A stretch of DNA of 64,000 nt from Gemmatimonadaceae bacterium. Its GTDB lineage: Bacteria > Gemmatimonadota > Gemmatimonadetes > Gemmatimonadales > Gemmatimonadaceae. The stretch covers positions 1 through 64,000 of the forward strand of contig DASYSS010000101.1 of assembly GCA_036003045.1 (NCBI GenBank). The letters run 5' to 3'. The notes below the pieces were generated by a model that saw nothing but the letters and a program-made list of their open reading frames with translations, did not search any database and was not told the origin of the DNA. This document shows positions 1 to 64,000 of the stretch, piece by piece. The translations under genes and the position numbers were made by a program. Position 1 is the first letter of the stretch. Every line of letters starts with the position of its first letter.

Positions 1-1520
1 GTGCCGTTCGTCAGCGTGAGCACGAGCGACTTCGACCGCTTGTTCTGGTTGACGACCCCGCCCGTGTCCGGAACCAGCAGGTAGAACATCTCGGCGAAGT
101 TGCTGCCTGCGCACGGGCCGCCCGGTGCCGTGGTCTTGGAATACAGGTCGCGCGGAAAGAAGAATCCGAGCGTCACGCCCAAGGCGCCCGGCGACGTGAG
201 CTCGTTGACGGCGCGCGTGAAGAACATGATCACGCGGCCGTTGCCGTCGATGTCCGACGGCGTGCCGAACGCGGCGCGGTCGATCGGGTCGACGAGCGTG
301 TCGAACGTCACGCCGATCGACTTGTACTCGTCGTCCGTGAAGCCGCCGGCCGGATTGCTCGTGTCGGCGACGATGATCGCCTTGTTCGTGATCGCGGCGA
401 CGCGAGCGACGCGGGGCTGCGGGTTGTCGCACGGGTCGGCGGAGTTCGCGTTGAGCGAGATAAGATCACCGACGGCCGGAATCGCCAGCGTCGTGGTCGC
501 GCGCGCCGCGTCGAGGCTCGCGCGCCAGGCGGCGCGCCCGCCGGGACGGCGCATCGCCTCGGCGCGAGCGCGCTGCCTGAGCCGTCTCTCGAAGCTGTAG
601 TCGATCGTGACCGGCGGTTGTTGCGTCCTCTCGTTCGGAGCCCCTGGGGAAGCGCGAAAGATGTTCGCCACAGGCAGCGCGAGCGGCGCGATCCCTTGTC
701 CGCGGACCTCGAGCACAGTCGTCGCGCTCGCCACGCCGGAGTTGTAGTACGGGATGATCGCGTACTCCGCTCCGGCGGCGGACGAATGAACGCAGAAGCC
801 GTCGCCAGAAACACCGGTGATCGTCTGGCCGATGGCGAGATCCACGGGGGTCGGCGCTCCGGTGCAGATCGATTGGCCGACCGCGAGGACCGTGACCAAG
901 ACGCTGTCGGCTTTCGGCCCCGACGTGGCGACGACCCAGGTCGCCGATCCACGCCGAAGTGCATGCACAAATCCCGTCGGGTCGATGCTGAGCAGCGTCG
1001 GATCGCGCGCGACGAGGACGGGGGCCGGAGTCGCGACGTTGCCGAACATGTCGAGGCTCGCCGCAGCAATTCGCGCCGAGTCCACGTTGACCGGCATGCG
1101 CACGCTCTTTGGCGACAGCGACAGCGTCGCCGTGGGTCCGGGCGCGCCCATCGCGTGGAACGTCACGCTGCCGCCTGTTCCGCTGACGCTCGCCGTGATC
1201 ACGTTGTCGCCCGCGATCGTGCCGAGATTCCAGGTTGCCTTGGCCTGTCCGTTCGATCCCGTCGTCGCGATGCGCGGGCTCGTCGACCCGTTTCCTCCGG
1301 TGACCGCGAAGGCCACCGATGCGCCCGAAACCGGCCGCCCGGACGCGTCGGTCACGCTGACGACGAGGCCGCCGGGAATCGTGTCCCCGACGACCGCGGC
1401 GCGATTGAGATCGCTGACCGCGTTGAGATGCGCGGGCGGACCGCTCGACGGGGACGTCGAATCGCCGCCGCAGGCCAACGCCAGCGGAGCGCCTACAATC
1501 AACACCAGCCTTCGAGCCAT
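1..1520 (-). CDS. Ig-like/M30-like exported lipoprotein, 3' end beyond the window
   Basis: Leftward reading frame that is open to the window edge; about 506 residues are visible and the C-terminus is missing. The N-terminus (MARRLVLIVGAPLALACGGD) is a lipoprotein signal with Cys after LALA. Residues about 30-130 resemble a bacterial Ig-like (Big_1) domain, with the phrases DASGRPVSGASVAF and GNGSTSPRIATT. The later part (DIDGNGRVIMFFTRAVNEL, then GFFFPRDLY and EMFYLLVPD) matches the same part of the HExxH protein at 34310-36121 (DQNGRVIMLMTPAVNAL, GFFDDEDL, EVFYAMVPD), so an M30-like zinc peptidase domain probably follows off the edge; the HExxH itself is not visible. The start lies 17 bases after the stop of the M20 gene, so it is the third gene of a leftward operon. 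No strong ribosome site is seen. Surface lipoprotein with possible proteolytic activity is an inference. Confidence 0.75.
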   Translation of the reverse strand, partial: MARRLVLIVGAPLALACGGDSTSPSSGPPAHLNAVSDLNRAAVVGDTIPGGLVVSVTDASGRPVSGASVAFAVTGGNGSTSPRIATTGSNGQAKATWNLGTIAGDNVITASVSGTGGSVTFHAMGAPGPTATLSLSPKSVRMPVNVDSARIAAASLDMFGNVATPAPVLVARDPTLLSIDPTGFVHALRRGSATWVVATSGPKADSVLVTVLAVGQSICTGAPTPVDLAIGQTITGVSGDGFCVHSSAAGAEYAIIPYYNSGVASATTVLEVRGQGIAPLALPVANIFRASPGAPNERTQQPPVTIDYSFERRLRQRARAEAMRRPGGRAAWRASLDAARATTTLAIPAVGDLISLNANSADPCDNPQPRVARVAAITNKAIIVADTSNPAGGFTDDEYKSIGVTFDTLVDPIDRAAFGTPSDIDGNGRVIMFFTRAVNELTSPGALGVTLGFFFPRDLYSKTTAPGGPCAGSNFAEMFYLLVPDTGGVVNQNKRSKSLVLTLTNG

Positions 1521-1537
1521 CTTCACGGTCAACGAAT

Positions 1538-2722
1538 CTATCGGATGGACCGTGAGGCGACCCGTGCGCATTCCGCTAAGACCGCGGCGCCGACGAAGAG
1601 CGATTCCTCGGACGGCACGAACATCGGCGAATGCGCGGGAATGACCGGGCCGCCGGGCTCGCGGGCGCCAATGCGAAGGAAACAACCGGGGATCCGCTCC
1701 ATGTAGTTCGAGAAATCCTCGGCGGCGAGATTCAGAAACCCTAGTGGGACCACGTTGTTCGCACCCACGACCGCCGACGCCGCCTCGCGCGCCCACGTTG
1801 CCTGCTGAACCGGATTGACGACTGGCGGAGGACCGCGATCTATGGTGACACGCGCCTCCGTGCCCAACCCCGAGGCGACCGCCTCGGTCACCCGGCGCAG
1901 CTCTTCGTGCATGAGGGCGCGCGATCCCGAATCGACGGCGCGAATGGTCCCCGTGGCCCGTGCCCCGTCCGGAATGATGTTCGACGCCGTTCCGGCGTTG
2001 ATCGTCCCGACGGTGATCACGCCGGGCGTGGCCGGATTGAGCCGCCGCGCGACGACCGTCTGAAGCGCCATCACGACCGCGGCAAGCGCGACGATCGGAT
2101 CTCTCGCCTCGTGCGGGCGAGCGGCGTGCGCCCCTGCGCCGACGATCTCGATCTCGAACGTGTCGGCCGACGCGGCGAGCGGCCCGTCGTCGGCCACCAC
2201 CTGACCGACGGTGAAGCGTCGATCCACATGTCCGCCGAAGATCGCGCGCGCATCGTCGAGAGCGCCGCTCTCGAGCACGGCGAGCGCTCCCTGCCCGACT
2301 TCCTCCGCCGGCTGCAACACCACGAGCACGTCGCCCTCGGCGGGATTCTCGGCGAGAAGCGCCGCCGCGCCCACGGCCCACGATGCGTGGATGTCGTGGC
2401 CGCACGCGTGCATCACTCCGGGAACCGCCGACGCGAACGAAAGGCCCGTCGCCTCCTGAATCGGGAGCGCGTCGATGTCGCCACGCAACGCCACGACCGG
2501 CGCGGAGCGCGTGCGTCCCGGAACGCGGGCGACCGCGCCCGTCTCTTTGACCCGTGTCACGTCGGACACGCCGATCTCGGCGAGGACCGCGATGAGCCGC
2601 GCCGTCGTCTCTGTTTCCGCGAAAGACAATTCCGGATGGCGGTGCAGATCGCGCCGGAGGGTCACCAGGCGCTCGCGGAGTTTCGGCGCGAACTGTCCGG
2701 CGACAGTTTCAGGAACGCTCAT
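1538..2722 (-). CDS. M20 family amidohydrolase (hippurate/IAA-amino acid hydrolase type)
   Basis: 394 residues, the usual length for the family. Motifs in order: DLHRHPELSF (about 25-34), MHACGHDIH (about 104-112) with metal-binding Cys107/His109, PAEEVGQG with Glu140/Glu141 as catalytic and ligand residues, and the dimerisation-domain stretch HAARPHEARDP. No signal peptide is seen, so it should be cytoplasmic. Members hydrolyse N-acyl amino acids or amino-acid conjugates with a dinuclear metal site; the substrate cannot be told from sequence. The ATG at 2722 overlaps the stop of the upstream GNAT gene by four bases (ATGA), which supports this start over longer in-frame options and indicates translational coupling. 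Confidence 0.9.
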   Translation of the reverse strand: MSVPETVAGQFAPKLRERLVTLRRDLHRHPELSFAETETTARLIAVLAEIGVSDVTRVKETGAVARVPGRTRSAPVVALRGDIDALPIQEATGLSFASAVPGVMHACGHDIHASWAVGAAALLAENPAEGDVLVVLQPAEEVGQGALAVLESGALDDARAIFGGHVDRRFTVGQVVADDGPLAASADTFEIEIVGAGAHAARPHEARDPIVALAAVVMALQTVVARRLNPATPGVITVGTINAGTASNIIPDGARATGTIRAVDSGSRALMHEELRRVTEAVASGLGTEARVTIDRGPPPVVNPVQQATWAREAASAVVGANNVVPLGFLNLAAEDFSNYMERIPGCFLRIGAREPGGPVIPAHSPMFVPSEESLFVGAAVLAECARVASRSIR

Positions 2723-3567
2723 CGGCTGCCCCCGGACGCACTCCTGGCAACTCGCGAAAGCACGTAGTAGCCGGCCGTCGGTGACCCGCCGTCCGCCCAA
2801 AGAAACGCGCTCACGGAATAGCCGGAAGCGAGTCCCCAGCACACGCCTTCTCGCACGGAGACACGCCAACGCCCCGCCTCCTCCGGATTGGTCAACAGCA
2901 GCGTCTCCGCATCCGCGGGAACCTCCACGCGGACGCAGTGCGGAAGAATGGTCGCGCCGGTGACTTCGGCGATCCATTCCGACGTGACCACCGGCGACTG
3001 ACAACAATCGAGCGACGACAGCGCGCGTTCCGACTCGGCGAGTCGCTCGGCGATCTCCTCGTCGCGAGTGGGCCATGCGACGATGAGTCGATCCGTGGGA
3101 ACGCCCCCGTGCAACGGGCTGTCGGTGATTCCGTACATGTCGACCACGTACTCGCTGGCCCTCACGCCGAGCCGGTTCAAGTTGAGGTGCGCGTTGCGCG
3201 CCACGAGCGGGTCGAAGGTCCAGTAAATGACGTCGCCGCCGAGCTCGCGGACGACCCTTCGCTGTTCTTCCTTGAGCCGCCTGCCGAGGCCGAGATTTCG
3301 GGCCTCCGGCGTCACGGCGAGCATGTCGGACCAGTGGACGATCCGGCCTTTTTCGACCCCGGTGAGCCCAAAGACGAACCCGACGAGCCGGTTTCCGGGA
3401 GCGAAGGCGCCGAGCGCCACGCCGCCGACGCGCTGCGCGACCTTCAGGATGCTTGGAGGGATGACGTCGCTGAACCCCTCACCCCACGTCTCACACTGAA
3501 GCTCGACGCACGCCTGATACTCGTCTGGCCCGTCGAGCGAGCGAATCTCGATCGTCTCTGAATCCAT
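2719..3567 (-). CDS. GNAT-family acetyltransferase (COG3375-like)
   Basis: 282 residues. The N-terminal half carries the GNAT fold: the acetyl-CoA loop is NLGLGRRLKEEQRR near residues 93-106, following the beta strand LAVTPEAR. The region WTFDPLVARNAHLNLNRLG is typical of the COG3375 group of predicted acetyltransferases. The C-terminal third is less conserved and ends in a Ser/Gly/Arg tail. It is first in a leftward operon with the overlapping M20 amidohydrolase, which suggests acyl-amino-acid or amine metabolism (an acyl donor enzyme beside a deacylase), but this is inference. Divergent from the gene at 3631 with only 63 bases between the starts, so both promoters must lie there. Confidence 0.85.
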   Translation of the reverse strand: MDSETIEIRSLDGPDEYQACVELQCETWGEGFSDVIPPSILKVAQRVGGVALGAFAPGNRLVGFVFGLTGVEKGRIVHWSDMLAVTPEARNLGLGRRLKEEQRRVVRELGGDVIYWTFDPLVARNAHLNLNRLGVRASEYVVDMYGITDSPLHGGVPTDRLIVAWPTRDEEIAERLAESERALSSLDCCQSPVVTSEWIAEVTGATILPHCVRVEVPADAETLLLTNPEEAGRWRVSVREGVCWGLASGYSVSAFLWADGGSPTAGYYVLSRVARSASGGSR

Positions 3568-3630
3568 GCGTCGGGCAGGGGTGGGCGGGCCGGTGAAACG
3601 TAGGGCCGGTGAATCGTCCTCTCAAGCAGA

Positions 3631-5265
3631 ATGAGCGCGATCGCAAAGCCGTCGACCTCTCGGAACTGGACCGCCTTGTCGTGGACGATGATCCTCGCCG
3701 CGACGATCGCCGTCGCGTCCACGGCGCGCGTGTTCAGCGGCACCGTCGACGAGCCGGCGCATCTCGCGGCCGGAATGCAGTGGTTGACGACAGGCGAATA
3801 TTCGTACGACCTGCAACACCCGCCGCTCGGCCGAATCGCCGCGGCGCTCGGACCGTACGTTCGCGGCGTTCGGTCCACCAACGACCCCGCCGTCTACGAC
3901 GAGGGCGCGAAGATCCTCGGGTCGGGCGCGCGCTACTCGGACATGCTGGCGAGCGCGCGACACGGCGAGTTGGTGTTCTTCGTCCTTCTAACGCTCGTCG
4001 TCTGGTTCTGGGCGAGGAGCCTCCTCGGCGACGCCGGAGCCGCGATCGCGACGCTGCTTCTCGTCACGAATCCCAATGTGCTCGCGCACGCCGGCCTGGC
4101 GACGACCGACATCGCGTGTGCCGCGACGACCACGCTCGCGCTTTTCTTGGCGGTGCGATGGGTGGAGTCGCCGACGATGCCGCGCGCCCTCGCCTTTGGC
4201 GTGGGCGCCGCGCTCGCCGTGGGTAGCCGGCTCTCGGCGCTCGCGTTCGTGGGAGGGGCGCTCGTGGTGTGCTACGCGCTCTACGCGTGGGTCACACGGC
4301 GCGCGACGATCGACAAAGCCCGCGGCGCGCCGAGCGCGCTTGCTCAAGTGGGCGCGAGCGCGGCGGTCTTCCTCTTGGTGATCTGGGCGATCTATCGGTT
4401 CGCGATCGGGCCGATGCATCCGGGCGGCGCGAGTGTTCCGGCGCCGGCGTTCCTCGCCGGCGTGGACACGTTCCTACTGCACGGCAGTTCGGGACATCCG
4501 AGCTTTTTGCTCGGCACACCGGCGAATCGCGGTTGGTGGTACTACTTCCCCGTGGCGCTCGCGGTGAAAACGCCGATCCCGCTGTTGCTGTTGTCCATCG
4601 TGGGCGCCGCCGTCGCGCTGGCGGACGCCAAGGCGCGTCGCGATTGGCGAACGGCGGTTCCAGTCGCCGCGGCGCTCGCGATGCTGGCCATCAGCACCAC
4701 GGTACGCGTGGACCTCGGCGTCCGGCTCATCCTCCCCATGTACCCGTTGCTCGCGATCGTGGCCGCACAGGGCGCGATTCGCCTGTGGTCGGACCGCGCG
4801 GCGCGCGCTGCTCGAGGGCGGGCGATGGTCGGCGCGCTGCTCGCGTGGTCACTGCTCATCGTCGTGCGCGCGCATCCGGACCACCTGTCGTACTTCAACG
4901 CGCTGGCGGGCGATCATCCCGAGCACGTGCTGGTGGACAGCAACCTGGATTGGGGTCAGGACCTGTATCGACTGCGCGACACGATCGTGGCTCGGGGCAT
5001 TCGCGACACCGTACGCGTCGCGTACTTCGGGACCGCCGACATCTCGGCGGCCGGCGTTCCCAACGCGCGCGAGCTCGGACTTCACGAGCGCCCGACTGGT
5101 TGGATCGCGGCGAGCGAAACGTACCTCGCCGGCGAGTGGGTCGGCCGCGCGTACGACTGGCTGCTCGACTACCCGGCGGTGGCGCGCATCGGACCGTCGA
5201 TGCGCCTGTGGTACGTGCCGCCCGCCACCGCTACCACGGATTCGTTGCGGCGCTCAGCCCGATGA
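3631..5265 (+). CDS. Membrane glycosyltransferase, GT39/ArnT-like (phospholipid carrier-dependent)
   Basis: 544 residues with about ten hydrophobic segments and a DEPAH motif near residues 39-43 in the first periplasmic loop, followed by DLQHPPLG; this Asp/Glu plus His-Pro-Pro pattern is typical of GT-C enzymes that use polyprenyl-phosphate sugars. The C-terminal soluble part holds SNLDWGQDLYRL, also typical of this group. It probably transfers a sugar to protein, lipid or polysaccharide on the outer face of the inner membrane; acceptor unknown. The last 35 bases overlap the 3' end of the convergent TonB receptor gene. The first residues before the first hydrophobic helix are polar, and no strong ribosome site fixes the start. 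Confidence 0.85.
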   Translation: MSAIAKPSTSRNWTALSWTMILAATIAVASTARVFSGTVDEPAHLAAGMQWLTTGEYSYDLQHPPLGRIAAALGPYVRGVRSTNDPAVYDEGAKILGSGARYSDMLASARHGELVFFVLLTLVVWFWARSLLGDAGAAIATLLLVTNPNVLAHAGLATTDIACAATTTLALFLAVRWVESPTMPRALAFGVGAALAVGSRLSALAFVGGALVVCYALYAWVTRRATIDKARGAPSALAQVGASAAVFLLVIWAIYRFAIGPMHPGGASVPAPAFLAGVDTFLLHGSSGHPSFLLGTPANRGWWYYFPVALAVKTPIPLLLLSIVGAAVALADAKARRDWRTAVPVAAALAMLAISTTVRVDLGVRLILPMYPLLAIVAAQGAIRLWSDRAARAARGRAMVGALLAWSLLIVVRAHPDHLSYFNALAGDHPEHVLVDSNLDWGQDLYRLRDTIVARGIRDTVRVAYFGTADISAAGVPNARELGLHERPTGWIAASETYLAGEWVGRAYDWLLDYPAVARIGPSMRLWYVPPATATTDSLRRSAR

Positions 5266-7369
5266 TGAAGGTTCGTCGCGGCGAGGGTTCGTAGAACTTC
5301 GTCGCGGCGAGCGACGCTCCCGTCGCGTTGATGGCGACGGACCCGATGTACTTCCGGTCGAACAGGTTCTGCACTCCGACGACGGGAGAGAGCCATGGTT
5401 TTCCGAACGCCGCCATGCCGACGACGCGCGCGTCGACGACCGTGAACGAAGGCGCCGCGGCGGCGTTGGCATCGTTCACGAACACCTGGCTCTTGGATTG
5501 CACGTCGGCTACCACGAAGGCGCGCGGCACGTGCCAGGTCGCGGCCGCTTGCCATTGCTGCTCCGGAATTCCCGGAATCGTCTTTCCAGCGAACTGAACG
5601 CCGCCGTTCACGAAATTGCGAAAGCGGAAATGTGAATAGGCGTACGCGCCGGTCAGCGTGACCGGCCCGACGTCGGTGAGCAGCTCGAGCTCTGCGCCTT
5701 CGCGGCGGGTGCGGCCGGCGTTGCGGTAGTAGGTGCGGCCATTGCCACCCGGAATCTGAAACGGAATCAATTCGTCGCGAACCTCGGTGTCGAACAGCGA
5801 CGCATCGTACTGAACTCGGCCGAAGCCAAGCCCCTTCGCGCCGACCTCGTACGTGGTCGAGAATTGCGGCTTCAGATCGCGGTTGAGCCCCGCGGTGCCG
5901 TCGGCCTGGTTCCCGAGCTCCGTCGTGGTGGGCGTCTCGAAGGCGGATCCCATGCTCGCATAGACCGAATGGACCGGCGAGAACCTCCACGCCGCGCCGA
6001 GCATCGGGCTGACCGCCCTCATCGTGCGGTCACCGGAGTCGTTGCGCCCATCTCCGAAATAGTGATCGGTGAGGTCGAAACGCACTCGATCCGCTCGCAC
6101 TCCGGCGCTGCCGCGGAAGCGGCCGAGCTCCACTTCGTCGCGAACGTACGGTCCAACGCTCGACACACGTTCTCGCTGGTCGAGCGAGATCGTTCCCTTC
6201 TCGACCGGCAGCGCCGGGCACGTCGCGTTGGCGGTCGTCACGCCGTTGCAGTTCGCCCAATTCTTTCGAAGATCGCTGAGCCACTGCGCGTCGACGCCGA
6301 CGCTGAATCGGTTCTCGACGGAGTCGATGCGCCACGGGAGCGTGAGTCGCGCGCCCGCGCCCTGTTGATGCCGGTCGACGCGCACGATGGCAAACGTCTG
6401 CGGATTGTAGAGCGCACGCGTTCCACCGTAGATCTGACCCGTGAGCTCGCCGTCGCCGGCGATCGGCCGTCGCGCCGAGATGCCGAGCTGCACTTGGTGA
6501 ACGGCCTTGCGTGCTTTCTTGAGAATCGACTGCGCATCCGCCTGTTCGGGCGCGCTGTCCGCCTGCGCGCGGGTGAGCGCGCCGGGGTTTTGCGCCACCG
6601 GCATGTCCAGCCCCATTCCGGTAAAGCCGAGCTCAGTGCTTCCGAGTTGCGTCGTCGAATGAATGAAAGCGTTGGTGAGCCGCTGCTGCGAGAAGTCGCG
6701 ATAGCCGTCGCTCTCGGTCCGCCCGATGTTGCCTTGGTACATCATCGCGCCGGCTTCACCGCCAAAGAGACCCGTATAGCGCCGCAGTCCCGAGCTACCG
6801 CGCCACGAGCGCAGCTGCGCGGCGAACGGCGCATCAGGGGGCGGGCCCGAGCGCAAATCGATGACGCCGCCGGCGGCGTTTCCGTACAGCGCCGCCGCCG
6901 CGCCCCGAATGACTTCGACGCGCTCGACCGACTCGAGATCGAGGTAGTCGATCGGCGTCTGACCGTCGGGAAGCGTGAGCGGCATGCCGTCGCGAAGAAG
7001 GCGAATGCTGCGCGCGCCGAATTGCGAGCGCGCGCCGAACCCCCGCACCGAAATGCGCGTGTCCTGGGATGGATTCGTCCGATTCGCAATCGTGACGCCG
7101 GGGAGAAACGACAGCGTTTGGTCGACGTTCAGGTGAGCCTGTCCCGGCGCCAGCGAGTCGGGTCGCAGGTTCGCGATGCCGTACGGCAAATCCAGCGGCG
7201 ATCGGCCGACGTCGCGCGTGACGGTGACGACCGGAGGCAGCTTCCGCGGCAGCGAATCTTGCGCCGCGGCCTGCCGGCCGCCGGCCGCCAGCCCGGCGAC
7301 TACGATTCCAATTCCCCCTGCCTCAATTCCCAACCGATGGCGCACGTGACGAATCCGGATGACGACCAC
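5231..7369 (-). CDS. TonB-dependent outer-membrane receptor
   Basis: 712 residues with signal peptide (hydrophobic stretch ending QAAAQ), a TonB-box-like VVTVTRD segment, a plug domain with SVRGFGARSQFG, RLLRDGMPLTLPDGQ and VERVEVIRGAAAALYGNAAGG, then a long beta-barrel ending in Trp. The Pro-Leu-rich plug and RGFGARSQFGARSIR resemble iron-siderophore or cobalamin receptors; the substrate is not determined. Both the outer GTG (7369) and an inner GTG (7345) are possible starts; the inner one gives a more compact signal peptide, but neither has a clear ribosome site. The 3' end overlaps the convergent glycosyltransferase gene. Confidence 0.9.
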   Translation of the reverse strand: MVVIRIRHVRHRLGIEAGGIGIVVAGLAAGGRQAAAQDSLPRKLPPVVTVTRDVGRSPLDLPYGIANLRPDSLAPGQAHLNVDQTLSFLPGVTIANRTNPSQDTRISVRGFGARSQFGARSIRLLRDGMPLTLPDGQTPIDYLDLESVERVEVIRGAAAALYGNAAGGVIDLRSGPPPDAPFAAQLRSWRGSSGLRRYTGLFGGEAGAMMYQGNIGRTESDGYRDFSQQRLTNAFIHSTTQLGSTELGFTGMGLDMPVAQNPGALTRAQADSAPEQADAQSILKKARKAVHQVQLGISARRPIAGDGELTGQIYGGTRALYNPQTFAIVRVDRHQQGAGARLTLPWRIDSVENRFSVGVDAQWLSDLRKNWANCNGVTTANATCPALPVEKGTISLDQRERVSSVGPYVRDEVELGRFRGSAGVRADRVRFDLTDHYFGDGRNDSGDRTMRAVSPMLGAAWRFSPVHSVYASMGSAFETPTTTELGNQADGTAGLNRDLKPQFSTTYEVGAKGLGFGRVQYDASLFDTEVRDELIPFQIPGGNGRTYYRNAGRTRREGAELELLTDVGPVTLTGAYAYSHFRFRNFVNGGVQFAGKTIPGIPEQQWQAAATWHVPRAFVVADVQSKSQVFVNDANAAAAPSFTVVDARVVGMAAFGKPWLSPVVGVQNLFDRKYIGSVAINATGASLAATKFYEPSPRRTFIIGLSAATNPW

Positions 7370-7436
7370 GCCAATCTACGCCTATGAACGCGCCCTCTCC
7401 ATCGGGCGCGAGAGGCGCGCCGCGTAAATTTTTGCC

Positions 7437-8132
7437 GTGACCACAGACGACTCGCCAAAACCCATCGCGCTCAGTTGGAGCGGCGGCAAGGACAGCGCCC
7501 TCACGCTCGCCGCGCTTCGCGCCGACCCGTCGGTGCACGTCGTGGCGTTGCTGACGTCGGTCACGCTCGGCTACGACCGCATCAGCATCCACGGCGTGAG
7601 GCGGACCTTGCTCCGCGCTCAGGCGCGCTCAGCGGGCATTCCCCTCCAAGAGATCGTGCTCCAGCCGAACAGCTCGAACGAGCTGTACGACCACGCGGTG
7701 TCGTACGCGCTCGACACGCTCCGACAGACACATCCCACGCTCACGACGGTCGCGTACGGCGATCTCTTTCTCGAGGACGTGCGGCGGTACCGCGAGGATC
7801 GGCTCGGCCTTCTCGGATTCAGTCCGTCGTTTCCACTCTGGGGCCGGCCGACGCGCGACTTGGCCGAGGAGTTCATCGACCGCGGCTTCGAGGCGCGTCT
7901 CGTGTGTGTGGACACGACGCAGCTCGACGCATCGTTCGCCGGCCGCTCGTTCGATCGCGCCCTGCTCGAGGATTTGCCCGTCACCGTCGATCCGTGCGGC
8001 GAGCGAGGCGAATTCCACACGTTCGTCTCGAACGGCCCGGGATTCTCATCGCCGGTTTCGTACACGCTCGGCGAGGTCGTCGTCCGCGACGGCCGTTTCG
8101 CGTACTGCGACCTCCTTCCTGGCCACACCTAG
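7437..8132 (+). CDS. Dph6-type ATP-binding PP-loop protein (diphthine-ammonia ligase-like)
   Basis: 231 residues. The PP-loop ATP-pyrophosphatase motif SWSGGKDSAL lies at about residues 13-22, and the C-terminal CGERGEFHTFV motif is diagnostic of the Dph6/MJ0570 group. Archaeal and eukaryotic members amidate diphthine; bacteria lack diphthamide, so the bacterial role is unknown. The start is GTG; the downstream boundary is the promoter/operator of the PadR gene. Cytoplasmic; no signal or membrane segment. Confidence 0.88.
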   Translation: MTTDDSPKPIALSWSGGKDSALTLAALRADPSVHVVALLTSVTLGYDRISIHGVRRTLLRAQARSAGIPLQEIVLQPNSSNELYDHAVSYALDTLRQTHPTLTTVAYGDLFLEDVRRYREDRLGLLGFSPSFPLWGRPTRDLAEEFIDRGFEARLVCVDTTQLDASFAGRSFDRALLEDLPVTVDPCGERGEFHTFVSNGPGFSSPVSYTLGEVVVRDGRFAYCDLLPGHT

Positions 8133-8163
8133 TTGACATAGGTATGCCCCCGGGCGTATACCT
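8133..8163 (+). promoter_or_regulatory. sigma70-type promoter with embedded PadR-like operator
   Basis: TTGACA (8133-8138), an 18-base spacer and TATACC (8157-8162) form a plausible promoter for the padR-permease operon. Inside it an inverted repeat AGGTAT (8140-8145) / ATACCT (8158-8163), separated by 12 bases, covers the spacer and the -10 box. PadR proteins bind such dyads and repress their own promoter, so auto-repression is the likely mode. Seen directly: the motif and dyad; binding is inferred. Confidence 0.65.
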
Positions 8164-8197
8164 CAGTGAACAAGGCCTTCGACCCGGAGCGACTCAC

Positions 8198-8530
8198 ATG
8201 GCCGGTTCCGATCTGTTCACTGGCACGCTCGACATCCTCATCCTCAAAGCGGTGTGCTGGGGCCCGCGCCACGGCTACGCCATCGGGCGCTGGATTCGCG
8301 AGACGACCTCGGAGGGCGTCATCGTGCAGGAGGGCGCTCTGTATCCCGCGCTGCACCGGCTCGAGCGCAAGGGCCTCCTCGAAGAGGAATGGGGCGTCTC
8401 CGAGACGGGGCGCGAAGCCAAATACTACAAGCTGACGCCCACGGGCCGCGCGCACCTCCGCGCGGAATCGAAGCGCTGGTCGAAATTCTCGGCGGCCGTC
8501 TCACGGGCGATCGACGCCGCGTCGGCGTAG
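8198..8530 (+). CDS. PadR-family transcriptional regulator
   Basis: 110 residues, the usual size of short PadR proteins linked to ADOP permeases. Winged-helix features: FTGTLDILILKAV, GPRHGYAIGRWI, EGALYPALHRLERKGLLEEEW and YYKLTPTGR, followed by a short C-terminal helix. The ATG at 8198 follows GGAGCG; longer upstream frames have no such features. The permease gene begins ten bases after the stop, so the two are co-transcribed. The operator overlapping the promoter (8140-8163) points to auto-regulation. The inducer is unknown; family members often sense small hydrophobic compounds. Confidence 0.92.
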   Translation: MAGSDLFTGTLDILILKAVCWGPRHGYAIGRWIRETTSEGVIVQEGALYPALHRLERKGLLEEEWGVSETGREAKYYKLTPTGRAHLRAESKRWSKFSAAVSRAIDAASA

Positions 8531-8540
8531 CGGAGAATCG

Positions 8541-11228
8541 ATGAAACGAATCTTCCGAAAGTCCGAGCCCGCGCGCGACGTGCGCGACGAACTGCAGTTT
8601 CATCTCGAGATGCGAGCGCGGGAATTCATGGAGCGCGGCATGCCTGAGGCCGAGGCGCGCGATGCTGCCGCCCGCGCGTTTGGCAATGTGGAGATGATCG
8701 ACGCCGAGCTGAGCGTCGCGCGCGTCGTGCACGTGAATTCGCGCGAGCGACGGGACTCACTGCGCGAGCTGGGTCGCGACGTCGTCTTCGCCGCGAGGAC
8801 GCTCCGCAAGAACCGCGGGTTCACGCTGGCGGCGTTGGCGACGCTGGCCCTCGGCATCGGCGCGGCGACGTCGGTGTTCACCGTCGTCGACGGCGTGTTG
8901 CTTCGCCCCCTGCCTTACGCGGACCCCGGCCGCCTGGCGATGGTGTGGCTCTCACAGAGTACGGCGGGCCCCGCGGATCAACTGCCGCTGTCCACCGGCT
9001 TCTACTCCGACGCCGAGCGAACGGGCCGCGCGTCGTTCGCGTCGATCGCCGCGTTTCGCTCGTGGCCGTTCACGCTCACGGGCGGGGGTTCCGGCGACGT
9101 CGAGCAGGTCTCCGGCGCGCGGGTGACGCCATCGCTGTTCGGGGTGCTGGGCGTCCGACCGGCGCTCGGACACGACTTCACGGCGCCGGACGGCGATTCC
9201 GGCGCGGCGCCCGTGGCTATCATCAGCCACGCGCTGTGGCAGCGGCGGTTCGGCGGCGACGCCGGGGTGGTCGGACGCTCGATCGAGCTCGGCGGAACGC
9301 CGTACAAGATTCTCGGCGTCATGCCGGCGGACTTCGCGTTTCCTCGCGGGGCCGAGCTGCCGACGCCGCTTCAATTCGGATTGCGCACCGACATCTGGAC
9401 ACCGCTCCAGCTCTCGGCGAGCGATCGCACCTTCTACGGCGCGATGAACACCTCGGCGATCGCACGCCTTCGGCCCGGCGCGTCGCTGGCCCGCGCCCAC
9501 GGCGAGTTATCGTCGGCGCTTCAGCAATTTCTCAAGGTGAACGCGCCGAAGCTGAAGCTGGATTACAACCTCGTCACGTTGAAGGATCAGGCGGCGACGC
9601 ACATCCGCGGCGGCCTCTACCTGCTGATGTCGGCCGTCGCGTTCCTGCTGTTCATCGCCTGCGCGAACGTGGCGAACCTGCTGCTGGCGCGCACGGGGGC
9701 GCGCAGCCGCGAATTCGCGCTGCGCACGACGCTCGGCGCGCGTCGGTCGCGTATCGCGGCGCAGCTGATCACCGAAAACGTGCTGCTGGCCGCGGCGGGC
9801 TCCGCCCTCGGCGTGGTGCTTTCCATCTGGGCGACACGGGCGATGCTGGCGCTCGTGCCGGGTTCGATGCCTCGGGCCGACGATGTTGGCATCGATTGGC
9901 GCATCGCCGGCGTGGCGGCGTTGCTCGCGATCGCGATCGGCGCGGCGTTCGGGCTCGCCGCCAGCACGCAGGTTCGCTGGAATCGCGTCGCCGAAACGCT
10001 TCGCGATCCCGGCGCCCGGGCCACGGGCGGCCGAGCGACTCGCTTCGGACGTCGCGCGCTCGTCGTCGCCGAGGTCTCGCTGTCGCTCGTATTGATCATC
10101 GGCGCGGCGCTGTTGGCCACGAGCTTCGCGCGTCTCCAACGCGTCGACCCGGGCTTCCGCGCGGATGGGCGGTTTACGGCGAGCATCACGCTTCCCATCG
10201 GGGCCCGCTTCGATCCGGTCAAAGACGCGGCGGCATGGGCGCGCTTCTTCGGCCAGCTCGACGAGCGGCTCGCCAAGACTCCGGCCATCCAGGCCTCGGG
10301 AGCGATCAGCGGACTGCCGTTGTCCGACGCCGCCGAAGGGGGCGGCTTCGCGATTGTGGGACAGCCGACGCCCGAGCCGGGGCAGGCGCCGCACACGGAG
10401 TACTTCGTCACGCAAGGCGAGTACTTCCGCGCCATGGGCATCAAGGTCGTCTCTGGCCGTGTGTTCGACGCGACCGACGTGCGCGGAGGGGCGCGTGTCG
10501 CGGTCGTGAACCGCGAATTCGCCAGGAAGTATTTCGCCGGCGCGGCCATCGGCCGGCAAATCATCCCGTACTTCGACTTCGTGCGCGAGCCGCGCACGAT
10601 CGTCGGCGTCGTCGACGACGTGCAGTATGGGTCGCTCGATGCGCCAGCTACGCCGGAGGCGTACGTCCCGCAGCAGCAGATGTCCTATCCGGGGCTGAAA
10701 ATCGTGCTCCGCGGCACCGGCGACGACGCGACGATGCTCTCGCTGCTCAAGACGGCGGTCCGCGAGATCGACCCGAAGCTCGCCGTCTCGAGTCCTCGGC
10801 CGATGACAGCCGTGGTGGCGGAATCGCTGGCCCGCCGGCGATTCAGTATGACGCTGATCGGCATCTTCGCCGGCGCGGCACTGCTGCTGGCGATGGTCGG
10901 CCTGTACGGCGTGATCGCGCTCAGCGTCAACCAGCGTCGCCGCGAGATCGGCGTGCGTGTGGCCCTCGGCGCTCAGCGACAAGACGTGATTCGGCTCGTC
11001 CTCGGTGAAGGGCTGCGCGTGACGGCGATCGGCGTGCTCCTCGGCGTGGTGACCGCGCGGGTCCTGAGTACCCTCGTCGCCTCGCTGCTCTACGGCGTGA
11101 GCGCGACCAGCCCGGCGATCTACGGGGCCGCCGCGGCGATCGTCGTCGTCGTGACGCTCCTGGCGACGTATGTGCCCGCGCTGCGCGCGACGCGGATCGA
11201 TCCGAACCTCGCGCTGCGCGCGGACTGA
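8541..11228 (+). CDS. ADOP-type ABC transporter permease (duplicated MacB/FtsX-like)
   Basis: 895 residues. The first about 85 residues form a soluble helical segment (RDVRDELQFHLEMRAREF, EARDAAARAFGN) typical of ADOP orphan permeases. Then come two MacB-periplasmic-core plus FtsX units: helix at about 95-120 (GFTLAALATLALGIGAATSV), a periplasmic domain, three helices around 360-470, a second helix near 510-530, a second periplasmic domain, and three C-terminal helices with REIGVRVALGAQRQDVIRLVLGEG. No ATPase gene is adjacent, as usual for this family; an ATPase elsewhere may partner it, or it may act alone as a mechanotransmission or efflux part. Ribosome site GGAGA lies eight bases upstream. 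Its expression is probably controlled by the adjacent PadR. Confidence 0.92.
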   Translation: MKRIFRKSEPARDVRDELQFHLEMRAREFMERGMPEAEARDAAARAFGNVEMIDAELSVARVVHVNSRERRDSLRELGRDVVFAARTLRKNRGFTLAALATLALGIGAATSVFTVVDGVLLRPLPYADPGRLAMVWLSQSTAGPADQLPLSTGFYSDAERTGRASFASIAAFRSWPFTLTGGGSGDVEQVSGARVTPSLFGVLGVRPALGHDFTAPDGDSGAAPVAIISHALWQRRFGGDAGVVGRSIELGGTPYKILGVMPADFAFPRGAELPTPLQFGLRTDIWTPLQLSASDRTFYGAMNTSAIARLRPGASLARAHGELSSALQQFLKVNAPKLKLDYNLVTLKDQAATHIRGGLYLLMSAVAFLLFIACANVANLLLARTGARSREFALRTTLGARRSRIAAQLITENVLLAAAGSALGVVLSIWATRAMLALVPGSMPRADDVGIDWRIAGVAALLAIAIGAAFGLAASTQVRWNRVAETLRDPGARATGGRATRFGRRALVVAEVSLSLVLIIGAALLATSFARLQRVDPGFRADGRFTASITLPIGARFDPVKDAAAWARFFGQLDERLAKTPAIQASGAISGLPLSDAAEGGGFAIVGQPTPEPGQAPHTEYFVTQGEYFRAMGIKVVSGRVFDATDVRGGARVAVVNREFARKYFAGAAIGRQIIPYFDFVREPRTIVGVVDDVQYGSLDAPATPEAYVPQQQMSYPGLKIVLRGTGDDATMLSLLKTAVREIDPKLAVSSPRPMTAVVAESLARRRFSMTLIGIFAGAALLLAMVGLYGVIALSVNQRRREIGVRVALGAQRQDVIRLVLGEGLRVTAIGVLLGVVTARVLSTLVASLLYGVSATSPAIYGAAAAIVVVVTLLATYVPALRATRIDPNLALRAD

Positions 11229-11250
11229 AGACGGTTCACCCGAAAAGAAA

Positions 11251-11282
11251 GCGGCCCACCGAGGCAGAACTCGGTGGGCCGC
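11251..11282. terminator. bidirectional hairpin terminator
   Basis: Perfect 13-bp stem (11251-11263 with 11270-11282) and six-base loop between two convergent genes. On the minus strand the hairpin is followed by a T-rich tract (TTTCTTTTC), so it fits best as the terminator of transcripts that would enter from the permease side being antisense-blocked and of the leftward amidohydrolase gene's neighbour; on the plus strand no T-run follows. Confidence 0.75.
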
Positions 11283-11301
11283 GATCGTTCGTGCCGCGCG
11301 T

Positions 11302-14300
11302 CTAGTGCTTGTCCTGATTGTTCCCGGGCGCGTTGGATGGCCACCACCACAGGTGCGCGATCTGCTTCTGCCGCGGCCACACCTCCGCCATCGTGTTGGC
11401 GTCGTACATGCGGCCGTTCTTCATGACGTATTTGATCGTGTTCGTGTTCTTGATGTCGTCGAGCGGATTCTTGTCGAGCACTTGCAGGTCGGCGAGCTTC
11501 CCGGCCTCGAGCGAGCCGACGTCCTTCTCGTGCCCGATGGCTTCGGCGCCGACGATCGTCGCTTCACGCAGAACGTCGTACCGCGGCATGCCGCCCGACG
11601 CGATGTTCCAGATCTCCCACTGCGCGCCGAGTCCCTGAAGCTGGCCGTGGCTGCCCATGCCGACTCGGCCACCGGCCGCGACCACTTTCGCGGCCTGCTC
11701 GGCGAAGAGCTGGAACGACCACTGCGATGGCGCCCACCATCCCGGCCGGCGCTCGGTCTTGCGCTCGACTTCGTCGTTCGGAGTGTAGCGGCGAAGCTTC
11801 TGGTCGCCGACGACGTCCGAGTGCTCGTACCAATAGTTCTCGGCCCACGGGCCGCCGTATTGAACGATGAGCGTCGGCGTCCACGTCGTGCCCGACTCTT
11901 TGAGGAGCGTCAGGACGTCCTTGTACAGCGGGGCGATCGGCAGCGTGTGCTCGATCCCCATGTACCCGTCCATCGCTTCGGTCATGTTCTTCTTGAAGTC
12001 CAGGCCGCCCTCGAGCGTCGGCATAAGCCCTTGCTCTCGCGCCGCCATGATGACCAGCTGACGAGTCCGGCGATCGCCCGTCATGTACTGCTTGATGGTT
12101 TCGGTATTGTAGAACTCCGAGTACTTCTTCAAAACGTCGCGGGCGTCTTCGATCGTGCGGATGTTCGTCTGCTGAAAGACGCCCGGTCCGGTCGCGTAGA
12201 TGCGCGGCCCGATGAACTCGCCGGCCTCCACCATGTCGCTGTAGGACAGGACGTCGGTGGTGGACGTCTGCGGATCGCGCGTCGTCGTCACGCCGTACGC
12301 GAGATTGATGAGATACTCCCACGGCTGCGACCGATGGATGTTGAACGCCGGCCAGATGTGCGCGTGGACGTCCACGTACCCGGGCATGATGGTCTTGCCC
12401 GACACGTCGAACTCCTTCGCCCCCGACGGGATCTGCACTTTCCCCTGCGGCCCGACGGCGACGATGCGGTTGTCCTTCACGACGATGTCGCCCTTCTGAA
12501 TGACCTCACTCCCCTTCATCGTGAGGATGCGAGCGCCGCGGAGAACGACCGTGCCCGCCGGCCGATCTTTCTTGACGGTGATGGCCACGTCGAACCGCGT
12601 CGCCTCGTAAATCGGTCGCGCGGCCGCTCCTCCGCGTCCGCCACGGCCGCCGCCTGCCGGCCCGGCGCCACCGGCGCTGTCCGCTTGGGCGAGTCGTGCC
12701 GCCGCCTGCGTCGTCGAATCCCGAACGGCCGCGTCGGCGGCGTTCAAGTCGTAGGTGAAGAGCGAATGCCCGAGCGCGTAGTAGATGTGATGGCTGTCGC
12801 CGGCCCACGTGGCGAACTCGCCGCCGATCCCCGTCACCTTGCGGACCGGCACTTCGGACTGCGCCGGGTTGGTCGCGTTGATCGCGGCGCCGTTCGGCGC
12901 TTTCGGCACGTCTTCAATGAGATAGACGCGCGGCCCGCCTTGATCCGTCACCTGAACGAGCACTTTGCTGCCGTCGGGCGACAACATCATCTCGCCGGCG
13001 CCGCCGCCACCACCACCTCCACGCCCGCCGCCACCGGCCGAACGTAGAATCGTTTTCTGATCCGTGCCGTCCCACCGCATCGATACGAGCTGCGTGCCTT
13101 CGGCGAAATACACGTGATCCGGATCCGACTTCACGAAATGCGGCCGGCCGAAGTTGGAGATCGGCGCGATCACAGTTTCGTTGCCCCCGCTGCCTGGGAG
13201 CCAGACGAGCTCGACGCCGACCGCTGCCGCGGGCGGACGCTCATCCTCTCGCAGATCCTTGTGCATGTTGCGCGGACCGCGGCCGACGACGATGCGTTGG
13301 CCGTCGTTCGAATAGGAGGGCTTTTCGTAGTACGCCGGCTTGCCCGTCAGCTTTTCTGGGCGCCCGCTGCCGTCGGCGCGCACCCGCGACACCGTGCCGC
13401 CGTCGACGTCGTTCCACGTGACGTAGGCGATGTACTGTCCATCGGGCGACCACGCGGGCTGGAACTGTCCCAGCCCCTCGTCCGCGGTCAGGCGCTTCGG
13501 CGTGCCGCTCGGCAAATCCATCGTCCAAACGCGGTCGAGCGCGACGAACGCGAGGCGTTTGCCGTCGGGCGACGGCTTCACGTCGCGGATCTGCCGCACG
13601 GTCATGCTCGTGTCGCTGTACGCGTACTGAAAGTGATCCGGCCCGGCGATCATCATGTCGATGTCGGCGGTGAACGGGATCATCGTTTCCTTGCCGGTCG
13701 CCACGTCGGCGCGCCAGAAGTGGCCGTGATGTCCGATGACGATCGACTTCGAGTCGGGCGTGAACGCGTAGGTCGGGAAGACGTCGCGATTCGGCCGCGA
13801 CTCCTGGTCGTCGCGCTGCACCTTCGGAAGCAGAATGTGTTCGTCGCCGGTGGCGAGCTCCTTGAGCATGAGCGCTTCCTCGGCGCCGACGCGCGTCGCG
13901 AACGCGAGCCAGCGTCCGTCGGGGCTCAGCTCGGGACGCATCCCGCTGCCGACTTCGTTCGTCTTCGTGAACACTCGGCCCGTCTCGCGATCGAGCACGC
14001 CGATCTGCCAACCAAGCGCCGTCTGGTTGTAGCCGCCGCCCGTGCTGTTTCGCATGGCGGTGTAGACGTACCGCCCGTCCTTCGTCACCGTCGGACCGAG
14101 GAACACGTTCGGCGCGGCGCCACCACGCCCGCCGCCCGCTGGGGCGGCGCCGCCACGGCCGGCCGTCGAGTCACCCGTGAGTCGGAATCCGCCGGTGCCG
14201 CCGTGCGCGAAGTACATGTGCAGATCGTTCCCTTGCGAGACGATGATGTACTTGCCGTCGGGCGTGAAGGTCGGCGATTGGAAATGCGTGTTGGCGTTGT

Positions 14301-14712
14301 CGCGCGTGATCTGACGAGGACTCGTGCCGTCGGCGTTGGCCAACCAGACGTTGTCCGATCCGGAGCGGTCGCTGACGAAGACGACTTCCTTGCCGTCCGG
14401 CGAATAGTGCGGCATCGCGTCGTACGCCTGACCGCTCGTGATCCGCGTCGCCTTGCCGCCGGCGACGGGAAGCGTGTACAGGTCGCCGAGCAGCTCGAAG
14501 ACGATCGTGTTACCGTCGGGCGAGAGGTCGAGCGAGAGCCAGGTCCCTTCGTCCGTCGTGAACTTGAGCTGGTGTGTCGGAGCGAGGGGAAGCCCGCGTC
14601 CCGCGGTCGAGTCGCCGCCGCGCCCGCGCTGCGCCGCCGCCGCCGAGACGATCGTGAGCGCGAGAAATCCAATGAGCGCGGCGGATGCCGCGAATCCGGT
14701 GGGACGACGCAT
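11302..14712 (-). CDS. Exported PD40 (TolB-like) beta-propeller fused to amidohydrolase
   Basis: 1136 residues. Signal peptide (MRRPTGFAASAALIGFLALT, ending SAAAAQ). Residues about 50-700 form TolB/PD40-type propeller repeats with the recurring SPDG pattern (DLSPDGNTIVFE, YSPDGKEVVFVSDRSG, FTPDGKYIIVS, LSPDGRWLAFATR, WSPDGQYIAYVTW). Gly-rich inserts such as GGGGRGGGGGGGAGE separate some blades. From about residue 715 an amidohydrolase domain follows: KGDIVVKDNRIVAVG, then MPGYVDVHAHIW with the metal-binding His-x-His near 783, and GSLEAGKLADLQVLDKNPL at the end. Likely periplasmic or secreted hydrolase of amides, peptides or related compounds; the substrate is unknown. This fusion recurs in Gemmatimonadota and Bacteroidota. 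The ATG at 14712 is chosen because it begins the signal peptide. Confidence 0.9.
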   Translation of the reverse strand: MRRPTGFAASAALIGFLALTIVSAAAAQRGRGGDSTAGRGLPLAPTHQLKFTTDEGTWLSLDLSPDGNTIVFELLGDLYTLPVAGGKATRITSGQAYDAMPHYSPDGKEVVFVSDRSGSDNVWLANADGTSPRQITRDNANTHFQSPTFTPDGKYIIVSQGNDLHMYFAHGGTGGFRLTGDSTAGRGGAAPAGGGRGGAAPNVFLGPTVTKDGRYVYTAMRNSTGGGYNQTALGWQIGVLDRETGRVFTKTNEVGSGMRPELSPDGRWLAFATRVGAEEALMLKELATGDEHILLPKVQRDDQESRPNRDVFPTYAFTPDSKSIVIGHHGHFWRADVATGKETMIPFTADIDMMIAGPDHFQYAYSDTSMTVRQIRDVKPSPDGKRLAFVALDRVWTMDLPSGTPKRLTADEGLGQFQPAWSPDGQYIAYVTWNDVDGGTVSRVRADGSGRPEKLTGKPAYYEKPSYSNDGQRIVVGRGPRNMHKDLREDERPPAAAVGVELVWLPGSGGNETVIAPISNFGRPHFVKSDPDHVYFAEGTQLVSMRWDGTDQKTILRSAGGGGRGGGGGGGAGEMMLSPDGSKVLVQVTDQGGPRVYLIEDVPKAPNGAAINATNPAQSEVPVRKVTGIGGEFATWAGDSHHIYYALGHSLFTYDLNAADAAVRDSTTQAAARLAQADSAGGAGPAGGGRGGRGGAAARPIYEATRFDVAITVKKDRPAGTVVLRGARILTMKGSEVIQKGDIVVKDNRIVAVGPQGKVQIPSGAKEFDVSGKTIMPGYVDVHAHIWPAFNIHRSQPWEYLINLAYGVTTTRDPQTSTTDVLSYSDMVEAGEFIGPRIYATGPGVFQQTNIRTIEDARDVLKKYSEFYNTETIKQYMTGDRRTRQLVIMAAREQGLMPTLEGGLDFKKNMTEAMDGYMGIEHTLPIAPLYKDVLTLLKESGTTWTPTLIVQYGGPWAENYWYEHSDVVGDQKLRRYTPNDEVERKTERRPGWWAPSQWSFQLFAEQAAKVVAAGGRVGMGSHGQLQGLGAQWEIWNIASGGMPRYDVLREATIVGAEAIGHEKDVGSLEAGKLADLQVLDKNPLDDIKNTNTIKYVMKNGRMYDANTMAEVWPRQKQIAHLWWWPSNAPGNNQDKH

Positions 14713-14824
14713 ACGTGCCTCTGCGTTGTTGAGAGATGGTGCCGCGCGTGACGCGCCAGTCATTCTGAACGAGGCACCGGGCGCGGGCAAGCCTGGGCAC
14801 CTCTCCGCACGCCCTTTCAGGCGC

Positions 14825-15373
14825 CTAGAAGTCGTCCCCGGCCCTTTGCGCGGGGCACGCGGACACTGGGGTGCGGTGACTCGCGATACCGAGTCTTGCA
14901 TCGACGACCCAGCGCTCATCGAAGACCGATCGATAACAGATTCGGAGCTTGACACGCCCGATCTGTTCCCAGAAGGGAGTCGGGAGCGACGCGGTAGGGA
15001 GTCCGAGCAATTCGACATTGTCGCCGGGACGCACGCCGTGGTCGAACAAGCTGGTGTTGCCGAAAGCGCGGGACGAATCGCCGAGCAGTACCTGAAGGAC
15101 CCCGCGCCAGTCGCCCAACGGTTTGTCATCTACGGTCACCGCGATTGCCTCGACGACGGCTGGACCGAGCCCCGTGTTGTGCACGAAGATCTTTGCGCCC
15201 TCGCCGCTGGTGAACGTCCCGACCTCGAGATTCGGCCACACCTCGGCGCGATCGTGCGCCCGCTGAAGCGATGCCTCGTAGACGCCGACGGCGAGCGCCG
15301 ACAGGCTGACGATGAGCGCCGAGATGGCGACGAAGGTCTCTGGCTCGCGGTACCACGGGCGATCGTCGGACAT
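14825..15373 (-). CDS. Small membrane-anchored protein of unknown function
   Basis: 182 residues. A single N-terminal transmembrane helix (about 14-32, FVAISALIVSLSALAVGVYE) follows a short cytoplasmic stretch. The rest looks like a soluble beta-rich domain: NLEVGTFTSGEGAKIFVHNTG, PAVVEAIAVTVDD, and CYRSVFDERWVVD. The pattern of a helix followed by a sandwich-like domain with the phrase HNTGLGPAVV occurs in many uncharacterised bacterial proteins. It is 112 bases upstream (leftward) of the amidohydrolase start and on the same strand, so they may be co-transcribed. Not recognised further. Confidence 0.7.
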   Translation of the reverse strand: MSDDRPWYREPETFVAISALIVSLSALAVGVYEASLQRAHDRAEVWPNLEVGTFTSGEGAKIFVHNTGLGPAVVEAIAVTVDDKPLGDWRGVLQVLLGDSSRAFGNTSLFDHGVRPGDNVELLGLPTASLPTPFWEQIGRVKLRICYRSVFDERWVVDARLGIASHRTPVSACPAQRAGDDF

Positions 15374-15509
15374 GGACGCCCAATGTCCGACGATGTTCTT
15401 CTTTCGTCCAGAGCGTCGCACGACACGCGGCGAAGCGCTACATTCACGGCCCCCTGAGCTGCAAAACGGTTCAGGGCGTTTCCCCCCCACCGGTAGCAGA
15501 GAGGAACAG

Positions 15510-16427
15510 ATGCACCGAATGCTAGGCTCGATCGGCGCCGCCGCCGCAATCGCGCTCTGCGCGTGTAGCCAGAAGGAGGCCGCCAAGGCCGATTCCGCGC
15601 CCGTGGCGCAAACCGGCGCTGCCGCTGCATCGAAAGCGTCGTACGACCCGGTGACCCACGTCGCCGTCGTGCACACGAAAGACTTCGCGTTCGACGCGCC
15701 GGACTCGGTGAACGCGGGATGGACGACGTTCCATCTCATGAACGACGGGCCGGGAATCCATCACTTGCAACTCGTGCGCATCGACAGCGGCAAGACGACG
15801 GCCGACGTGGTGACCGCGATGGACGCGGTCCTCGCCCGCAAGGGACCGCCGCCCGCGTGGCTGACGCTCGTCGCCGGCCCGAACGCGCCGAACCCGGGCG
15901 CCGAGAGTGATGCCATCGTCAATCTCGAGCCGGGCAACTACGCTCTCATCTGTCTCGTCGACATTCCAAGCCACGTCGCCCACTTCGACAAGGGCATGGT
16001 GCGCGCGCTCAAGGTCACCGCGGCGACGGCCACGCCCGCGGCTGAACCGACCGCCGACGTCACGATTGCGCTCGCCGACTACAAGTTCGACGCGACCGGC
16101 CCGCTCACCACCGCGGGCATGCACACGTTCAAGGTGACGAACGCGGGTCCACAGCCTCACGAGATCGAGATCCTTCGCTACGCACCAGGCAAGACGATGA
16201 AGGACGTCGGCGACTTCATGACCGCCGCGATGGGCCCGAATCCTCCGGCCGGTCCGCCGCCGGCGGATCTGATCGGCGGCGTGTCGGCCGGTCTTCCGAA
16301 GCAGGTCTCGTACTTCACGGCGAACCTGACCCCGGGCAAGTACGTCATGCTGTGCTTCATCAGCGACATGAAGGACGGCAAGCCGCACGTCGAGCACGGA
16401 ATGGTGCGCGAGTTCGAGGTCAAATAG
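15510..16427 (+). CDS. Tandem cupredoxin-like lipoprotein
   Basis: 305 residues. Lipoprotein signal with Cys19 in an unusual LCAC box. Two homologous halves of about 125 residues each follow (about 45-170 and 180-305). Each shows the elements of a type-1 copper site: a His after GPxxH (GPGIHH; GPQPHE), a Cys in a strand (NYALICLVD; YVMLCFISD), then His-x4-Met (HFDKGM; HVEHGM), each ending in MVRxxxV. Spacing is C-x9-H-x4-M in the first half and C-x10-H-x4-M in the second. A periplasmic or surface electron carrier or copper protein is inferred. A strong ribosome site (AGAGAGGAA) precedes the ATG. A terminator follows directly. Two copper-like sites in one lipoprotein is unusual. Confidence 0.8.
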   Translation: MHRMLGSIGAAAAIALCACSQKEAAKADSAPVAQTGAAAASKASYDPVTHVAVVHTKDFAFDAPDSVNAGWTTFHLMNDGPGIHHLQLVRIDSGKTTADVVTAMDAVLARKGPPPAWLTLVAGPNAPNPGAESDAIVNLEPGNYALICLVDIPSHVAHFDKGMVRALKVTAATATPAAEPTADVTIALADYKFDATGPLTTAGMHTFKVTNAGPQPHEIEILRYAPGKTMKDVGDFMTAAMGPNPPAGPPPADLIGGVSAGLPKQVSYFTANLTPGKYVMLCFISDMKDGKPHVEHGMVREFEVK

Positions 16428-16444
16428 TCTCTCTCTGCTGCGAG

Positions 16445-16482
16445 AACGCCTCCGACCTCGCCGTCGGGGGCGTTTTCGTTTT
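16445..16482 (+). terminator. rho-independent terminator
   Basis: Twelve-base stem (16445-16456 with 16463-16474), six-base loop, followed by TTCGTTTT. It lies just after the cupredoxin-like lipoprotein gene. Confidence 0.85.
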
Positions 16483-16563
16483 CGGGGAGGGGGCGCCGAG
16501 ACAGCGCCGTCGTCGTGTGGTATGATTGTCGTTCCCTCTCCCACCTCGTCGCGGAGTCCGGCA

Positions 16564-17658
16564 ATGCGTACTGCATCGAGAATCATCGTTCGCGTCGAGA
16601 CGCTCCTGTCGTTCGCCGTGCCGGCAATAGCGCAGCAGCCCTCATCATTCACCGTCGGGTCGGCGACAGCCGCGCCCGGACGGACGGCGTACGGCGCGAT
16701 CTCGATTCCCGCCGGATCGGACTCCGCGCTGTCGATCCCCGTCGCCGTGATTCGCGGAACGCGCGACGGTCCGGTCGTCGCGTTCGTCGCCGGAAGCCAC
16801 GGCACCGAGTACACGTCGATCATCGCGATGCAGAAGTTGATCGGCCGAATTCCTGCGACGCAGTTGGCGGGAACGGTGATCGTGGCGCCGCTGCTGAACG
16901 TGTACTCGTTCCGGATGATGACGCCGCACATCAACCCGATCGACCGGAAAGGCATGAACGCGTCGTATCCCGGCGACGCGAACGGCACTCAGACGCAGCG
17001 CGCGCTCGCGGCCGTGACGGAGCAGATCGTGGCCCCGGCCGACGTCGTGGTGGACCTCCACGGCGGCGACCTCGACGAGGATCTGCGCCCCTACAGCTAT
17101 TGGTTTCGCGGTGGACGCGCCGCACAGGACTCGGCGGGACTCCGACTCGCGCTTGCGTTCGGGCTCGACCACATCATCGTCACCGACGTCGATCCGTCAG
17201 CGCCGACCGCCGGTCGGTCGCTTTCCGGACAGGCGCTCGTCCGCGGCAAGACCGTGCTGGTCGCTGAAGCGGGGCGCAGCGGAATCGTCGCCAACGCCGA
17301 TCTCACTTCGCTCGTGGACGGTTCGCTGAACGTGCTCGGCGCGCTCCGCATGATCGAGCGGCGCGCCACACCCCTCAAGCACGTCACCTGGCTCGCGGGC
17401 GCGGGCGCACGCGTCGCGGCGGATAGTGCGGGAGTCTTCTTCCCCGGTGTCGCGCGCGACGTTCGCGTGACGAAGGGACAAGTGGTCGGCCGGACGACCG
17501 ACTATCTCGGCCGTCCGACCGGGGAGATCCGCGCGCCGATCGACGGACTCGTCACGTTCATCCGTGGCGTCCCGTCGATGGCTCCGCGGGCAACGTTGGT
17601 AAACGTCGCGCCGGTGTTGCCCGATTCCGGAAGTTGGAAAGCGCCGAAAGCGCCCTAA
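16564..17658 (+). CDS. Exported AstE/AspA-like zinc hydrolase (M14 succinylglutamate desuccinylase family)
   Basis: 364 residues from the ATG at 16564, which begins a signal peptide ending FAVPAIAQQ; a longer frame from 16522 adds a non-signal stretch and is less likely. The zinc motif SHGTEY (about 79-84 of this protein) is the HxxE ligand pair and VVDLHGGD supplies the third ligand His. A C-terminal beta domain includes GQVVGRTTDYLGRPTGEIRAP, typical of AstE-like members. The family cleaves N-acyl amino acids; export suggests a periplasmic substrate. The gene's 3' end overlaps that of the convergent gene by four bases. Confidence 0.87.
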   Translation: MRTASRIIVRVETLLSFAVPAIAQQPSSFTVGSATAAPGRTAYGAISIPAGSDSALSIPVAVIRGTRDGPVVAFVAGSHGTEYTSIIAMQKLIGRIPATQLAGTVIVAPLLNVYSFRMMTPHINPIDRKGMNASYPGDANGTQTQRALAAVTEQIVAPADVVVDLHGGDLDEDLRPYSYWFRGGRAAQDSAGLRLALAFGLDHIIVTDVDPSAPTAGRSLSGQALVRGKTVLVAEAGRSGIVANADLTSLVDGSLNVLGALRMIERRATPLKHVTWLAGAGARVAADSAGVFFPGVARDVRVTKGQVVGRTTDYLGRPTGEIRAPIDGLVTFIRGVPSMAPRATLVNVAPVLPDSGSWKAPKAP

Positions 17659-18296
17659 CGCAAGCGGACCGTATCCATCGAGCGCACGGTCATGCGTGTG
17701 CCTTCCGGAATCACGGATTGGGTCGAGCCCGTACCGAGCGAGATGACCGTACCCGCGGCCGCGCCCAGCAGACCGCCGGTGATGATTTTCGACAGCTCAG
17801 CGCCCCCGATGATCGCGCCGAGCGCCGCACCCGCGATCGCGCCAACGCCGGCTTCCTTCGCGACGGACGCCTTCGTCGGATCCGTTTGCTCGCTGCTCAC
17901 CTTGACGTCCGCGATCTGTCCGTCGAACGGATACGACGTTCCTCGGATGCGGACACTATCGAACGCGAGTCGAATCACGGACTGTTCTCCCGGCAGGTTC
18001 GCCGAATGCAAGCCCGTGACATGGCCGAAGAGCATCGAGCCTACAGGAACCGCGTCGACGCCGTTCGACGCGCGAACGGCTTCAGTCACCGTCGCACTGA
18101 ATTGATCCCCCTCGTGGCTGGAACGCGTTCCAACCGACTCGTTCAGTCGAACTCGCATCGTCGTACCGGAAGGAAGCACGGCGCCGTTCATCGGAGTGGC
18201 AGGCGCGATTTCGCCGGCGGACTCGACGCGTGTCCCGGATGCGCACGCTCCCGCGACGAGCGCCGCGGCCAGTGTGATTGCGATGTGTCGCGTCAT
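17655..18296 (-). CDS. Lipoprotein with glycine-zipper segment
   Basis: 213 residues from the ATG at 18296. Lipoprotein signal MTRHIAITLAAALVAGACAS with Cys18. The middle is beta-rich (GTTMRVRLNESVGTRSS, VPVGSMLFGHVTG). Residues about 145-190 (GVGAIAGAALGAIIGGAELS, GGLLGAAAGTVISLG) have the Gly/Ala-rich zipper of outer-membrane Rick_17kDa/YMGG-like proteins. Predicted outer-membrane lipoprotein, possibly a stress protein. Faces the AstE-like gene tail to tail with a four-base overlap; no terminator was noticed there. Confidence 0.8.
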   Translation of the reverse strand: MTRHIAITLAAALVAGACASGTRVESAGEIAPATPMNGAVLPSGTTMRVRLNESVGTRSSHEGDQFSATVTEAVRASNGVDAVPVGSMLFGHVTGLHSANLPGEQSVIRLAFDSVRIRGTSYPFDGQIADVKVSSEQTDPTKASVAKEAGVGAIAGAALGAIIGGAELSKIITGGLLGAAAGTVISLGTGSTQSVIPEGTRMTVRSMDTVRLR

Positions 18297-18503
18297 TGAG
18301 ACTCTCCCTGTCGCTGACGTGAGCTGAAAAACACGCCAGGTGGGAAGGCAAGTCGCACGCCTCACGGCCCACGGCTGACCCGAAGCTCCGGTCGAGTGCG
18401 CTAGCGTCAGTTGCTCATCGCGCCTGGACTTGCGAGAATTCCATTCGCGGGCAATTGCCCGAACGACGCAGATCCGGTCGCCTCTTCGTCACAATCCCCG
18501 AGT

Positions 18504-19475
18504 ATGGCAGAGTCGACTGTCAGTCGCCGAGAGTTTCTCGTGCAATCGAGCTCGTGCGCGGCGCACCTCGCGCTCGCGGCGACCGTCATGCCGACAGCGG
18601 CGCGCACGCTCTGGTCGGCCCCGGTGGGACGCGTCGTGGCGCGAGAGCCGTTCGGAAACCTCGAGCGAATCTCCGACGGCGTCTGGGCTCTCGTGTCGAC
18701 TCCGCTCAACGGAGACAGCACGACGGTCTCCAACGGCGGAATCATCGTCGGAAAGGACGCGGTGTTGGCAATCGAAGGATTCAACCGCCCCGCCGGCGCG
18801 CAATGGTTGGCCGGCAAGGCGCGCGAGCTCACGGGTCGTTGGCCGACGCACGTCGTCCTCACGCACTATCACGCGGACCACGCGAATGGAGTCGCGGGCT
18901 ATCTCGCCGGGGGCGACCACCCGGTCGTCCGCTCCACGGCGCGCACTCGCGACTTGGTCATCGAGCGCAACAAACCCGAGGACACGTCGCGCGTAGCGGC
19001 GGTTCGCGACTCGGTGGTGATCACCGCCACCGAACCGACGACATTGGATCTCGGCGGGCGGTCGGTTCGGGTGATTCCTCGGCTTGGCCACACGGAAAGT
19101 GACATTTCGTTGGAACTCGACGAGCCTTCGATCGTTTTTGCTGGCGATTTGTTCTGGAACGCCATGTTTCCGAACTTCGTCGACGCGATTCCAACGAAGC
19201 TTGCGGCATCGGTGCGAGCGCTCCGGCGTACGCGCGACACGCTGTACGTCCCGGGCCACGGTCCGCTCGGACGTGCCGCGGAGTTCGACCGGTATGTGGC
19301 GATGCTCGACGAGGTCGAGAAAGCGGCGCGGGCGGGACTCGCGGCCGGGACCTCGCCCGTCGATCTCGGAGCCAAATTCTCGCTCCCGGCGTCGCTCGGT
19401 GAGTGGACGCTCTTCAACAAAGTCTTCTATCAACGTGCCTTTGAGGCGTGGTACCGCGAGCTGAAACCGGCGTGA
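18504..19475 (+). CDS. Tat-exported MBL-fold metallohydrolase
   Basis: 323 residues from ATG 18504, chosen because it starts the twin-arginine signal VSRREFLVQSS followed by a hydrophobic stretch. Metal motif THYHADH (H-x-H-x-D-H, about 122-128), downstream His in GHTES and Asp in FAGDLFW, and the final His in VPGHGPLG. These are the ligands of a dinuclear MBL site. Substrate unknown: families with this pattern include glyoxalase II-like, quinoprotein-relay and lactonase proteins. Followed after 109 bases by another Tat-exported protein on the same strand. Confidence 0.85.
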   Translation: MAESTVSRREFLVQSSSCAAHLALAATVMPTAARTLWSAPVGRVVAREPFGNLERISDGVWALVSTPLNGDSTTVSNGGIIVGKDAVLAIEGFNRPAGAQWLAGKARELTGRWPTHVVLTHYHADHANGVAGYLAGGDHPVVRSTARTRDLVIERNKPEDTSRVAAVRDSVVITATEPTTLDLGGRSVRVIPRLGHTESDISLELDEPSIVFAGDLFWNAMFPNFVDAIPTKLAASVRALRRTRDTLYVPGHGPLGRAAEFDRYVAMLDEVEKAARAGLAAGTSPVDLGAKFSLPASLGEWTLFNKVFYQRAFEAWYRELKPA

Positions 19476-19584
19476 TACGCGGTGCGCGCGATTTTGTTGT
19501 CCGCAGGGCGGATGATTTCGCGTTGGTACTGAAGTCCTGAACGAGCTACCCACCAGAACGGCGCGAACGCGCCGGGGAGGAAGC

Positions 19585-20259
19585 ATGAACGATCGTCCAC
19601 CAACTGAGCTGGAGCAGGGCCGCCGCGCATTTCTCGGCAAGATCGCCGTCGGAGCAGCCGGCCTCTCGATGGCCGCGGCGATCGATCCGTGGGAGGCATG
19701 GGCCCAGGCTCGCGCCAACGGCGCACCGGACGGCGAGCATTGGCTCGACAATCTGAAGGGCACGCACAGACAGCTCGTCGATGCCTACCAGCCGAACGAA
19801 GGGTTCCCGTTTGCGTTCGTGTGGTCGTTCGGGCTGGTGCAGCCGCCGCCGGCGCAGATCGGCACGGTCATGGTGCTGCGCCATTTCGCGATGCCCTTCG
19901 CGTTGAACGACGCGATGTGGGCGAAATACAAGATCGGCGAGGGGATCAAGTTCAACGACCCCGCGACGAAGGCGCCCGCGGTCAAGAACGTCATGTACAA
20001 GGCGAAGCCCGGCACGCTGCCAATCGACGACATCGCGATCGACAAGCTCATGGCCAAGGGCACGATCTTCGGCGCCTGCAACGTCGCGCTGCAGTTCCTG
20101 AGCGGCGAGTTTGCCGCCAACGCCAAGGTGTCAAAGGAAGCGGCCGCGAAGGAATGGGCGGCCAACTTGGTTCCGGGAATCCCCCTCATCCCGTCGGGGA
20201 CCTGGGGAGTGAACCGGGCACAGCAAAAGGGATGCACCTACTGCACCGGCGGCGGTTGA
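19585..20259 (+). CDS. Tat-exported protein, DsrE-like candidate, with C-terminal CxxC
   Basis: 224 residues. Twin-arginine signal (QGRRAFLGKIAVGAAGLS), cleavage near EAWAQ. The mature part has MVLRHFAMPFALNDAMW, then GTIFGACNVALQFLS, VPGIPLIPSGTWGVNRAQQKGCTYC; the pattern of a central Cys followed by a PxG...vxxAQxxG strand resembles DsrE/DsrF proteins, but this is a weak visual match and the family is not certain. The last residues are CTYCTGGG, a CxxC. Together with the upstream MBL-fold protein a periplasmic sulfur or redox role is possible. A well-formed terminator follows. Confidence 0.7.
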   Translation: MNDRPPTELEQGRRAFLGKIAVGAAGLSMAAAIDPWEAWAQARANGAPDGEHWLDNLKGTHRQLVDAYQPNEGFPFAFVWSFGLVQPPPAQIGTVMVLRHFAMPFALNDAMWAKYKIGEGIKFNDPATKAPAVKNVMYKAKPGTLPIDDIAIDKLMAKGTIFGACNVALQFLSGEFAANAKVSKEAAAKEWAANLVPGIPLIPSGTWGVNRAQQKGCTYCTGGG

Positions 20260-20292
20260 TCGGAAACCCCGGGTGATTCACCCGAGAAATGC

Positions 20293-20339
20293 ATGGAAAG
20301 AGGCGTCTGGCCGGCTGGCCGGGCGCCTCTTTCCATTTC
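20293..20339 (+). terminator. hairpin terminator
   Basis: Thirteen-base perfect stem (20293-20305 with 20324-20336) with an inner GC-rich loop (CTGGCCGGCTGGCCGG), followed by TTC. It ends the 18504-20259 unit. Confidence 0.75.
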
Positions 20340-20536
20340 AGCTCCGGCGGCCCCGTGAATGCATCACTCATGAAGGGTTGCCAAGGAGCCGTAAACGCTT
20401 GATAGTGTTGGTGCGTATGCATCGTGACGCCGGGGGTGTTCAACCCCTAGGACTTGGCGTGCGCACCTGAAATAGTCCGTGTAGCCGCACGAAAACATTG
20501 ACACGACAGACCGGCTTCCCCGGGAGATTGTCGAGC
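20340..20536. other. intergenic region before the DUF1592 operon
   Basis: No gene is seen. It holds a small hairpin-like dyad GGGGT/ACCCC (20433-20447) and a TTGACA-like hexamer at about 20498, but no convincing -10 box at the right distance. The promoter for the four-gene operon starting at 20537 must lie here. Confidence 0.4.
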
Positions 20537-23032
20537 ATGAAGATCGTGTTTGCATCGGTTGCGGCAGTCAGCGCCGCGGTGGCCTTTTCGGTCGGCACCG
20601 CGACTGGAACGCGAGCCCCTAACTATTTACGGCCCAACGCGTCCCCGACGAGACCTCTCGTAAAACCTCCGGCCAAGCACGCCGCGCGCTCAGCCAAGCC
20701 CGCGCCCTCGCCGACGATTCCGATCAGCGCACTCAACGCGGTCGTCGACCAGTACTGCACCGATTGCCACAACGACCAGATGATGGTCGGCAATCTTTCA
20801 CTAGAGCACTACGACGTCGCAGCCGCGCCATCGCGATGGGCCGCATCGGAAAAGATGATCCGAAAGTTGCGCTCCGCGATGATGCCTCTCCCCGGCGCGC
20901 CGCGTCCGGGCGGTGACACGCTGACGCAGCTGGTCGCGACCATCGAGCAGGTCATCGACCGCGCGGCGAAACCGAATCCGGGCAGTCGCACGTTCCAGCG
21001 GCTGAACCGCGCGGAATACGAAAACGCCGTGCGCGATCTGATCGGACTCGACGTGACCGCCGGAGATTGGCTGCCGCTCGACACGAAGAGCGCCAACTTC
21101 GACAACATCGCCGACGCGCAAATCCTGTCGCCGACGTTGCTCGACGCGTACCTCAACGCCGCGTCGGCCGTGAGCCGCCTCGCCGTCGGCGACAAGAACG
21201 CCGCGCTCTCGCAGACGACCTACAAGTCGTCGCCGTTCGCGTCGCAGCATCCGTGGGATCACGTCGACGGCGCGCCGTTCGGCACTCGCGGCGGCATCGT
21301 CACGAAGTACGTCTTTCCCGCCGACGGGATGTATCAGTTCCGCATGGTCATCGAGGGCGGTGTCGGCGTGCACCTCGAGGACGTGGACATCTCGGTGGAC
21401 GGCAAGAGCGTCTCGCTCTTCCACTACGAGAAGGGCGTGAATCGCACCGCCGCGTCGGCCGACGCGCCGCTCGGCGCCGATCTCTATACCACCGATCCCA
21501 TCGCGTTGAAGGCGGGTCAGCAGATGGTGTCGGCCGCGTTCGTTCGCCGCACCGACGGCCCCTACGAAGACCTGATCAGGCCGCACGACTGGTCGATGGC
21601 ATCGAACGGCAACGCGAGCGCCGGCACGACGACGCCGCCGCACATCATGGAATTGACGGTCATCGGGCCGTCGAAGATCACGGGCGTGTCGGACACGAAG
21701 AGCCGGCGCATGATCTTCTCCTGCCGTCCGTCGAAGACGCTCACTGAACGCGCCTGCGCCGAGCAGATCGTCACCCGGCTCGGCACGCGCGCCTACCGCC
21801 GTCCGCTGACGAAGCACGACGTCGACGGCCTGATGGCGTTTTACACGCAGGGCGCGAAGAGCGGGGGCTTCGAGGAAGGCGTACGGTCGGCGCTCCAGGC
21901 AACGCTGTCGAGTCCGTATTTCGTGTTCCGCTTCGAGCCGGTGCCGGCGAACGTCGCGCCGGGACAGAACTACCAGATCAGCGACATCGATCTCGCGTCG
22001 CGGCTGTCGTTCTTCATCTGGGGAAGCATCCCGGACGATCAGCTGCTCAAGCTCGCCGAACAGAAAAAGCTTTCCGACCCGAAGACGCTCGATCGCGAGC
22101 TGCACCGCATGCTCGCCGATCCGAAGTCCGAGGCGCTGGCGTCTCGCTTCGCGGCGCAGTGGCTCCGGCTTCAGGACCTCGACAAGGTTCACCCGGACGC
22201 CTACCTGTTCCCCGACTACGACCAGCAGCTCACCGACGACATGCGCCGGGAGACGCAGCTCTTCTTCCAGGACGTCGTCAGGAACGACCGAAGCATCCTC
22301 GACTTCTTCAATGCGAACTTCACGTACGTGAACGAGCGGCTGGCCCGTCACTACGACATTCCAAACGTCTCCGGCTCGGACTTCCGCCGCGTCGAGTATC
22401 CGGACAGCAACCGCCGCGGAATCTTCGGACAGGGCGCCTACCTCGTGCAGACGTCGATCGCGGACCGCACGTCGCCGGTGCTGCGCGGCAAGTGGATCAT
22501 GGAAGTGCTGATGGACATGCCGCCGCCGCCCCCGCCGCCCAACGTTCCGACGCTCGATGAAACGGCCGCCGGGAAGGACGGTCATCCGCTCACCACGCGC
22601 GAGCGGATGGAGATTCATCGCAAGAATCCGACGTGCAACACGTGTCACCAGTACATGGACCCGATCGGTCTCGCGATGGATAACTTCGACGTCACCGGCA
22701 AGTGGCGGTATCGCGAGAACGCCATGCTTCTCGATACGCGCGGCAATCTGTACGACGGCACGCCGATCCAGACGCCGGGCGATCTGACGACGGCGCTGCT
22801 CAAGCGGCCGATCCCGCTGGTGCGCGCGTTCGCCGAGAACCTCATGGCGTACGCGTTGGGACGTCGGGTCGAGGACTTCGACCAGCCGACGATCCGCGCG
22901 ATCGCCAAGCAAGCTGAGACCAACGACTACCGATTCTCGTCGTTCGTGAACGGGGTCGTGCGCAGTGATGCATTCAGGATGAAGCGAGCGGAAGACGCAG
23001 TGGCCGCAACCGACACCAAAGACAAGCACTAA
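20537..23032 (+). CDS. Exported DUF1592/DUF1587/DUF1588/DUF1585 protein with two CxxCH motifs
   Basis: 831 residues from ATG 20537. Signal peptide (MKIVFASVAAVSAAVAFSVG). Heme-type CTDCH at residues 74-78, then a DUF1587 block (RTFQRLNRAEYENAVRDLIG), a beta-rich insert, DUF1595 (RLGTRAYRRPLTKHDVDGL), DUF1592 (DLASRLSFFIWGSIPDDQLL, FVNERLARHYDIP-like stretch), DUF1588 with a second heme motif CNTCH (700-704), and DUF1585 (VRAFAENLMAYALGRRVEDF). This is the full planctomycete-cytochrome-like architecture. It is probably a periplasmic c-type cytochrome; substrate unknown. The start of a four-gene operon; the next gene begins 27 bases later and is the DUF1552 partner usually found with it. Heme binding is inferred from CxxCH. 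Confidence 0.88.
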   Translation: MKIVFASVAAVSAAVAFSVGTATGTRAPNYLRPNASPTRPLVKPPAKHAARSAKPAPSPTIPISALNAVVDQYCTDCHNDQMMVGNLSLEHYDVAAAPSRWAASEKMIRKLRSAMMPLPGAPRPGGDTLTQLVATIEQVIDRAAKPNPGSRTFQRLNRAEYENAVRDLIGLDVTAGDWLPLDTKSANFDNIADAQILSPTLLDAYLNAASAVSRLAVGDKNAALSQTTYKSSPFASQHPWDHVDGAPFGTRGGIVTKYVFPADGMYQFRMVIEGGVGVHLEDVDISVDGKSVSLFHYEKGVNRTAASADAPLGADLYTTDPIALKAGQQMVSAAFVRRTDGPYEDLIRPHDWSMASNGNASAGTTTPPHIMELTVIGPSKITGVSDTKSRRMIFSCRPSKTLTERACAEQIVTRLGTRAYRRPLTKHDVDGLMAFYTQGAKSGGFEEGVRSALQATLSSPYFVFRFEPVPANVAPGQNYQISDIDLASRLSFFIWGSIPDDQLLKLAEQKKLSDPKTLDRELHRMLADPKSEALASRFAAQWLRLQDLDKVHPDAYLFPDYDQQLTDDMRRETQLFFQDVVRNDRSILDFFNANFTYVNERLARHYDIPNVSGSDFRRVEYPDSNRRGIFGQGAYLVQTSIADRTSPVLRGKWIMEVLMDMPPPPPPPNVPTLDETAAGKDGHPLTTRERMEIHRKNPTCNTCHQYMDPIGLAMDNFDVTGKWRYRENAMLLDTRGNLYDGTPIQTPGDLTTALLKRPIPLVRAFAENLMAYALGRRVEDFDQPTIRAIAKQAETNDYRFSSFVNGVVRSDAFRMKRAEDAVAATDTKDKH

Positions 23033-23059
23033 CCAACCCGACTCGGGGGAAGGCGGACC

Positions 23060-24457
23060 ATGCAGATCCTCACTGGAAAGGCGTTGCCTCGTCGGACGTT
23101 CTTGCGCGGGCTGGGAGCGGCGGTCGCCCTCCCCTACCTCGACGCGATGGTGCCGGCGCTCGGGGCGCTGACCAAACGCTCGGTCACCTCGGCGCCGGGC
23201 GAGAAGACGCGCTTCGTCGCCATCGAGTCGGTTCACGGCGCCGCCGGCAGCAACATCTGGGGCGCGTCCAAGAACCTCTGGGCGCCCGCCGCGACCGGCA
23301 AAGACTTCGTGCTCAACCCGGACGGTGCGCTCATCCCGCTCGAGCCGTGGCGCAAGACGCTCACGATCATCAGCAACACCGACACGCGCATGGCCGAAGC
23401 GTTCGACGCCCCGGAGATCGGCGGCGACCACTTCAGGTCGAGCGCGGTCTTCCTCACCCAGTCGCACCCGAAGCAGACGCAGGGATCGGATCTCTACGTC
23501 GGCACGTCGATGGATCAGCTGATCGCCCGCCACATCGGCGGCGACTCGGCGATCCCCTCGATGCAGCTCTGCATCGAGAACCTCGACCAGGCCGGCGGCT
23601 GCTATTACAACTACGCGTGCGCGTACACCGACACGATCAGCTGGGCAAGCCCCAGCGAGCCGCTGCCGATGATCCGCAATCCGCGCACAGCCTTCGACCT
23701 GCTGTTCGGCGCGGGCAACAACAACGCCGACCGGGTCACGCGCCGCAAGGCGAATCAGAGCATTCTCGACTGGATCACCGGCGAGACGAATTCTCTGAAG
23801 CGCCAGCTCGGTCCTGCGGACCAGCAGCGTCTCGACAAATACCTGCAGGACATTCGTGAGCTCGAGCGCCGAATCCAAGCTGTCGAGGCGCGCAACTCCA
23901 GTGGTGAATCGCGCGAGCTGCCCGAGGCGCCGGTCGGCGTTCCGGACTCCTTCGCCGAGCACATGCAGCTGATGTTCGATTTCCAGGTGCTCGCGTTCCA
24001 GTCCGACATGACACGCGTGTTCTCGTTCAAGACGGGCCGCGACGCGTCGAGCCGCCAGTTCCCCGAGAGCGGCACGGACAAGGGCTTCCATCCGGCGTCG
24101 CACCACGGCGGCCGCGAGTCGGCGATCTTGGACTTCAACAAGATCAATCGGTACCACGTGAGCCTGCTGCCGTACTTCCTCGACAAGCTGGCCAACACGA
24201 TGGACGGGGAAAAGAGCCTGCTCGATCAGACGATGATCATGTACGGCTCGCCGATGGCCGACGGCAACATTCACAACCACCGCCGCTGCCCACTGCTCCT
24301 GCTCGGACATGGCAACGGACGCATTGCCGGCGAGATGCACCTCAAGGCGCCCGACGGAACGCCGATGGCCAACGTGTTCCTCACCTTGATGCACAAGCTC
24401 GGCTTGAACAACAACAGTTTCGGCGACAGCACGGGCGAGTTCGCACTCAGCGTCTGA
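23060..24457 (+). CDS. Tat-exported DUF1552 protein
   Basis: 465 residues. Twin-arginine signal (LPRRTFLRGLGAAVALPYLD). Later motifs SHPKQTQGSDLYVGTSMDQL, QSILDWITGETNSLKRQLG, LDKYLQDIRELERRI and HHGGRESAILDFNKINRYHV, and near the C-terminus MADGNIHNHRRCPLLLLGHG, are characteristic of DUF1552, a family distantly like sulfatase/alkaline-phosphatase-fold proteins. It is nearly always next to a DUF1592 gene. Tat export suggests folding or cofactor loading in the cytoplasm. Function unknown. Ribosome site GGGGAAGG precedes the ATG. Confidence 0.88.
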   Translation: MQILTGKALPRRTFLRGLGAAVALPYLDAMVPALGALTKRSVTSAPGEKTRFVAIESVHGAAGSNIWGASKNLWAPAATGKDFVLNPDGALIPLEPWRKTLTIISNTDTRMAEAFDAPEIGGDHFRSSAVFLTQSHPKQTQGSDLYVGTSMDQLIARHIGGDSAIPSMQLCIENLDQAGGCYYNYACAYTDTISWASPSEPLPMIRNPRTAFDLLFGAGNNNADRVTRRKANQSILDWITGETNSLKRQLGPADQQRLDKYLQDIRELERRIQAVEARNSSGESRELPEAPVGVPDSFAEHMQLMFDFQVLAFQSDMTRVFSFKTGRDASSRQFPESGTDKGFHPASHHGGRESAILDFNKINRYHVSLLPYFLDKLANTMDGEKSLLDQTMIMYGSPMADGNIHNHRRCPLLLLGHGNGRIAGEMHLKAPDGTPMANVFLTLMHKLGLNNNSFGDSTGEFALSV

Positions 24458-24469
24458 GGAGGACGCGGC

Positions 24470-26563
24470 ATGAAACGAGTCAGCCTGTTCGGTGCGGCGC
24501 TGCTGTGTGCGGCGAGCGCATCGGCATTCGCGCAGCAAAAGGACACGCGCGGCAAGGTCACGCTCCCGATGCCGCCGGCGCGAACGCCGGCGGTCGCCGA
24601 TGCCGCGCAGAAGGGCGATGCCGCGGCGGTAAAGAAGCTCATCGCGCAGGGCGCCGACGTGAACGTGCCCGAAGGCGATGGCATGACGGCGCTGCACTGG
24701 GCGGCGGAGCACGGCGACTCGGCGATAACGACGATGCTGCTTCGCGCTCACGCCGACGTCAAAGCCGCGACGCGCATCGGCTCGTATACGCCGCTCGAGC
24801 TCGCGAGCCGCAGCGGCTCGGCGGCCGTGGTGAAGGCCCTTCTTGCCGCCGGCGCCGATCCGAATCGCCCCGACGCAAGCGGCGCGACCGCCGTGCACCT
24901 CGCGGCGGCGGCCGGGAATGCGGACGCAGTGTCCGCGCTCCTCGAAAAAGGCGGAAACCCGAACGCGCGCGAGAAAGAGTGGGGACAGACGCCGCTCTTC
25001 TTCGCCGCTGAGAATAATCGCGCAGCCGCGATCAAGGTGTTGCTCGCGAAGGGCGCCGATCCCGCGGCGCGGTCGAACGTGATGAATCTTCAGGAAGACG
25101 CGGCGCGCGATCAGGCCGGTACGAAGAAGCGCAACGAGGTCCTCATCGCGTTCATGCCGCAGGCACGAAAGGATTCGGTCGCAGCGGCGGCCAAGGCCCA
25201 GGCTCACGCGGACTCGATCGCCGCCGCCGAAGCCGGTCCGAACGCCGCGCAGTTTGCGCGGCGCGGCGGTGGCGGCGGCGGCGGCGGTGGTCGAGGCGGC
25301 CCGCAGCCAAAGGGTCCGTTTACGATGGAACAGGTTCAGGCCGCGATCGACTCCGGTCGCGTCGTCGAAGCCATGCGCCCCGCGTCGAACGCGCAGGTGA
25401 CTGAAGAAGTCGACACGCTCAACGGCGGCGTCGCGGGCTACAACGGAACGGTGGGCGGCGTCGGCGGCTTCACGGCGCTGCATCACGCGGCTCGCCAAGG
25501 GAACGTCGAAGCCGCGCGCGCGCTGCTCGACGGCGGCGCGGACATCAATGACACGAGCCGCGTCGATCACACGACGCCGCTCCTCATCGCGACGATCAAC
25601 GGGCAGTTCGACGTCGCGATGCTCCTCGTCCAGCGTGGCGCGAATCCGAACATCGCCAGCAACGTCGGCATGACGCCGCTCTACGCGACGCTCAATACGC
25701 AGTGGGCGCCGAAGTCGCGCTATCCACAGCCGCAGGCGATCCAGAACCAGAAGACTCCCTACCTCGAGCTGATGAAAGCGCTGCTCGACGCGAAGGCCAA
25801 CGTCAACGCGAAACTCGGCACGCAGCCGTGGTATTTCGCCTACAACAACTGCGGCAACGCCAACTGCGGGCTGGAGTATCTCGACGGTTCGACGGCGTTC
25901 TGGCGCGCGGCGTATGCGGTTGACGTTGACGCCATGAAGCTCTTGGTGAAGTACGGCGCCGATCCGAACATTCCGGCGATCCGCGCGCCGCAGGGTGGCG
26001 GCCGTGGTGGTCGCGGCGGGCGTGGCGGCGGAGCGGGTCGTGGTGGCGCTCCTCCGGGCGACATCGCCGCGTTCGACTCGGCGACGCGCGCCGCGCAATT
26101 CGCCGGCGGTCGTGGCGGCGGCGGCGGCCGCGGTGCCCAGCCGATTCTCGACCCGGCAATCGATTCCGCGGCGAAGGCGGCGCCGGTCGGCCTCGGCGTC
26201 TATCCAATCGACGCGGTGGCGGGCGAAGGCTACGGCAACGGCTTCGCTGGTAACTCTCACCGCCACGCGCCAGATGGCTGGATGCCGGCGATGCGGTACC
26301 TCGTCGAAGAGTTGCACGCCGACGTCAACCAGCGCGACGCGCGCGGCATGACGCCCCTGCACCAGGCGGCCGCCCGCGGCGACAACGAGATGATCCTGTA
26401 CCTCGTCGCGCACGGCGCCGATCCACGAGCCGTGTCACGAGACGGACATACGACGGTGGACATGGCGAACGGGCCGGTGCAGCGACTACGTCCCTTGCCC
26501 GAGACGATCGCGCTGCTCGAGAAGCTCGGCGCGAAGAACCAGCACCATTGCGTGTCCTGCTGA
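24470..26563 (+). CDS. Secreted ankyrin-repeat protein with Gly/Arg-rich linkers
   Basis: 697 residues. Signal peptide (MKRVSLFGAALLCAASASAF, then AQQ). Ankyrin repeats in three blocks: about 45-175 (DGMTALHWAAEHGD, ASGATAVHLAAAAGN), about 325-440 (GFTALHHAARQGNVEAARALL, GMTPLYATL), and about 600-680 (GMTPLHQAAARGDNEMILYL). Between them lie Gly-rich linkers (RRGGGGGGGGGRGG; GGRGGRGGRGGGAGRGG). The protein ends HHCVSC. The ribosome site GAGGAGG lies at the end of the DUF1552 gene, 12 bases from its stop, so co-translation is likely. A scaffold for the DUF1592/DUF1552 pair is a plausible inference. Confidence 0.88.
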   Translation: MKRVSLFGAALLCAASASAFAQQKDTRGKVTLPMPPARTPAVADAAQKGDAAAVKKLIAQGADVNVPEGDGMTALHWAAEHGDSAITTMLLRAHADVKAATRIGSYTPLELASRSGSAAVVKALLAAGADPNRPDASGATAVHLAAAAGNADAVSALLEKGGNPNAREKEWGQTPLFFAAENNRAAAIKVLLAKGADPAARSNVMNLQEDAARDQAGTKKRNEVLIAFMPQARKDSVAAAAKAQAHADSIAAAEAGPNAAQFARRGGGGGGGGGRGGPQPKGPFTMEQVQAAIDSGRVVEAMRPASNAQVTEEVDTLNGGVAGYNGTVGGVGGFTALHHAARQGNVEAARALLDGGADINDTSRVDHTTPLLIATINGQFDVAMLLVQRGANPNIASNVGMTPLYATLNTQWAPKSRYPQPQAIQNQKTPYLELMKALLDAKANVNAKLGTQPWYFAYNNCGNANCGLEYLDGSTAFWRAAYAVDVDAMKLLVKYGADPNIPAIRAPQGGGRGGRGGRGGGAGRGGAPPGDIAAFDSATRAAQFAGGRGGGGGRGAQPILDPAIDSAAKAAPVGLGVYPIDAVAGEGYGNGFAGNSHRHAPDGWMPAMRYLVEELHADVNQRDARGMTPLHQAAARGDNEMILYLVAHGADPRAVSRDGHTTVDMANGPVQRLRPLPETIALLEKLGAKNQHHCVSC

Positions 26564-26584
26564 CGGGCCCGCCGTAGTCCAACG

Positions 26585-26836
26585 ATGCCGATTTACGATT
26601 ACGTTTGCCGCGCGTGCGGGCACGAGTTCGAGGCCCTCACGCGCGGTTCGTCTTCGAAGCAGCCGAAGTGTCCCGAGTGCCAATCGGAGGACGCCGAACG
26701 CTTGCTCTCGATGCCGCGGGTCAAGTCTGAGACGACCAAGGACCTCGCGATGCGAGCCGCGAAACGCCGCGACGCCCAACAGGGAGCAGATCGCGTCAGG
26801 GCCCAACGGGAATACGAAGCGAGTCACGACGACTGA
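26585..26836 (+). CDS. FmdB-family zinc-ribbon protein
   Basis: 83 residues. N-terminus MPIYDYVCRACGHEFE with a CxxC pair and a second pair in CPECQ, the putative regulatory zinc-ribbon of FmdB. C-terminal part is charged (AAKRRDAQQGADRVRAQREY), predicted helical. Cytoplasmic. It is 21 bases after the ankyrin gene and may belong to its operon. Role unknown; small FmdB proteins have been linked to transcription of amidase/formamidase genes in some bacteria. Confidence 0.88.
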   Translation: MPIYDYVCRACGHEFEALTRGSSSKQPKCPECQSEDAERLLSMPRVKSETTKDLAMRAAKRRDAQQGADRVRAQREYEASHDD

Positions 26837-26848
26837 GGCCGGTGGGCC

Positions 26849-26904
26849 GGTAGCCGGTAGCCGGTAGCCGGTAGCCGGTAGCCGGTAGCCGGTAGCCGGT
26901 AGCC
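26849..26904. repeat. tandem repeat, 8 copies of 7 bp (GGTAGCC)
   Basis: Eight exact copies of GGTAGCC, preceded by GGTGGGCC. It starts 12 bases after the FmdB stop and lies 38 bases before a terminator. One of several related GG..CC repeats in 26.8-37.2 kb. Confidence 0.97.
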
Positions 26905-26941
26905 GGTGGTTCATCGAGAATTCGCGGATCACTCCAAAACG

Positions 26942-26970
26942 AAGGCCCCGCTCAATGACGGGGCCTTTTC
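26942..26970. terminator. bidirectional hairpin terminator
   Basis: Nine-base stem AAGGCCCCG / CGGGGCCTT (26942-26950, 26959-26967) with TTCC after it on the plus strand and CGTTTTGG on the minus strand. Between the FmdB gene and the convergent gene ending at 27059. Confidence 0.8.
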
Positions 26971-27000
26971 CTGCGAAGCAAACCGATCAGCGAATGGGAG

Positions 27001-27058
27001 ACCGGTTTCAAAACCGGTCCACCGGTCCACCGGTCCACATGTCCACCCGTCCACCCGT
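27001..27058. repeat. inverted repeat plus 8-bp tandem repeats
   Basis: ACCGGTTT-CA-AAACCGGT (27001-27018) is followed by five 8-bp units CCACCGGT, CCACCGGT, CCACATGT, CCACCCGT, CCACCCGT (27019-27058). The array abuts the stop codon (27059-27061) of the leftward gene. Confidence 0.95.
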
Positions 27059-28078
27059 CTACGGCTTCTTCTCCCCCGCGACGAGCATCTTCACGTGGTC
27101 CTGCGCCAGCTGTAGGCCACCTTCCTCGGGCGTCACGCGCCCGTCGCCGTTTGCGTCGAATCCGGCCATCAACTGCTCCGACATTGACGCCATTCGGCTG
27201 ACCAGCGCGGCCGCGTCGGCGGGCGACGTCGCCGCCTGAACCTGCTTCGCGATCGCGATGACAGAATCCGCGCGCATCGCGCTGTTCTTCGCCGCCTGCG
27301 CGATATGCGCCGCGTGCGTCTGCACGTTCTGCGAGGCACCCGGCGCCTTCGCCGCAAGCTCGATGTGGGTCGCCGCGCCGATCGCCGCCTTCTTCATTCC
27401 GTAGCCGAGTCCGGGGCCCGTCGGCACGATCGTCGGGTCGAGCGCGTTGAGAACGTGCCCGGCGTGGAGCTTCATCGCGTCGAGGTTGTTCGGCTGCCGG
27501 CCGGCCAGACCCGCGTGCTGAATCGCGACCTTGGCCTCGTTGATCGCGACCGTGAGCAGCCCATCGCCGTTGGGCGTGTCGTTGAACGCGTTGACCACGT
27601 GGCCGATGTGCGTGCCAACGGCCCCTGGTGGGAGATCCGCGGGGGGAATGACGTTTACGTGCGGTGGTGGCGGTGGAAGAAGGCCGGGAGTCGGCACGCC
27701 GCTGATCTCCGCCACCATCGCGTCGAAATCCTTTCGCAGCGCGGGGTCGACGCTCACGAGATAGATCTTGTGCTCGTAATCCCCCTCGGTCATCCCGTTG
27801 TGGTGCAGGATCTCGGCGATCTGGCTCCTCAGGCTGTCACGAAGCTCCGCCTGGGACTCGGGCTTCGTGTTCCTGATCGAAGCGAGCCGAACCGCGCTCG
27901 AGTCGCGCGCGACGCCGATCGCGACGTGCGTCTTGGCGAACGTCATCAGATCCTCGTGACTCATCGCCTTCGCGGCGGCCGCCGGCGCGGGACTTCCCGC
28001 GGGCGTCTGCGCGACGATTGGCGATGCGGCCGCGAGCACGACCACAGCAGCACTGGCAACGATGGGCGAACGACGCAC
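27059..28078 (-). CDS. Exported protein with EF-hand-like calcium motif
   Basis: 339 residues from a GTG start at 28078, preceded by GGGGGAA; longer frames have no signal. Signal peptide MRRSPIVASAAVVVLAAASP ending IVAQ. The mature part is helix-rich with repeated His-Ala segments (HVVNAFNDTPNGDGLL, HAGHVLNALDP, THAAHIAQAAK). An EF-hand-like loop DANGDGRVTPEE lies close to the C-terminus. Proline-rich LLPPPPPHVNVIPP separates two parts. Likely periplasmic; function unknown. Its 3' end abuts the repeat array 27001-27058. Confidence 0.8.
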   Translation of the reverse strand: MRRSPIVASAAVVVLAAASPIVAQTPAGSPAPAAAAKAMSHEDLMTFAKTHVAIGVARDSSAVRLASIRNTKPESQAELRDSLRSQIAEILHHNGMTEGDYEHKIYLVSVDPALRKDFDAMVAEISGVPTPGLLPPPPPHVNVIPPADLPPGAVGTHIGHVVNAFNDTPNGDGLLTVAINEAKVAIQHAGLAGRQPNNLDAMKLHAGHVLNALDPTIVPTGPGLGYGMKKAAIGAATHIELAAKAPGASQNVQTHAAHIAQAAKNSAMRADSVIAIAKQVQAATSPADAAALVSRMASMSEQLMAGFDANGDGRVTPEEGGLQLAQDHVKMLVAGEKKP

Positions 28079-28201
28079 GGTTTCCCCCGCGGATCCCGAC
28101 AAGGTGGTGAAGCGAATCAGGCGACCGATCACTCCAGCCTGATATTCGAGAAACGCACTCCCCGGGTCAATCCGCTGGAACGGTGGGGAGACGGAGGGCT
28201 G

Positions 28202-28217
28202 GTGGGCCGGTGGGCCG
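28202..28217. repeat. two copies of GGTGGGCC
   Basis: Two tandem 8-bp units at the 5' flank of the gene ending 28078 and 38 bases from the LOG stop; GGTC follows. Same repeat type as the other arrays. Confidence 0.8.
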
Positions 28218-28254
28218 GTCTGCAGAGTGAGAGTTGGCCCGCCTCGATTGAATC

Positions 28255-28845
28255 TCAGGGCGCCACGGCGGGCAGCCACTTCACCTCGCTGGGCATTGGC
28301 GCGGCGGCGAGGCGGTCGAGCAGCCGCTCCCCCTCATCATCGACAATGAGCCGGTCGCGCTGAACGGCGCTCACGAACCCCTCGGCCACCGCGCGATCCG
28401 CCATCTCCAGGATCGGGTCGTAGTAGCCCGCGACGTTGAGCACGCCAAGGGGCTTGCGATGGAAGCCGAGCTGCGCCCAGGTGACCACCTCGCAGAACTC
28501 GTCCCAACTTCCGAACCCGCCCGGCAGCATGACGAACGCGTCGGCGAGATCCGCCATGCGCTGCTTGCGCTCGTGCATCGTCTCGACGACGTGAAGCGTC
28601 GTGAGCCCGCGATGGGCGATCTCGCGCTCGGCGAGTGCGCGTGGAATGACTCCGATGGCGCGTCCGCCGGCGCCGAGCGTTGCGTCGGCGAGCACACCCA
28701 TGAGGCCGACGCATCCGCCGCCGAAAACGAGGGTGATCTCGCGCGCCGCGAGCGCCTCACCGAAGCGACGGGCGGATTCCGCATAGAGCGGGCGAGCGCC
28801 AATGCTGGAGGCGCAGAAGACGCAGATGGATTCGAGTTTGCTCAT
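28255..28845 (-). CDS. LOG family protein (TIGR00730, phosphoribohydrolase type)
   Basis: 196 residues, normal length. Rossmann-type FVFGGGCVGLMG-like stretch and the catalytic/nucleotide motif MLPGGFGSWDEF (about 107-118), with the variant PGGxGSWxE in place of PGGxGTxxE. LOG proteins hydrolyse cytokinin riboside 5'-monophosphate or other nucleotide 5'-monophosphates. Cytoplasmic. The ATG is separated only by TTTTTC from an 88-bp tandem repeat, so no ribosome site is present. Confidence 0.9.
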   Translation of the reverse strand: MSKLESICVFCASSIGARPLYAESARRFGEALAAREITLVFGGGCVGLMGVLADATLGAGGRAIGVIPRALAEREIAHRGLTTLHVVETMHERKQRMADLADAFVMLPGGFGSWDEFCEVVTWAQLGFHRKPLGVLNVAGYYDPILEMADRAVAEGFVSAVQRDRLIVDDEGERLLDRLAAAPMPSEVKWLPAVAP

Positions 28846-28850
28846 TTTTC

Positions 28851-28938
28851 GGGAAACCGGGAAACCGGGAAACCGGGAAACCGGGATACCGGGATACCGA
28901 GATACCGAGATACCGAGCTACCGAGATACCGAGCTACC
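28851..28938. repeat. 88-bp tandem repeat, 11 units of 8 bp (GGGAAACC to GAGCTACC)
   Basis: Four GGGAAACC, two GGGATACC, then GAGATACC, GAGATACC, GAGCTACC, GAGATACC, GAGCTACC. The unit drifts along the array. It begins five bases upstream of the LOG start codon. A degenerate continuation (GGTTCC-GGTTACGC-GGTGCCC-GGTGACCC) follows at about 28979-29015. Confidence 0.97.
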
Positions 28939-29060
28939 GGAACAGAGGAACGGCCGTCGGATCGAAACGGAAAACGCGGTTCCGGTTACGCGGTGCCCGG
29001 TGACCCGGTTCCCCGACCTTGCGCTCCGCCACCATCACCCACTACCGTCCCCAACACAAC
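28939..29060. other. intergenic region with degenerate repeats before the riboswitch
   Basis: No gene is seen. It holds drifted GGTNNCC units at about 28979-29015 and a pyrimidine-rich stretch. The promoter for the cobalamin-riboswitch transcript must be here, but no clear -35/-10 pair was picked out. Confidence 0.4.
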
Positions 29061-29240
29061 CGAATCGCGTGAACGGGGTCAAGTTGTAGGAAGCCGGTGC
29101 GATTCCGGCGCGGCCCCGCCACTGTAAGAGACTTCGCGAGCATTTCGACTTCGCTCGCAAAAAAAGGTCTGCTCATTCGTCCACTGGCGCGCTCGCGCGC
29201 TGGGAAGGCGAGCCAGACTGTCTCGAGCCAGGAGACCGTC
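29060..29240 (+). ncRNA. Cobalamin (B12) riboswitch
   Basis: Contains the conserved core GCCACTG (29118-29124), the preceding GGAAGCCGGTGCGATTCCGGC block (about 29089-29109) and the distal AGCCAGGAGACC (29226-29237). The BtuB-like gene begins about 120 bases downstream, the usual place for this element. Adenosyl- or hydroxo-cobalamin binding would repress the gene. The end points are approximate. Ligand subtype is not determined. Confidence 0.93.
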
Positions 29241-29361
29241 CCCGTTCACTCCCGCACAGAACCCCCTCGAGGGAGGGGCGCGGGGTCGAACGAAAGACTG
29301 CCGACTCCTGGCGCCTTCCCTTCGCCCCGTCCCGCTCCTCGACCGAGCCAGGACGGGTTTC

Positions 29362-31587
29362 ATGTTTTTGGACGCAGCAGTGAACGGCCTTCCTCGTCGC
29401 GCGACTCGATCGCTCGTCATCGCGGCGTTCACCATGGCGTCCTTCATCTCGGCGCGCGGCGTGTTCGCGCAGGTGCCGGGAGAGCTGCGCGGACGTGTGA
29501 CTGACGCGGCCACGGGACGCGCCATCGCCGGCGCGCGCATCGAGATCGCGGACCGGGTCGACCCGGTCCGCTCCGATGCTGACGGATCGTTCGTCGTGCG
29601 CGGTCTCGCTCCGCAGATGTACACGATCTCGGTACGCGCCGTCGGCTACGCGGCCGGTAAACGCGACGTCTCCGTCGAGAACGGGCGCGTCGCGCGGTTT
29701 GACGCCGCCCTCGAGCCGTTGCCGACACGGTTGCCGACCGTCGTGAGCTCGGCGTCTCAAGCGTCGGCCGAACGCGAGACGGCCGCTTTCGATCGCTCCG
29801 CGATCGAGTCATCGGGCAAGCATGACGTGGGCGAATTGTTGACGGCGGTGCCCGGCGTCGTCGTGACACGTAGCGGCGGCCCGGGACAGCCCAGCCAAGC
29901 CTCCATACGGGGGTCGAGCGCGGCCGAGGTGTTGGTCGTGCTCGACGGCGTGATCTTGAACTCGCCGCTCACCGGCGCTGCGGATCTGTCGCAGCTGCCG
30001 CTCGCAACGATCGAACGAGTGACCGTCTGGGAGGGTGCGCAGTCGGCGCGCTACGGTGGCCGTGCGCTCGGCGGAGTGATCGTGATCGAGACGCGCCGGG
30101 CTGTGCGCGAGGCATCGCTCTCGCTCGACGCCGGCGCGTGGGGAGAACGCGCGGTAAGCGGCTCGATCGGCCATTCGTCCGAGTCAGGGTCAGGACTGCG
30201 CGCGTCGCTCTCGGCCGAACATCGGACAGCGCGCGGCGACTTCTCGTACGACGTGCCGGCGGTTCGCGGCGGCGGTACGGCGACGCGCACCAACTCCGAC
30301 GCCACCTCGACCAACGTGCTCGGCGTCGCCGCCATCGACGGATCAGCGGGAACAGCACGCGCCCGAGTCGACTGGCGTGCGACGGACCGAGGGTTGGCGG
30401 GAAGCATCGTGCAACCGTCGCTCACCGGCCGAGACGACGAGCACCACGCGTCAGGCGGGCTCGATCTTTCCTCCGTTCGCGGACCGCTCGCGTTCGACGG
30501 ATCGGCGAGCGTCACGCGCGACCGCGCGCATTTTGCCGATCCGGCGCCGCCGTTCGGCTCATCGTACGACGACGTCCTCGACGCCACCGAAGCGCGCGCC
30601 GCGGCGTCGGTGACTGGAACGGGCTCCCCGGGCGGTAACACGCCCATGACCTTCACGCTCGGCGGGGACGCCCGGCATCTCGGCGTGAGCGCCACGTCGT
30701 TGGCTGAGAATGCGCCGCGGTCGCAGCGGATCGTCGGCGCGTACGCGAATGTCCGCGCGGCACGCGATCTCGGCGGCGTCGCGGTGTCCGCGATGCTCTC
30801 CAATCGCGTCGACGACGATGACCTTCTCGCGTCGACGATGTCGTCGCCCCGCGCGTCGATGCAACTCGCCCGCGGCGTCGCCTCTCTCTCGGCGTCGGTC
30901 GGAAACGGCTATTCGCCGCCCTCGCTCGCTGACCAGTTCTTCCACGAGGGCGTTCTCGTGAAGGCGAATCCGTCGCTCGCGCCGGAGCGCACGCGAGGAG
31001 AGACCGAGCTGCGTGCGGCATTGGGGGACGTCACGCTCGGCGCCGCCGCGGTAAGCGGCGATGCGGCGGTGTACCGCGCCGACGTGAACGGAATGATTCT
31101 CTGGTCGCCCGACTTTCGGTTCGTTTGGAGTCCCGCGAACGTCGACGTTCGCCGCTCCGGTTGGCAGTTGGGGGCGCGGCTTGCCGTGCCGTCAATTTCT
31201 GGATTCAACGTCCTCGGGAACGTCGACCACACCGACGTCGCGTACACGGGCGGCGCCCGAACGGGTCAGGTGATCTACCGGCCGCGCGTGACGGCGCGGA
31301 TCGCCGAATCGATCGCGCGTCCATTCGCGCGCGTCGACGTCGAGACGCGTTATGTCGGCGAACGGCGAACCGTCGCGGGAACGGATCTCAACGCTCTCGA
31401 TCCATATTGGCTCACCGACGTGCGCATCGCCGTGCCGATCGCGCGCGCGGCGTGGCACGTCGAGGCAGCCGTCGGGGTCGAGAACGTGTTCGACCGGTCG
31501 GCTTCGATGCTCGTCGACTACCCGTTCGGCGGTCGGCGCTGGACGGTCTCGCTGCGCACGAGACGCGGAGGCGCCGGCGGCGGATAG
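29362..31587 (+). CDS. BtuB-like TonB-dependent receptor
   Basis: 741 residues. Signal peptide (SLVIAAFTMASFISARGVFA, then Q). Carboxypeptidase-regulatory-like domain about 35-115 (GRVTDAATGRAIAGARIEI), then a plug domain with GVVVTRSGGPGQPSQASIRG, VLDGVILNSPL and VTVWEGAQSARYGGRALGG, then a barrel to the end. BtuB-type plug (SIRGSSAAEVLVVLDG) and the riboswitch just upstream support cobalamin uptake. The C-terminus ends LRTRRGGAGGG, without the terminal aromatic residue typical of barrel proteins. Located in the outer membrane. Start: ATG preceded by AGGACGGG. Confidence 0.92.
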   Translation: MFLDAAVNGLPRRATRSLVIAAFTMASFISARGVFAQVPGELRGRVTDAATGRAIAGARIEIADRVDPVRSDADGSFVVRGLAPQMYTISVRAVGYAAGKRDVSVENGRVARFDAALEPLPTRLPTVVSSASQASAERETAAFDRSAIESSGKHDVGELLTAVPGVVVTRSGGPGQPSQASIRGSSAAEVLVVLDGVILNSPLTGAADLSQLPLATIERVTVWEGAQSARYGGRALGGVIVIETRRAVREASLSLDAGAWGERAVSGSIGHSSESGSGLRASLSAEHRTARGDFSYDVPAVRGGGTATRTNSDATSTNVLGVAAIDGSAGTARARVDWRATDRGLAGSIVQPSLTGRDDEHHASGGLDLSSVRGPLAFDGSASVTRDRAHFADPAPPFGSSYDDVLDATEARAAASVTGTGSPGGNTPMTFTLGGDARHLGVSATSLAENAPRSQRIVGAYANVRAARDLGGVAVSAMLSNRVDDDDLLASTMSSPRASMQLARGVASLSASVGNGYSPPSLADQFFHEGVLVKANPSLAPERTRGETELRAALGDVTLGAAAVSGDAAVYRADVNGMILWSPDFRFVWSPANVDVRRSGWQLGARLAVPSISGFNVLGNVDHTDVAYTGGARTGQVIYRPRVTARIAESIARPFARVDVETRYVGERRTVAGTDLNALDPYWLTDVRIAVPIARAAWHVEAAVGVENVFDRSASMLVDYPFGGRRWTVSLRTRRGGAGGG

Positions 31588-31648
31588 CCGGCACCGAGAG
31601 CTCGTTCACATAACTCCGACAAACGTCATTCCTTCAACACGGCGATCC

Positions 31649-32740
31649 ATGCACCGCTACAACATTCGTCTCGCGACCCTTGCCCTCCTCGGCTCGCTCG
31701 CGTTCACCATCAGCTGCTCGGACGACACCACCGCTCCGGTCGCTCCGGGGTTTCTCGGCGGAACGGCGGGCGACCACGAGGTCGGCGTCGTCGTCAACTC
31801 TCTGGCGCGCAGCCTGACGCTATTTCAGCACGGGAGTCCGGGGACGCAGCAACAAGTGGCGCTCGGATCGAGCACCACGATCACTCCCACGGGCATGTCG
31901 GTGCGCGGCCGCGTTGCCGCCGTACCGCTCGGCGACGCGGCTTCGGTCGCGCTGGTCGATCTCCAGGGTGATTCGGTCAAGCGTTTCTTCACCTTCGCGT
32001 CCGGAAATGCGACCGGTTCCGCTTTTGTGGACGACACGACGGTCGTCGCGGCCAATCTCCTGACCAACGTCGTCGGCCGCTTCACCACGGGTCAGACCGC
32101 CGCCGCGATCACGAAGACGGTGACCGTCGCGCCGCAGCCTACGGCTATCGCCGTGACTGGAGGGCGCGTATTCGTCGTGTCGTCGAATCTCGACCAGAAT
32201 TTTCAGCCGATCGGCAATGGGATCGTGACGGCGATCGACCCGACGACGATGACCGTCGTGGGAACGGCGACGATGGGCGGAACGAACTCGACCGACATCA
32301 GCGTTGGCCCCGACGGTCTGCTCTACGTGGTGAATACGGGTGATTTTTCGAGCCCGGGCAGTCTCACCGTGCTCAACGGTGGGACCATGCAGGTCGTAAC
32401 AACCGTCGCGAACGTCGGCGTGGGTCCGGGAGCGGTCTACGTCGACGCTTCGGGCTTGGCGTACATCTCCGGTTTTCTCTTCGGCACGGCCGTCTGGAGC
32501 ACGACGACTCGAACATTCGTTCGGTCGCCCGACAACGCGCTTTGCGCCAAGTTGGCGAACGGCGGTTGCCGCGGCGCGTTCGCCGCGACGACGGACAGGG
32601 CGGGCAACGTGTATCAGGCGTTCTTCGGCACGGCGAGCCTTCCGGCGCAGTTGTTCGTGTACAAAGCCGGCACGTTCTCGCTTAGCGACAGCGTGGCGGT
32701 CGGAGCCGGGGCATCCGCGGCGACGATTCGCGTGTTCTAG
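31649..32740 (+). CDS. YncE-like beta-propeller lipoprotein
   Basis: 363 residues. Lipoprotein signal (MHRYNIRLATLALLGSLAFT, lipobox ISC). Repeating propeller-like blades: SVALVDLQGDSVKRFF, PTAIAVTGGRVFVVSSNL, DISVGPDGLLYVVNTGD, GPGAVYVDASGLAYISG. YncE-like proteins often sit beside TonB receptors. It begins 61 bases after the BtuB-like gene on the same strand and probably belongs to the riboswitch-controlled transcript. A role in periplasmic or surface cobalamin handling is inferred, not shown. Confidence 0.82.
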   Translation: MHRYNIRLATLALLGSLAFTISCSDDTTAPVAPGFLGGTAGDHEVGVVVNSLARSLTLFQHGSPGTQQQVALGSSTTITPTGMSVRGRVAAVPLGDAASVALVDLQGDSVKRFFTFASGNATGSAFVDDTTVVAANLLTNVVGRFTTGQTAAAITKTVTVAPQPTAIAVTGGRVFVVSSNLDQNFQPIGNGIVTAIDPTTMTVVGTATMGGTNSTDISVGPDGLLYVVNTGDFSSPGSLTVLNGGTMQVVTTVANVGVGPGAVYVDASGLAYISGFLFGTAVWSTTTRTFVRSPDNALCAKLANGGCRGAFAATTDRAGNVYQAFFGTASLPAQLFVYKAGTFSLSDSVAVGAGASAATIRVF

Positions 32741-32876
32741 GACTCGGCCGTCGGTGTGACGTGCATTACACAGCGCGCGTCGTGACGCGCCCGCCCGACG
32801 TGGGGTCTCTTCTCGTGTCGGACCGCGCAGTGTCGCGAGCGCGTCGCTGCCGACGTCTCCCACCCGGAGTTCCACG

Positions 32877-33434
32877 ATGCGAATTCGAGTAGGCGTTCTC
32901 GCCGGTGCGTTTCTCTCGCTCACGCTCGCCACGGCGGCCTCTCTTGCCGCACAGGGCGCGGCCGCGACGATCTGTAAGGACGGAACCACATCGGTAGCCT
33001 CGGGACGCGGCGCGTGTTCCGGCCATGGCGGCGTAGACGCCAAAGCGACCGACGTCGCGAAAAAGGGCGCTGCCAAAGTAGACAAGGCCGAAAGCAAGGC
33101 CGCGTCGGCGACGGCCAAGGCTGAAAAGACGACTGAGAAGGCCGCGAAGAGCACGGACAAGGCCGCCGACAAGGCCGCCGAGAAGACGGCGGCCCAGACG
33201 TCCAAAGCCGACGCGGCAGCGGCCAAGACGGCATCGAAGGCCGAGTCGAAGGTCGAGAAGAGCGAGTCCAAGGCCGCGGACAAAGCGGCGAAGACGACGA
33301 AGACGGCCTCCAGCCTCGACAACAAGGACCCGACCAACGCGACCGCACAGTGCAAAGACGGCACGTACTCACACGCGACGCATCACCAGGGCGCGTGCTC
33401 GAACCACGGCGGCGTAGCGAAATTCTTGAAGTAG
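32877..33434 (+). CDS. Exported protein with DUF3761-like motifs at both ends of a Lys/Ala-rich repeat
   Basis: 185 residues. Signal peptide (MRIRVGVLAGAFLSLTLATA, cleaved near AAQ). Residues about 32-53 (CKDGTTS, GRGACSGHGGV) and about 153-178 (CKDGTYS, HQGACSNHGGV) are two copies of a DUF3761-like pattern. Between them about 100 residues are almost only K, A, S, T, E and D in KADKAAEKT-like units, predicted to be a long helix, resembling late-embryogenesis or histone-H1-like low complexity. Function unknown. Four Cys (two per motif) could be metal ligands or disulfides. No operon partner is obvious. Confidence 0.83.
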   Translation: MRIRVGVLAGAFLSLTLATAASLAAQGAAATICKDGTTSVASGRGACSGHGGVDAKATDVAKKGAAKVDKAESKAASATAKAEKTTEKAAKSTDKAADKAAEKTAAQTSKADAAAAKTASKAESKVEKSESKAADKAAKTTKTASSLDNKDPTNATAQCKDGTYSHATHHQGACSNHGGVAKFLK

Positions 33435-33505
33435 CGTTCTCTCATGGAAGGCTCGGCGCCGCTGAGGCCAGCGGGTAGCCCACGCGGTGGGCTCGTCCGA
33501 GCCGA

Positions 33506-33547
33506 ACAACCCTGGGGTGCCACCCGCACTCCAGGGTTGTGTCTTTT
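33506..33547 (+). terminator. rho-independent terminator
   Basis: Ten-base stem ACAACCCTGG / CCAGGGTTGT (33506-33515 with 33531-33540), then GTCTTTT. Lies between the Lys/Ala protein gene and the convergent YbhB gene. A second hairpin (AGCCCACGCGGTGGGCT) precedes it. Confidence 0.85.
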
Positions 33548-33559
33548 CGCGAGCCGGAC

Positions 33560-34099
33560 TCAGTGTCCGAAGCGTCCGGTGATCGATCCCGACGCCAGGA
33601 GATGCCCGCGCATTCGGAAGATGACTCCGGCGCCGGTCGTCTTGTCCGTGGCGCCTCTCGGGGTGTCGACGTCGAGCGCGTAGACCGTGAATATGTAGCG
33701 GTGGTCGCCGTCTCCTTTCGGCGGGGCGGGCCCGTCGTACGACGCCGTACCCGAGTCGCCGTATCCGCTCTGCGCGCCGGCGGGAGCGCGCCCTGTGCCG
33801 GCGCCTGCATCCAGCTTCGTGACCGACGCCGGAATGCCCCACGCGAGCCAATGCCAGTATCCCGATCCGGTCGGCGCGTCGGGATCGAAACAGGTGATCG
33901 CAAAGCTCTTCGTTCCCGGCGGCGCGCCGCTCCACGAGATCTGCGGCGACTGATTCCCGCCCCCGGCGCCGTCCGACACATTCTTCATCGGTATCTCGTC
34001 GCCGTCGGAAAACGCTTCGCTCGTTACGATGAGTTTTCCCTTCGCCGTCTGCGGCGCGCGCACCTCGATGGTCTCGTAGCCCGTTGACGTTGCCGGCAT
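33560..34099 (-). CDS. YbhB/YbcL (PEBP/Raf-kinase-inhibitor-like) protein
   Basis: 179 residues from ATG 34099, preceded by GGAGGAA; a longer in-frame start is possible but has no ribosome site. Motifs GNQSPQISWSGAP, SFAITCFDPDAPTGSGYWHW and KGDGDHRYIFTVYALD are those of the bacterial PEBP-like family. Cytoplasmic (no signal). Function of bacterial members is unclear; a ligand or protein-binding role is inferred. Convergent with the gene ending at 33434. Confidence 0.9.
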   Translation of the reverse strand: MPATSTGYETIEVRAPQTAKGKLIVTSEAFSDGDEIPMKNVSDGAGGGNQSPQISWSGAPPGTKSFAITCFDPDAPTGSGYWHWLAWGIPASVTKLDAGAGTGRAPAGAQSGYGDSGTASYDGPAPPKGDGDHRYIFTVYALDVDTPRGATDKTTGAGVIFRMRGHLLASGSITGRFGH

Positions 34100-34309
34100 T
34101 CGGTTCCTCCACGGAAGGGTGCCGTTGGGTGCTGCGCGATTCGGGCCACGAGCGTCGAACAGGCCCAACATTTTGTTTGCGGGGCTGGTACTACGACCGG
34201 GGCACGGCACGGCTGGCGTGTCACCAGCAATGAGACGCCGCCGCCCGGGGGGCCGGCGCGCGTCGTGTGTCCACGAGCTCGCTCAACCGCGCTTTTTTCG
34301 CCGGCACCC

Positions 34310-36121
34310 ATGACTCGCATCGCCCTCCGTCTCCCGACAATCCGTCGTGTCGTCGCCCCGACCGCGCTTTGCGCCCTGTGGGCCTGCGCGTCCGACACCG
34401 CGCCGACGACGCCCACCGGCCCGTCGACGTTCACTTCCTCCCCTTGCTCACAGACCGGCACGCTGCAGCTCGCCGTAGCGACGACCGCTCGTGTCGATTG
34501 CAGCAACGGAGGCACGACCGTGACCCTCGCCGGCGGCGGCGCGAGCTACATCGTCGTGGCGCAGTTCCCCGTCGATCTCGTCCCGGACACGTTCGTCGCC
34601 TACCGCGTCAGCTCGGGGACCGCCGTCTCCGCATCCTTGTCGCCGGCGCCGAGCCGTTTCCCGTCGCCGCGCATTGTCGGACCGACCCTTGGCATCTCGC
34701 CGATCCGCTCGTCGCGGAGAGCGCCGGGAGCGGCGCAACGCCGGTTTTCGAACGCGCTTCACGCCCGTGCGCGGGTACGCCTCGCGTCCCGCGCGTGGCC
34801 GATGAGCGCGCGGCTTTCACCTCGAGCCAGCGCATCGCTCACGCGCTCGTTGGACATCGCTCCGCCGCCCGCGTTGGGCAGCCTCCGAAGCTTCCGCGTC
34901 TTGGCCTCGAACGGCACCTCGTTCAAGTCGGCCGGCGCGACGTTGGCGTTCGTCGGCGCGAACGTGCTCGTGTACATCGACACGCTCGCTCCCGCGAACG
35001 GCTTTTCCGCGGCGCAGCTCCAGCAGTTCGGCTCCTACTTCGATCAGACCTTGTACCCGATCGATACGGCGGCCTTCGGCGCGCCGACTGACGTCGATCA
35101 GAACGGGCGAGTCATCATGCTGATGACACCGGCCGTGAACGCGCTCGTCACCGCGTCGTCGTGCCAAACGCAGGGCTACGTCGCCGGCTTCTTCGACGAC
35201 GAAGACCTCGGGGGCGGCACCGGCGACCCGAACTCGAACCAGGGCGAGGTGTTCTACGCGATGGTGCCCGATCCGGCGGGCGTTGCGAGCTGCTCGCACA
35301 GCGTCGACGAGGTCGGATTCGCTGTCCCAGGCACGTTCCTCCACGAGCTGCAGCACCTCATCAACTTCTCGCAGCACGTCATCGTCCACCATGCGAATCC
35401 CGAGTTCGGATGGCTCGACGAAGGGCTGAGCATCGTGGCGGAAGAATTGGGGTCGCTCTACTACGAGCAGAGGTGTCCGGGGACGGCCTGCCGCAGCGAC
35501 CCGACGCAGCTCTTCCCCGATTCGTCGCAGGGATTCGTGCAGAATTTCTTGTACGACTCGTACCAGTATGCACTGCTACCCGACACGGCGAGCGTGACGC
35601 TGCACAGCGACGACGACGACGGCTTCTCCTGGCGCGGCGGCGACTGGCTGCTCGTGCGATGGCTCGGCGATCAAATGGGCGCGGGCATCTTCAAGAAGCT
35701 CGATCAGACTTCTCTCACTGGCGTGGCGAACATCGAATCGTCGAGCGGCCAATCGTTCCCGGGTCTCTTCGCCAACTTCGCGCTCTCGCTGTACACCGAC
35801 AGTCTGGTTGGCCTCTCGCGGGGCACCGCGCCGCCGGCCGACCGGTTCACGACGCGAAACGTTCGCGCGCTCTGGAATCGCCTCTACATCACGTCAGGCG
35901 GTGAGCCGGACATACCGTCCCCCAATCCGCTGGCATTGTTTCCGATCACCGCGGATACCTCGCTGGCCGTGCTCGACCCGGGCACGTCGTCCTACTTCCG
36001 CCTCGATACGAAAACGACTGACGCCAGCGTCTCGGTTCAATTCTCCGGCGCCGGAGGCAAGGCGCTTCCCGCTGCGCTCAAACCACAACTGGCGATTTTC
36101 CGATTGCCAAAGGGGCAATAG
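34310..36121 (+). CDS. M30-like zinc metallopeptidase lipoprotein
   Basis: 603 residues from ATG 34310. Lipoprotein signal (MTRIALRLPTIRRVVAPTAL, Cys in LWACAS). The catalytic motif is HELQH (about 345-349), within GTFLHELQHLINFSQHVIVH, and a second acidic residue sits in WLDEGLSIVAEEL. This resembles the hyicolysin (M30) group. A Cys-rich stretch CPGTACRS and the segment YDSYQYALLPDTAS follow. Surface or secreted protease is inferred. The 3' end is directly followed by a repeat array. Homologous to the partial gene at 1-1520. Confidence 0.85.
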   Translation: MTRIALRLPTIRRVVAPTALCALWACASDTAPTTPTGPSTFTSSPCSQTGTLQLAVATTARVDCSNGGTTVTLAGGGASYIVVAQFPVDLVPDTFVAYRVSSGTAVSASLSPAPSRFPSPRIVGPTLGISPIRSSRRAPGAAQRRFSNALHARARVRLASRAWPMSARLSPRASASLTRSLDIAPPPALGSLRSFRVLASNGTSFKSAGATLAFVGANVLVYIDTLAPANGFSAAQLQQFGSYFDQTLYPIDTAAFGAPTDVDQNGRVIMLMTPAVNALVTASSCQTQGYVAGFFDDEDLGGGTGDPNSNQGEVFYAMVPDPAGVASCSHSVDEVGFAVPGTFLHELQHLINFSQHVIVHHANPEFGWLDEGLSIVAEELGSLYYEQRCPGTACRSDPTQLFPDSSQGFVQNFLYDSYQYALLPDTASVTLHSDDDDGFSWRGGDWLLVRWLGDQMGAGIFKKLDQTSLTGVANIESSSGQSFPGLFANFALSLYTDSLVGLSRGTAPPADRFTTRNVRALWNRLYITSGGEPDIPSPNPLALFPITADTSLAVLDPGTSSYFRLDTKTTDASVSVQFSGAGGKALPAALKPQLAIFRLPKGQ

Positions 36122-36148
36122 GAAACCGGTTCCCGGTACCCGGTTTCC
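36121..36148. repeat. four 7-bp units forming an inverted repeat
   Basis: GGAAACC-GGTTCCC-GGTACCC-GGTTTCC. The ends form a 9-bp inverted repeat GGAAACCGG/CCGGTTTCC. The array begins at the last base of the peptidase stop codon; it could act as a weak terminator. Confidence 0.9.
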
Positions 36149-36163
36149 CTGTGGCCCGTTACT

Positions 36164-37069
36164 CTACTGCCCTTCGATCGGCACGTAGATCTCGGTGATC
36201 AGCCTTTCTTTCGGTGTCGTTCGCGGATCGTTTACGTATCGCTCGTAGCTCGGCCCGTCGCGCAGTCGTTCGCCGCTCTCGGGAAGCCATTCGCCGAGGA
36301 AGCGGGCCCACGTGTCGCCCAGCGTCTCGTACGAGCCGACGTGCACCGTCTTGGCGTAGCGCCCCGCGGGCAACCGATGCTCGGCGAGCTCGTTTGGCAA
36401 CGCGACGCCGCTCGCGACCGCGACGCCGGCGTCGGAGCGCAATTCGTCGGCGGGCGTCGACTCGGGGTCGTCGTGGTACAGGGCGATCATCGCCGCGTTC
36501 GGGTTCGTGAACAACCCGGCCGGGCCAGCGATCTCGCCGAGGCGGCCGAACGCTTGGCCGATTTGGTTGTACGGTCCAACGTGGCGCACGGCGGCGACGC
36601 GCTGCTCGGGCATTTTCTTGATTTCGACGTCCATGGTTCTGCCTCCTGAGTCTCTCGGGACGAACGGTGGAACGACGCCTCGTTGATCGAAGTGCACGCC
36701 GCACGTGGCGGCCAGCTCGGTGCGGCGCACACCGCGCCGGCGAAAGTCAGAGGGCGGCTCGCCGTAGCACGAGCGAAACGCGCGCGTGAACGCCTCGTGG
36801 GTCTCGAATCCCGCGTTGAAAGCGATCTCGGTGACCGACAACGGTGTGTTCGCCAGCTGCCAGGCGCCGCGTTCCATGCGCAGCCGCCGCGCGAGCTCGA
36901 CGGGCGTTTCCCCGACCATGCCGCGGAACACCCGATGAAAATGGAAGGGCGACAGGCACGCGCGAGTCGCCAGGGCGTCGAGGGCAAGCGCCTCGTCGAG
37001 GTGCTGCGCGACGTGCTCGATCACTCCCTGCACGACCCGCACATAGAAGGACCGCGTCTCGGCTTTCAC
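36164..37069 (-). CDS. AraC-family regulator with GyrI-like effector domain
   Basis: 301 residues from GTG 37069 (upstream in-frame codons run into a repeat array and are unlikely). N-terminal helix-turn-helix pair: DALATRACLSPFHFHRVFRG and EIAFNAGFETHEAFTRAF. C-terminal half (about 155-301) has VEIKKMPEQRVAAVRHVGPY, the GyrI-like small-molecule-binding domain, ending ITEIYVPIEGQ. Such one-component regulators sense hydrophobic or drug-like ligands. The nearest candidate target is the divergent region holding the small lipoprotein gene. Confidence 0.9.
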   Translation of the reverse strand: MKAETRSFYVRVVQGVIEHVAQHLDEALALDALATRACLSPFHFHRVFRGMVGETPVELARRLRMERGAWQLANTPLSVTEIAFNAGFETHEAFTRAFRSCYGEPPSDFRRRGVRRTELAATCGVHFDQRGVVPPFVPRDSGGRTMDVEIKKMPEQRVAAVRHVGPYNQIGQAFGRLGEIAGPAGLFTNPNAAMIALYHDDPESTPADELRSDAGVAVASGVALPNELAEHRLPAGRYAKTVHVGSYETLGDTWARFLGEWLPESGERLRDGPSYERYVNDPRTTPKERLITEIYVPIEGQ

Positions 37070-37134
37070 GAGGGCAATGTATTCCGCCCGCGGCCGCCGG
37101 CGCTTGACTCTGATTGCTGTTTTGCGGTAGAAAC

Positions 37135-37228
37135 GGGTTACCGGGCAACCGGGCACCGGGATACCGGATCGGCGAGACGGGTCGACTGGTTGTACCGCAG
37201 TCCCGGTATCCCGGTCACCCGGTGTCCC
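37135..37228. repeat. two arms of 8-bp GGGATACC-type repeats in inverted orientation
   Basis: Arm 1 GGGTTACC-GGGCAACC-GGGCACC-GGGATACC (37135-37165); arm 2 GGTATCCC-GGTCACCC-GGTGTCCC (37205-37228). Thirteen bases are exactly complementary (37155-37167 with 37203-37215), giving a possible stem. Lies upstream of the AraC-family gene. Confidence 0.9.
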
Positions 37229-37248
37229 CGTAATGCGCCCAAGCGAAC

Positions 37249-37271
37249 GCGGCCGCCCGGAGGGCGGCCGC
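37249..37271. terminator. GC-rich hairpin (possible terminator)
   Basis: Ten-base stem GCGGCCGCCC / GGGCGGCCGC with a three-base loop, no T-run on either strand. It lies between the repeat arms and the small lipoprotein gene. Confidence 0.5.
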
Positions 37272-37357
37272 GGTGGCCCTGACAGCTCGCCTACATATGT
37301 CCGCGCCTGTTAATATGCGATAGTTCTTTAATACAGAGAAACTCGAACCCGGACCGC

Positions 37358-37474
37358 TCAGCGCGAGACGGCCGGCGTCGGCGCGGTTTGGATGTAGCCG
37401 CCGCCGCCCTTCTTGCAGCCCGCAATGGCGGCCGCCGCCAGTACGAGCGCCAACACCACCTTCACTTTTCGCAT
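37358..37474 (-). CDS. Small lipoprotein, 38 residues
   Basis: Sequence MRKVKVVLALVLAAAAIAGC then KKGGGGYIQT and APTPAVSR. A full lipoprotein signal with lipobox IAGC, basic N-terminus, a hydrophobic stretch and a Gly/Pro-rich mature tail of about 18 residues. The ribosome site GAGGAAG is a few bases upstream of the ATG. The stop is TGA at 37358. Function unknown; such short lipoproteins may act in envelope stress. It is 71 bases from the end of the BNR-repeat gene on the same strand. Confidence 0.75.
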   Translation of the reverse strand: MRKVKVVLALVLAAAAIAGCKKGGGGYIQTAPTPAVSR

Positions 37475-37545
37475 GGCTTCCTCAGAGGTTGTGCGTTCAC
37501 CGAATAGAATCCCGCCGACGAGCACGGCGTTCCGCGCCCGAGGGC

Positions 37546-40500
37546 CTAGAACACGACCGCCGGAACCGTCGCGTCGATCGTCTTGAGCCCCCGCGAGCGC
37601 AACAGCGTGTTGAACCTGGCCAGATCGGTGTTGATCAGGCTCTGCAGCGCGGCGTGCGTATCGCGGACCTGCTTCGCCAACACCTGGCTGACCCTCTGCT
37701 GCTGTACGGCCGGCGCGAAGTCCGACACCGCGATGCCGCCCGCCAAGTAGTTGAGCTGGGCCCCGAGCTTGGCCGGATACCGCACCTCGTCTTGCCCGCG
37801 GCCGGTCATGCGCACGTCGATCAGGTTCCCTTCGGTCGCCACGAACTTTCGTCCCAGCGAGTCGCCTTGCGCGCGTACGTCCGCCATCGCGGAATTGGCG
37901 CCGATCTGCGCCGCCAGCGAATCGAGCTGCGCACGGACGCTTTCGATCGACAACAGCATGTCGGCGCTGCTCGTCATGTCCGCCTGAACCTTTTTCAACA
38001 GGTCAGTCGACGCGGCCATGTCGAGCGGGGTGACCGTCTGGTTCGGGTCCTTGAGCACCTCGAGCGGCTGAGTCATCGTTTTTCCGGCGGCGGTGAGTCT
38101 GACGGTATAACGTCCCGGCGGCATCAAGACGGACAACGTGCCGAAGCCCGGCGCCGGGCGCGTGCCGTCGGCGTCCATCGTGAACTCGGGATCGTAGAGC
38201 GGCTTGGTCCGCATGCGCGCCGTCTTGGACGGCTCATTGCTCAGATCCCAGTTCACCCGGTTGAACCCCGCGCGCGTCGTGCCCTGAATCGTGCGCACCG
38301 TCTTCCCGGCCGCGTCGACGATCGCCACGCTCGCCGTGCCCCCTCCGCTGCCGAGCCAATAGTTGATGTCCGCGCCGTAGATCGGGTTCGTGCCCGCGGT
38401 GGGATCGTCGTTCGGCGAAACGTTGGCCTCGATGTCGCGGAAGCGATACGCCGCCCGCGGCGCGAACAACGTCGCGGCGGACGCCGTCACTTCCGGCGTC
38501 AGCTTTTGCAGCGGCGACAGGTCGTCGAGAATGAAGAAGCCGCGCCCATATGTCGCGACGACCAGATCGTTGAAGTGCTCCTGGACGGCGAGACCGTAGA
38601 CCGGCGCGTGCGGCATGCCGAGCTGCATCGCCTGCCAATGATCGCCGTCGTCGAACGACACGAACAAGCCGCCTTCCGTACCGAGGTACAGCAATCCTCG
38701 GCGCACCGGATCTTCACGAATGATGTGCGCGTAGCTCACCACGCTCTTCGGAACTCCGGTGACGATGAGCTTCCACGTCTTACCGAAATCCTTCGTGCGA
38801 TAGACCCACGGGTCGCGGTTGTTCTCCTGGTGCCCGTCGACGATGATGTAGGCCGAGCCTGCGTCGTACTTCGACGGTTCGATGTGACGCACCGATCCCC
38901 ACGGCAGAATGCCGGGGACGTTCGCCGTCACGTTCGTCCACGTCTTGCCCGCATCGCGCGTCACCTGCACCAGACCGTCGTTGGTTCCCGCCCAGATCAC
39001 TCCCGCTTGCGCGCGCGACTCGGCGATCGCGTACACGACGTCGCCGTATTCGACGCCGATGTTGTCCGGCGTGAGTCCGCCGGACATCTGCTGCTTCGAT
39101 TTGTCGTTTCGCGTGAGGTCGGGGCTGATCACGCGCCAGCTCCGGCCGCCGTCCTTGGACATGTGAACGAACTGGCTGCCCGTGTAGATCGTGTTGTGGT
39201 CGTGCGGCGAGATCGCGAACGGGGCGTCCCACACGAAACGGTACTCGACCTCCGCCGCCGAGTGTCCGCCCGTGCTCAGCGGCCACACCTCCACGTTCTG
39301 ACCGGTGCGAGTGCGCTCGTCGAATCGCACGACGATGCCGCCGCGGCTGCCCGATCCCGACGCCGTCGACCAGATGACGTTCGGATCGACGGGGTCGGGC
39401 GTCGCCCACCCGCTTTCGCCTCCCTGCACCGCGTGCCACTCGCTGCGCGAAATAGTTCCGCCCGCGCGGCTGTTGCTGGGTCCACGATACGACGGACCGT
39501 CCTGCTTGTTGCCGTACACGTAGTACGGGACGCGGTTGTCGACCGTGACGTGATAGATCTGCGCGATCGGCAGATTCACGTGCAGCCACGTGCGCCCGCG
39601 CGTCGTCGAGATCTGGACGCCGGCGTCGTTGCCGACGACCATGCGCGACGGATTGGTCGGGTCGATCCAGATGTCGTGGTTGTCGCCACCCGGCGCGGTG
39701 AACGCCGGCGTGGGCGGGGCGCCGCGACCTCCCTCGGCGGCCGGCGGCGCGCCGCCGCGACCGCGCCCGCCACCACCGCCGCGTCCGTTCGCCGTGAGTG
39801 TCGAGCCGCCGTCCATCGAATGGTTGAAGGTCGCGCACAGGAAATACGTCTCGTCGGGATTGTCGGGCGCGACCGCCATGCGTGTGTAGTAGGGCTGACG
39901 ACACCCCAGATCGCGGTCGAAGCTGATCACCTGCCAGGTCGAACCGCCGTCCTCCGACCGCCAGAGCTCACCGTTGTCCGTAGGCCGCCCGTGCAGCGGG
40001 TTGCCGTCGCCGGTTTCGATCAGCGCGTAGACGCGGTTCGGATTCGATTTCGAGATCGCGAGTCCGACCTTGCCGATCTCGTGAGTCGGCAGGCCATGCC
40101 CTTCGAGCTTCGTCCAATGGTCGCCGCCGTCGTGCGTGACGTATATGCCGCTCCCCGTGCCGCCGCTTTCGCGTCCCCACGTGTGAAGCTCGAGCTGCCA
40201 CATCGCGGCGAAGAGTGTCTTCGAGTCGGTCGGGTGCATCACGACGTCGATCGCACCGGTGTTCGCGTCCACGAACAGCACCTTGCTCCACGTCCGTCCG
40301 CCGTCCGTGGTGCGGTAGACCCCGCGCTCCTGCTCGGGTCCGTAGCTGTGCCCCTGCGCCGCGACGTAGACGATGTCCGGATTCACCGGATCGATGACGA
40401 TGCGCCCGGTCCGACTCGCCGAATCCGGACCGGAATGCGTCCACGTGCGTCCTGCGTCCGTCGACTTGTAGAGTCCATTGCCGATCGAGATGTGGCTGCG

Positions 40501-40857
40501 AATCCACGGCTCGCCCGTTCCGGCCCACACGATGTTGGGATTCGACGGCGCGACGGCGAGAGCGCCAAGCGAGGAGATCGATTCTCCATCGAAGATCGGA
40601 GTCCAGTGGATACCGGCGTCGACCGTTTTCCAGATTCCGCCGGACGCGGCGCCGGCGTAGTAGACGTTTGGGTCGCCGATGACACCGGCAACCGCCGCGA
40701 CCCGATTGCCGACCGGGCCGATGTAGCGAAATCGTAACGCGGACGCGGACGCGCTCAGGTCGACCGACGGTGCCTGCTGAGCGCACAAAGATTCGATAGC
40801 GGCCGACGTGGCAGCCAACGAAAAACAGGCGGCCAAAAGGCGAGTGTGGTTCGACAT
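37546..40857 (-). CDS. Exported BNR/VPS10-type beta-propeller protein
   Basis: 1103 residues. Signal peptide (MSNHTRLLAACFSLAATSAA ending LCAQQ). Many BNR-like turns with the S/T-x-D-x-G-x-T-W pattern: KTVDAGIHWT, KSTDAGRTWT, RTTDGGRTWS, VTHDGGDHWT, RSEDGGSTWQ, MSKDGGRSWR, VTRDAGKTWT, RTKDFGKTWK. A Gly/Ala-rich insert (GGGGGRGRGGAPP) follows the first propeller and the C-terminal part (about 780-1103) has an Ig-like domain. The family resembles sortilin-type and sialidase-like secreted proteins. Substrate unknown; likely periplasmic or surface. Divergent from the histidine kinase. Confidence 0.88.
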   Translation of the reverse strand: MSNHTRLLAACFSLAATSAAIESLCAQQAPSVDLSASASALRFRYIGPVGNRVAAVAGVIGDPNVYYAGAASGGIWKTVDAGIHWTPIFDGESISSLGALAVAPSNPNIVWAGTGEPWIRSHISIGNGLYKSTDAGRTWTHSGPDSASRTGRIVIDPVNPDIVYVAAQGHSYGPEQERGVYRTTDGGRTWSKVLFVDANTGAIDVVMHPTDSKTLFAAMWQLELHTWGRESGGTGSGIYVTHDGGDHWTKLEGHGLPTHEIGKVGLAISKSNPNRVYALIETGDGNPLHGRPTDNGELWRSEDGGSTWQVISFDRDLGCRQPYYTRMAVAPDNPDETYFLCATFNHSMDGGSTLTANGRGGGGGRGRGGAPPAAEGGRGAPPTPAFTAPGGDNHDIWIDPTNPSRMVVGNDAGVQISTTRGRTWLHVNLPIAQIYHVTVDNRVPYYVYGNKQDGPSYRGPSNSRAGGTISRSEWHAVQGGESGWATPDPVDPNVIWSTASGSGSRGGIVVRFDERTRTGQNVEVWPLSTGGHSAAEVEYRFVWDAPFAISPHDHNTIYTGSQFVHMSKDGGRSWRVISPDLTRNDKSKQQMSGGLTPDNIGVEYGDVVYAIAESRAQAGVIWAGTNDGLVQVTRDAGKTWTNVTANVPGILPWGSVRHIEPSKYDAGSAYIIVDGHQENNRDPWVYRTKDFGKTWKLIVTGVPKSVVSYAHIIREDPVRRGLLYLGTEGGLFVSFDDGDHWQAMQLGMPHAPVYGLAVQEHFNDLVVATYGRGFFILDDLSPLQKLTPEVTASAATLFAPRAAYRFRDIEANVSPNDDPTAGTNPIYGADINYWLGSGGGTASVAIVDAAGKTVRTIQGTTRAGFNRVNWDLSNEPSKTARMRTKPLYDPEFTMDADGTRPAPGFGTLSVLMPPGRYTVRLTAAGKTMTQPLEVLKDPNQTVTPLDMAASTDLLKKVQADMTSSADMLLSIESVRAQLDSLAAQIGANSAMADVRAQGDSLGRKFVATEGNLIDVRMTGRGQDEVRYPAKLGAQLNYLAGGIAVSDFAPAVQQQRVSQVLAKQVRDTHAALQSLINTDLARFNTLLRSRGLKTIDATVPAVVF

Positions 40858-41005
40858 TGCTACCCTCGCAGTCGTGGAGGTGGTGGGGGCACCGTCGAAG
40901 ATCGGGCTTCACCAGGCGGACGCAAGAGCGCTTGTCGTGTTGCGCCGTTGAGCTCGCGAACCGCGGGCGGGACCCGGGGTACGACCGCTTCGCGGAGGGA
41001 CTGCC

Positions 41006-42415
41006 ACGACGAGCGCCAATCAATCCGAGCCCGACCGCCAGGACCCGGCACCGACCGAGCTTTCGACGCGCGGCATGTGGATTCCGCTCGTCTTCGTCAT
41101 CGCCGTCCTCGCGACGCTGGTGATCGCGCCGATCGCCGTGAGCAACCGACTCCGGATTCAGCGCAACATGATCACGGAGGTCGTCGACCCCGCCCGGCTG
41201 CGCGCGACCGACGTCGCGTCGTTCCTGGCCGAAGAGATGTTCGCGGTCGGCATGCGCGCGCCCTCGGTGATCCCGAACGCGGATCAGCGGTATGTCGCCG
41301 CGCTTCGCTCCGAACGACGGGGCGCGCTTGCTCTGGACTCGCTGCTCGAGGGCTCGAACGCCGACGCGCTCGAGCGGTTCGCGCAATATCGAGAAGCGGC
41401 GACTCGGTGGCACGACGACGTCGAGTCGATGACGCCGTCGCCGAATGCGGCTGTCCTCGATACCGCGCGAATGGACGCCGACACCGCGCTCATGGCGGCG
41501 CGCCATCTCGTCGAGCTCTTGGAGCAGTCGGCCGCCGCGGTTCGCCTCGATGTCCGACGGTGGGAACGCGTCGACGTTCTCCTGCCCGTGGTGCTCGCGC
41601 CGCTCGCCTTGCTCGCCTGCGTGCTCATCGTGCGCGCCGGTCAACGAACCGTGAAGCTGGCCGTCGCGGCTGACCGAGACCGGCGCGCCCTCGCGGCGGT
41701 CATGGATCAGAAGAGCGCCTTCATGCGGGGCATCTCGCACGACCTTCAGAATCCGCTTGGCGCCGCGCTGGGCAACGTCGACTTGATGCTCGAAGGGATC
41801 ACCAAGCCAGCCGATCAACGCGACGCGCTGCTTCGAATTCGCCGTCTCACGCGCCGCGCGAGCGACACCGTGGCGTCGCTGCTCGCCGTCGCGAAGAGCG
41901 AGACGGGTGACATCCGGCTCAGCACGACGGCCATCGACCTTTGCGCGCTGGCTCGTGCCGCCGTCGACGATCAGAGCTTCACCGTCGTCAGCAAAGGGCA
42001 GACGATCGACTTGCACGCGGAGTCCGAATGCCGCGCGATGGGCGACGCCGCGCGGGTACGGCACATCGTGGACAACCTCCTGTCGAATGCGAACAAGTAC
42101 ACGCCGCGGGGAGGACACATCCGCGTGGATGTCGGCTATCGGATGCGCGACGGACAGCGCTGGTCCACGCTGAGCGTCGAAGACTCCGGCCCGGGCATCC
42201 CCGCGGAATGGCGAGAGCGCGTGTTCGAGGAGTACGCGCGCGTCCCCGCCTCGAAAGATCTCGCGCCGGGTTTCGGAATCGGGCTCGCGGTGAGCCGGCG
42301 CGTCGCCCGGATGCTGGGCGGCGACGTCACCGTCGAAGGCGAGAGTTCGAACGGACATCAGCGACTCGGCGGCGCGACGGTCACGCTCTGGCTCGCCCTC
42401 TCGGCTGAACCCTAG
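41006..42415 (+). CDS. Sensor histidine kinase (HisKA/HATPase)
   Basis: From ATG 41075, 446 residues: transmembrane helix about 3-23, an extracytoplasmic helical region to about 170, a second helix near 173-193, then HisKA with ISHDLQNPLG, N-box NLLSNANKYTP, G1 VEDSGPGIP and G2 GFGIGLAVS. The reported start is ACG 41006, five bases after a perfect GGAGGGA (40994-41000); it adds 23 residues with a polar, natural N-terminus (TTSANQSEPDRQDPAPTEL). ATG 41075 lacks any ribosome site. The ACG start is unusual and should be read as a hypothesis; the ATG is the conservative choice. No response regulator is adjacent. Confidence 0.85.
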   Translation, partial: TTSANQSEPDRQDPAPTELSTRGMWIPLVFVIAVLATLVIAPIAVSNRLRIQRNMITEVVDPARLRATDVASFLAEEMFAVGMRAPSVIPNADQRYVAALRSERRGALALDSLLEGSNADALERFAQYREAATRWHDDVESMTPSPNAAVLDTARMDADTALMAARHLVELLEQSAAAVRLDVRRWERVDVLLPVVLAPLALLACVLIVRAGQRTVKLAVAADRDRRALAAVMDQKSAFMRGISHDLQNPLGAALGNVDLMLEGITKPADQRDALLRIRRLTRRASDTVASLLAVAKSETGDIRLSTTAIDLCALARAAVDDQSFTVVSKGQTIDLHAESECRAMGDAARVRHIVDNLLSNANKYTPRGGHIRVDVGYRMRDGQRWSTLSVEDSGPGIPAEWRERVFEEYARVPASKDLAPGFGIGLAVSRRVARMLGGDVTVEGESSNGHQRLGGATVTLWLALSAEP

Positions 42416-42523
42416 TCGGTCTCGGTTCGTCCCGCGCTGGTGCATGTCGGCGCAGCGGCGTGACCGGACGAGTGGTCGCTGAAGTTTGAACTCGCGACCG
42501 CTTCCGCCACGCCGAGAACGCAC

Positions 42524-43348
42524 ATGCAAACACCGAGTCGGCTCACATTCGCCGTTGCTCTCGTCGGTCTCGCAGCGTTGACCGCCGTCTACGGCGACTT
42601 TGCGCTGCAGTGGCAGCCCGTGCCTGCGTGGGTGTCCGATCGACGCCTTCTCGCGTATCTGTCCGGCGCCCTGCTCTTCGCCTGCGGCTTCGCGCTACTC
42701 ACCGCGCGGGCGAGTGCGATCGGGGCACGCGTTTTCTTCTTCTACGCGCTGCTGTGGGTGCTTCTCCTCAAGGTGCCGAAGGTTGCCGCCGCGCCGCTCG
42801 TCGAAGTCAACTGGCTCGGCTTGGGTGAGATCTGCGTCGTGCTGGCGTGCAGCTGGACGCTCTTCGCGTCGCTGAATGACGAGCCAAGCGATTCCGCTCC
42901 GCGCTTCGCCACCGGCGAGAACGGGCTTCGCATCGCGCGCTACCTGTTCGCCGTCGCCCTGCTGCCGATCGGATTGTCGCACTTCGTCTATCTGCCGCAA
43001 ACGGTTGCGTTCGTGCCGTCCTGGCTTCCGTATCGCACGGGGTGGGCGTACCTCGGCGGCGCGGGCCACATCGCCGCGGGACTCGGTGTGTTGCTCGGCG
43101 TCATGACGGAGCTCGCGGCTACGCTCGAAGCCGCGATGATCGGCGTGTTCACGCTGTTGGTGTGGTTGCCCGCCGCGATCGCGAATCCCGCGAGCAGGCT
43201 TCAGTGGACCGGCTTGGTGATCTCCGGATTCATCGCCGCCGCGGCATGGGTCGTCGCCGCGAGCCTGAGTCGTGCACGTTCGCTGCGCCCCGCCGACGAA
43301 ACCCGGCCGACGCATTCCGGCGCTTTGAAGGACCTCGCCGAGGCGTGA
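42524..43348 (+). CDS. Integral membrane protein, DoxX-like
   Basis: 274 residues, about eight transmembrane segments in two similar halves (about 1-135 and 135-260). Helical stretches include LTFAVALVGLAALTAVYGDF, LLAYLSGALLFACGFALLTA and RYLFAVALLPIGLSHFVYLP, followed by GAGHIAAGLGVLLG. DoxX-like proteins may act in quinone or redox processes. The start is the first ATG of the frame; the last 25 residues are a soluble tail. No clear partner. Confidence 0.8.
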   Translation: MQTPSRLTFAVALVGLAALTAVYGDFALQWQPVPAWVSDRRLLAYLSGALLFACGFALLTARASAIGARVFFFYALLWVLLLKVPKVAAAPLVEVNWLGLGEICVVLACSWTLFASLNDEPSDSAPRFATGENGLRIARYLFAVALLPIGLSHFVYLPQTVAFVPSWLPYRTGWAYLGGAGHIAAGLGVLLGVMTELAATLEAAMIGVFTLLVWLPAAIANPASRLQWTGLVISGFIAAAAWVVAASLSRARSLRPADETRPTHSGALKDLAEA

Positions 43349-43430
43349 CCGCCTCGCTCGACGTGTGCGATACGGGCTCAGGCCTGCGTCTTGCCCTGCA
43401 AAGCGCATCGCATCGTAGGACATCGAGGGC

Positions 43431-44336
43431 ATGGAGCTCGTTTCCCGTCTGCGCGCCGCGCCTCGCGTGGCGACGCTCGTGGCGTTCGTTTGTGTCGCAG
43501 CGCAAAGAGTCAGCGCGCAGTCCATCGGCCGATTGGTCATCGATCACGCGCGCACGTCGGCAGGCGATGCCTGGGCGGTGTGGACCGCGCCACTTCACGG
43601 TGGCGGCCGAGACTGGCTGACTGCCGTCGGCGTCGTCGGAGTTGCGGCCGCGGTGTCGCCGTTCGACGACAACATTGACCGGTGGGCGGTCGGTCAACGC
43701 GACGACGGCACGTGGCATTTCTTGCGACCGTTTCGAGAAGGCGGCGATGCATTCTCGGGGCGCACCGTCGCACCGTTCGCGATCGGAGCGTTGGGTGTCG
43801 CGCTCATCACGAAGAGCGATGGGATGCTCGAGGGAATTTCCGGCTGTGCGACGTCGTACGGTGCGGCGACGGCGGTGCGCGATTTCGTCGTCTACCCGCT
43901 CGTCTCTCGTACGCGGCCCGACAGCGGACGCGGCGTGCAGCCGCCGCCGGCAACGCAGGGCGATCAGTACCACTTCACGGTTCCCGGCACCGGCGACTGG
44001 GGACGGCACGCGTTGCCCGGTGGGCACGTCAGCAACATCACGTCGTGTGTGGGCTTTTTCGTCAGCCGCTACAAGCTCGGACCCTTCGCTGTCGCGCCCT
44101 GGGCCGCGGTCGGCGCCGTCGCCATGGCCCGAACCCTTGACCGCCGCCACTGGGCCTCCGACCAAGTCGTCGGCGCGTTCCTCGGCTATGCCGTCGGGAG
44201 AGAGGTTGCTCTGCGATCGCTGCGTCGGACGGAAAATGCGTCCGCGCGGCGAAGCGCGGAGCACGACGAGGACGGAAGTTTCTATTTCGCGCCCGGCGTC
44301 GACGGTGCGCGCGTCGGCTGGCGTCGCGCGTTCTAA
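43431..44336 (+). CDS. Exported PAP2-type phosphatase
   Basis: 301 residues. Signal-like N-terminus (TLVAFVCVAAQRVSAQ). PAP2 motifs: C1-like RDFVVYPLVSRTRP, C2 LPGGHVSN (family norm PSGH; here Pro-Gly-Gly-His) and C3 RTLDRRHWASDQVVG. Likely acts on lipid phosphates in the periplasm or on the outer face of the inner membrane. Starts 82 bases after the DoxX-like gene on the same strand. Confidence 0.82.
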   Translation: MELVSRLRAAPRVATLVAFVCVAAQRVSAQSIGRLVIDHARTSAGDAWAVWTAPLHGGGRDWLTAVGVVGVAAAVSPFDDNIDRWAVGQRDDGTWHFLRPFREGGDAFSGRTVAPFAIGALGVALITKSDGMLEGISGCATSYGAATAVRDFVVYPLVSRTRPDSGRGVQPPPATQGDQYHFTVPGTGDWGRHALPGGHVSNITSCVGFFVSRYKLGPFAVAPWAAVGAVAMARTLDRRHWASDQVVGAFLGYAVGREVALRSLRRTENASARRSAEHDEDGSFYFAPGVDGARVGWRRAF

Positions 44337-44379
44337 CCGCTAATCGCGCCGATTCCTCGGGCCGGGAGCCATATCGGCG

Positions 44380-44889
44380 TCACCGGACGGCGAAGACTTT
44401 GGTCCTGCCATCACGCGTGAACGACACCACCTCGTATCGATCTTTCACCGGCCCTTCCATTCCCGGCGCGCCGTTCGGCATGCCAGGCGCGGCCAAGCCG
44501 GCAAGCGGCAATCGCGTGTCGACCATCTTGCGAATCAAATCGGCGGGGACGTGTCCTTCGATCGTGTAGGCGCCGAGGATCGCCGTGTGACATGACCAGA
44601 GCTTCTCGGGCACGCCACGCTTGCGCTTGATCGGCGTCACGTCGTTGACGAATTGGGCGGCGGGAGCGAACCCATTCGCCTCGAGATGCTTGATCCACGC
44701 CCGACAGCATTGGCAATCGGGGCTCGCATAGACGAGTATCCCGGTCGGCGCGGCGTCAGCGGCCGACGCCAGGCTTCGGGTCACGGCGACGAGCCCCATC
44801 ACCGACGCGACGGTCGAGCCGATCCAGGCACGGCGCGATACCAGGGATGACGAAGGCGGCGTGGCGTTCGCTTCGGATCTTGATGACAT
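44380..44889 (-). CDS. Tat-exported DUF411 metal-binding protein
   Basis: 169 residues. Tat-type signal (SLVSRRAWIGSTVASVMG). Motif YASPDCQCCRAWIKHLEANG with CxCC, and SCHTAILGAYTIEGHVPAD, both typical of DUF411. A Met/Pro/Gly-rich stretch (APGMPNGAPGM) near residues 136-146 could bind copper. Family members are linked to copper or silver handling. Ribosome site AGGAGAACC precedes the start. Divergent from the MacB-like gene. Confidence 0.9.
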   Translation of the reverse strand: MSSRSEANATPPSSSLVSRRAWIGSTVASVMGLVAVTRSLASAADAAPTGILVYASPDCQCCRAWIKHLEANGFAPAAQFVNDVTPIKRKRGVPEKLWSCHTAILGAYTIEGHVPADLIRKMVDTRLPLAGLAAPGMPNGAPGMEGPVKDRYEVVSFTRDGRTKVFAVR

Positions 44890-45048
44890 ATGGTTCTCCT
44901 CAGGCTGCGAGCGAAGGCTAGCTCAAATATCAGCTTCTGGACAGGCGCAGTCAGTTAGCGTTTAGTACGGCCGCGTTCTTCACCCACCGCCCACCACCGT
45001 GCTCCCCGCTCGCCGACCCCCGGCCGCATTCATTGCGGCGGACCGTCC

Positions 45049-46263
<1,215 letters not shown>

Positions 46264-46316
46264 CCCGGGCCTTGGCGCTACCGGCAGGAGTGATGATGAG
46301 CAAACCGCCGCGCATG

Positions 46317-46364
46317 AAACGAGATCTGTGACTGGGACGCACTCTCGGCGTCGCGATCTCGTTT
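46317..46364. terminator. hairpin between convergent genes
   Basis: AAACGAGATC (46317-46326) pairs with GATCTCGTTT (46355-46364), with a GACGC/GCGTC inner stem. It covers the gap and the end of the leftward PAP2 gene. Confidence 0.7.
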
Positions 46365-47100
46365 AGGCCGCGGCCCTTTCTCTCGGCCGTGTCGCCAGCT
46401 CCATCCCCGTCATGCACACGGTGACCCATACGATTCCCACCGCGAAGCCCGCGATCACGTCGCTGAGGTAATGGACACCGAGGTACAGGCGCGACCAGCC
46501 GACGAGGAGCACGAGAATGACGGCGACCGCCACCACGGTCACTCGGTGCGCGCGCGCGGGCGGCCAGAGCTTTATGAGGACGTACGCGAGCATCGAGAGG
46601 CCGATGAGTGATCCCATCGAGTGGCCGCTTGGATAGCTGAAGGTGACGCCGTGGAGAAAGCGCTCCGCGCCGATCGGGCGGGGCCGACGGATGATGTTCT
46701 TCAGCATCCAGTCGAGAAGCGCTCCGACGATGAACGCCGCGAGCCAGACCCACAGCGTGAGCCACGCGCCCATGCGCGCCGCGATCATCGCGACGACGAG
46801 GGCAAGGATCGTCATGGTGATCGGACCACCGATGAAGGAAATCGTAAGCGCGACCCGGTCTCCGAGCGGAGTCGCGTGCGCGCGCATCCAGGTGTGAACC
46901 GTCAAGTCGAACGCGGTGATGGACCGGTCGTCGACGACTTGCCTGGTGATGGACCCGAACAGCAACAGCGCGCCCACGGTGATGAGAAATCCCACCGTGA
47001 GGTGCAGACCGAGGTATTCGCCGCGCGCGAACCGCGCGGCGATGAACGATCGCACCCTGGTGACCAGCGTCACGTCCGATGTCTGGATGGGTCCTGACAC
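46363..47100 (-). CDS. PAP2-family membrane phosphatase
   Basis: 245 residues, GTG start at 47100. About six transmembrane segments. Full PAP2 motifs: C1 KNIIRRPRP, C2 YPSGHSMGS, C3 SRLYLGVHYLSDV. Likely dephosphorylates undecaprenyl diphosphate, phosphatidic acid or phosphatidylglycerol phosphate at the inner membrane. Divergent from the GT9 gene. Confidence 0.92.
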   Translation of the reverse strand: MSGPIQTSDVTLVTRVRSFIAARFARGEYLGLHLTVGFLITVGALLLFGSITRQVVDDRSITAFDLTVHTWMRAHATPLGDRVALTISFIGGPITMTILALVVAMIAARMGAWLTLWVWLAAFIVGALLDWMLKNIIRRPRPIGAERFLHGVTFSYPSGHSMGSLIGLSMLAYVLIKLWPPARAHRVTVVAVAVILVLLVGWSRLYLGVHYLSDVIAGFAVGIVWVTVCMTGMELATRPRERAAA

Positions 47101-47201
47101 ACGTCCCCTCTCGCTTTAAGATCTCTACATCCGCACGGTGATACTTAGCGCTTTCTTAGTCCGCCGGCGGGTTTCCGCGGCGTATTCTGGGACGGTTCCC
47201 T

Positions 47202-48377
47202 ATGGCCGACGCATCGCGCCCCAATGCTTTGACGCGATTCGTGCCGCGGAAGGTGCGCGCGCTCGAGGCCGCGGTGCACGAGGCCTGGCTCCGCGTGATG
47301 GTGGTGCTGCTGTCGGTGGACGAGGGAGGAGTCATCGCCCCCGACAGCTGGCACCTCCATCCGTCGCGCGTCCTGTTCATTCGCTACGACCGCGTCGGCG
47401 ACATGGTGCTGTGCACCGGTCTCCTGCGGGCGCTCTCGGCGGCGTACCCCCGTATGACGATCGACGTGCTCACGACGCCGACGAACGCGCCGGTACTCGA
47501 GCATCTGCCGTTCGTCGGCGACGTGGTGGTCCACGAACGGCGCCGCTGGCGCGACTACCCCGCCCTGTTCGCCCGCCTCGCGTCGCGGCGCTATGACGCG
47601 GTCATCGACGGCCTCGTCGTTCGCCCATCCGTCAATTCATATACGACGTTGCTCATGCTCGCGTCGCGGGCCCCGGCGCGCATCGGCAGCGCGGGGCGGC
47701 CGCATGACCGCGTGTACAATATTCCCGTCGCCCCGCCGGCCGACATCCATCGCGAGCATCACGTCGATCATCTCGCCCGTCTGGCCGAGCCATTCGGCAT
47801 TCGCGGGCCGGACGCCGACTGGCGCCCGACGCTCGCCGCCACGGATTTCGAGCGCGAGGAGGCGAACGCTCACTGGGACGCCGCGCCCGGCGACGGCCCA
47901 CGCGTTCTGGTCAACATTTCGGCCGGGCAGACGTGCCGGCGCTGGCCCGACGACCATTTCGCGGCGACCCTGACGGCGCTCCGCGCTCGCCGGCCCGATG
48001 CGCGCGTCATCATCGTCGCGTTGGAGGAGGACCGCGCAAGCGCGACGGGGCTGGCGGACCTCATCGGCGGTCTCGCGGTGATCCCGCGGCTGCGCGAGTT
48101 GTTCGCGCTGGTTGCGGAATCGGACCTGGTCGTCACGCCGGACACCGGCGTGACGCACATCGCCTCGGCGTTCGCGCGTCCGACGCTCGCCTTGCTTCGG
48201 AGGCGCGACGAGTACGAGATGTGGGTGCCGTACCGCACGCCGAGCGTGAACGTGTTCGGTCCGACCGAACATTCGCTGGCCGACCTCGACGCGGCGGCCG
48301 TCATCGGCGCGCTCGACGAGGCGCTCGCGCTCGTGCCGAGTACGTCTTCTCGACTGTCCGTCGGGCAGCCGGCGTAG
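47202..48377 (+). CDS. GT9 glycosyltransferase (heptosyltransferase-like)
   Basis: 391 residues. N-terminal Rossmann RVLFIRYDRVGDMVLCTGLL (about 55-74), KDO/heptose-type features ARIGSAGRPHDRVYN, and the C-terminal UDP/ADP-sugar region LLVVTPDTGVTHIASAFARP. Cytoplasmic, probably adds heptose or a related sugar to LPS core or another glycan. No further sugar genes lie nearby. A 14-bp tandem duplication follows the stop. Confidence 0.9.
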   Translation: MADASRPNALTRFVPRKVRALEAAVHEAWLRVMVVLLSVDEGGVIAPDSWHLHPSRVLFIRYDRVGDMVLCTGLLRALSAAYPRMTIDVLTTPTNAPVLEHLPFVGDVVVHERRRWRDYPALFARLASRRYDAVIDGLVVRPSVNSYTTLLMLASRAPARIGSAGRPHDRVYNIPVAPPADIHREHHVDHLARLAEPFGIRGPDADWRPTLAATDFEREEANAHWDAAPGDGPRVLVNISAGQTCRRWPDDHFAATLTALRARRPDARVIIVALEEDRASATGLADLIGGLAVIPRLRELFALVAESDLVVTPDTGVTHIASAFARPTLALLRRRDEYEMWVPYRTPSVNVFGPTEHSLADLDAAAVIGALDEALALVPSTSSRLSVGQPA

Positions 48378-48383
48378 CTCGAG

Positions 48384-48411
48384 GTAGTCGCGGACTCGTA
48401 GTCGCGGACTC
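48384..48411. repeat. 14-bp tandem duplication
   Basis: GTAGTCGCGGACTC occurs twice in tandem (48384-48397, 48398-48411) just after the GT9 stop. Confidence 0.95.
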
Positions 48412-48509
48412 GTCGGACTTGGCCGAAAGTCGCATATGTACGTCGTAGTGCCAACGTCGATCATGCGCGCTCGGGGTTTGGGGGGCCGTTCACCCGACAC
48501 GAGGACGCG

Positions 48510-49838
48510 ATGCTTCGACCGTACCGACGGGCGTGCTTCACTGCTGCTTCCCTCATCACGCTCGCGTTCGCCTCCGCGGCCCTTCCTCGAAAGACCGCGG
48601 CGCAAGACGCCGATCCAAGACCGCAGCGCCCCGACACGTCAATGCGATTCCCGAACACGATCGCCGGCGAGTTCACCCCGTCGGCGGGCTTCGACATCGT
48701 CAAGACGTCGTTCGGCAGTCTGAACATCAGCGTGTACGGGCTGTTTCGCTATCTGAACCAGGTGCCGGGCGATCAAACCTTCAGGGATCACCTAGGCAAC
48801 CTCGACACGATCAATACATCGAACTACCTCAACTGGCACCGCACGCTCGTGTGGCTGACGGGGTTTTTCTACGACCCGCGATTTCGCTACAACATCACGC
48901 TCTGGTCGCTGCCGACGACTCAGCAAACACTTCTCTTCGGGAATCTCCAATACACCGCGGCGAAACAGCTCACGCTCGGGATCGGCATCGCGCCGAGCAC
49001 GACCGCCCGGTCGATGAACGGGTCGTGGCCCTTCTGGGCCGGGTCGGATCGCACGATGGCCGAAGAGTTCTTTCGCGGCGGCTTCTCATCGGGGCTCTTC
49101 GCGACCGGCGAGATCTTGCCGCGCCTCGCGTATACGCTGACGATGAACAACAACATCAGCGAGCTGGGCGTGCCTCAGTCGGCAGACACCCGCAACATGC
49201 TCTTCGGCGGCCAACTGCGCTGGCGACCGACGACGGGTGAGTTCGGACCGCGGGGGGGCTTCGGCGACTTCGAGTACCACACGCACGTCGCGACCCAGTT
49301 CGGATTCAACGGCTCGCAGAGTCGGGAGGGGCGCTACGCACCGATCGCCGATCCACCGCTCAACACGCAGATCAAGTTGTCGGACGGGATCAACCCGTTC
49401 GCCGTGAATGCGCTGGCGGATTCCGTGACCGTTTCCACGCTATCGTATCGGGAGGTGGCGACGGATGCCGGCGTCAAGTACCGCGGCTTCTCATTCCAGG
49501 GTGAGTACTACTGGCGCACGCTGAGCGACTTCGTGGCCAACGGCCCCCTGCCTCTCACCTCCATCTTCGACCGCGGCTTCATGGCGCAGGCCGGGTACAT
49601 GGCGATCCCACAGACCCTGAACGTGTACGCTCTCGGCGGGTATGTGCACGACCAGTTCCGCCGATATCCGTGGGAAGCCGGCGGCGGAGTCGGGTACTAC
49701 CCGTCGCACACGCGAAGTTGGCGACTCGATGTGCGCGCCACGCACATCAACCAATGTCCGGCCAGCTCGAGCTTCGGTTATTATCTCGCCGGCGTCACGG
49801 GAACGATCATCTCCGTCGGCACCGACATTCTGTTCTGA
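48510..49838 (+). CDS. Outer-membrane beta-barrel (porin-like) protein
   Basis: 442 residues. Signal peptide (LITLAFASAALPRKTAAQ). The mature protein alternates aromatic and small residues in beta strands (SLNISVYGLFRYLNQ, FRYNITLWSLP, LAYTLTMNNNISEL, YRGFSFQGEYYWRTLSD) and ends SVGTDILF with terminal Phe. This is a barrel signature. It resembles phosphate-selective-porin-like proteins. Substrate unknown. Confidence 0.8.
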   Translation: MLRPYRRACFTAASLITLAFASAALPRKTAAQDADPRPQRPDTSMRFPNTIAGEFTPSAGFDIVKTSFGSLNISVYGLFRYLNQVPGDQTFRDHLGNLDTINTSNYLNWHRTLVWLTGFFYDPRFRYNITLWSLPTTQQTLLFGNLQYTAAKQLTLGIGIAPSTTARSMNGSWPFWAGSDRTMAEEFFRGGFSSGLFATGEILPRLAYTLTMNNNISELGVPQSADTRNMLFGGQLRWRPTTGEFGPRGGFGDFEYHTHVATQFGFNGSQSREGRYAPIADPPLNTQIKLSDGINPFAVNALADSVTVSTLSYREVATDAGVKYRGFSFQGEYYWRTLSDFVANGPLPLTSIFDRGFMAQAGYMAIPQTLNVYALGGYVHDQFRRYPWEAGGGVGYYPSHTRSWRLDVRATHINQCPASSSFGYYLAGVTGTIISVGTDILF

Positions 49839-49847
49839 GCGGGTTCG

Positions 49848-49871
49848 CTATTTCACGAATTCGTGAAATAG
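49848..49871. repeat. 24-bp perfect palindrome
   Basis: CTATTTCACGAA|TTCGTGAAATAG, fully self-complementary, spanning the last codons of the leftward gene. As RNA it can form a ten-base stem with an AATT loop and may end both transcripts. Confidence 0.95.
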
Positions 49872-50432
49872 GTTGATGAACCCGCCGACGGCGATCGACG
49901 CGGTGCCCCTGCCGAGCCCGATCTGGGCCCAGTTGTTGTTTCCGTGCGGCCGCCACGCCGCCTGGGCAAACGAACCGACGTATGCCCCCGTTATGCGGGG
50001 CACGGCGAGCTTGTAACTCCCGTCGGGCATCTGATCCATGACGGCGCCGGCGAACGCGTGACGGATCCGCGCTCCCTTGTTGGTGCACTTGCAGTGCTGG
50101 TAGTCGAGCGGCCGGTTCATGATCGCGGCGAGACCTTCCGTCACACTTTCTTGGATGACGAACTGCCCGACGTTCGACGCCGCGCGGCGCGCGTAGCCCT
50201 TTCCCCCCCCGCCCCACTCGGGCGGATCGTTGCGCGCTTGGTCGACCCCCGCGAAGGCCAGGCCCATGAGCACACCGTACCCGAGGTCGATTCCGAAACG
50301 CTCGAGGCGCGTGTGATTTCCAATGCGCGCTTGTGCGGACGCGCGACAAGGGACGGCGGTCGCGATCGCGAGCACCGCGAAAGACGCGATGCCCAGGCGA
50401 CGCCGCTTGCTGCTGGCGTTGGTGTGGGTCAT
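49848..50432 (-). CDS. Exported protein of unknown function
   Basis: 194 residues. Signal peptide (GIASFAVLAIATAVPCRASA, then Q). Mature part has LGYGVLMGLAFAGVDQARN and VQESVTEGLAAIMN-like helices, then a Cys pair HCKCTNKG. Ends HEFVK; the stop codon lies inside a 24-bp perfect palindrome (49848-49871). Not recognised. Convergent with the porin-like gene; only nine bases separate the two stops. Confidence 0.72.
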   Translation of the reverse strand: MTHTNASSKRRRLGIASFAVLAIATAVPCRASAQARIGNHTRLERFGIDLGYGVLMGLAFAGVDQARNDPPEWGGGGKGYARRAASNVGQFVIQESVTEGLAAIMNRPLDYQHCKCTNKGARIRHAFAGAVMDQMPDGSYKLAVPRITGAYVGSFAQAAWRPHGNNNWAQIGLGRGTASIAVGGFINLFHEFVK

Positions 50433-50601
50433 TTGAAACGAAGCACCAACGCAACGTCAGTGCCGCGTCGCGATGAACGGCGCGCAAAGCGTCTCGGGCA
50501 ATCCCCCGGTCGCGACCGCTGGTACACCCAAATGCCAATGGGCTGACGGCCTACCGCGCGCCGACCTTGCGAGCGCTCAAACCCTGCTTCGCTCGCCGAC
50601 A

Positions 50602-51678
50602 ATGCCGGTCCACGCGTCGATTCGCCGCCTCCTGGCCGCCCTGCTCCTGACAGGAGGGGCACAGGTCCTGGCCGGCCAGGGAATTCAGCCGAGCCGCGTG
50701 GTACTCACCGACGCGCACTTCCACCTGACGAACTACATCCAGCGCGGTCCGACGCTGAAGCAGTTTCTTCCGCTGCTCGGCGACAGCATCGGCCGAGTCG
50801 CCGTCTTTGGCATTCCGTTGCAGCAAGAATGGCTCGATGCCGTCACCGGTGAGGTCGCGCCGACCTACTACCTCCACTCCGACGCGCCGCTCTACTACTA
50901 CTCGTACGTCGACGCGAACATCGCGATGGAGTACCGATCGCTGTCGCCGGCGGAACAAGCGCGATTCGACCCGATGATCACCGGGTTCAATCCGGGCGAC
51001 ATGTACGCGCCGGACCACATTCGGCGAGTCCTCCTCGCGTTTCCGGGCGTTTTCACCGGGATCGGTGAGTTCACGATCCACAAGGAATTCGTGTCCGACG
51101 CGGTACGCCCGGGACCGGCGAGCCTGCTCGACCCCGCGTTGGACAGCATTCTGCGCTTCGCGGGAGAGGTCGGCCTTCTCTCGATCATCCACGAGGACAT
51201 GGACGTCCCGTTTGCCGCCGACACGTCGAAGCCGGCGTACCTGGACGCCATGAAGGCGCTCATCAAGCGCCACCCGAACACGACGATCATCTGGGCGCAC
51301 ACCGGCCTCGGCCGCGTCGTGCGCCCGGTGCAGGGGCATGCGGCGATCGTCGCGTCGATGCTCTCGGATCCCGCGTTCTCGAATCTCTATTTCGACATCT
51401 CGTGGGACGTCGTCGCGCAATACCTCGTCGCCTCCCCGGAGGCGGTCCGGGTGACGGCGGATTTGATCAACCGGTTCCCCGATCGATTTCTGTTTGGCAC
51501 CGACGCCGTCGCGCCCAAGACCGCCAAGGCGTATCTGACGACCGATGAACTCTACCGGCCGCTGTGGGCCGCGCTGACGCCCGAGGCGCGATCCAAGGTG
51601 CGGGTCGGCAACTACGCACGACTGTTCGACGCGGCGCGACGCAAGGTCCGCGCGTGGGAAGCGGCGCACGCTCGCTAG
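50602..51678 (+). CDS. Exported amidohydrolase-family protein
   Basis: 358 residues from ATG 50602, which starts the signal peptide (MPVHASIRRLLAALLLTGGA). Motifs TDAHFHLTNY (HxH), the Glu/His region GIGEFTIHKEF, IIHEDMD, IIWAHTGLGR and FGTDAVAPK place it in the amidohydrolase superfamily, metal-dependent. Likely periplasmic. Substrate unknown. It stands 39 bases ahead of the porin gene and probably forms an operon with it and the glutaminase. Confidence 0.85.
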   Translation: MPVHASIRRLLAALLLTGGAQVLAGQGIQPSRVVLTDAHFHLTNYIQRGPTLKQFLPLLGDSIGRVAVFGIPLQQEWLDAVTGEVAPTYYLHSDAPLYYYSYVDANIAMEYRSLSPAEQARFDPMITGFNPGDMYAPDHIRRVLLAFPGVFTGIGEFTIHKEFVSDAVRPGPASLLDPALDSILRFAGEVGLLSIIHEDMDVPFAADTSKPAYLDAMKALIKRHPNTTIIWAHTGLGRVVRPVQGHAAIVASMLSDPAFSNLYFDISWDVVAQYLVASPEAVRVTADLINRFPDRFLFGTDAVAPKTAKAYLTTDELYRPLWAALTPEARSKVRVGNYARLFDAARRKVRAWEAAHAR

Positions 51679-51717
51679 CGGCGTCGTGGCAGCAACTCTA
51701 CACCAAGGGTGAGCTCC

Positions 51718-52959
51718 ATGGGAATTTCCATCGGAAGTAAGTTCGGGCGACGGACTCTCGGGTTCGCGGCGCTGCTCCTCGTCGCCGATGCGCGCGCAAG
51801 CACCGCGCAGCGCGACACATCGGTCAAGATCGAGATCTACGGCTTTGCCATGGCCGACGTGATCTTCGACTTCAAGACGAACAACCCCGACTGGTTCGAC
51901 GTGAACCGGCCGTCGAAGCTGCCCGCGTTCGACGACGAGTTCGGGCACAATGGGCACACCTGGTTGAGCGCGCGCCAGTCGCGATTCGGCACCAAGGCGA
52001 CGATTCCGACGTCCCACGGCCCCGACATCACGGTCGTGTTCGACTGGGATCTCTTCGGCGTCGGCATCGACGCCGGCCAGACGACGATTCGGCCGCGACA
52101 CATGTACGGACGATGGGGAAAATTCGGAGCCGGGCAACTCGAAAGTCCCTTCATGGACCTCGACGTGTTTCCGAACATCCTCGAGTACTGGGGGCCCAAC
52201 GGGATGCTCTTCTTCCGGAACGTGCAGGTGTTCTGGGAGCCCGTCGATAGGCCGGACGGCACGCGCGCCATCTTCGCGCTGGAACGCCCGGGCGCGAGCG
52301 GCGACGCCGGACGCGTGGCGGACCGTGAAGAACTGCAGAACATCATCGCCCGTTTCCCGCTTCCCGACATCTCGGGCACGTTCCGCTATGGCGCGAAATG
52401 GGGGTACGGCAAGGTCGCCGGAATGCTCCGTTGGTTCAAATGGGATGACGTGCTCACCACCGACGCGTTCGATCTGAGCAGCGGGACCTTCGGATGGGGC
52501 GTGTCGCTCAGCGGCGGCTACAAGCCCAGTACGAGAGACCTGATCCACGCACAAGTCGTGTACGGCGCGGGCGTCGAGAACTATTTCAACGACGCACCCG
52601 TGGACATCGGCGCGCGAACCAATTTCGACGACCCCCTCAGGCCGGTCACCGGCAAGGCGCTCCCCGACTTCGGCCTGGCGCTGTATCTGGACCACACGTG
52701 GAACAGCAAGTTCACGAGCTCGATCGGCTACTCGCGCGTGGACATTCAAAACAGCGATCTCCAATTGCCCGAAGCGTTCCGGATCGGACAATACGCCAGC
52801 GCCAATCTCCTCTGGACGCCCGTGAAGGACATCTTGATGGGCGGTGAGTTCCAGTGGGGATACCGGCAGAACCACAGCGACGGCTTCACGTTCAACGACT
52901 ACCGGCTCCAGTTCTCAGCCAAGTATTCCTTCTCGCAAACCTTTGGGGGCAGCAAATGA
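51718..52959 (+). CDS. DcaP-like outer-membrane porin
   Basis: 413 residues from ATG 51718 (AAGGGTGAG upstream; a GTG at 51709 is also in frame). Signal peptide with LGFAALLLVADARAST. IEIYGFAMADVIFDF at the start of the mature part, then LSARQSRFGTKATIP and FVFDWDLFG-like strands and the loop FPNILEYWGPNGMLF resemble DcaP-type trimeric porins that take up dicarboxylates and peptidoglycan peptides. Its stop overlaps the glutaminase start (ATGA), so it is coupled to that gene. Confidence 0.85.
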   Translation: MGISIGSKFGRRTLGFAALLLVADARASTAQRDTSVKIEIYGFAMADVIFDFKTNNPDWFDVNRPSKLPAFDDEFGHNGHTWLSARQSRFGTKATIPTSHGPDITVVFDWDLFGVGIDAGQTTIRPRHMYGRWGKFGAGQLESPFMDLDVFPNILEYWGPNGMLFFRNVQVFWEPVDRPDGTRAIFALERPGASGDAGRVADREELQNIIARFPLPDISGTFRYGAKWGYGKVAGMLRWFKWDDVLTTDAFDLSSGTFGWGVSLSGGYKPSTRDLIHAQVVYGAGVENYFNDAPVDIGARTNFDDPLRPVTGKALPDFGLALYLDHTWNSKFTSSIGYSRVDIQNSDLQLPEAFRIGQYASANLLWTPVKDILMGGEFQWGYRQNHSDGFTFNDYRLQFSAKYSFSQTFGGSK

Positions 52960-54026
52960 CCGCGGTCACGCAGCACGACCGCGCCGGGATCCGGCGCGTT
53001 GCCACGCTCGGCACCTTGGCCACGCTCACGATGCTCGCCGCCGCATCGCCGAGGCTCGTCGCGGCTCAGAGCGCGCCCGACTACCAGCGCATCGTGACCG
53101 CCGCCTACGAGAAATACAAGAATTTGAATGAAGGCAAGAACGCGGATTACATCCCCGCGCTGGCCAAAGTCAATCCCAACCTGTTCGGCATCGCGCTGAT
53201 CACGCCGGACGGCCAGGTCTACACCGCGGGCGACATCACGAGCGAAGTCTCGATTCAGTCGGTGTCGAAGGTGTTCACGATGGCTCGCGTGATCCAGGAT
53301 TCCGGCGAGACCGCGATCGAGAAGAACACGGGCGTCGACGCCACCGGACAGGCGTTCAATTCGATCGTGGCCATCGAGAAGGACAAGGGGCACGAAATGA
53401 ATCCGCTCGTCAACGCGGGCGCGATCACGACGACGAGCATGATCGGCGGCGGCAGCGCGGACGCCGTCTGGTCGAACATCATGAACACCCTGAACGAGTT
53501 CGCCGGCCGACAGCTGACCGTCAACCAGGAAGTGTACAAGTCCGAGGCGGCGACGAATCAGCGAAACCAGGCGATCGGCGCGCTGATGTACGCGTACGGC
53601 CACATTTCGGCGAATTGGGCGCAGGCGGTGGACCTCTACACGCGTCAGTGCTCGGTGAACGTCAATGCGAAGGATCTCGCCGCCATGGCCGCGACGCTCG
53701 CCAACGGCGGCATGAACCCGGTCACCGGCCGGCAGGTGGTCGATGCTCGGCACGTGCCCGGGATTCTCGCGGTGATGGCGACCGCCGGGTTGTATGACAA
53801 CTCGGGCGAGTGGCTGTACGCCACCGGGCTTCCCGCGAAGAGCGGCGTCGGCGGCGGCTTGATCGCCGTCTCGCCCGACCGGTTCGGCATCGCCGTCGTC
53901 TCGCCGCCGCTCGATTCGGCCGGCAACAGCGTACGCGGACAGAAAGCGATCACCGAGATCTCGACGGCGCTGCGCGGCAATCCGTTCATCAGCCAGGCCC
54001 ACAACACGATCGCGAAGAAACGCTGA
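52956..54026 (+). CDS. glsA: Exported glutaminase
   Basis: 356 residues. The N-terminus (about 1-38, RVATLGTLATLTMLAAASPR ending LVAAQ) is a Sec signal; most glutaminases lack one. Catalytic SxxK is S102-K105 in IQSVSKVF, with the family motifs NPLVNAGAI and YAYGHISANW. Hydrolyses L-glutamine to glutamate and ammonia. The start overlaps the porin stop by four bases. A periplasmic location beside a DcaP-like porin suggests uptake and hydrolysis of glutamine or related substrates. Length is slightly above the family norm because of the signal. Confidence 0.92.
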   Translation: MTAVTQHDRAGIRRVATLGTLATLTMLAAASPRLVAAQSAPDYQRIVTAAYEKYKNLNEGKNADYIPALAKVNPNLFGIALITPDGQVYTAGDITSEVSIQSVSKVFTMARVIQDSGETAIEKNTGVDATGQAFNSIVAIEKDKGHEMNPLVNAGAITTTSMIGGGSADAVWSNIMNTLNEFAGRQLTVNQEVYKSEAATNQRNQAIGALMYAYGHISANWAQAVDLYTRQCSVNVNAKDLAAMAATLANGGMNPVTGRQVVDARHVPGILAVMATAGLYDNSGEWLYATGLPAKSGVGGGLIAVSPDRFGIAVVSPPLDSAGNSVRGQKAITEISTALRGNPFISQAHNTIAKKR

Positions 54027-54053
54027 GCGTCGGCGGCTCACCCATCGATGGAG

Positions 54054-54086
54054 AGGGCGCGTCCACGCTGACGGGGCGCGCCCTCC
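54054..54086 (+). terminator. hairpin terminator
   Basis: Nine-base stem GAGGGCGCG/CGCGCCCTC with a 15-base loop, after the glutaminase stop. It lies four bases before the GTG start of the next gene, so that gene probably begins with a leaderless or very short leader, or starts further in. Confidence 0.65.
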
Positions 54087-54090
54087 TCAC

Positions 54091-54876
54091 GTGTCACACG
54101 TCTGGTTTCTCGCCGTCACGTCGACGCTCGTCGTCGCGCTCTTCCTCGGGATGCTGCTTCTTCTCGAGGCGGGGCGCCGTCTGGGTCTCCGCGAGTCGGC
54201 GAAGCACGGGGCGAACGCGCGTTCCGGAGTCGGCCTCGTCGACGGAATCGTCTATGCGCTCCTCGGGCTACTCATCGGGTTCACCTTTTCGCACGCCGCC
54301 GACCGGTTCGACATGCGCCGCGAGCGCATCGGCGACGAAGTGCACGCGATCGCCGTCGCGTGGGAAGCCGTCGACGTGCTCCCGCCGGAGGCGCAGCCGC
54401 CCGTCCGCGCCGGCTTTATGCGGTACCTCGACGCGGTCTATGCGGTGGACACGTCGGACGAGGAGCGCGGGGACAAGTTCATCGAACCCGCGGCCGTCAC
54501 CGCGGCGCGCCACGCGGCGTGGAAACAGGCGGTCGCGGTGGTCACGATTCCGAGTGGCGAGCGCGCCCGGCTCGTCCTGCTCCCCAGGCTCGGCGACATG
54601 TTCGTGGCGGCGGAGCGCGAGCGGCTTGGCCGGCGCATCCATCCACCCAAGGTCATCTACCTCATGCTCGGTCTCACCGCGCTGGCCGCTGCGCTACTCG
54701 GCGGCTACGCCTTCGCGAGCACGCCGACCCGCAACTGGACGTACCTCGTCGGCGTCGCCGCCGCCGTCTCGATTTCGACCTACGTCATCCTCGACCTCGA
54801 GTACCCGCGGATCGGGTTCGTGCGCGTCGATCCGCTCGACCAGGTTCTGGAGGATCTTCGCAAGACCCTGAGATGA
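54091..54876 (+). CDS. Membrane protein, DUF4239/bestrophin-like
   Basis: 261 residues with GTG start (uncertain, no ribosome site, immediately after a hairpin). Two N-terminal helices (about 4-25 and 48-66, YALLGLLIGFTFSHAADRFD), a long soluble loop rich in helices with RRERIGDEVHAIAVAWEAV, then two C-terminal helices ending LEDLRKTLR. The 2+2 helix layout resembles DUF4239. Function unknown. Confidence 0.72.
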   Translation: MSHVWFLAVTSTLVVALFLGMLLLLEAGRRLGLRESAKHGANARSGVGLVDGIVYALLGLLIGFTFSHAADRFDMRRERIGDEVHAIAVAWEAVDVLPPEAQPPVRAGFMRYLDAVYAVDTSDEERGDKFIEPAAVTAARHAAWKQAVAVVTIPSGERARLVLLPRLGDMFVAAERERLGRRIHPPKVIYLMLGLTALAAALLGGYAFASTPTRNWTYLVGVAAAVSISTYVILDLEYPRIGFVRVDPLDQVLEDLRKTLR

Positions 54877-54910
54877 CCCGAGGTCGATGACGTTGCGTTT
54901 CGCCCTGGCG

Positions 54911-55483
54911 TCAGACGCCGGCCGCGAGGCCCTTGCCCAGGTTCTTCGCCTTGAACGCGAGCATCACGAGCATGATGCCATAGAGCACGGCATAGAAGCC
55001 GATGATCCAGATGACGGCGAGCAAGCCCGCACCTGGACGCGCGAAGACGATCGCGCCGAACACGATCGAGAGCGCACCGGCGAGGAGCAGCCGCCATTCT
55101 CCCGCCAACTCTTTGCGCAGCGAGATCGCGACGACGATCTCGAGAATCCCTCGGAGCACCGCCCAGGTCGCGATGAGAAACAGCAGTCCAAGCGCCGTCG
55201 CTCCCGGTCTGGCGAGCGCGATCAAGCCGATCACGATGCCGATGATCCCATCGAGGAGCATCCATCCCCACGACTTTTCCGGCCGGTCCTCGAAGGCGAG
55301 CCAACAGTTCACGAGACCGTCGACGAGCGCCCAGAGGCCGAACGCGAGTATCAAGAGCTTCAGCGAGATGCCCGGTCTCGACCACACGAGCAGCCCGATC
55401 GCGATCGCGATGATTCCTCGCCACAACAACGCTGTCCAGCGATGCTGGAGCGAGTCCGAAAGTCGTGCCTGTATTCCGTCCAT
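54911..55483 (-). CDS. HdeD/DUF308 family membrane protein
   Basis: 190 residues from ATG 55483, preceded by GGGAGGCGGGA. Six transmembrane helices in three pairs, each holding a R-P-G turn (VWSRPGISLKLL, ALARPGATALGL, VFARPGAGLLAV). This three-fold R-P-G pattern is the HdeD signature. Likely inner membrane; acid-stress association in enterics, unknown here. Divergent from the following gene. Confidence 0.9.
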   Translation of the reverse strand: MDGIQARLSDSLQHRWTALLWRGIIAIAIGLLVWSRPGISLKLLILAFGLWALVDGLVNCWLAFEDRPEKSWGWMLLDGIIGIVIGLIALARPGATALGLLFLIATWAVLRGILEIVVAISLRKELAGEWRLLLAGALSIVFGAIVFARPGAGLLAVIWIIGFYAVLYGIMLVMLAFKAKNLGKGLAAGV

Positions 55484-55643
55484 TCCCGCCTCCCGCCGAT
55501 CCCGACGCGATGAGGGTATAGTGTTGACGTTGGTTACCGCCGAGAGGGGCAAGAACGTGCCCACGTGCCGCCCGTCCCCCCGATTCGTTCCCGATCGCTA
55601 ACTTTCTGGCGATCAGACCACTTCGACGAACCGCATTGGACCG

Positions 55644-56126
55644 ATGAGCGACGACCGACTCGAGTGGCTCCACGCTGCCGTAAACGCGGTCTCGAAGCTC
55701 GACACCGACGACCACCACGAGCTGCGCGACGCGCGATGCCCCAAGTGCAACGCCTCGGCCTTCGTGAGCGCCGCCGATCTCTACTACGAGAGCGCCGCGC
55801 GTCTCGAGGACGTACCGAACGCGCCGGTCGAGGTTCGCGTCGGCGGCATGACCGACCAGCAGATCGTTCGCCGCCTACAGCCGCCGCGCCGGAAAACGGC
55901 TCTCCGTCCCGCGGCGCTCGTCGCTCTGCCGCTCTCTGTCGGCGCGTTCTACGTGTTTCGCCGCTTCGGGCCGGGTGTCGGGCAGCTCGCGTTCGTGGCC
56001 GTTTTCCTCGTGACGCTCACCGTCTTCATGACCTGGCTGCGACGCTACAGCGACGAGTACTATGCCCGTCGCAAGAAGTGGCGTTCGCTACATGTGTGTA
56101 GCCGCTGCGGGCAACTCGTCGCGTAA
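55644..56126 (+). CDS. Small membrane protein with two Cys pairs
   Basis: 160 residues. CPKC near residue 33 and CSRC near residue 152 could bind zinc or form a disulfide pair across the two ends. Two transmembrane helices lie at about 88-106 and 111-130 (LRPAALVALPLSVGAFYVF, GQLAFVAVFLVTLTVFM). Function unknown. Ends 12 bases before the CPA2 gene's stop on the other strand. Confidence 0.75.
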   Translation: MSDDRLEWLHAAVNAVSKLDTDDHHELRDARCPKCNASAFVSAADLYYESAARLEDVPNAPVEVRVGGMTDQQIVRRLQPPRRKTALRPAALVALPLSVGAFYVFRRFGPGVGQLAFVAVFLVTLTVFMTWLRRYSDEYYARRKKWRSLHVCSRCGQLVA

Positions 56127-56138
56127 CGCGGCGTGGTC

Positions 56139-57896
56139 CTAACCGGGCCCGCTGTCGATCGAACGGTGGAGCACGGGTTCGCTGGCCTGATCCGGCGGGT
56201 CGTTGGCGACCAGCGACCGGAACACACGCGCGATCATGCTCGTCGCCAACTCGTGCTCGCCCATGAAAACCGCGTCGACGTTCTCGCGCCGCATCAATTC
56301 GGCCTCTTCGTCACTGTGCGTCCGCACGATCGTCTCGATGCGCGGATTCAACCGGCGCGCGATGTCCACCATCTTGCGCGCGCGCGGGCTGTCGGGCGTC
56401 GCGACGACGACCATGCTGGCGCGCGCCACGTGCGCCTGAATCAAGACCGCCGCTTCGGACGCGTCTCCTGAAACGGCGAGCAACCCGTTCCGCCGCAGCA
56501 GCTCGACCATCTCGCGATTCTGCTCGGCGACGACGAACGTGCGATGGTTCGCGTGCAGCGCCTCTCCGATGCGTCGCCCCACTCGACCGTACCCGACCAG
56601 CACGACGTGCGCATTCAGCCGCTCCGGCTGGATCTCGTTCGGCAGCTGGGCGAGCTGATCCCCGACGCGCTCCAGAAACCATCCGCGCGCCGACAATCGC
56701 TCGCCGACCCGGCGCAGCGGCTCGACGGCGAAGAAGAGAATCGGGTTGACCGCGATCGAGATGATCGCCGACGCCAGGACCAGATTCCCTGCCTCGGCCG
56801 GAAGAATCCCGAGCGACCGGCCGAGGGAAAGCAAGATGAACGAGAACTCCCCGATCTGGGCCAGCGCGACCGACACCGTGAGCGCGATGTCGAGCGGATA
56901 TCGGTACCAGGCGACGATCGCGAACGCGATCACCGATTTCACGACGACGACCACGCTCACCGCGACCAGAACGCGCAGCGGTTCCTGTACCAGCACGGAC
57001 GGATCGAACAGCATGCCGACGGAGACGAAGAAAAGCACCGCGAACGCGTCGCGCAGCGGAAGCGACTCTTCGGCGGCGCGATGGCTGAGCGCCGACTCGC
57101 CGAGCACCATCCCGCCGAGGAACGCGCCAAGCGCGAACGACACGCCGAACAGCCTTGCCGAGCCGTAGGCCACGCCGACGCCAACGACCACCACCGCAAG
57201 CGTGAACAGCTCGCGAGAGCCGGCGCCCGCGATGCGCCACAGCAGCCACGGAATCGCGCGCCTCGCGACGACGAGCATGAAGACGACGAACAGCGCGACG
57301 CGCGCGAGCGCCCATCCCAGCGTCAGCGTCAATCCCGTGGCGCCGACGCCGCCGGGCGCCGGCGTCCCGCCGAGCGGGCCGGCGAGCGGCGGAAGCAGGA
57401 CGAGCACGAAGACCAACGCCAGGTCTTCGACGACGAGCCAACCGGCGGCAATCGTCCCGGTCATCGTCGCGAGCAGTCCGCGATCCGAGAGCGTGCGCAG
57501 CACGACCACCGTGCTCGCGACCGCGAGCTCCAAGCCGAAGACGAGCCCCGCGCCGACGCTCCATCCCCACAGATGGCCGATCCCGATGCAGAGCAGCGTC
57601 GTGAACACGATCCGCCCCAGCGCGCCGGGGATCGCGATGCGCCGCACCGAGAGGAGGTCGTCGAGCGAAAAATGCAGCCCGACGCCGAACATCAGCAGGA
57701 TGACGCCAAGCTCGGCCAACTGCTGAGCGAGATTCACGTCGGCGACGAGTCCCGGCGTTGCCGGCCCGAGCAGCACACCCGCGACGAGGTAGCCGACGAG
57801 CGGCGGCAGTTTGACTCGCGTCGCGGCGTAGCCGAGAACGAGCGCCAAACCGAACGCGGCAACCATTGTCGTGATCAGCGTTGCGCCGTGTTCCAT
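56139..57896 (-). CDS. CPA2-family monovalent cation/proton antiporter with TrkA-N (RCK) domain
   Basis: 585 residues from ATG 57896. About 12 transmembrane helices in the first 390 residues (RVKLPPLVGYLVAGVLLGPA, FSLDDLLSVRR), and a C-terminal Rossmann RCK domain with HVVLVGYGRVGRRIGEALHA and FMGEHELATSMIARV. KefB/YbaL-like. Moves K+ or Na+ against H+, gated by nucleotide or metabolite binding. In the inner membrane. Divergent from the 58025 gene. Confidence 0.93.
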   Translation of the reverse strand: MEHGATLITTMVAAFGLALVLGYAATRVKLPPLVGYLVAGVLLGPATPGLVADVNLAQQLAELGVILLMFGVGLHFSLDDLLSVRRIAIPGALGRIVFTTLLCIGIGHLWGWSVGAGLVFGLELAVASTVVVLRTLSDRGLLATMTGTIAAGWLVVEDLALVFVLVLLPPLAGPLGGTPAPGGVGATGLTLTLGWALARVALFVVFMLVVARRAIPWLLWRIAGAGSRELFTLAVVVVGVGVAYGSARLFGVSFALGAFLGGMVLGESALSHRAAEESLPLRDAFAVLFFVSVGMLFDPSVLVQEPLRVLVAVSVVVVVKSVIAFAIVAWYRYPLDIALTVSVALAQIGEFSFILLSLGRSLGILPAEAGNLVLASAIISIAVNPILFFAVEPLRRVGERLSARGWFLERVGDQLAQLPNEIQPERLNAHVVLVGYGRVGRRIGEALHANHRTFVVAEQNREMVELLRRNGLLAVSGDASEAAVLIQAHVARASMVVVATPDSPRARKMVDIARRLNPRIETIVRTHSDEEAELMRRENVDAVFMGEHELATSMIARVFRSLVANDPPDQASEPVLHRSIDSGPG

Positions 57897-58024
57897 TCCT
57901 GAATGTGCAAGTCGCCTTACATCTCTGTAAATCCAGCGCGCCGCGATTGTGTGAGGAGCGCTGCTCGATAGTCTTTGGGCCGATCTTAATCTTGGTCGTC
58001 GCCGACCGCCACGCGAAGACACCG

Positions 58025-58303
58025 ATGGACGAACGCGTCGCCGCCGCCGCGCTCCGGCAGGTCTTCGCCGACGTCACTGCCCAGGGCTCTTGGGATGGCG
58101 TCGAGCAGAATGACGCCGCGCGCTCGGCCGTGAGAACCTTCGTGGAGGACGCGCGCGCCAACGGCATGCGCGTCGAAGACGTGATCGTCGAGGCCGTCGC
58201 GATCACCGGCGCCGCGTCGAGCAACGTTCGCGATCCCCAGCTCGAGCAGATCGTGCGATGGGTGGTCGCGGACTTTTTCTCGGGAGGGCTGGACCAGATC
58301 TGA
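58025..58303 (+). CDS. Small protein of unknown function
   Basis: 92 residues, soluble, mostly helical: MDERVAAAALRQVFADVTAQ, AVRTFVEDARANGMRVEDVI, IVRWVVADFFSG. A short acidic protein with no recognised domain. Divergent from the CPA2 gene, 128 bases between starts. A strong terminator follows. Confidence 0.7.
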   Translation: MDERVAAAALRQVFADVTAQGSWDGVEQNDAARSAVRTFVEDARANGMRVEDVIVEAVAITGAASSNVRDPQLEQIVRWVVADFFSGGLDQI

Positions 58304-58327
58304 TCGTCCTGGCCCCGGCGGATGAAA

Positions 58328-58364
58328 ACGAAACGCCCGGAGCAATCGGCTCCGGGCGTTTCGT
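58328..58364. terminator. bidirectional hairpin terminator
   Basis: Sixteen-base stem (58328-58343 with 58349-58364), loop AATCG. Between the small protein and the leftward barrel gene; the stem contains ACGAAA/TTTCGT at its base, giving A/T flanks on both strands. Confidence 0.9.
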
Positions 58365-58391
58365 CACCCCTCGACTGTGACCGCCAACGAA

Positions 58392-59603
58392 CTACGGGAA
58401 CCACACCAGACCCAGGTGCACGCGCGCCGTCTGTGCATTCACCGACGTGCCGGGAGCGCCGACGACGACGTTGTCCACCTGGAACTTGTCGAAGTTGCCG
58501 ACCGACCAGCTCGCGGCCGCCGACAACGCCGCGGCTCGTGTGAAGTACGCGTTGAATCCCAAGCCGAGCGTCGCCCCGCCGCCGCTGCCCGTGTAAGTCA
58601 CACCACCAGCGGTCGTCGACACCGCGCGACCCGTCGCGCCCACCTGGAGGAACGGAACGAGCGCGTGCGCGCCGCTGCGGAAGTGAATGCGGGCGCCGAG
58701 GTCCGCGTGCGCGAGCGAATACGTGCCGCCGCCCGTGGCGTTCATTACCGCATCGCTCACGTCGGTATACAGCGACCAACGCTTGCTGAAGCCGTAACCG
58801 AGCACGAGACCACCGCCCCCGCCTGACTCCGCGGTGCTGCCGCTGACGTTGGTCTGGATGCCGCTGCCTTCCACACCGAGTCCGAGGAAGAAACCCTTCG
58901 AGCGCGAGCGTTCCATCGAGGAAGACCGCGCCGGCGCCGGACGACGCGACGTTTCGGCCTTCGCCACCGAGTCGCGCGCCGGCACCATGACCGGAGCGAG
59001 CGCCGCGGGTGTCGGAGCGGGGACCGGGATCGCAACCGGCGCGTCAGCCTGCGCAGCGGCCGGAGCCGACGACTTCACCGGAGCAGGCATCGGCGCGGGC
59101 GCTGGTTGGGCCGGCGCTGAGCGCACCGGCGCAGGAGCAGGGGCCGGCGCCTTGTCGACGATGCTTGGTGCCGTTTCGCCGTCCGAAACGGTCGTCACGG
59201 TGGTCACCGCGCGGCTCACCATCGCGTCGGCGCGGCGAAGGTCGATCGCCGACATGTCTTCGCGGACGATGACCGGCATGTTCCACAAGTAGCGCATCCC
59301 CTTCCACTGCGTCGGCATCAGCGAGACGACGCGGTACTGGCCTGGGGGAAGCAGCACGACGGCCGAGCCGGATTTGTCCGTGACGGCGATCGCCGTGTCA
59401 CGCGCCGAGCGGGTGAATCCGAGCGGCAGACCGGCGACCGGATGGTACATCGTCTTATCGTCGGAGAGCGTCACGAACACCTGCACGACGACACGTCCGT
59501 TCACGGTCGTTCCCGTCGTGCCGACGGCCTGCGCGTGCACTGGTTGCGACGCGACCGCGGCCGAGAGCGAAAGAACTGCGGAAAGCGCACAACGTCGGAT
59601 CAT
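58392..59603 (-). CDS. Outer-membrane barrel protein with proline-rich linker
   Basis: 403 residues from ATG 59603 (GGAG seven bases upstream); ATG 59615 is an alternative. Signal peptide (ALSAVLSLSAAVASQPVHAQ). Residues about 30-125 look like a small carboxypeptidase-like beta domain (VVLLPPGQYRVVSLMPTQW). A Pro/Ala linker (about 150-225, with APAPAPVRSAPAQPAPAP) is followed by a barrel region (LGLGVEGSGIQTN, LVLGYGFSKRWSLYTDV) ending GLVWFP. Outer-membrane location inferred. Function unknown. Confidence 0.75.
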   Translation of the reverse strand: MIRRCALSAVLSLSAAVASQPVHAQAVGTTGTTVNGRVVVQVFVTLSDDKTMYHPVAGLPLGFTRSARDTAIAVTDKSGSAVVLLPPGQYRVVSLMPTQWKGMRYLWNMPVIVREDMSAIDLRRADAMVSRAVTTVTTVSDGETAPSIVDKAPAPAPAPVRSAPAQPAPAPMPAPVKSSAPAAAQADAPVAIPVPAPTPAALAPVMVPARDSVAKAETSRRPAPARSSSMERSRSKGFFLGLGVEGSGIQTNVSGSTAESGGGGGLVLGYGFSKRWSLYTDVSDAVMNATGGGTYSLAHADLGARIHFRSGAHALVPFLQVGATGRAVSTTAGGVTYTGSGGGATLGLGFNAYFTRAAALSAAASWSVGNFDKFQVDNVVVGAPGTSVNAQTARVHLGLVWFP

Positions 59604-59757
59604 AGTTGGCTCCATCACGAGTCCATGTAGGCAGAGTTGCACGCTTGAAGTAGCGGCACTTTTCCCGCAGGACTTGAGTGCGATGGATCACAATTGCCTC
59701 ACGATTCGGCGCGTGTGAGGCGCGGCACCGACGCGGCGAGCCGATGCGCCCGGCGCC

Positions 59758-60126
59758 TTACAGCATGGGGAACAGCGCGGCGGCCGTTTCCGCGACGTCG
59801 AATGGTTTCTGAATCACCGTCACATGGCGGTAGCGATCGGGAATCGTCGTCTCGTATCCGGTCGCGAACACGAACGGCACGCCCCTCGCGATCAGATCGT
59901 CGGCGACCGCGTAGGCGCGGACCCCGCGCAGATCGATGTCGAGCAACGCGCCGTCGATTTGCGCGTTCGACTCGATCAGCTTCAGCGCCTGCTCCACCGT
60001 CGCCGCCGGCCCGATGATCTCGGCGCCGCACGTTCGCAGACATCGCGACAGCGCTTCGGCGACGATGTGCTCGTCCTCGATGACGAGAATATGACGGCCC
60101 TCTAATGCTGGAAGATGCACGTTCAC
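59758..60126 (-). CDS. Single-domain response regulator
   Basis: 122 residues. Receiver domain: acidic pair IEDE (about 17-20), phospho-acceptor in ALLDIDLRG (Asp63), Lys107 in IQKPFD. No output domain. GTG start overlaps the upstream kinase stop as GTGA. Forms a two-component pair with the adjacent HWE-type kinase. Confidence 0.88.
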   Translation of the reverse strand: MNVHLPALEGRHILVIEDEHIVAEALSRCLRTCGAEIIGPAATVEQALKLIESNAQIDGALLDIDLRGVRAYAVADDLIARGVPFVFATGYETTIPDRYRHVTVIQKPFDVAETAAALFPML

Positions 60127-61475
60127 GTTGGCTCCGGATTCAGCGCGATGGACACGACGCAACGGACGGCGTCGTCCTCGATCTCGAGTCGTGTCCGCGC
60201 GTCGAGTTGATAAGGAAGCGCCTTTTCGATCAGGGTTCGCCCAAGTCCGGCCCGCTCGGTTTGCGCGCCGCGCGGCGCGATGCCGGTCTCCTCCCAACGA
60301 AGCACGAGACGCCGCTCGTCGGGGCTGGCCGCGACAGTCCAGCTCACACACAACCGACCCGTCGCCGACGCCATCCGCAGCGCGCCGTGCTTGCGCGCGT
60401 TGGTGGCCAGCTCGTGCAGTCCGAGCGCGAGGATCTGCACCGACCTGTTCGGCAGCGGTACATCCGGGCCGTCGACGATGACACGGGCGCCGTCGGGCTC
60501 GGCGCCCAGCGCGCGCAACTCCAGTGCGACCAGCTCGTGAATCGTCACCGGCGTCGACTCCCCGCGCGACAACAACCCCTGCACGCGCGACAGCGTCGCG
60601 AGACGTTGTCGAAATGCACCGCCGAAGTCGTCGAGCGAATCGGACGATGCGAGCGTCTGCTCGGCGAGACCATCCACCACCGCGAGCAGGTTGCGCGTTC
60701 GGTGTTGCAACTCGGCGATCAGCGTGAGATTCGTATGCTCGGCGCGCTTGCGCTTGGAAATGTCCAGCACCACGCCGTGAAAACTCGCCACCCGTCCGCC
60801 TTCGAACACGGTTTTGCCGCGTGTTGCAACCCATCGCTCGGGTCCGCCATGCACGCCGACGACCCGGAATTCGATGTCGCACACGCCGTCGCCCGACGGA
60901 TCGACGCTTTGGCCAAGCGCGGACTGCACGCTCGCCCGATCGTCCGGATGGATACCACTGATGAACACCGCGAGGTCCACGGGCGCGTCGGGCGCCAGCC
61001 CCCACATGGCCTTCAGATGCGTGTCCCACTGAATCGCCTGCGTCACCGGATCTTGCCGATAACGCCCGAGCTTGAAGAGATCGACCGCGGCGCGTAGCTC
61101 CTGCGCGTCGTCCATCGTAGACGGCCGCGCTCCGTTGTAGACGCACAACGTCCCGTCGACGGTATCCCCGTCGGGGGCGATCACCGGACTGAAGTCGAAC
61201 GCTCCGTTCGCCATGCCTTCGCGCACGCTCTGGCCGGCGCGTCCGAGCGCCGTCGGATGCTGCCCGCCCGGTAAAAAGCGAACGAAGTGCTGGTTGTAGA
61301 TCAGGCGCTGGTCCGGGCCGAGAAAAAGCGCGGAGGGAACCGATGAGCGAAGGCAGATGCCGACAGCTGTCTTGCGGCTAGCCGGCCATGTCTCGAGCGC
61401 GCCAAGTCCGGTGGCGGACCAATTGGTGCGCTGCACGAGCGGTCCCATCTCGCCTGCGTCGGCGAGCCACATCAT
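60123..61475 (-). CDS. HWE/HisKA_2-type sensor histidine kinase with PAS domains
   Basis: 450 residues from ATG 61475; upstream in-frame ATGs exist but the earlier residues look non-coding. Two PAS-like regions (about 1-140 with SVPSALFLGPDQRLIYNQ; about 150-260 with FRVVGVHGGPERWVATRGK). The kinase core has ELQHRTRNLLAVVDGLAEQT (phospho-His in LQHRTRN), N-box HELATNARKHGAL and the HWE-type RWEETG. No transmembrane helix. Senses a cytoplasmic signal; output is the adjacent receiver. Confidence 0.87.
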   Translation of the reverse strand: MMWLADAGEMGPLVQRTNWSATGLGALETWPASRKTAVGICLRSSVPSALFLGPDQRLIYNQHFVRFLPGGQHPTALGRAGQSVREGMANGAFDFSPVIAPDGDTVDGTLCVYNGARPSTMDDAQELRAAVDLFKLGRYRQDPVTQAIQWDTHLKAMWGLAPDAPVDLAVFISGIHPDDRASVQSALGQSVDPSGDGVCDIEFRVVGVHGGPERWVATRGKTVFEGGRVASFHGVVLDISKRKRAEHTNLTLIAELQHRTRNLLAVVDGLAEQTLASSDSLDDFGGAFRQRLATLSRVQGLLSRGESTPVTIHELVALELRALGAEPDGARVIVDGPDVPLPNRSVQILALGLHELATNARKHGALRMASATGRLCVSWTVAASPDERRLVLRWEETGIAPRGAQTERAGLGRTLIEKALPYQLDARTRLEIEDDAVRCVVSIALNPEPT

Positions 61476-61704
61476 CGTGTCGCGGCGACCATGGGCGAAG
61501 AAGATAGCGGGGACTTCACGCGCCGCGCGAGGGATTTCGCCGATGACGAGCTGGTGCGCCGGCCGCTTTGGCCGAAGGTCGCATGGCCGCATGGGGCCGA
61601 AGGGCAAAGAATCGGTTGCACAAGTGCGGTCAGGGCGACCCCGCCGCCCGTTTCCGGGTCTTCCGGTTCCAACCAAGGCCATTCTGCGTTCTCGAGGAGA
61701 GCAG

Positions 61705-63987
61705 ATGCACGGTTTCTCTCAGAGCTCGCGTACGCTTGCCGCGTGTGCCGTGTGCGTCGCATTCATGGCCTGCTTGGCCACGACCACCCGTGGGCGAACG
61801 ACCGGGACCGCGGCCGGTTCCGTCGCCGATACTCGGGCGCGAGAGCGAGCGGCCGCGGCCAGCGCGCGCGCCAAAGAAACCGAACCCAAGATGACCGACG
61901 ACGAGCGCTTCTCGCTCCTCTTCAGCGTGTTTGGCGCAAATCCCGTGAACGGCACGCCGCGCGACAAGCGCATCCCGCCGACCGTGCCGAACAGCGCCGG
62001 ATACACGCCGGGCATTCCGCGGCTCGGTGTGCCGGCGCTGCGGAGCACCGACGCGAGCATGGGCGTCACCAACCCCCCCCCCGGCTATCGTCCGGATGAC
62101 AAAGGCGCCACCGCGCTCCCGGCCTCGATACTCGTCGGCGCGAGCTTCAACCCGCAGCTCGCGCGCGACGGCGGCGCGATGATCGCGCGCGAGGCGCGGA
62201 TTCGCGGCATGAACGTTCTGTTGGCCGGCGGAATCAATCTCACCCGCGACGTGCGCAACCAGCGGAACTACGAGTACTACTCCGAGGATCCGCTCGTGAG
62301 CGCGATCCTCGGCGCTGCCGCGGTCGAGGGAATTCAAGACGAGGGCGTCATCTCGACGCTCAAGCATTACGCGCTGCACGACAACGAAACGAACCGCCAT
62401 TGGCAAAACGCGGTCATCGATCCGGCGGCGCTCCGCGAGTCGGACCTGCTTGCGTTTCAGATCGCGATCGAGCGGTCGCACCCCGGTGCGATCATGTGCG
62501 GCGACAACAAGCTGAACGGCGTGTACGCCTGCGGAAATCGCTTCCTGCTCACCGACGTGCTCAAGGACGCATGGCAGTACAAGGGCTACGTGATGTCGGA
62601 CTGGGGAGCCACGCCGCGATGGGAGTACGCTCTCGCGGGGCTCGACCAGGAGTCCGGCGTGCAAGCCGACGTGAAGCTGTGGGGCGCGGAGTGGTTCACG
62701 GACTCGCTGCGCGCGGCGTACCGAGCCGGCAAGCTGCCTAAGGAACGCCTCTCGGACATGGCCCGGAGAATCTTGCAGTCGATCTACACGGTCGGCGTCG
62801 ACACGTGGACGACGACGCCGCACGTGAACATGCCGACGCACAACCAGATTGCGCTCGAAACGGCACGACAGGGCATCGTGCTGCTCAAGAACGAAGGGGG
62901 CGCTCTTCCCCTCTCCACCGACAAGGCGCTCAAGGTCGCCGTGATCGGCGGCTACGCCCAACTCGGTGTCCCGACCGGCACCGGCTCGGGCGCCGTGTCG
63001 CCCGTCGGCGGCTACGCCGCGGTGATCCCCATCGGCGGGACGGGAACAATTGGCGCCGCTCGCAATCTGTATCTCCAGCCTTCGTCGCCGCTCGCTGCGC
63101 TGAAGCGATTGATGCCCGAGGCGAAATTCGAATTCGATCCGGGTCAGACGCCCGCCGAGGCCGCGCTCCTCGCCAAACGTTCCGACGTCGTCATCGCCTT
63201 CGGGATCCGCGTCGAGGGCGAGGGATTCGATCTGCCCGATCTGTCGCTCCCCTGGGGACAGGACGCTGTCATCGACTCGGTCGCCTCGGTGAATCCGAAC
63301 ACGATCGTCGTGCTCGAAACCGGCAACCCGGCGTCGATGCCCTGGCGAAACAAGGTGAAGGCAATCGTCGAGGCGTGGTATTCCGGCCAGGCCGGCGGAC
63401 AAGCGATCGCCGAGGTGTTGACCGGAAAAGTGAATCCGTCCGGCCGATTGCCAATGACGTTCCCCGTCAGTCTCGCACAGACGCCGCGGCCCGAGCTCCC
63501 GGGGCTGGGCACGCCCTGGGGGACGCCGGTCACCATACGATATGAAGAGGGCGCGGACGTCGGCTATCGCTGGTATGCGAGGACGAACGAAATACCGCTC
63601 TACGCGTTCGGCCACGGTCTCAGCTACACGAGCTTCGCATATACGGGATTTGCACTCGTCGGTGACACGACGGTCACCGCGACGTTCACGGTGATGAACA
63701 GCGGCAGCCGCGCCGGCGCCGACGTGCCGCAACTCTACCTGACGAGCGCCGCGGGTGAGAAGCGTACGCGGTTGCTCGGCTTCCAACGCGTGGAGTTGAA
63801 GCCGGGCGAATCGCGGCGCGTGACCATCGTCGCCGACGCGCGCCTACTCGCGCGGTTCGACGGGGCCGACGGGCTCGGAGAGTGGCACGTGGCTCCCGGT
63901 GCCTATACCATCGCGGTAGCGCGCGCTGTGGACCAACCGATGGAGAGTCGGAGCGTTACGCTGCGCGAACGCCGCTTCGGACGATGA
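61705..63987 (+). CDS. GH3 family beta-glucosidase/xylosidase
   Basis: 760 residues from ATG 61705, preceded by GAGGAGA. Lipoprotein-like signal (LAACAVCVAFMACLA). Catalytic (alpha/beta)8 domain with RLGVPALRSTDASMG, KHYALHDNETNRH and the nucleophile in MSDWGATP (Asp299). C-terminal alpha/beta sandwich and fibronectin-III-like domain (RTRLLGFQRVELKPGESRRV). Cleaves beta-linked glycosides, acting in the periplasm or on the surface. Ends 13 bases before the window edge. Confidence 0.93.
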   Translation: MHGFSQSSRTLAACAVCVAFMACLATTTRGRTTGTAAGSVADTRARERAAAASARAKETEPKMTDDERFSLLFSVFGANPVNGTPRDKRIPPTVPNSAGYTPGIPRLGVPALRSTDASMGVTNPPPGYRPDDKGATALPASILVGASFNPQLARDGGAMIAREARIRGMNVLLAGGINLTRDVRNQRNYEYYSEDPLVSAILGAAAVEGIQDEGVISTLKHYALHDNETNRHWQNAVIDPAALRESDLLAFQIAIERSHPGAIMCGDNKLNGVYACGNRFLLTDVLKDAWQYKGYVMSDWGATPRWEYALAGLDQESGVQADVKLWGAEWFTDSLRAAYRAGKLPKERLSDMARRILQSIYTVGVDTWTTTPHVNMPTHNQIALETARQGIVLLKNEGGALPLSTDKALKVAVIGGYAQLGVPTGTGSGAVSPVGGYAAVIPIGGTGTIGAARNLYLQPSSPLAALKRLMPEAKFEFDPGQTPAEAALLAKRSDVVIAFGIRVEGEGFDLPDLSLPWGQDAVIDSVASVNPNTIVVLETGNPASMPWRNKVKAIVEAWYSGQAGGQAIAEVLTGKVNPSGRLPMTFPVSLAQTPRPELPGLGTPWGTPVTIRYEEGADVGYRWYARTNEIPLYAFGHGLSYTSFAYTGFALVGDTTVTATFTVMNSGSRAGADVPQLYLTSAAGEKRTRLLGFQRVELKPGESRRVTIVADARLLARFDGADGLGEWHVAPGAYTIAVARAVDQPMESRSVTLRERRFGR

Positions 63988-64000
63988 AATTCGCTCCAGT

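Follow-up and report, generated by a model that had tools for sequence, protein, structure and literature searches.

Do three tightly spaced genes of a Gemmatimonadaceae bacterium encode one secreted system, and if so, what might that system do? The question is raised by positions 20537-26563 (+ strand) of the window, that is, the whole stretch of 64,000 nucleotides analysed here, where a DUF1592-type diheme gene, a DUF1552 gene and an ankyrin gene follow one another. The DUF1592-DUF1552 pair is already known, and the ankyrin gene appears to be a third member not described in the literature searched. No paper naming DUF1592 and DUF1552 together was found in the open-access journal literature searched, nor does any paper found there assign a function to the pair, in keeping with a preliminary description of this DNA that had called it a pair without known function.

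Gene unit and surroundings

The three genes form a closely packed operon, with intergenic gaps of 27 bp between the DUF1592 and DUF1552 genes and 12 bp between the DUF1552 and ankyrin genes, and the pair is present in one copy in the source genome (Table 1). Genes were called by a simple script. The operon had been proposed in the preliminary description on the basis of tight spacing, and the three + strand ORFs bear this out. Upstream of the operon, the hairpin region (20288-20345) folds at -40.3 kcal/mol compared with -19.6 kcal/mol for shuffled sequences (z = -6.65). Forward terminator-like sites were sought inside the three genes and none was found, and no RNA element reached its gathering threshold.

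Table 1. Coordinates, in the window, of the three genes and of the sites and domains discussed in the text
Feature	Position	Strand	Basis
Terminator-like hairpin, between upstream gene and operon	20291..20337	+	RNA fold
DUF1592-type diheme c-type protein	20537..23032	+	831 aa; Pfam; AlphaFold model pLDDT 86
First heme-c motif CTDCH, residues 74-78	20756..20770	+	Invariant in phylum alignment
Jelly-roll domain, residues ~225-383	21209..21685	+	Foldseek, CBM35/36/6-like
Second heme-c motif CNTCH, residues 700-704, in PSCyt3	22634..22648	+	Invariant
DUF1552/HXXSHH protein, Tat-exported	23060..24457	+	465 aa; Pfam, Arg11-Arg12, Foldseek
His124 codon, at sulfatase nucleophile position	23429..23431	+	Alignments
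HxxSHH motif, His344-His349, putative metal ligands	24089..24106	+	Phylum-invariant
Secreted ankyrin-repeat protein, pair-linked family	24470..26563	+	697 aa; Pfam, alignment, co-occurrence
C-terminal CxxC, Cys694 and Cys697	26549..26560	+	72/73 strong members

Two genes lie upstream of the hairpin. The nearer one (19585-20259, +) encodes an exported protein with a Tat-like start, a weak likeness to the thiosulfate dehydrogenase TetH (30 bits against a cut-off of 300) and a CxxC of its own near the terminus (CTYCTGGG), and the farther one (18411-19475, +) encodes a probably exported protein of metallo-beta-lactamase fold resembling, below cut-off, the metallohydrolases of quinoprotein relay systems. 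Both were rejected as operon members, given the intervening hairpin and the presence of metallo-beta-lactamase-like matches near few other loci. Directly 3' of the ankyrin gene is a small gene for an FmdB-type zinc-ribbon protein (26585-26836, +), which was likewise rejected as a fourth member since it was seen only in the window and in a congener (locus L032), no similar gene being found in the other loci. It is followed by a perfect 7-bp tandem repeat, GCCGGTA, in about nine copies (26846-26907) and by a separate 8-bp array (27013-27059). On the opposite strand, an open frame of 1870 aa (20801-26413, -) spans all three genes and is probably a shadow of high-GC codon use.

Across loci, the flanks contain TonB/SusD, creatininase-like, PQQ dehydrogenase, peptidase and other genes, and since these vary, no substrate is indicated by them. 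SusC/D-like genes occur near about 28-30 of 166 loci, a count uncorrected for background and uneven across lineages.

Co-occurrence of the ankyrin gene with the DUF1592-DUF1552 pair

Among 200 genomes of the phylum, 76 encode DUF1552 and 77 encode DUF1592; the two sets of genomes overlap almost completely, and the copy numbers of the two families are near-equal, reaching 10-12 per genome. A set of 80 loci from the phylum contained 86 complete DUF1552 genes; on the same strand, 82 of these have a DUF1592 neighbour, 77 an ankyrin neighbour and 74 both, and the ankyrin gene follows at a median spacing of -2.5 bp. Exceptions to the full trio are mostly contig-end truncations. One of the others (L071) is probably an ORF-calling artefact, a second (L091) has three genes inserted within the trio, and in a distant subfamily (L076, L081 and L082) the ankyrin gene is divergently placed. 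The insertion in L091 (2673-6708, +) consists of three tandem genes for weakly GDSL/SGNH-like hydrolases, situated between the DUF1592 and DUF1552 genes. In a separate scan of 80 named loci, which represent the closest relatives only, the ankyrin family was present in 76, and the remaining four run off a contig edge. The labels of these named loci are Gemmatimonadota, Acidobacteriota (with Vicinamibacteria among them) and a few others, the trio occurring in Acidobacteriota-labelled loci as well. Five loci (L122, L147, L161, L162 and L175) are labelled Euryarchaeota or Gammaproteobacteria, yet their trios are very like those of Gemmatimonadota, and the labels may be wrong.

As an independent check, the tail motif of the ankyrin protein, D[ML]AN[GS]P, was searched as DNA in the 200 genomes. 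It was found in 68 of the 76 genomes with DUF1552 versus 9 of the 124 without, the latter being the background level, and a reversed-pattern control was found in 12 of 200 (Fisher P 6e-34 for the association with DUF1552, with genomes treated as independent despite kinship). Pairwise distances among the three proteins are correlated (r 0.81-0.86), and 26-29 well-supported splits are common to each pair of trees. The ankyrin gene, which the preliminary description had placed with the pair, is indeed tied to it, so that the refuting outcome named there, absence of the ankyrin gene beside the pair in other genomes, did not come about. The recurrence of DUF1592 with DUF1552 also holds. All three families keep to one gene order, their trees agree, and they move together, tandem copies included. 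Four loci (L128, L135, L180 and L188) carry tandem double DUF1592-DUF1552 pairs, with a single ankyrin gene seen.

The pair also occurs without the ankyrin gene. On a Planctomyces plasmid the place of that gene is taken by one for a 3-keto-disaccharide hydrolase, the operon running DUF1587-DUF1592-DUF1552-3-keto-disaccharide hydrolase with PSCyt1-DUF1587 as a gene of its own. On Sphingobium plasmids, genes for cytochrome c' and cytochrome b561 lie beside the pair and no ankyrin gene was found there; the DUF1592 protein of these plasmids is shorter, without the first heme domain and without the jelly roll.

Features of the three proteins

The DUF1592 protein matches five Pfam domains in the order PSD3-PSD5-PSD4-PSCyt3-PSD2, all above cut-off and with E values down to 4e-46, within an overall architecture of signal, cytochrome c domain, PSD3, jelly roll, PSD5, PSD4, PSCyt3 and PSD2. 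Both CxxCH motifs are invariant in the 79 aligned members, as is Met116 downstream of CTDCH, the pattern of His/Met cytochromes c. The second motif, together with His694, is also kept in nine of nine diverse members, including those of Novosphingobium, Planctomyces and Sphingobium. PSCyt3 is the most conserved domain, with the lowest entropy of all, and among the folded domains variation is greatest in the N-terminal cytochrome and in the jelly roll, from which we infer that the second heme would form the functional core, the first serving as an electron relay that can be replaced. The jelly roll resembles carbohydrate-binding modules of families CBM35/36/6 (Foldseek probability 1.0, E 5e-3, target TM up to 0.64). 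Neither the AlphaFold model as a whole nor the conserved heme core in its C-terminal part matched a structure in the PDB, so catalysis by DUF1592 is an assumption. The source genome encodes cytochrome c assembly genes.

The DUF1552 protein matches the HXXSHH/DUF1552 family (E 2e-83, 280.8 bits against a cut-off of 30) and begins with the Tat-type N-terminus MQILTGKALPRRTFLRGLG, in which the twin arginines of RRTFL are invariant (72 of 72 aligned members), so that the Tat export ascribed to it earlier is well founded. The preliminary description had suggested an assembly of a cytochrome, a redox or Tat-folded enzyme and a scaffold. Heme is predicted for DUF1592, with its invariant motifs, but not for DUF1552, in which there is no heme motif, and any redox function therefore rests on DUF1592. 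Sequence searches with single sequences or profiles retrieved no solved-structure homologue of DUF1592 or DUF1552. The model of DUF1552 (pLDDT 82.6) matched sulfatases and alkaline-phosphatase-type proteins in Foldseek over its full length (E 3e-4, probability 1.0), a match that is partial at 9-12% identity and a TM of about 0.35, and suggests an alkaline-phosphatase/sulfatase-like fold. In a weak profile alignment (P 0.002, probability 13%), HFRSSAVFLTQ falls on the sulfatase motif CxPSRxxLLTG, and the invariant His124 occupies the place of the Ser/Thr/Cys nucleophile. The same region aligns, also weakly (P 0.0009, probability 23%), on an invariant His in DUF1501; an earlier profile comparison with fewer sequences was weaker. 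The HxxSHH motif is retained throughout the phylum, and among 11 diverse homologues His124, His344 and His405 are invariant and His348 nearly so. A metal site formed by His/Asp ligands is proposed, putatively, and because of the His at the nucleophile position DUF1552 is more likely to provide a metal or substrate site than to be an ordinary hydrolase.

The ankyrin protein (Pfam ankyrin repeats, E 3e-61) has a Sec-like signal and ends in HHCVSC. Its sequence relatives mark it as a family of its own and not as a generic ankyrin protein: the repeats and a tail, T.DMANGP.QR..PFPET..LLE.LG..NNH.C.SC, are conserved across 38 aligned members, and CxxC closes the sequence in 72 of the 73 strong members and supplies the sole cysteines past the signal region in 43 of them. 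Of 72 family members, 68 carry a signal-like segment, and most members have export signals on all three proteins, in agreement with the earlier suggestion that the ankyrin partner is exported too. As for the other traits then listed for this protein, the terminal CxxC is held by the family, but the Gly/Arg linkers and the HH pair are peculiar to close relatives. In the distant subfamily the ankyrin neighbour is without the CxxC, and likewise in Novosphingobium (L192). The CxxC tracks no cysteine of a partner, as Cys181/187 of DUF1552 and Cys396/407 of DUF1592 are equally conserved beside CxxC-less ankyrins. A heme-c site at the CxxC was rejected, as no His follows it in the main family. In one distant-subfamily locus (L082, 10675-13329, +), the ankyrin is fused to a domain with a heme-like CVSCH motif and weak squalene-cyclase similarity. 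An anti-phage defence system was also considered and rejected: the PADLOC matches were confined to the ankyrin protein, where they arose from the repeats, and the other two proteins gave none.

A proposed extracytoplasmic module and its relation to known systems

Given the computed gene unit, its co-occurrence, the conserved motifs and the export signals, we infer, with a probability of roughly 0.5, an oxidoreductase module that is based on heme, works outside the cytoplasm and has an ankyrin protein as its dedicated partner for assembly or delivery. The three genes would constitute one conserved extracytoplasmic module, their products putatively forming a complex. DUF1592 would be a diheme c-type oxidoreductase with the PSCyt3 heme as its conserved core, its N-terminal His/Met cytochrome c domain would hand electrons to the respiratory chain, and its jelly roll would bind a carbohydrate-like substrate. 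DUF1552, presumably leaving the cytoplasm folded through the Tat pathway as a metalloprotein of alkaline-phosphatase/sulfatase type, would give a metal or substrate site to its redox partner. The ankyrin protein would help to assemble or activate the heme enzyme, as AnkB does KatB, and its flexible C-terminal CxxC might deliver electrons or metal.

The ankyrin protein may be a scaffold, a maturation factor or a delivery factor, and it is possible, though we hold it to be the lesser chance, that it acts only transiently in maturation or in heme or metal delivery and stays outside the working complex. Ankyrin partners of heme enzymes are documented, namely AnkB-KatB, the ankyrin-KatE operon of Leptospira and Cj1386-KatA; Cj1386 ferries heme to KatA, and AnkB enhances catalase activity (PMC10294975; PMC11442138). 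Such a role would suit the free C-terminal CxxC, which fits a thiol or metal carrier, the loci with two pairs and a single ankyrin gene, and the lineages that manage without one. However, in most loci each pair has a single ankyrin gene of its own and the trees agree, which would be expected of a stoichiometric partner, and at about 600-750 aa the conserved repeat protein is larger than a simple carrier would be expected to be.

Rather unlikely is an active sulfatase- or phosphatase-like DUF1552 hydrolase working on glycans, with DUF1592 supplying binding and electrons for another step. The Foldseek match, the CBM-like domain of DUF1592 and the sulfatase genes near PSCyt genes in Verrucomicrobia (PMC5615132) are consistent with it, while the position of the Cys/Ser/Thr nucleophile holds an invariant His in the profile alignment and in 11 of 11 diverse members. 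The same His enters a bolder and equally doubtful proposal, that of a new class of extracytoplasmic oxidoreductase in which a sulfatase-fold metalloprotein, its nucleophile lost to His, is joined to a diheme protein of new fold, and an ankyrin scaffold passes electrons or metal through its CxxC arm, with PSD1-DUF1501 pairs as a parallel.

It is improbable that sugar oxidation by the pair yields a 3-keto sugar for cleavage by a 3-keto-disaccharide hydrolase. The Planctomyces plasmid operon places such a hydrolase after DUF1587-DUF1592-DUF1552, and four hydrolase matches lie elsewhere in the source genome, but no second clear case was seen in the neighbourhoods of about 160 loci, the hydrolase occurs in 163 of 200 genomes whatever their trio status, and several trio genomes are without it (e.g. 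G013, G173, G034 and G052). We rejected this pathway as a general role, the hydrolase being unlinked to the trio here. Ankyrin repeats are common and readily gained, but that the ankyrin gene is an unrelated, hitch-hiking neighbour is barely credible in view of a specific family with a conserved tail, the co-occurrence statistics, the congruent trees, and overlapping genes in several families and in loci labelled as another phylum.

The preferred reading, a heme-based oxidoreductase module with a dedicated ankyrin partner, concerns proteins without a known function. Some environmental bacteria encode PSCyt/PSD proteins dozens of times over, and the PSD1 and PSC2 domains appear 41 times each in Rhodopirellula (PMC2754498). 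A fixed third partner gives a foothold on these proteins. Many bacteria of soil and water have the trio as a recurrent unit. In addition, the tentative fold assignment of DUF1552 with its odd His and the cytochrome c'/b561 swap in Sphingobium lead to testable predictions on the hemes and their electron acceptor, on a metal bound at the His site and on whether the ankyrin protein is required.

The closest functional likeness is to AnkB-KatB of Pseudomonas, the katE operon of Leptospira and Cj1386-KatA of Campylobacter, in which an ankyrin protein is encoded with or serves a heme enzyme. AnkB is periplasmic, and partners of the AnkB/Cj1386 type raise the activity of the enzyme or supply heme to it; here, too, an exported ankyrin protein is encoded in an operon with a heme-motif protein. 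Those systems differ in serving a catalase instead of a diheme c-type protein and in having no DUF1552, and they are likened by description, not by sequence. With the sulfatase/alkaline phosphatase superfamily, DUF1552 may share its predicted fold and, as we read it, candidate His/Asp metal ligands in a similar order, but it differs in the invariant His at the nucleophile position; identity is very low, and sequence search does not recognise the relation. The Sphingobium operon has the same core pair in the same order, with a shorter DUF1592 and separate cytochromes. Finally, He et al. 2017 (PMC5615132) described, for Planctomycetes and Verrucomicrobia, PSCyt/PSD proteins encoded beside conserved but uncharacterised genes; the PSCyt genes sit beside two families of unknown genes whose function is unreported, and CBMs in PSCyt proteins were noted earlier in the same work. 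The present trio has in common with that set the PSCyt/PSD domains, the cytochrome c motif, an unknown neighbour and carbohydrate-binding domains. Ankyrin is mentioned neither in the main text of that study nor in any other paper found, whereas in the present trio the pair has a constant third gene, for an ankyrin protein that ends in CxxC.
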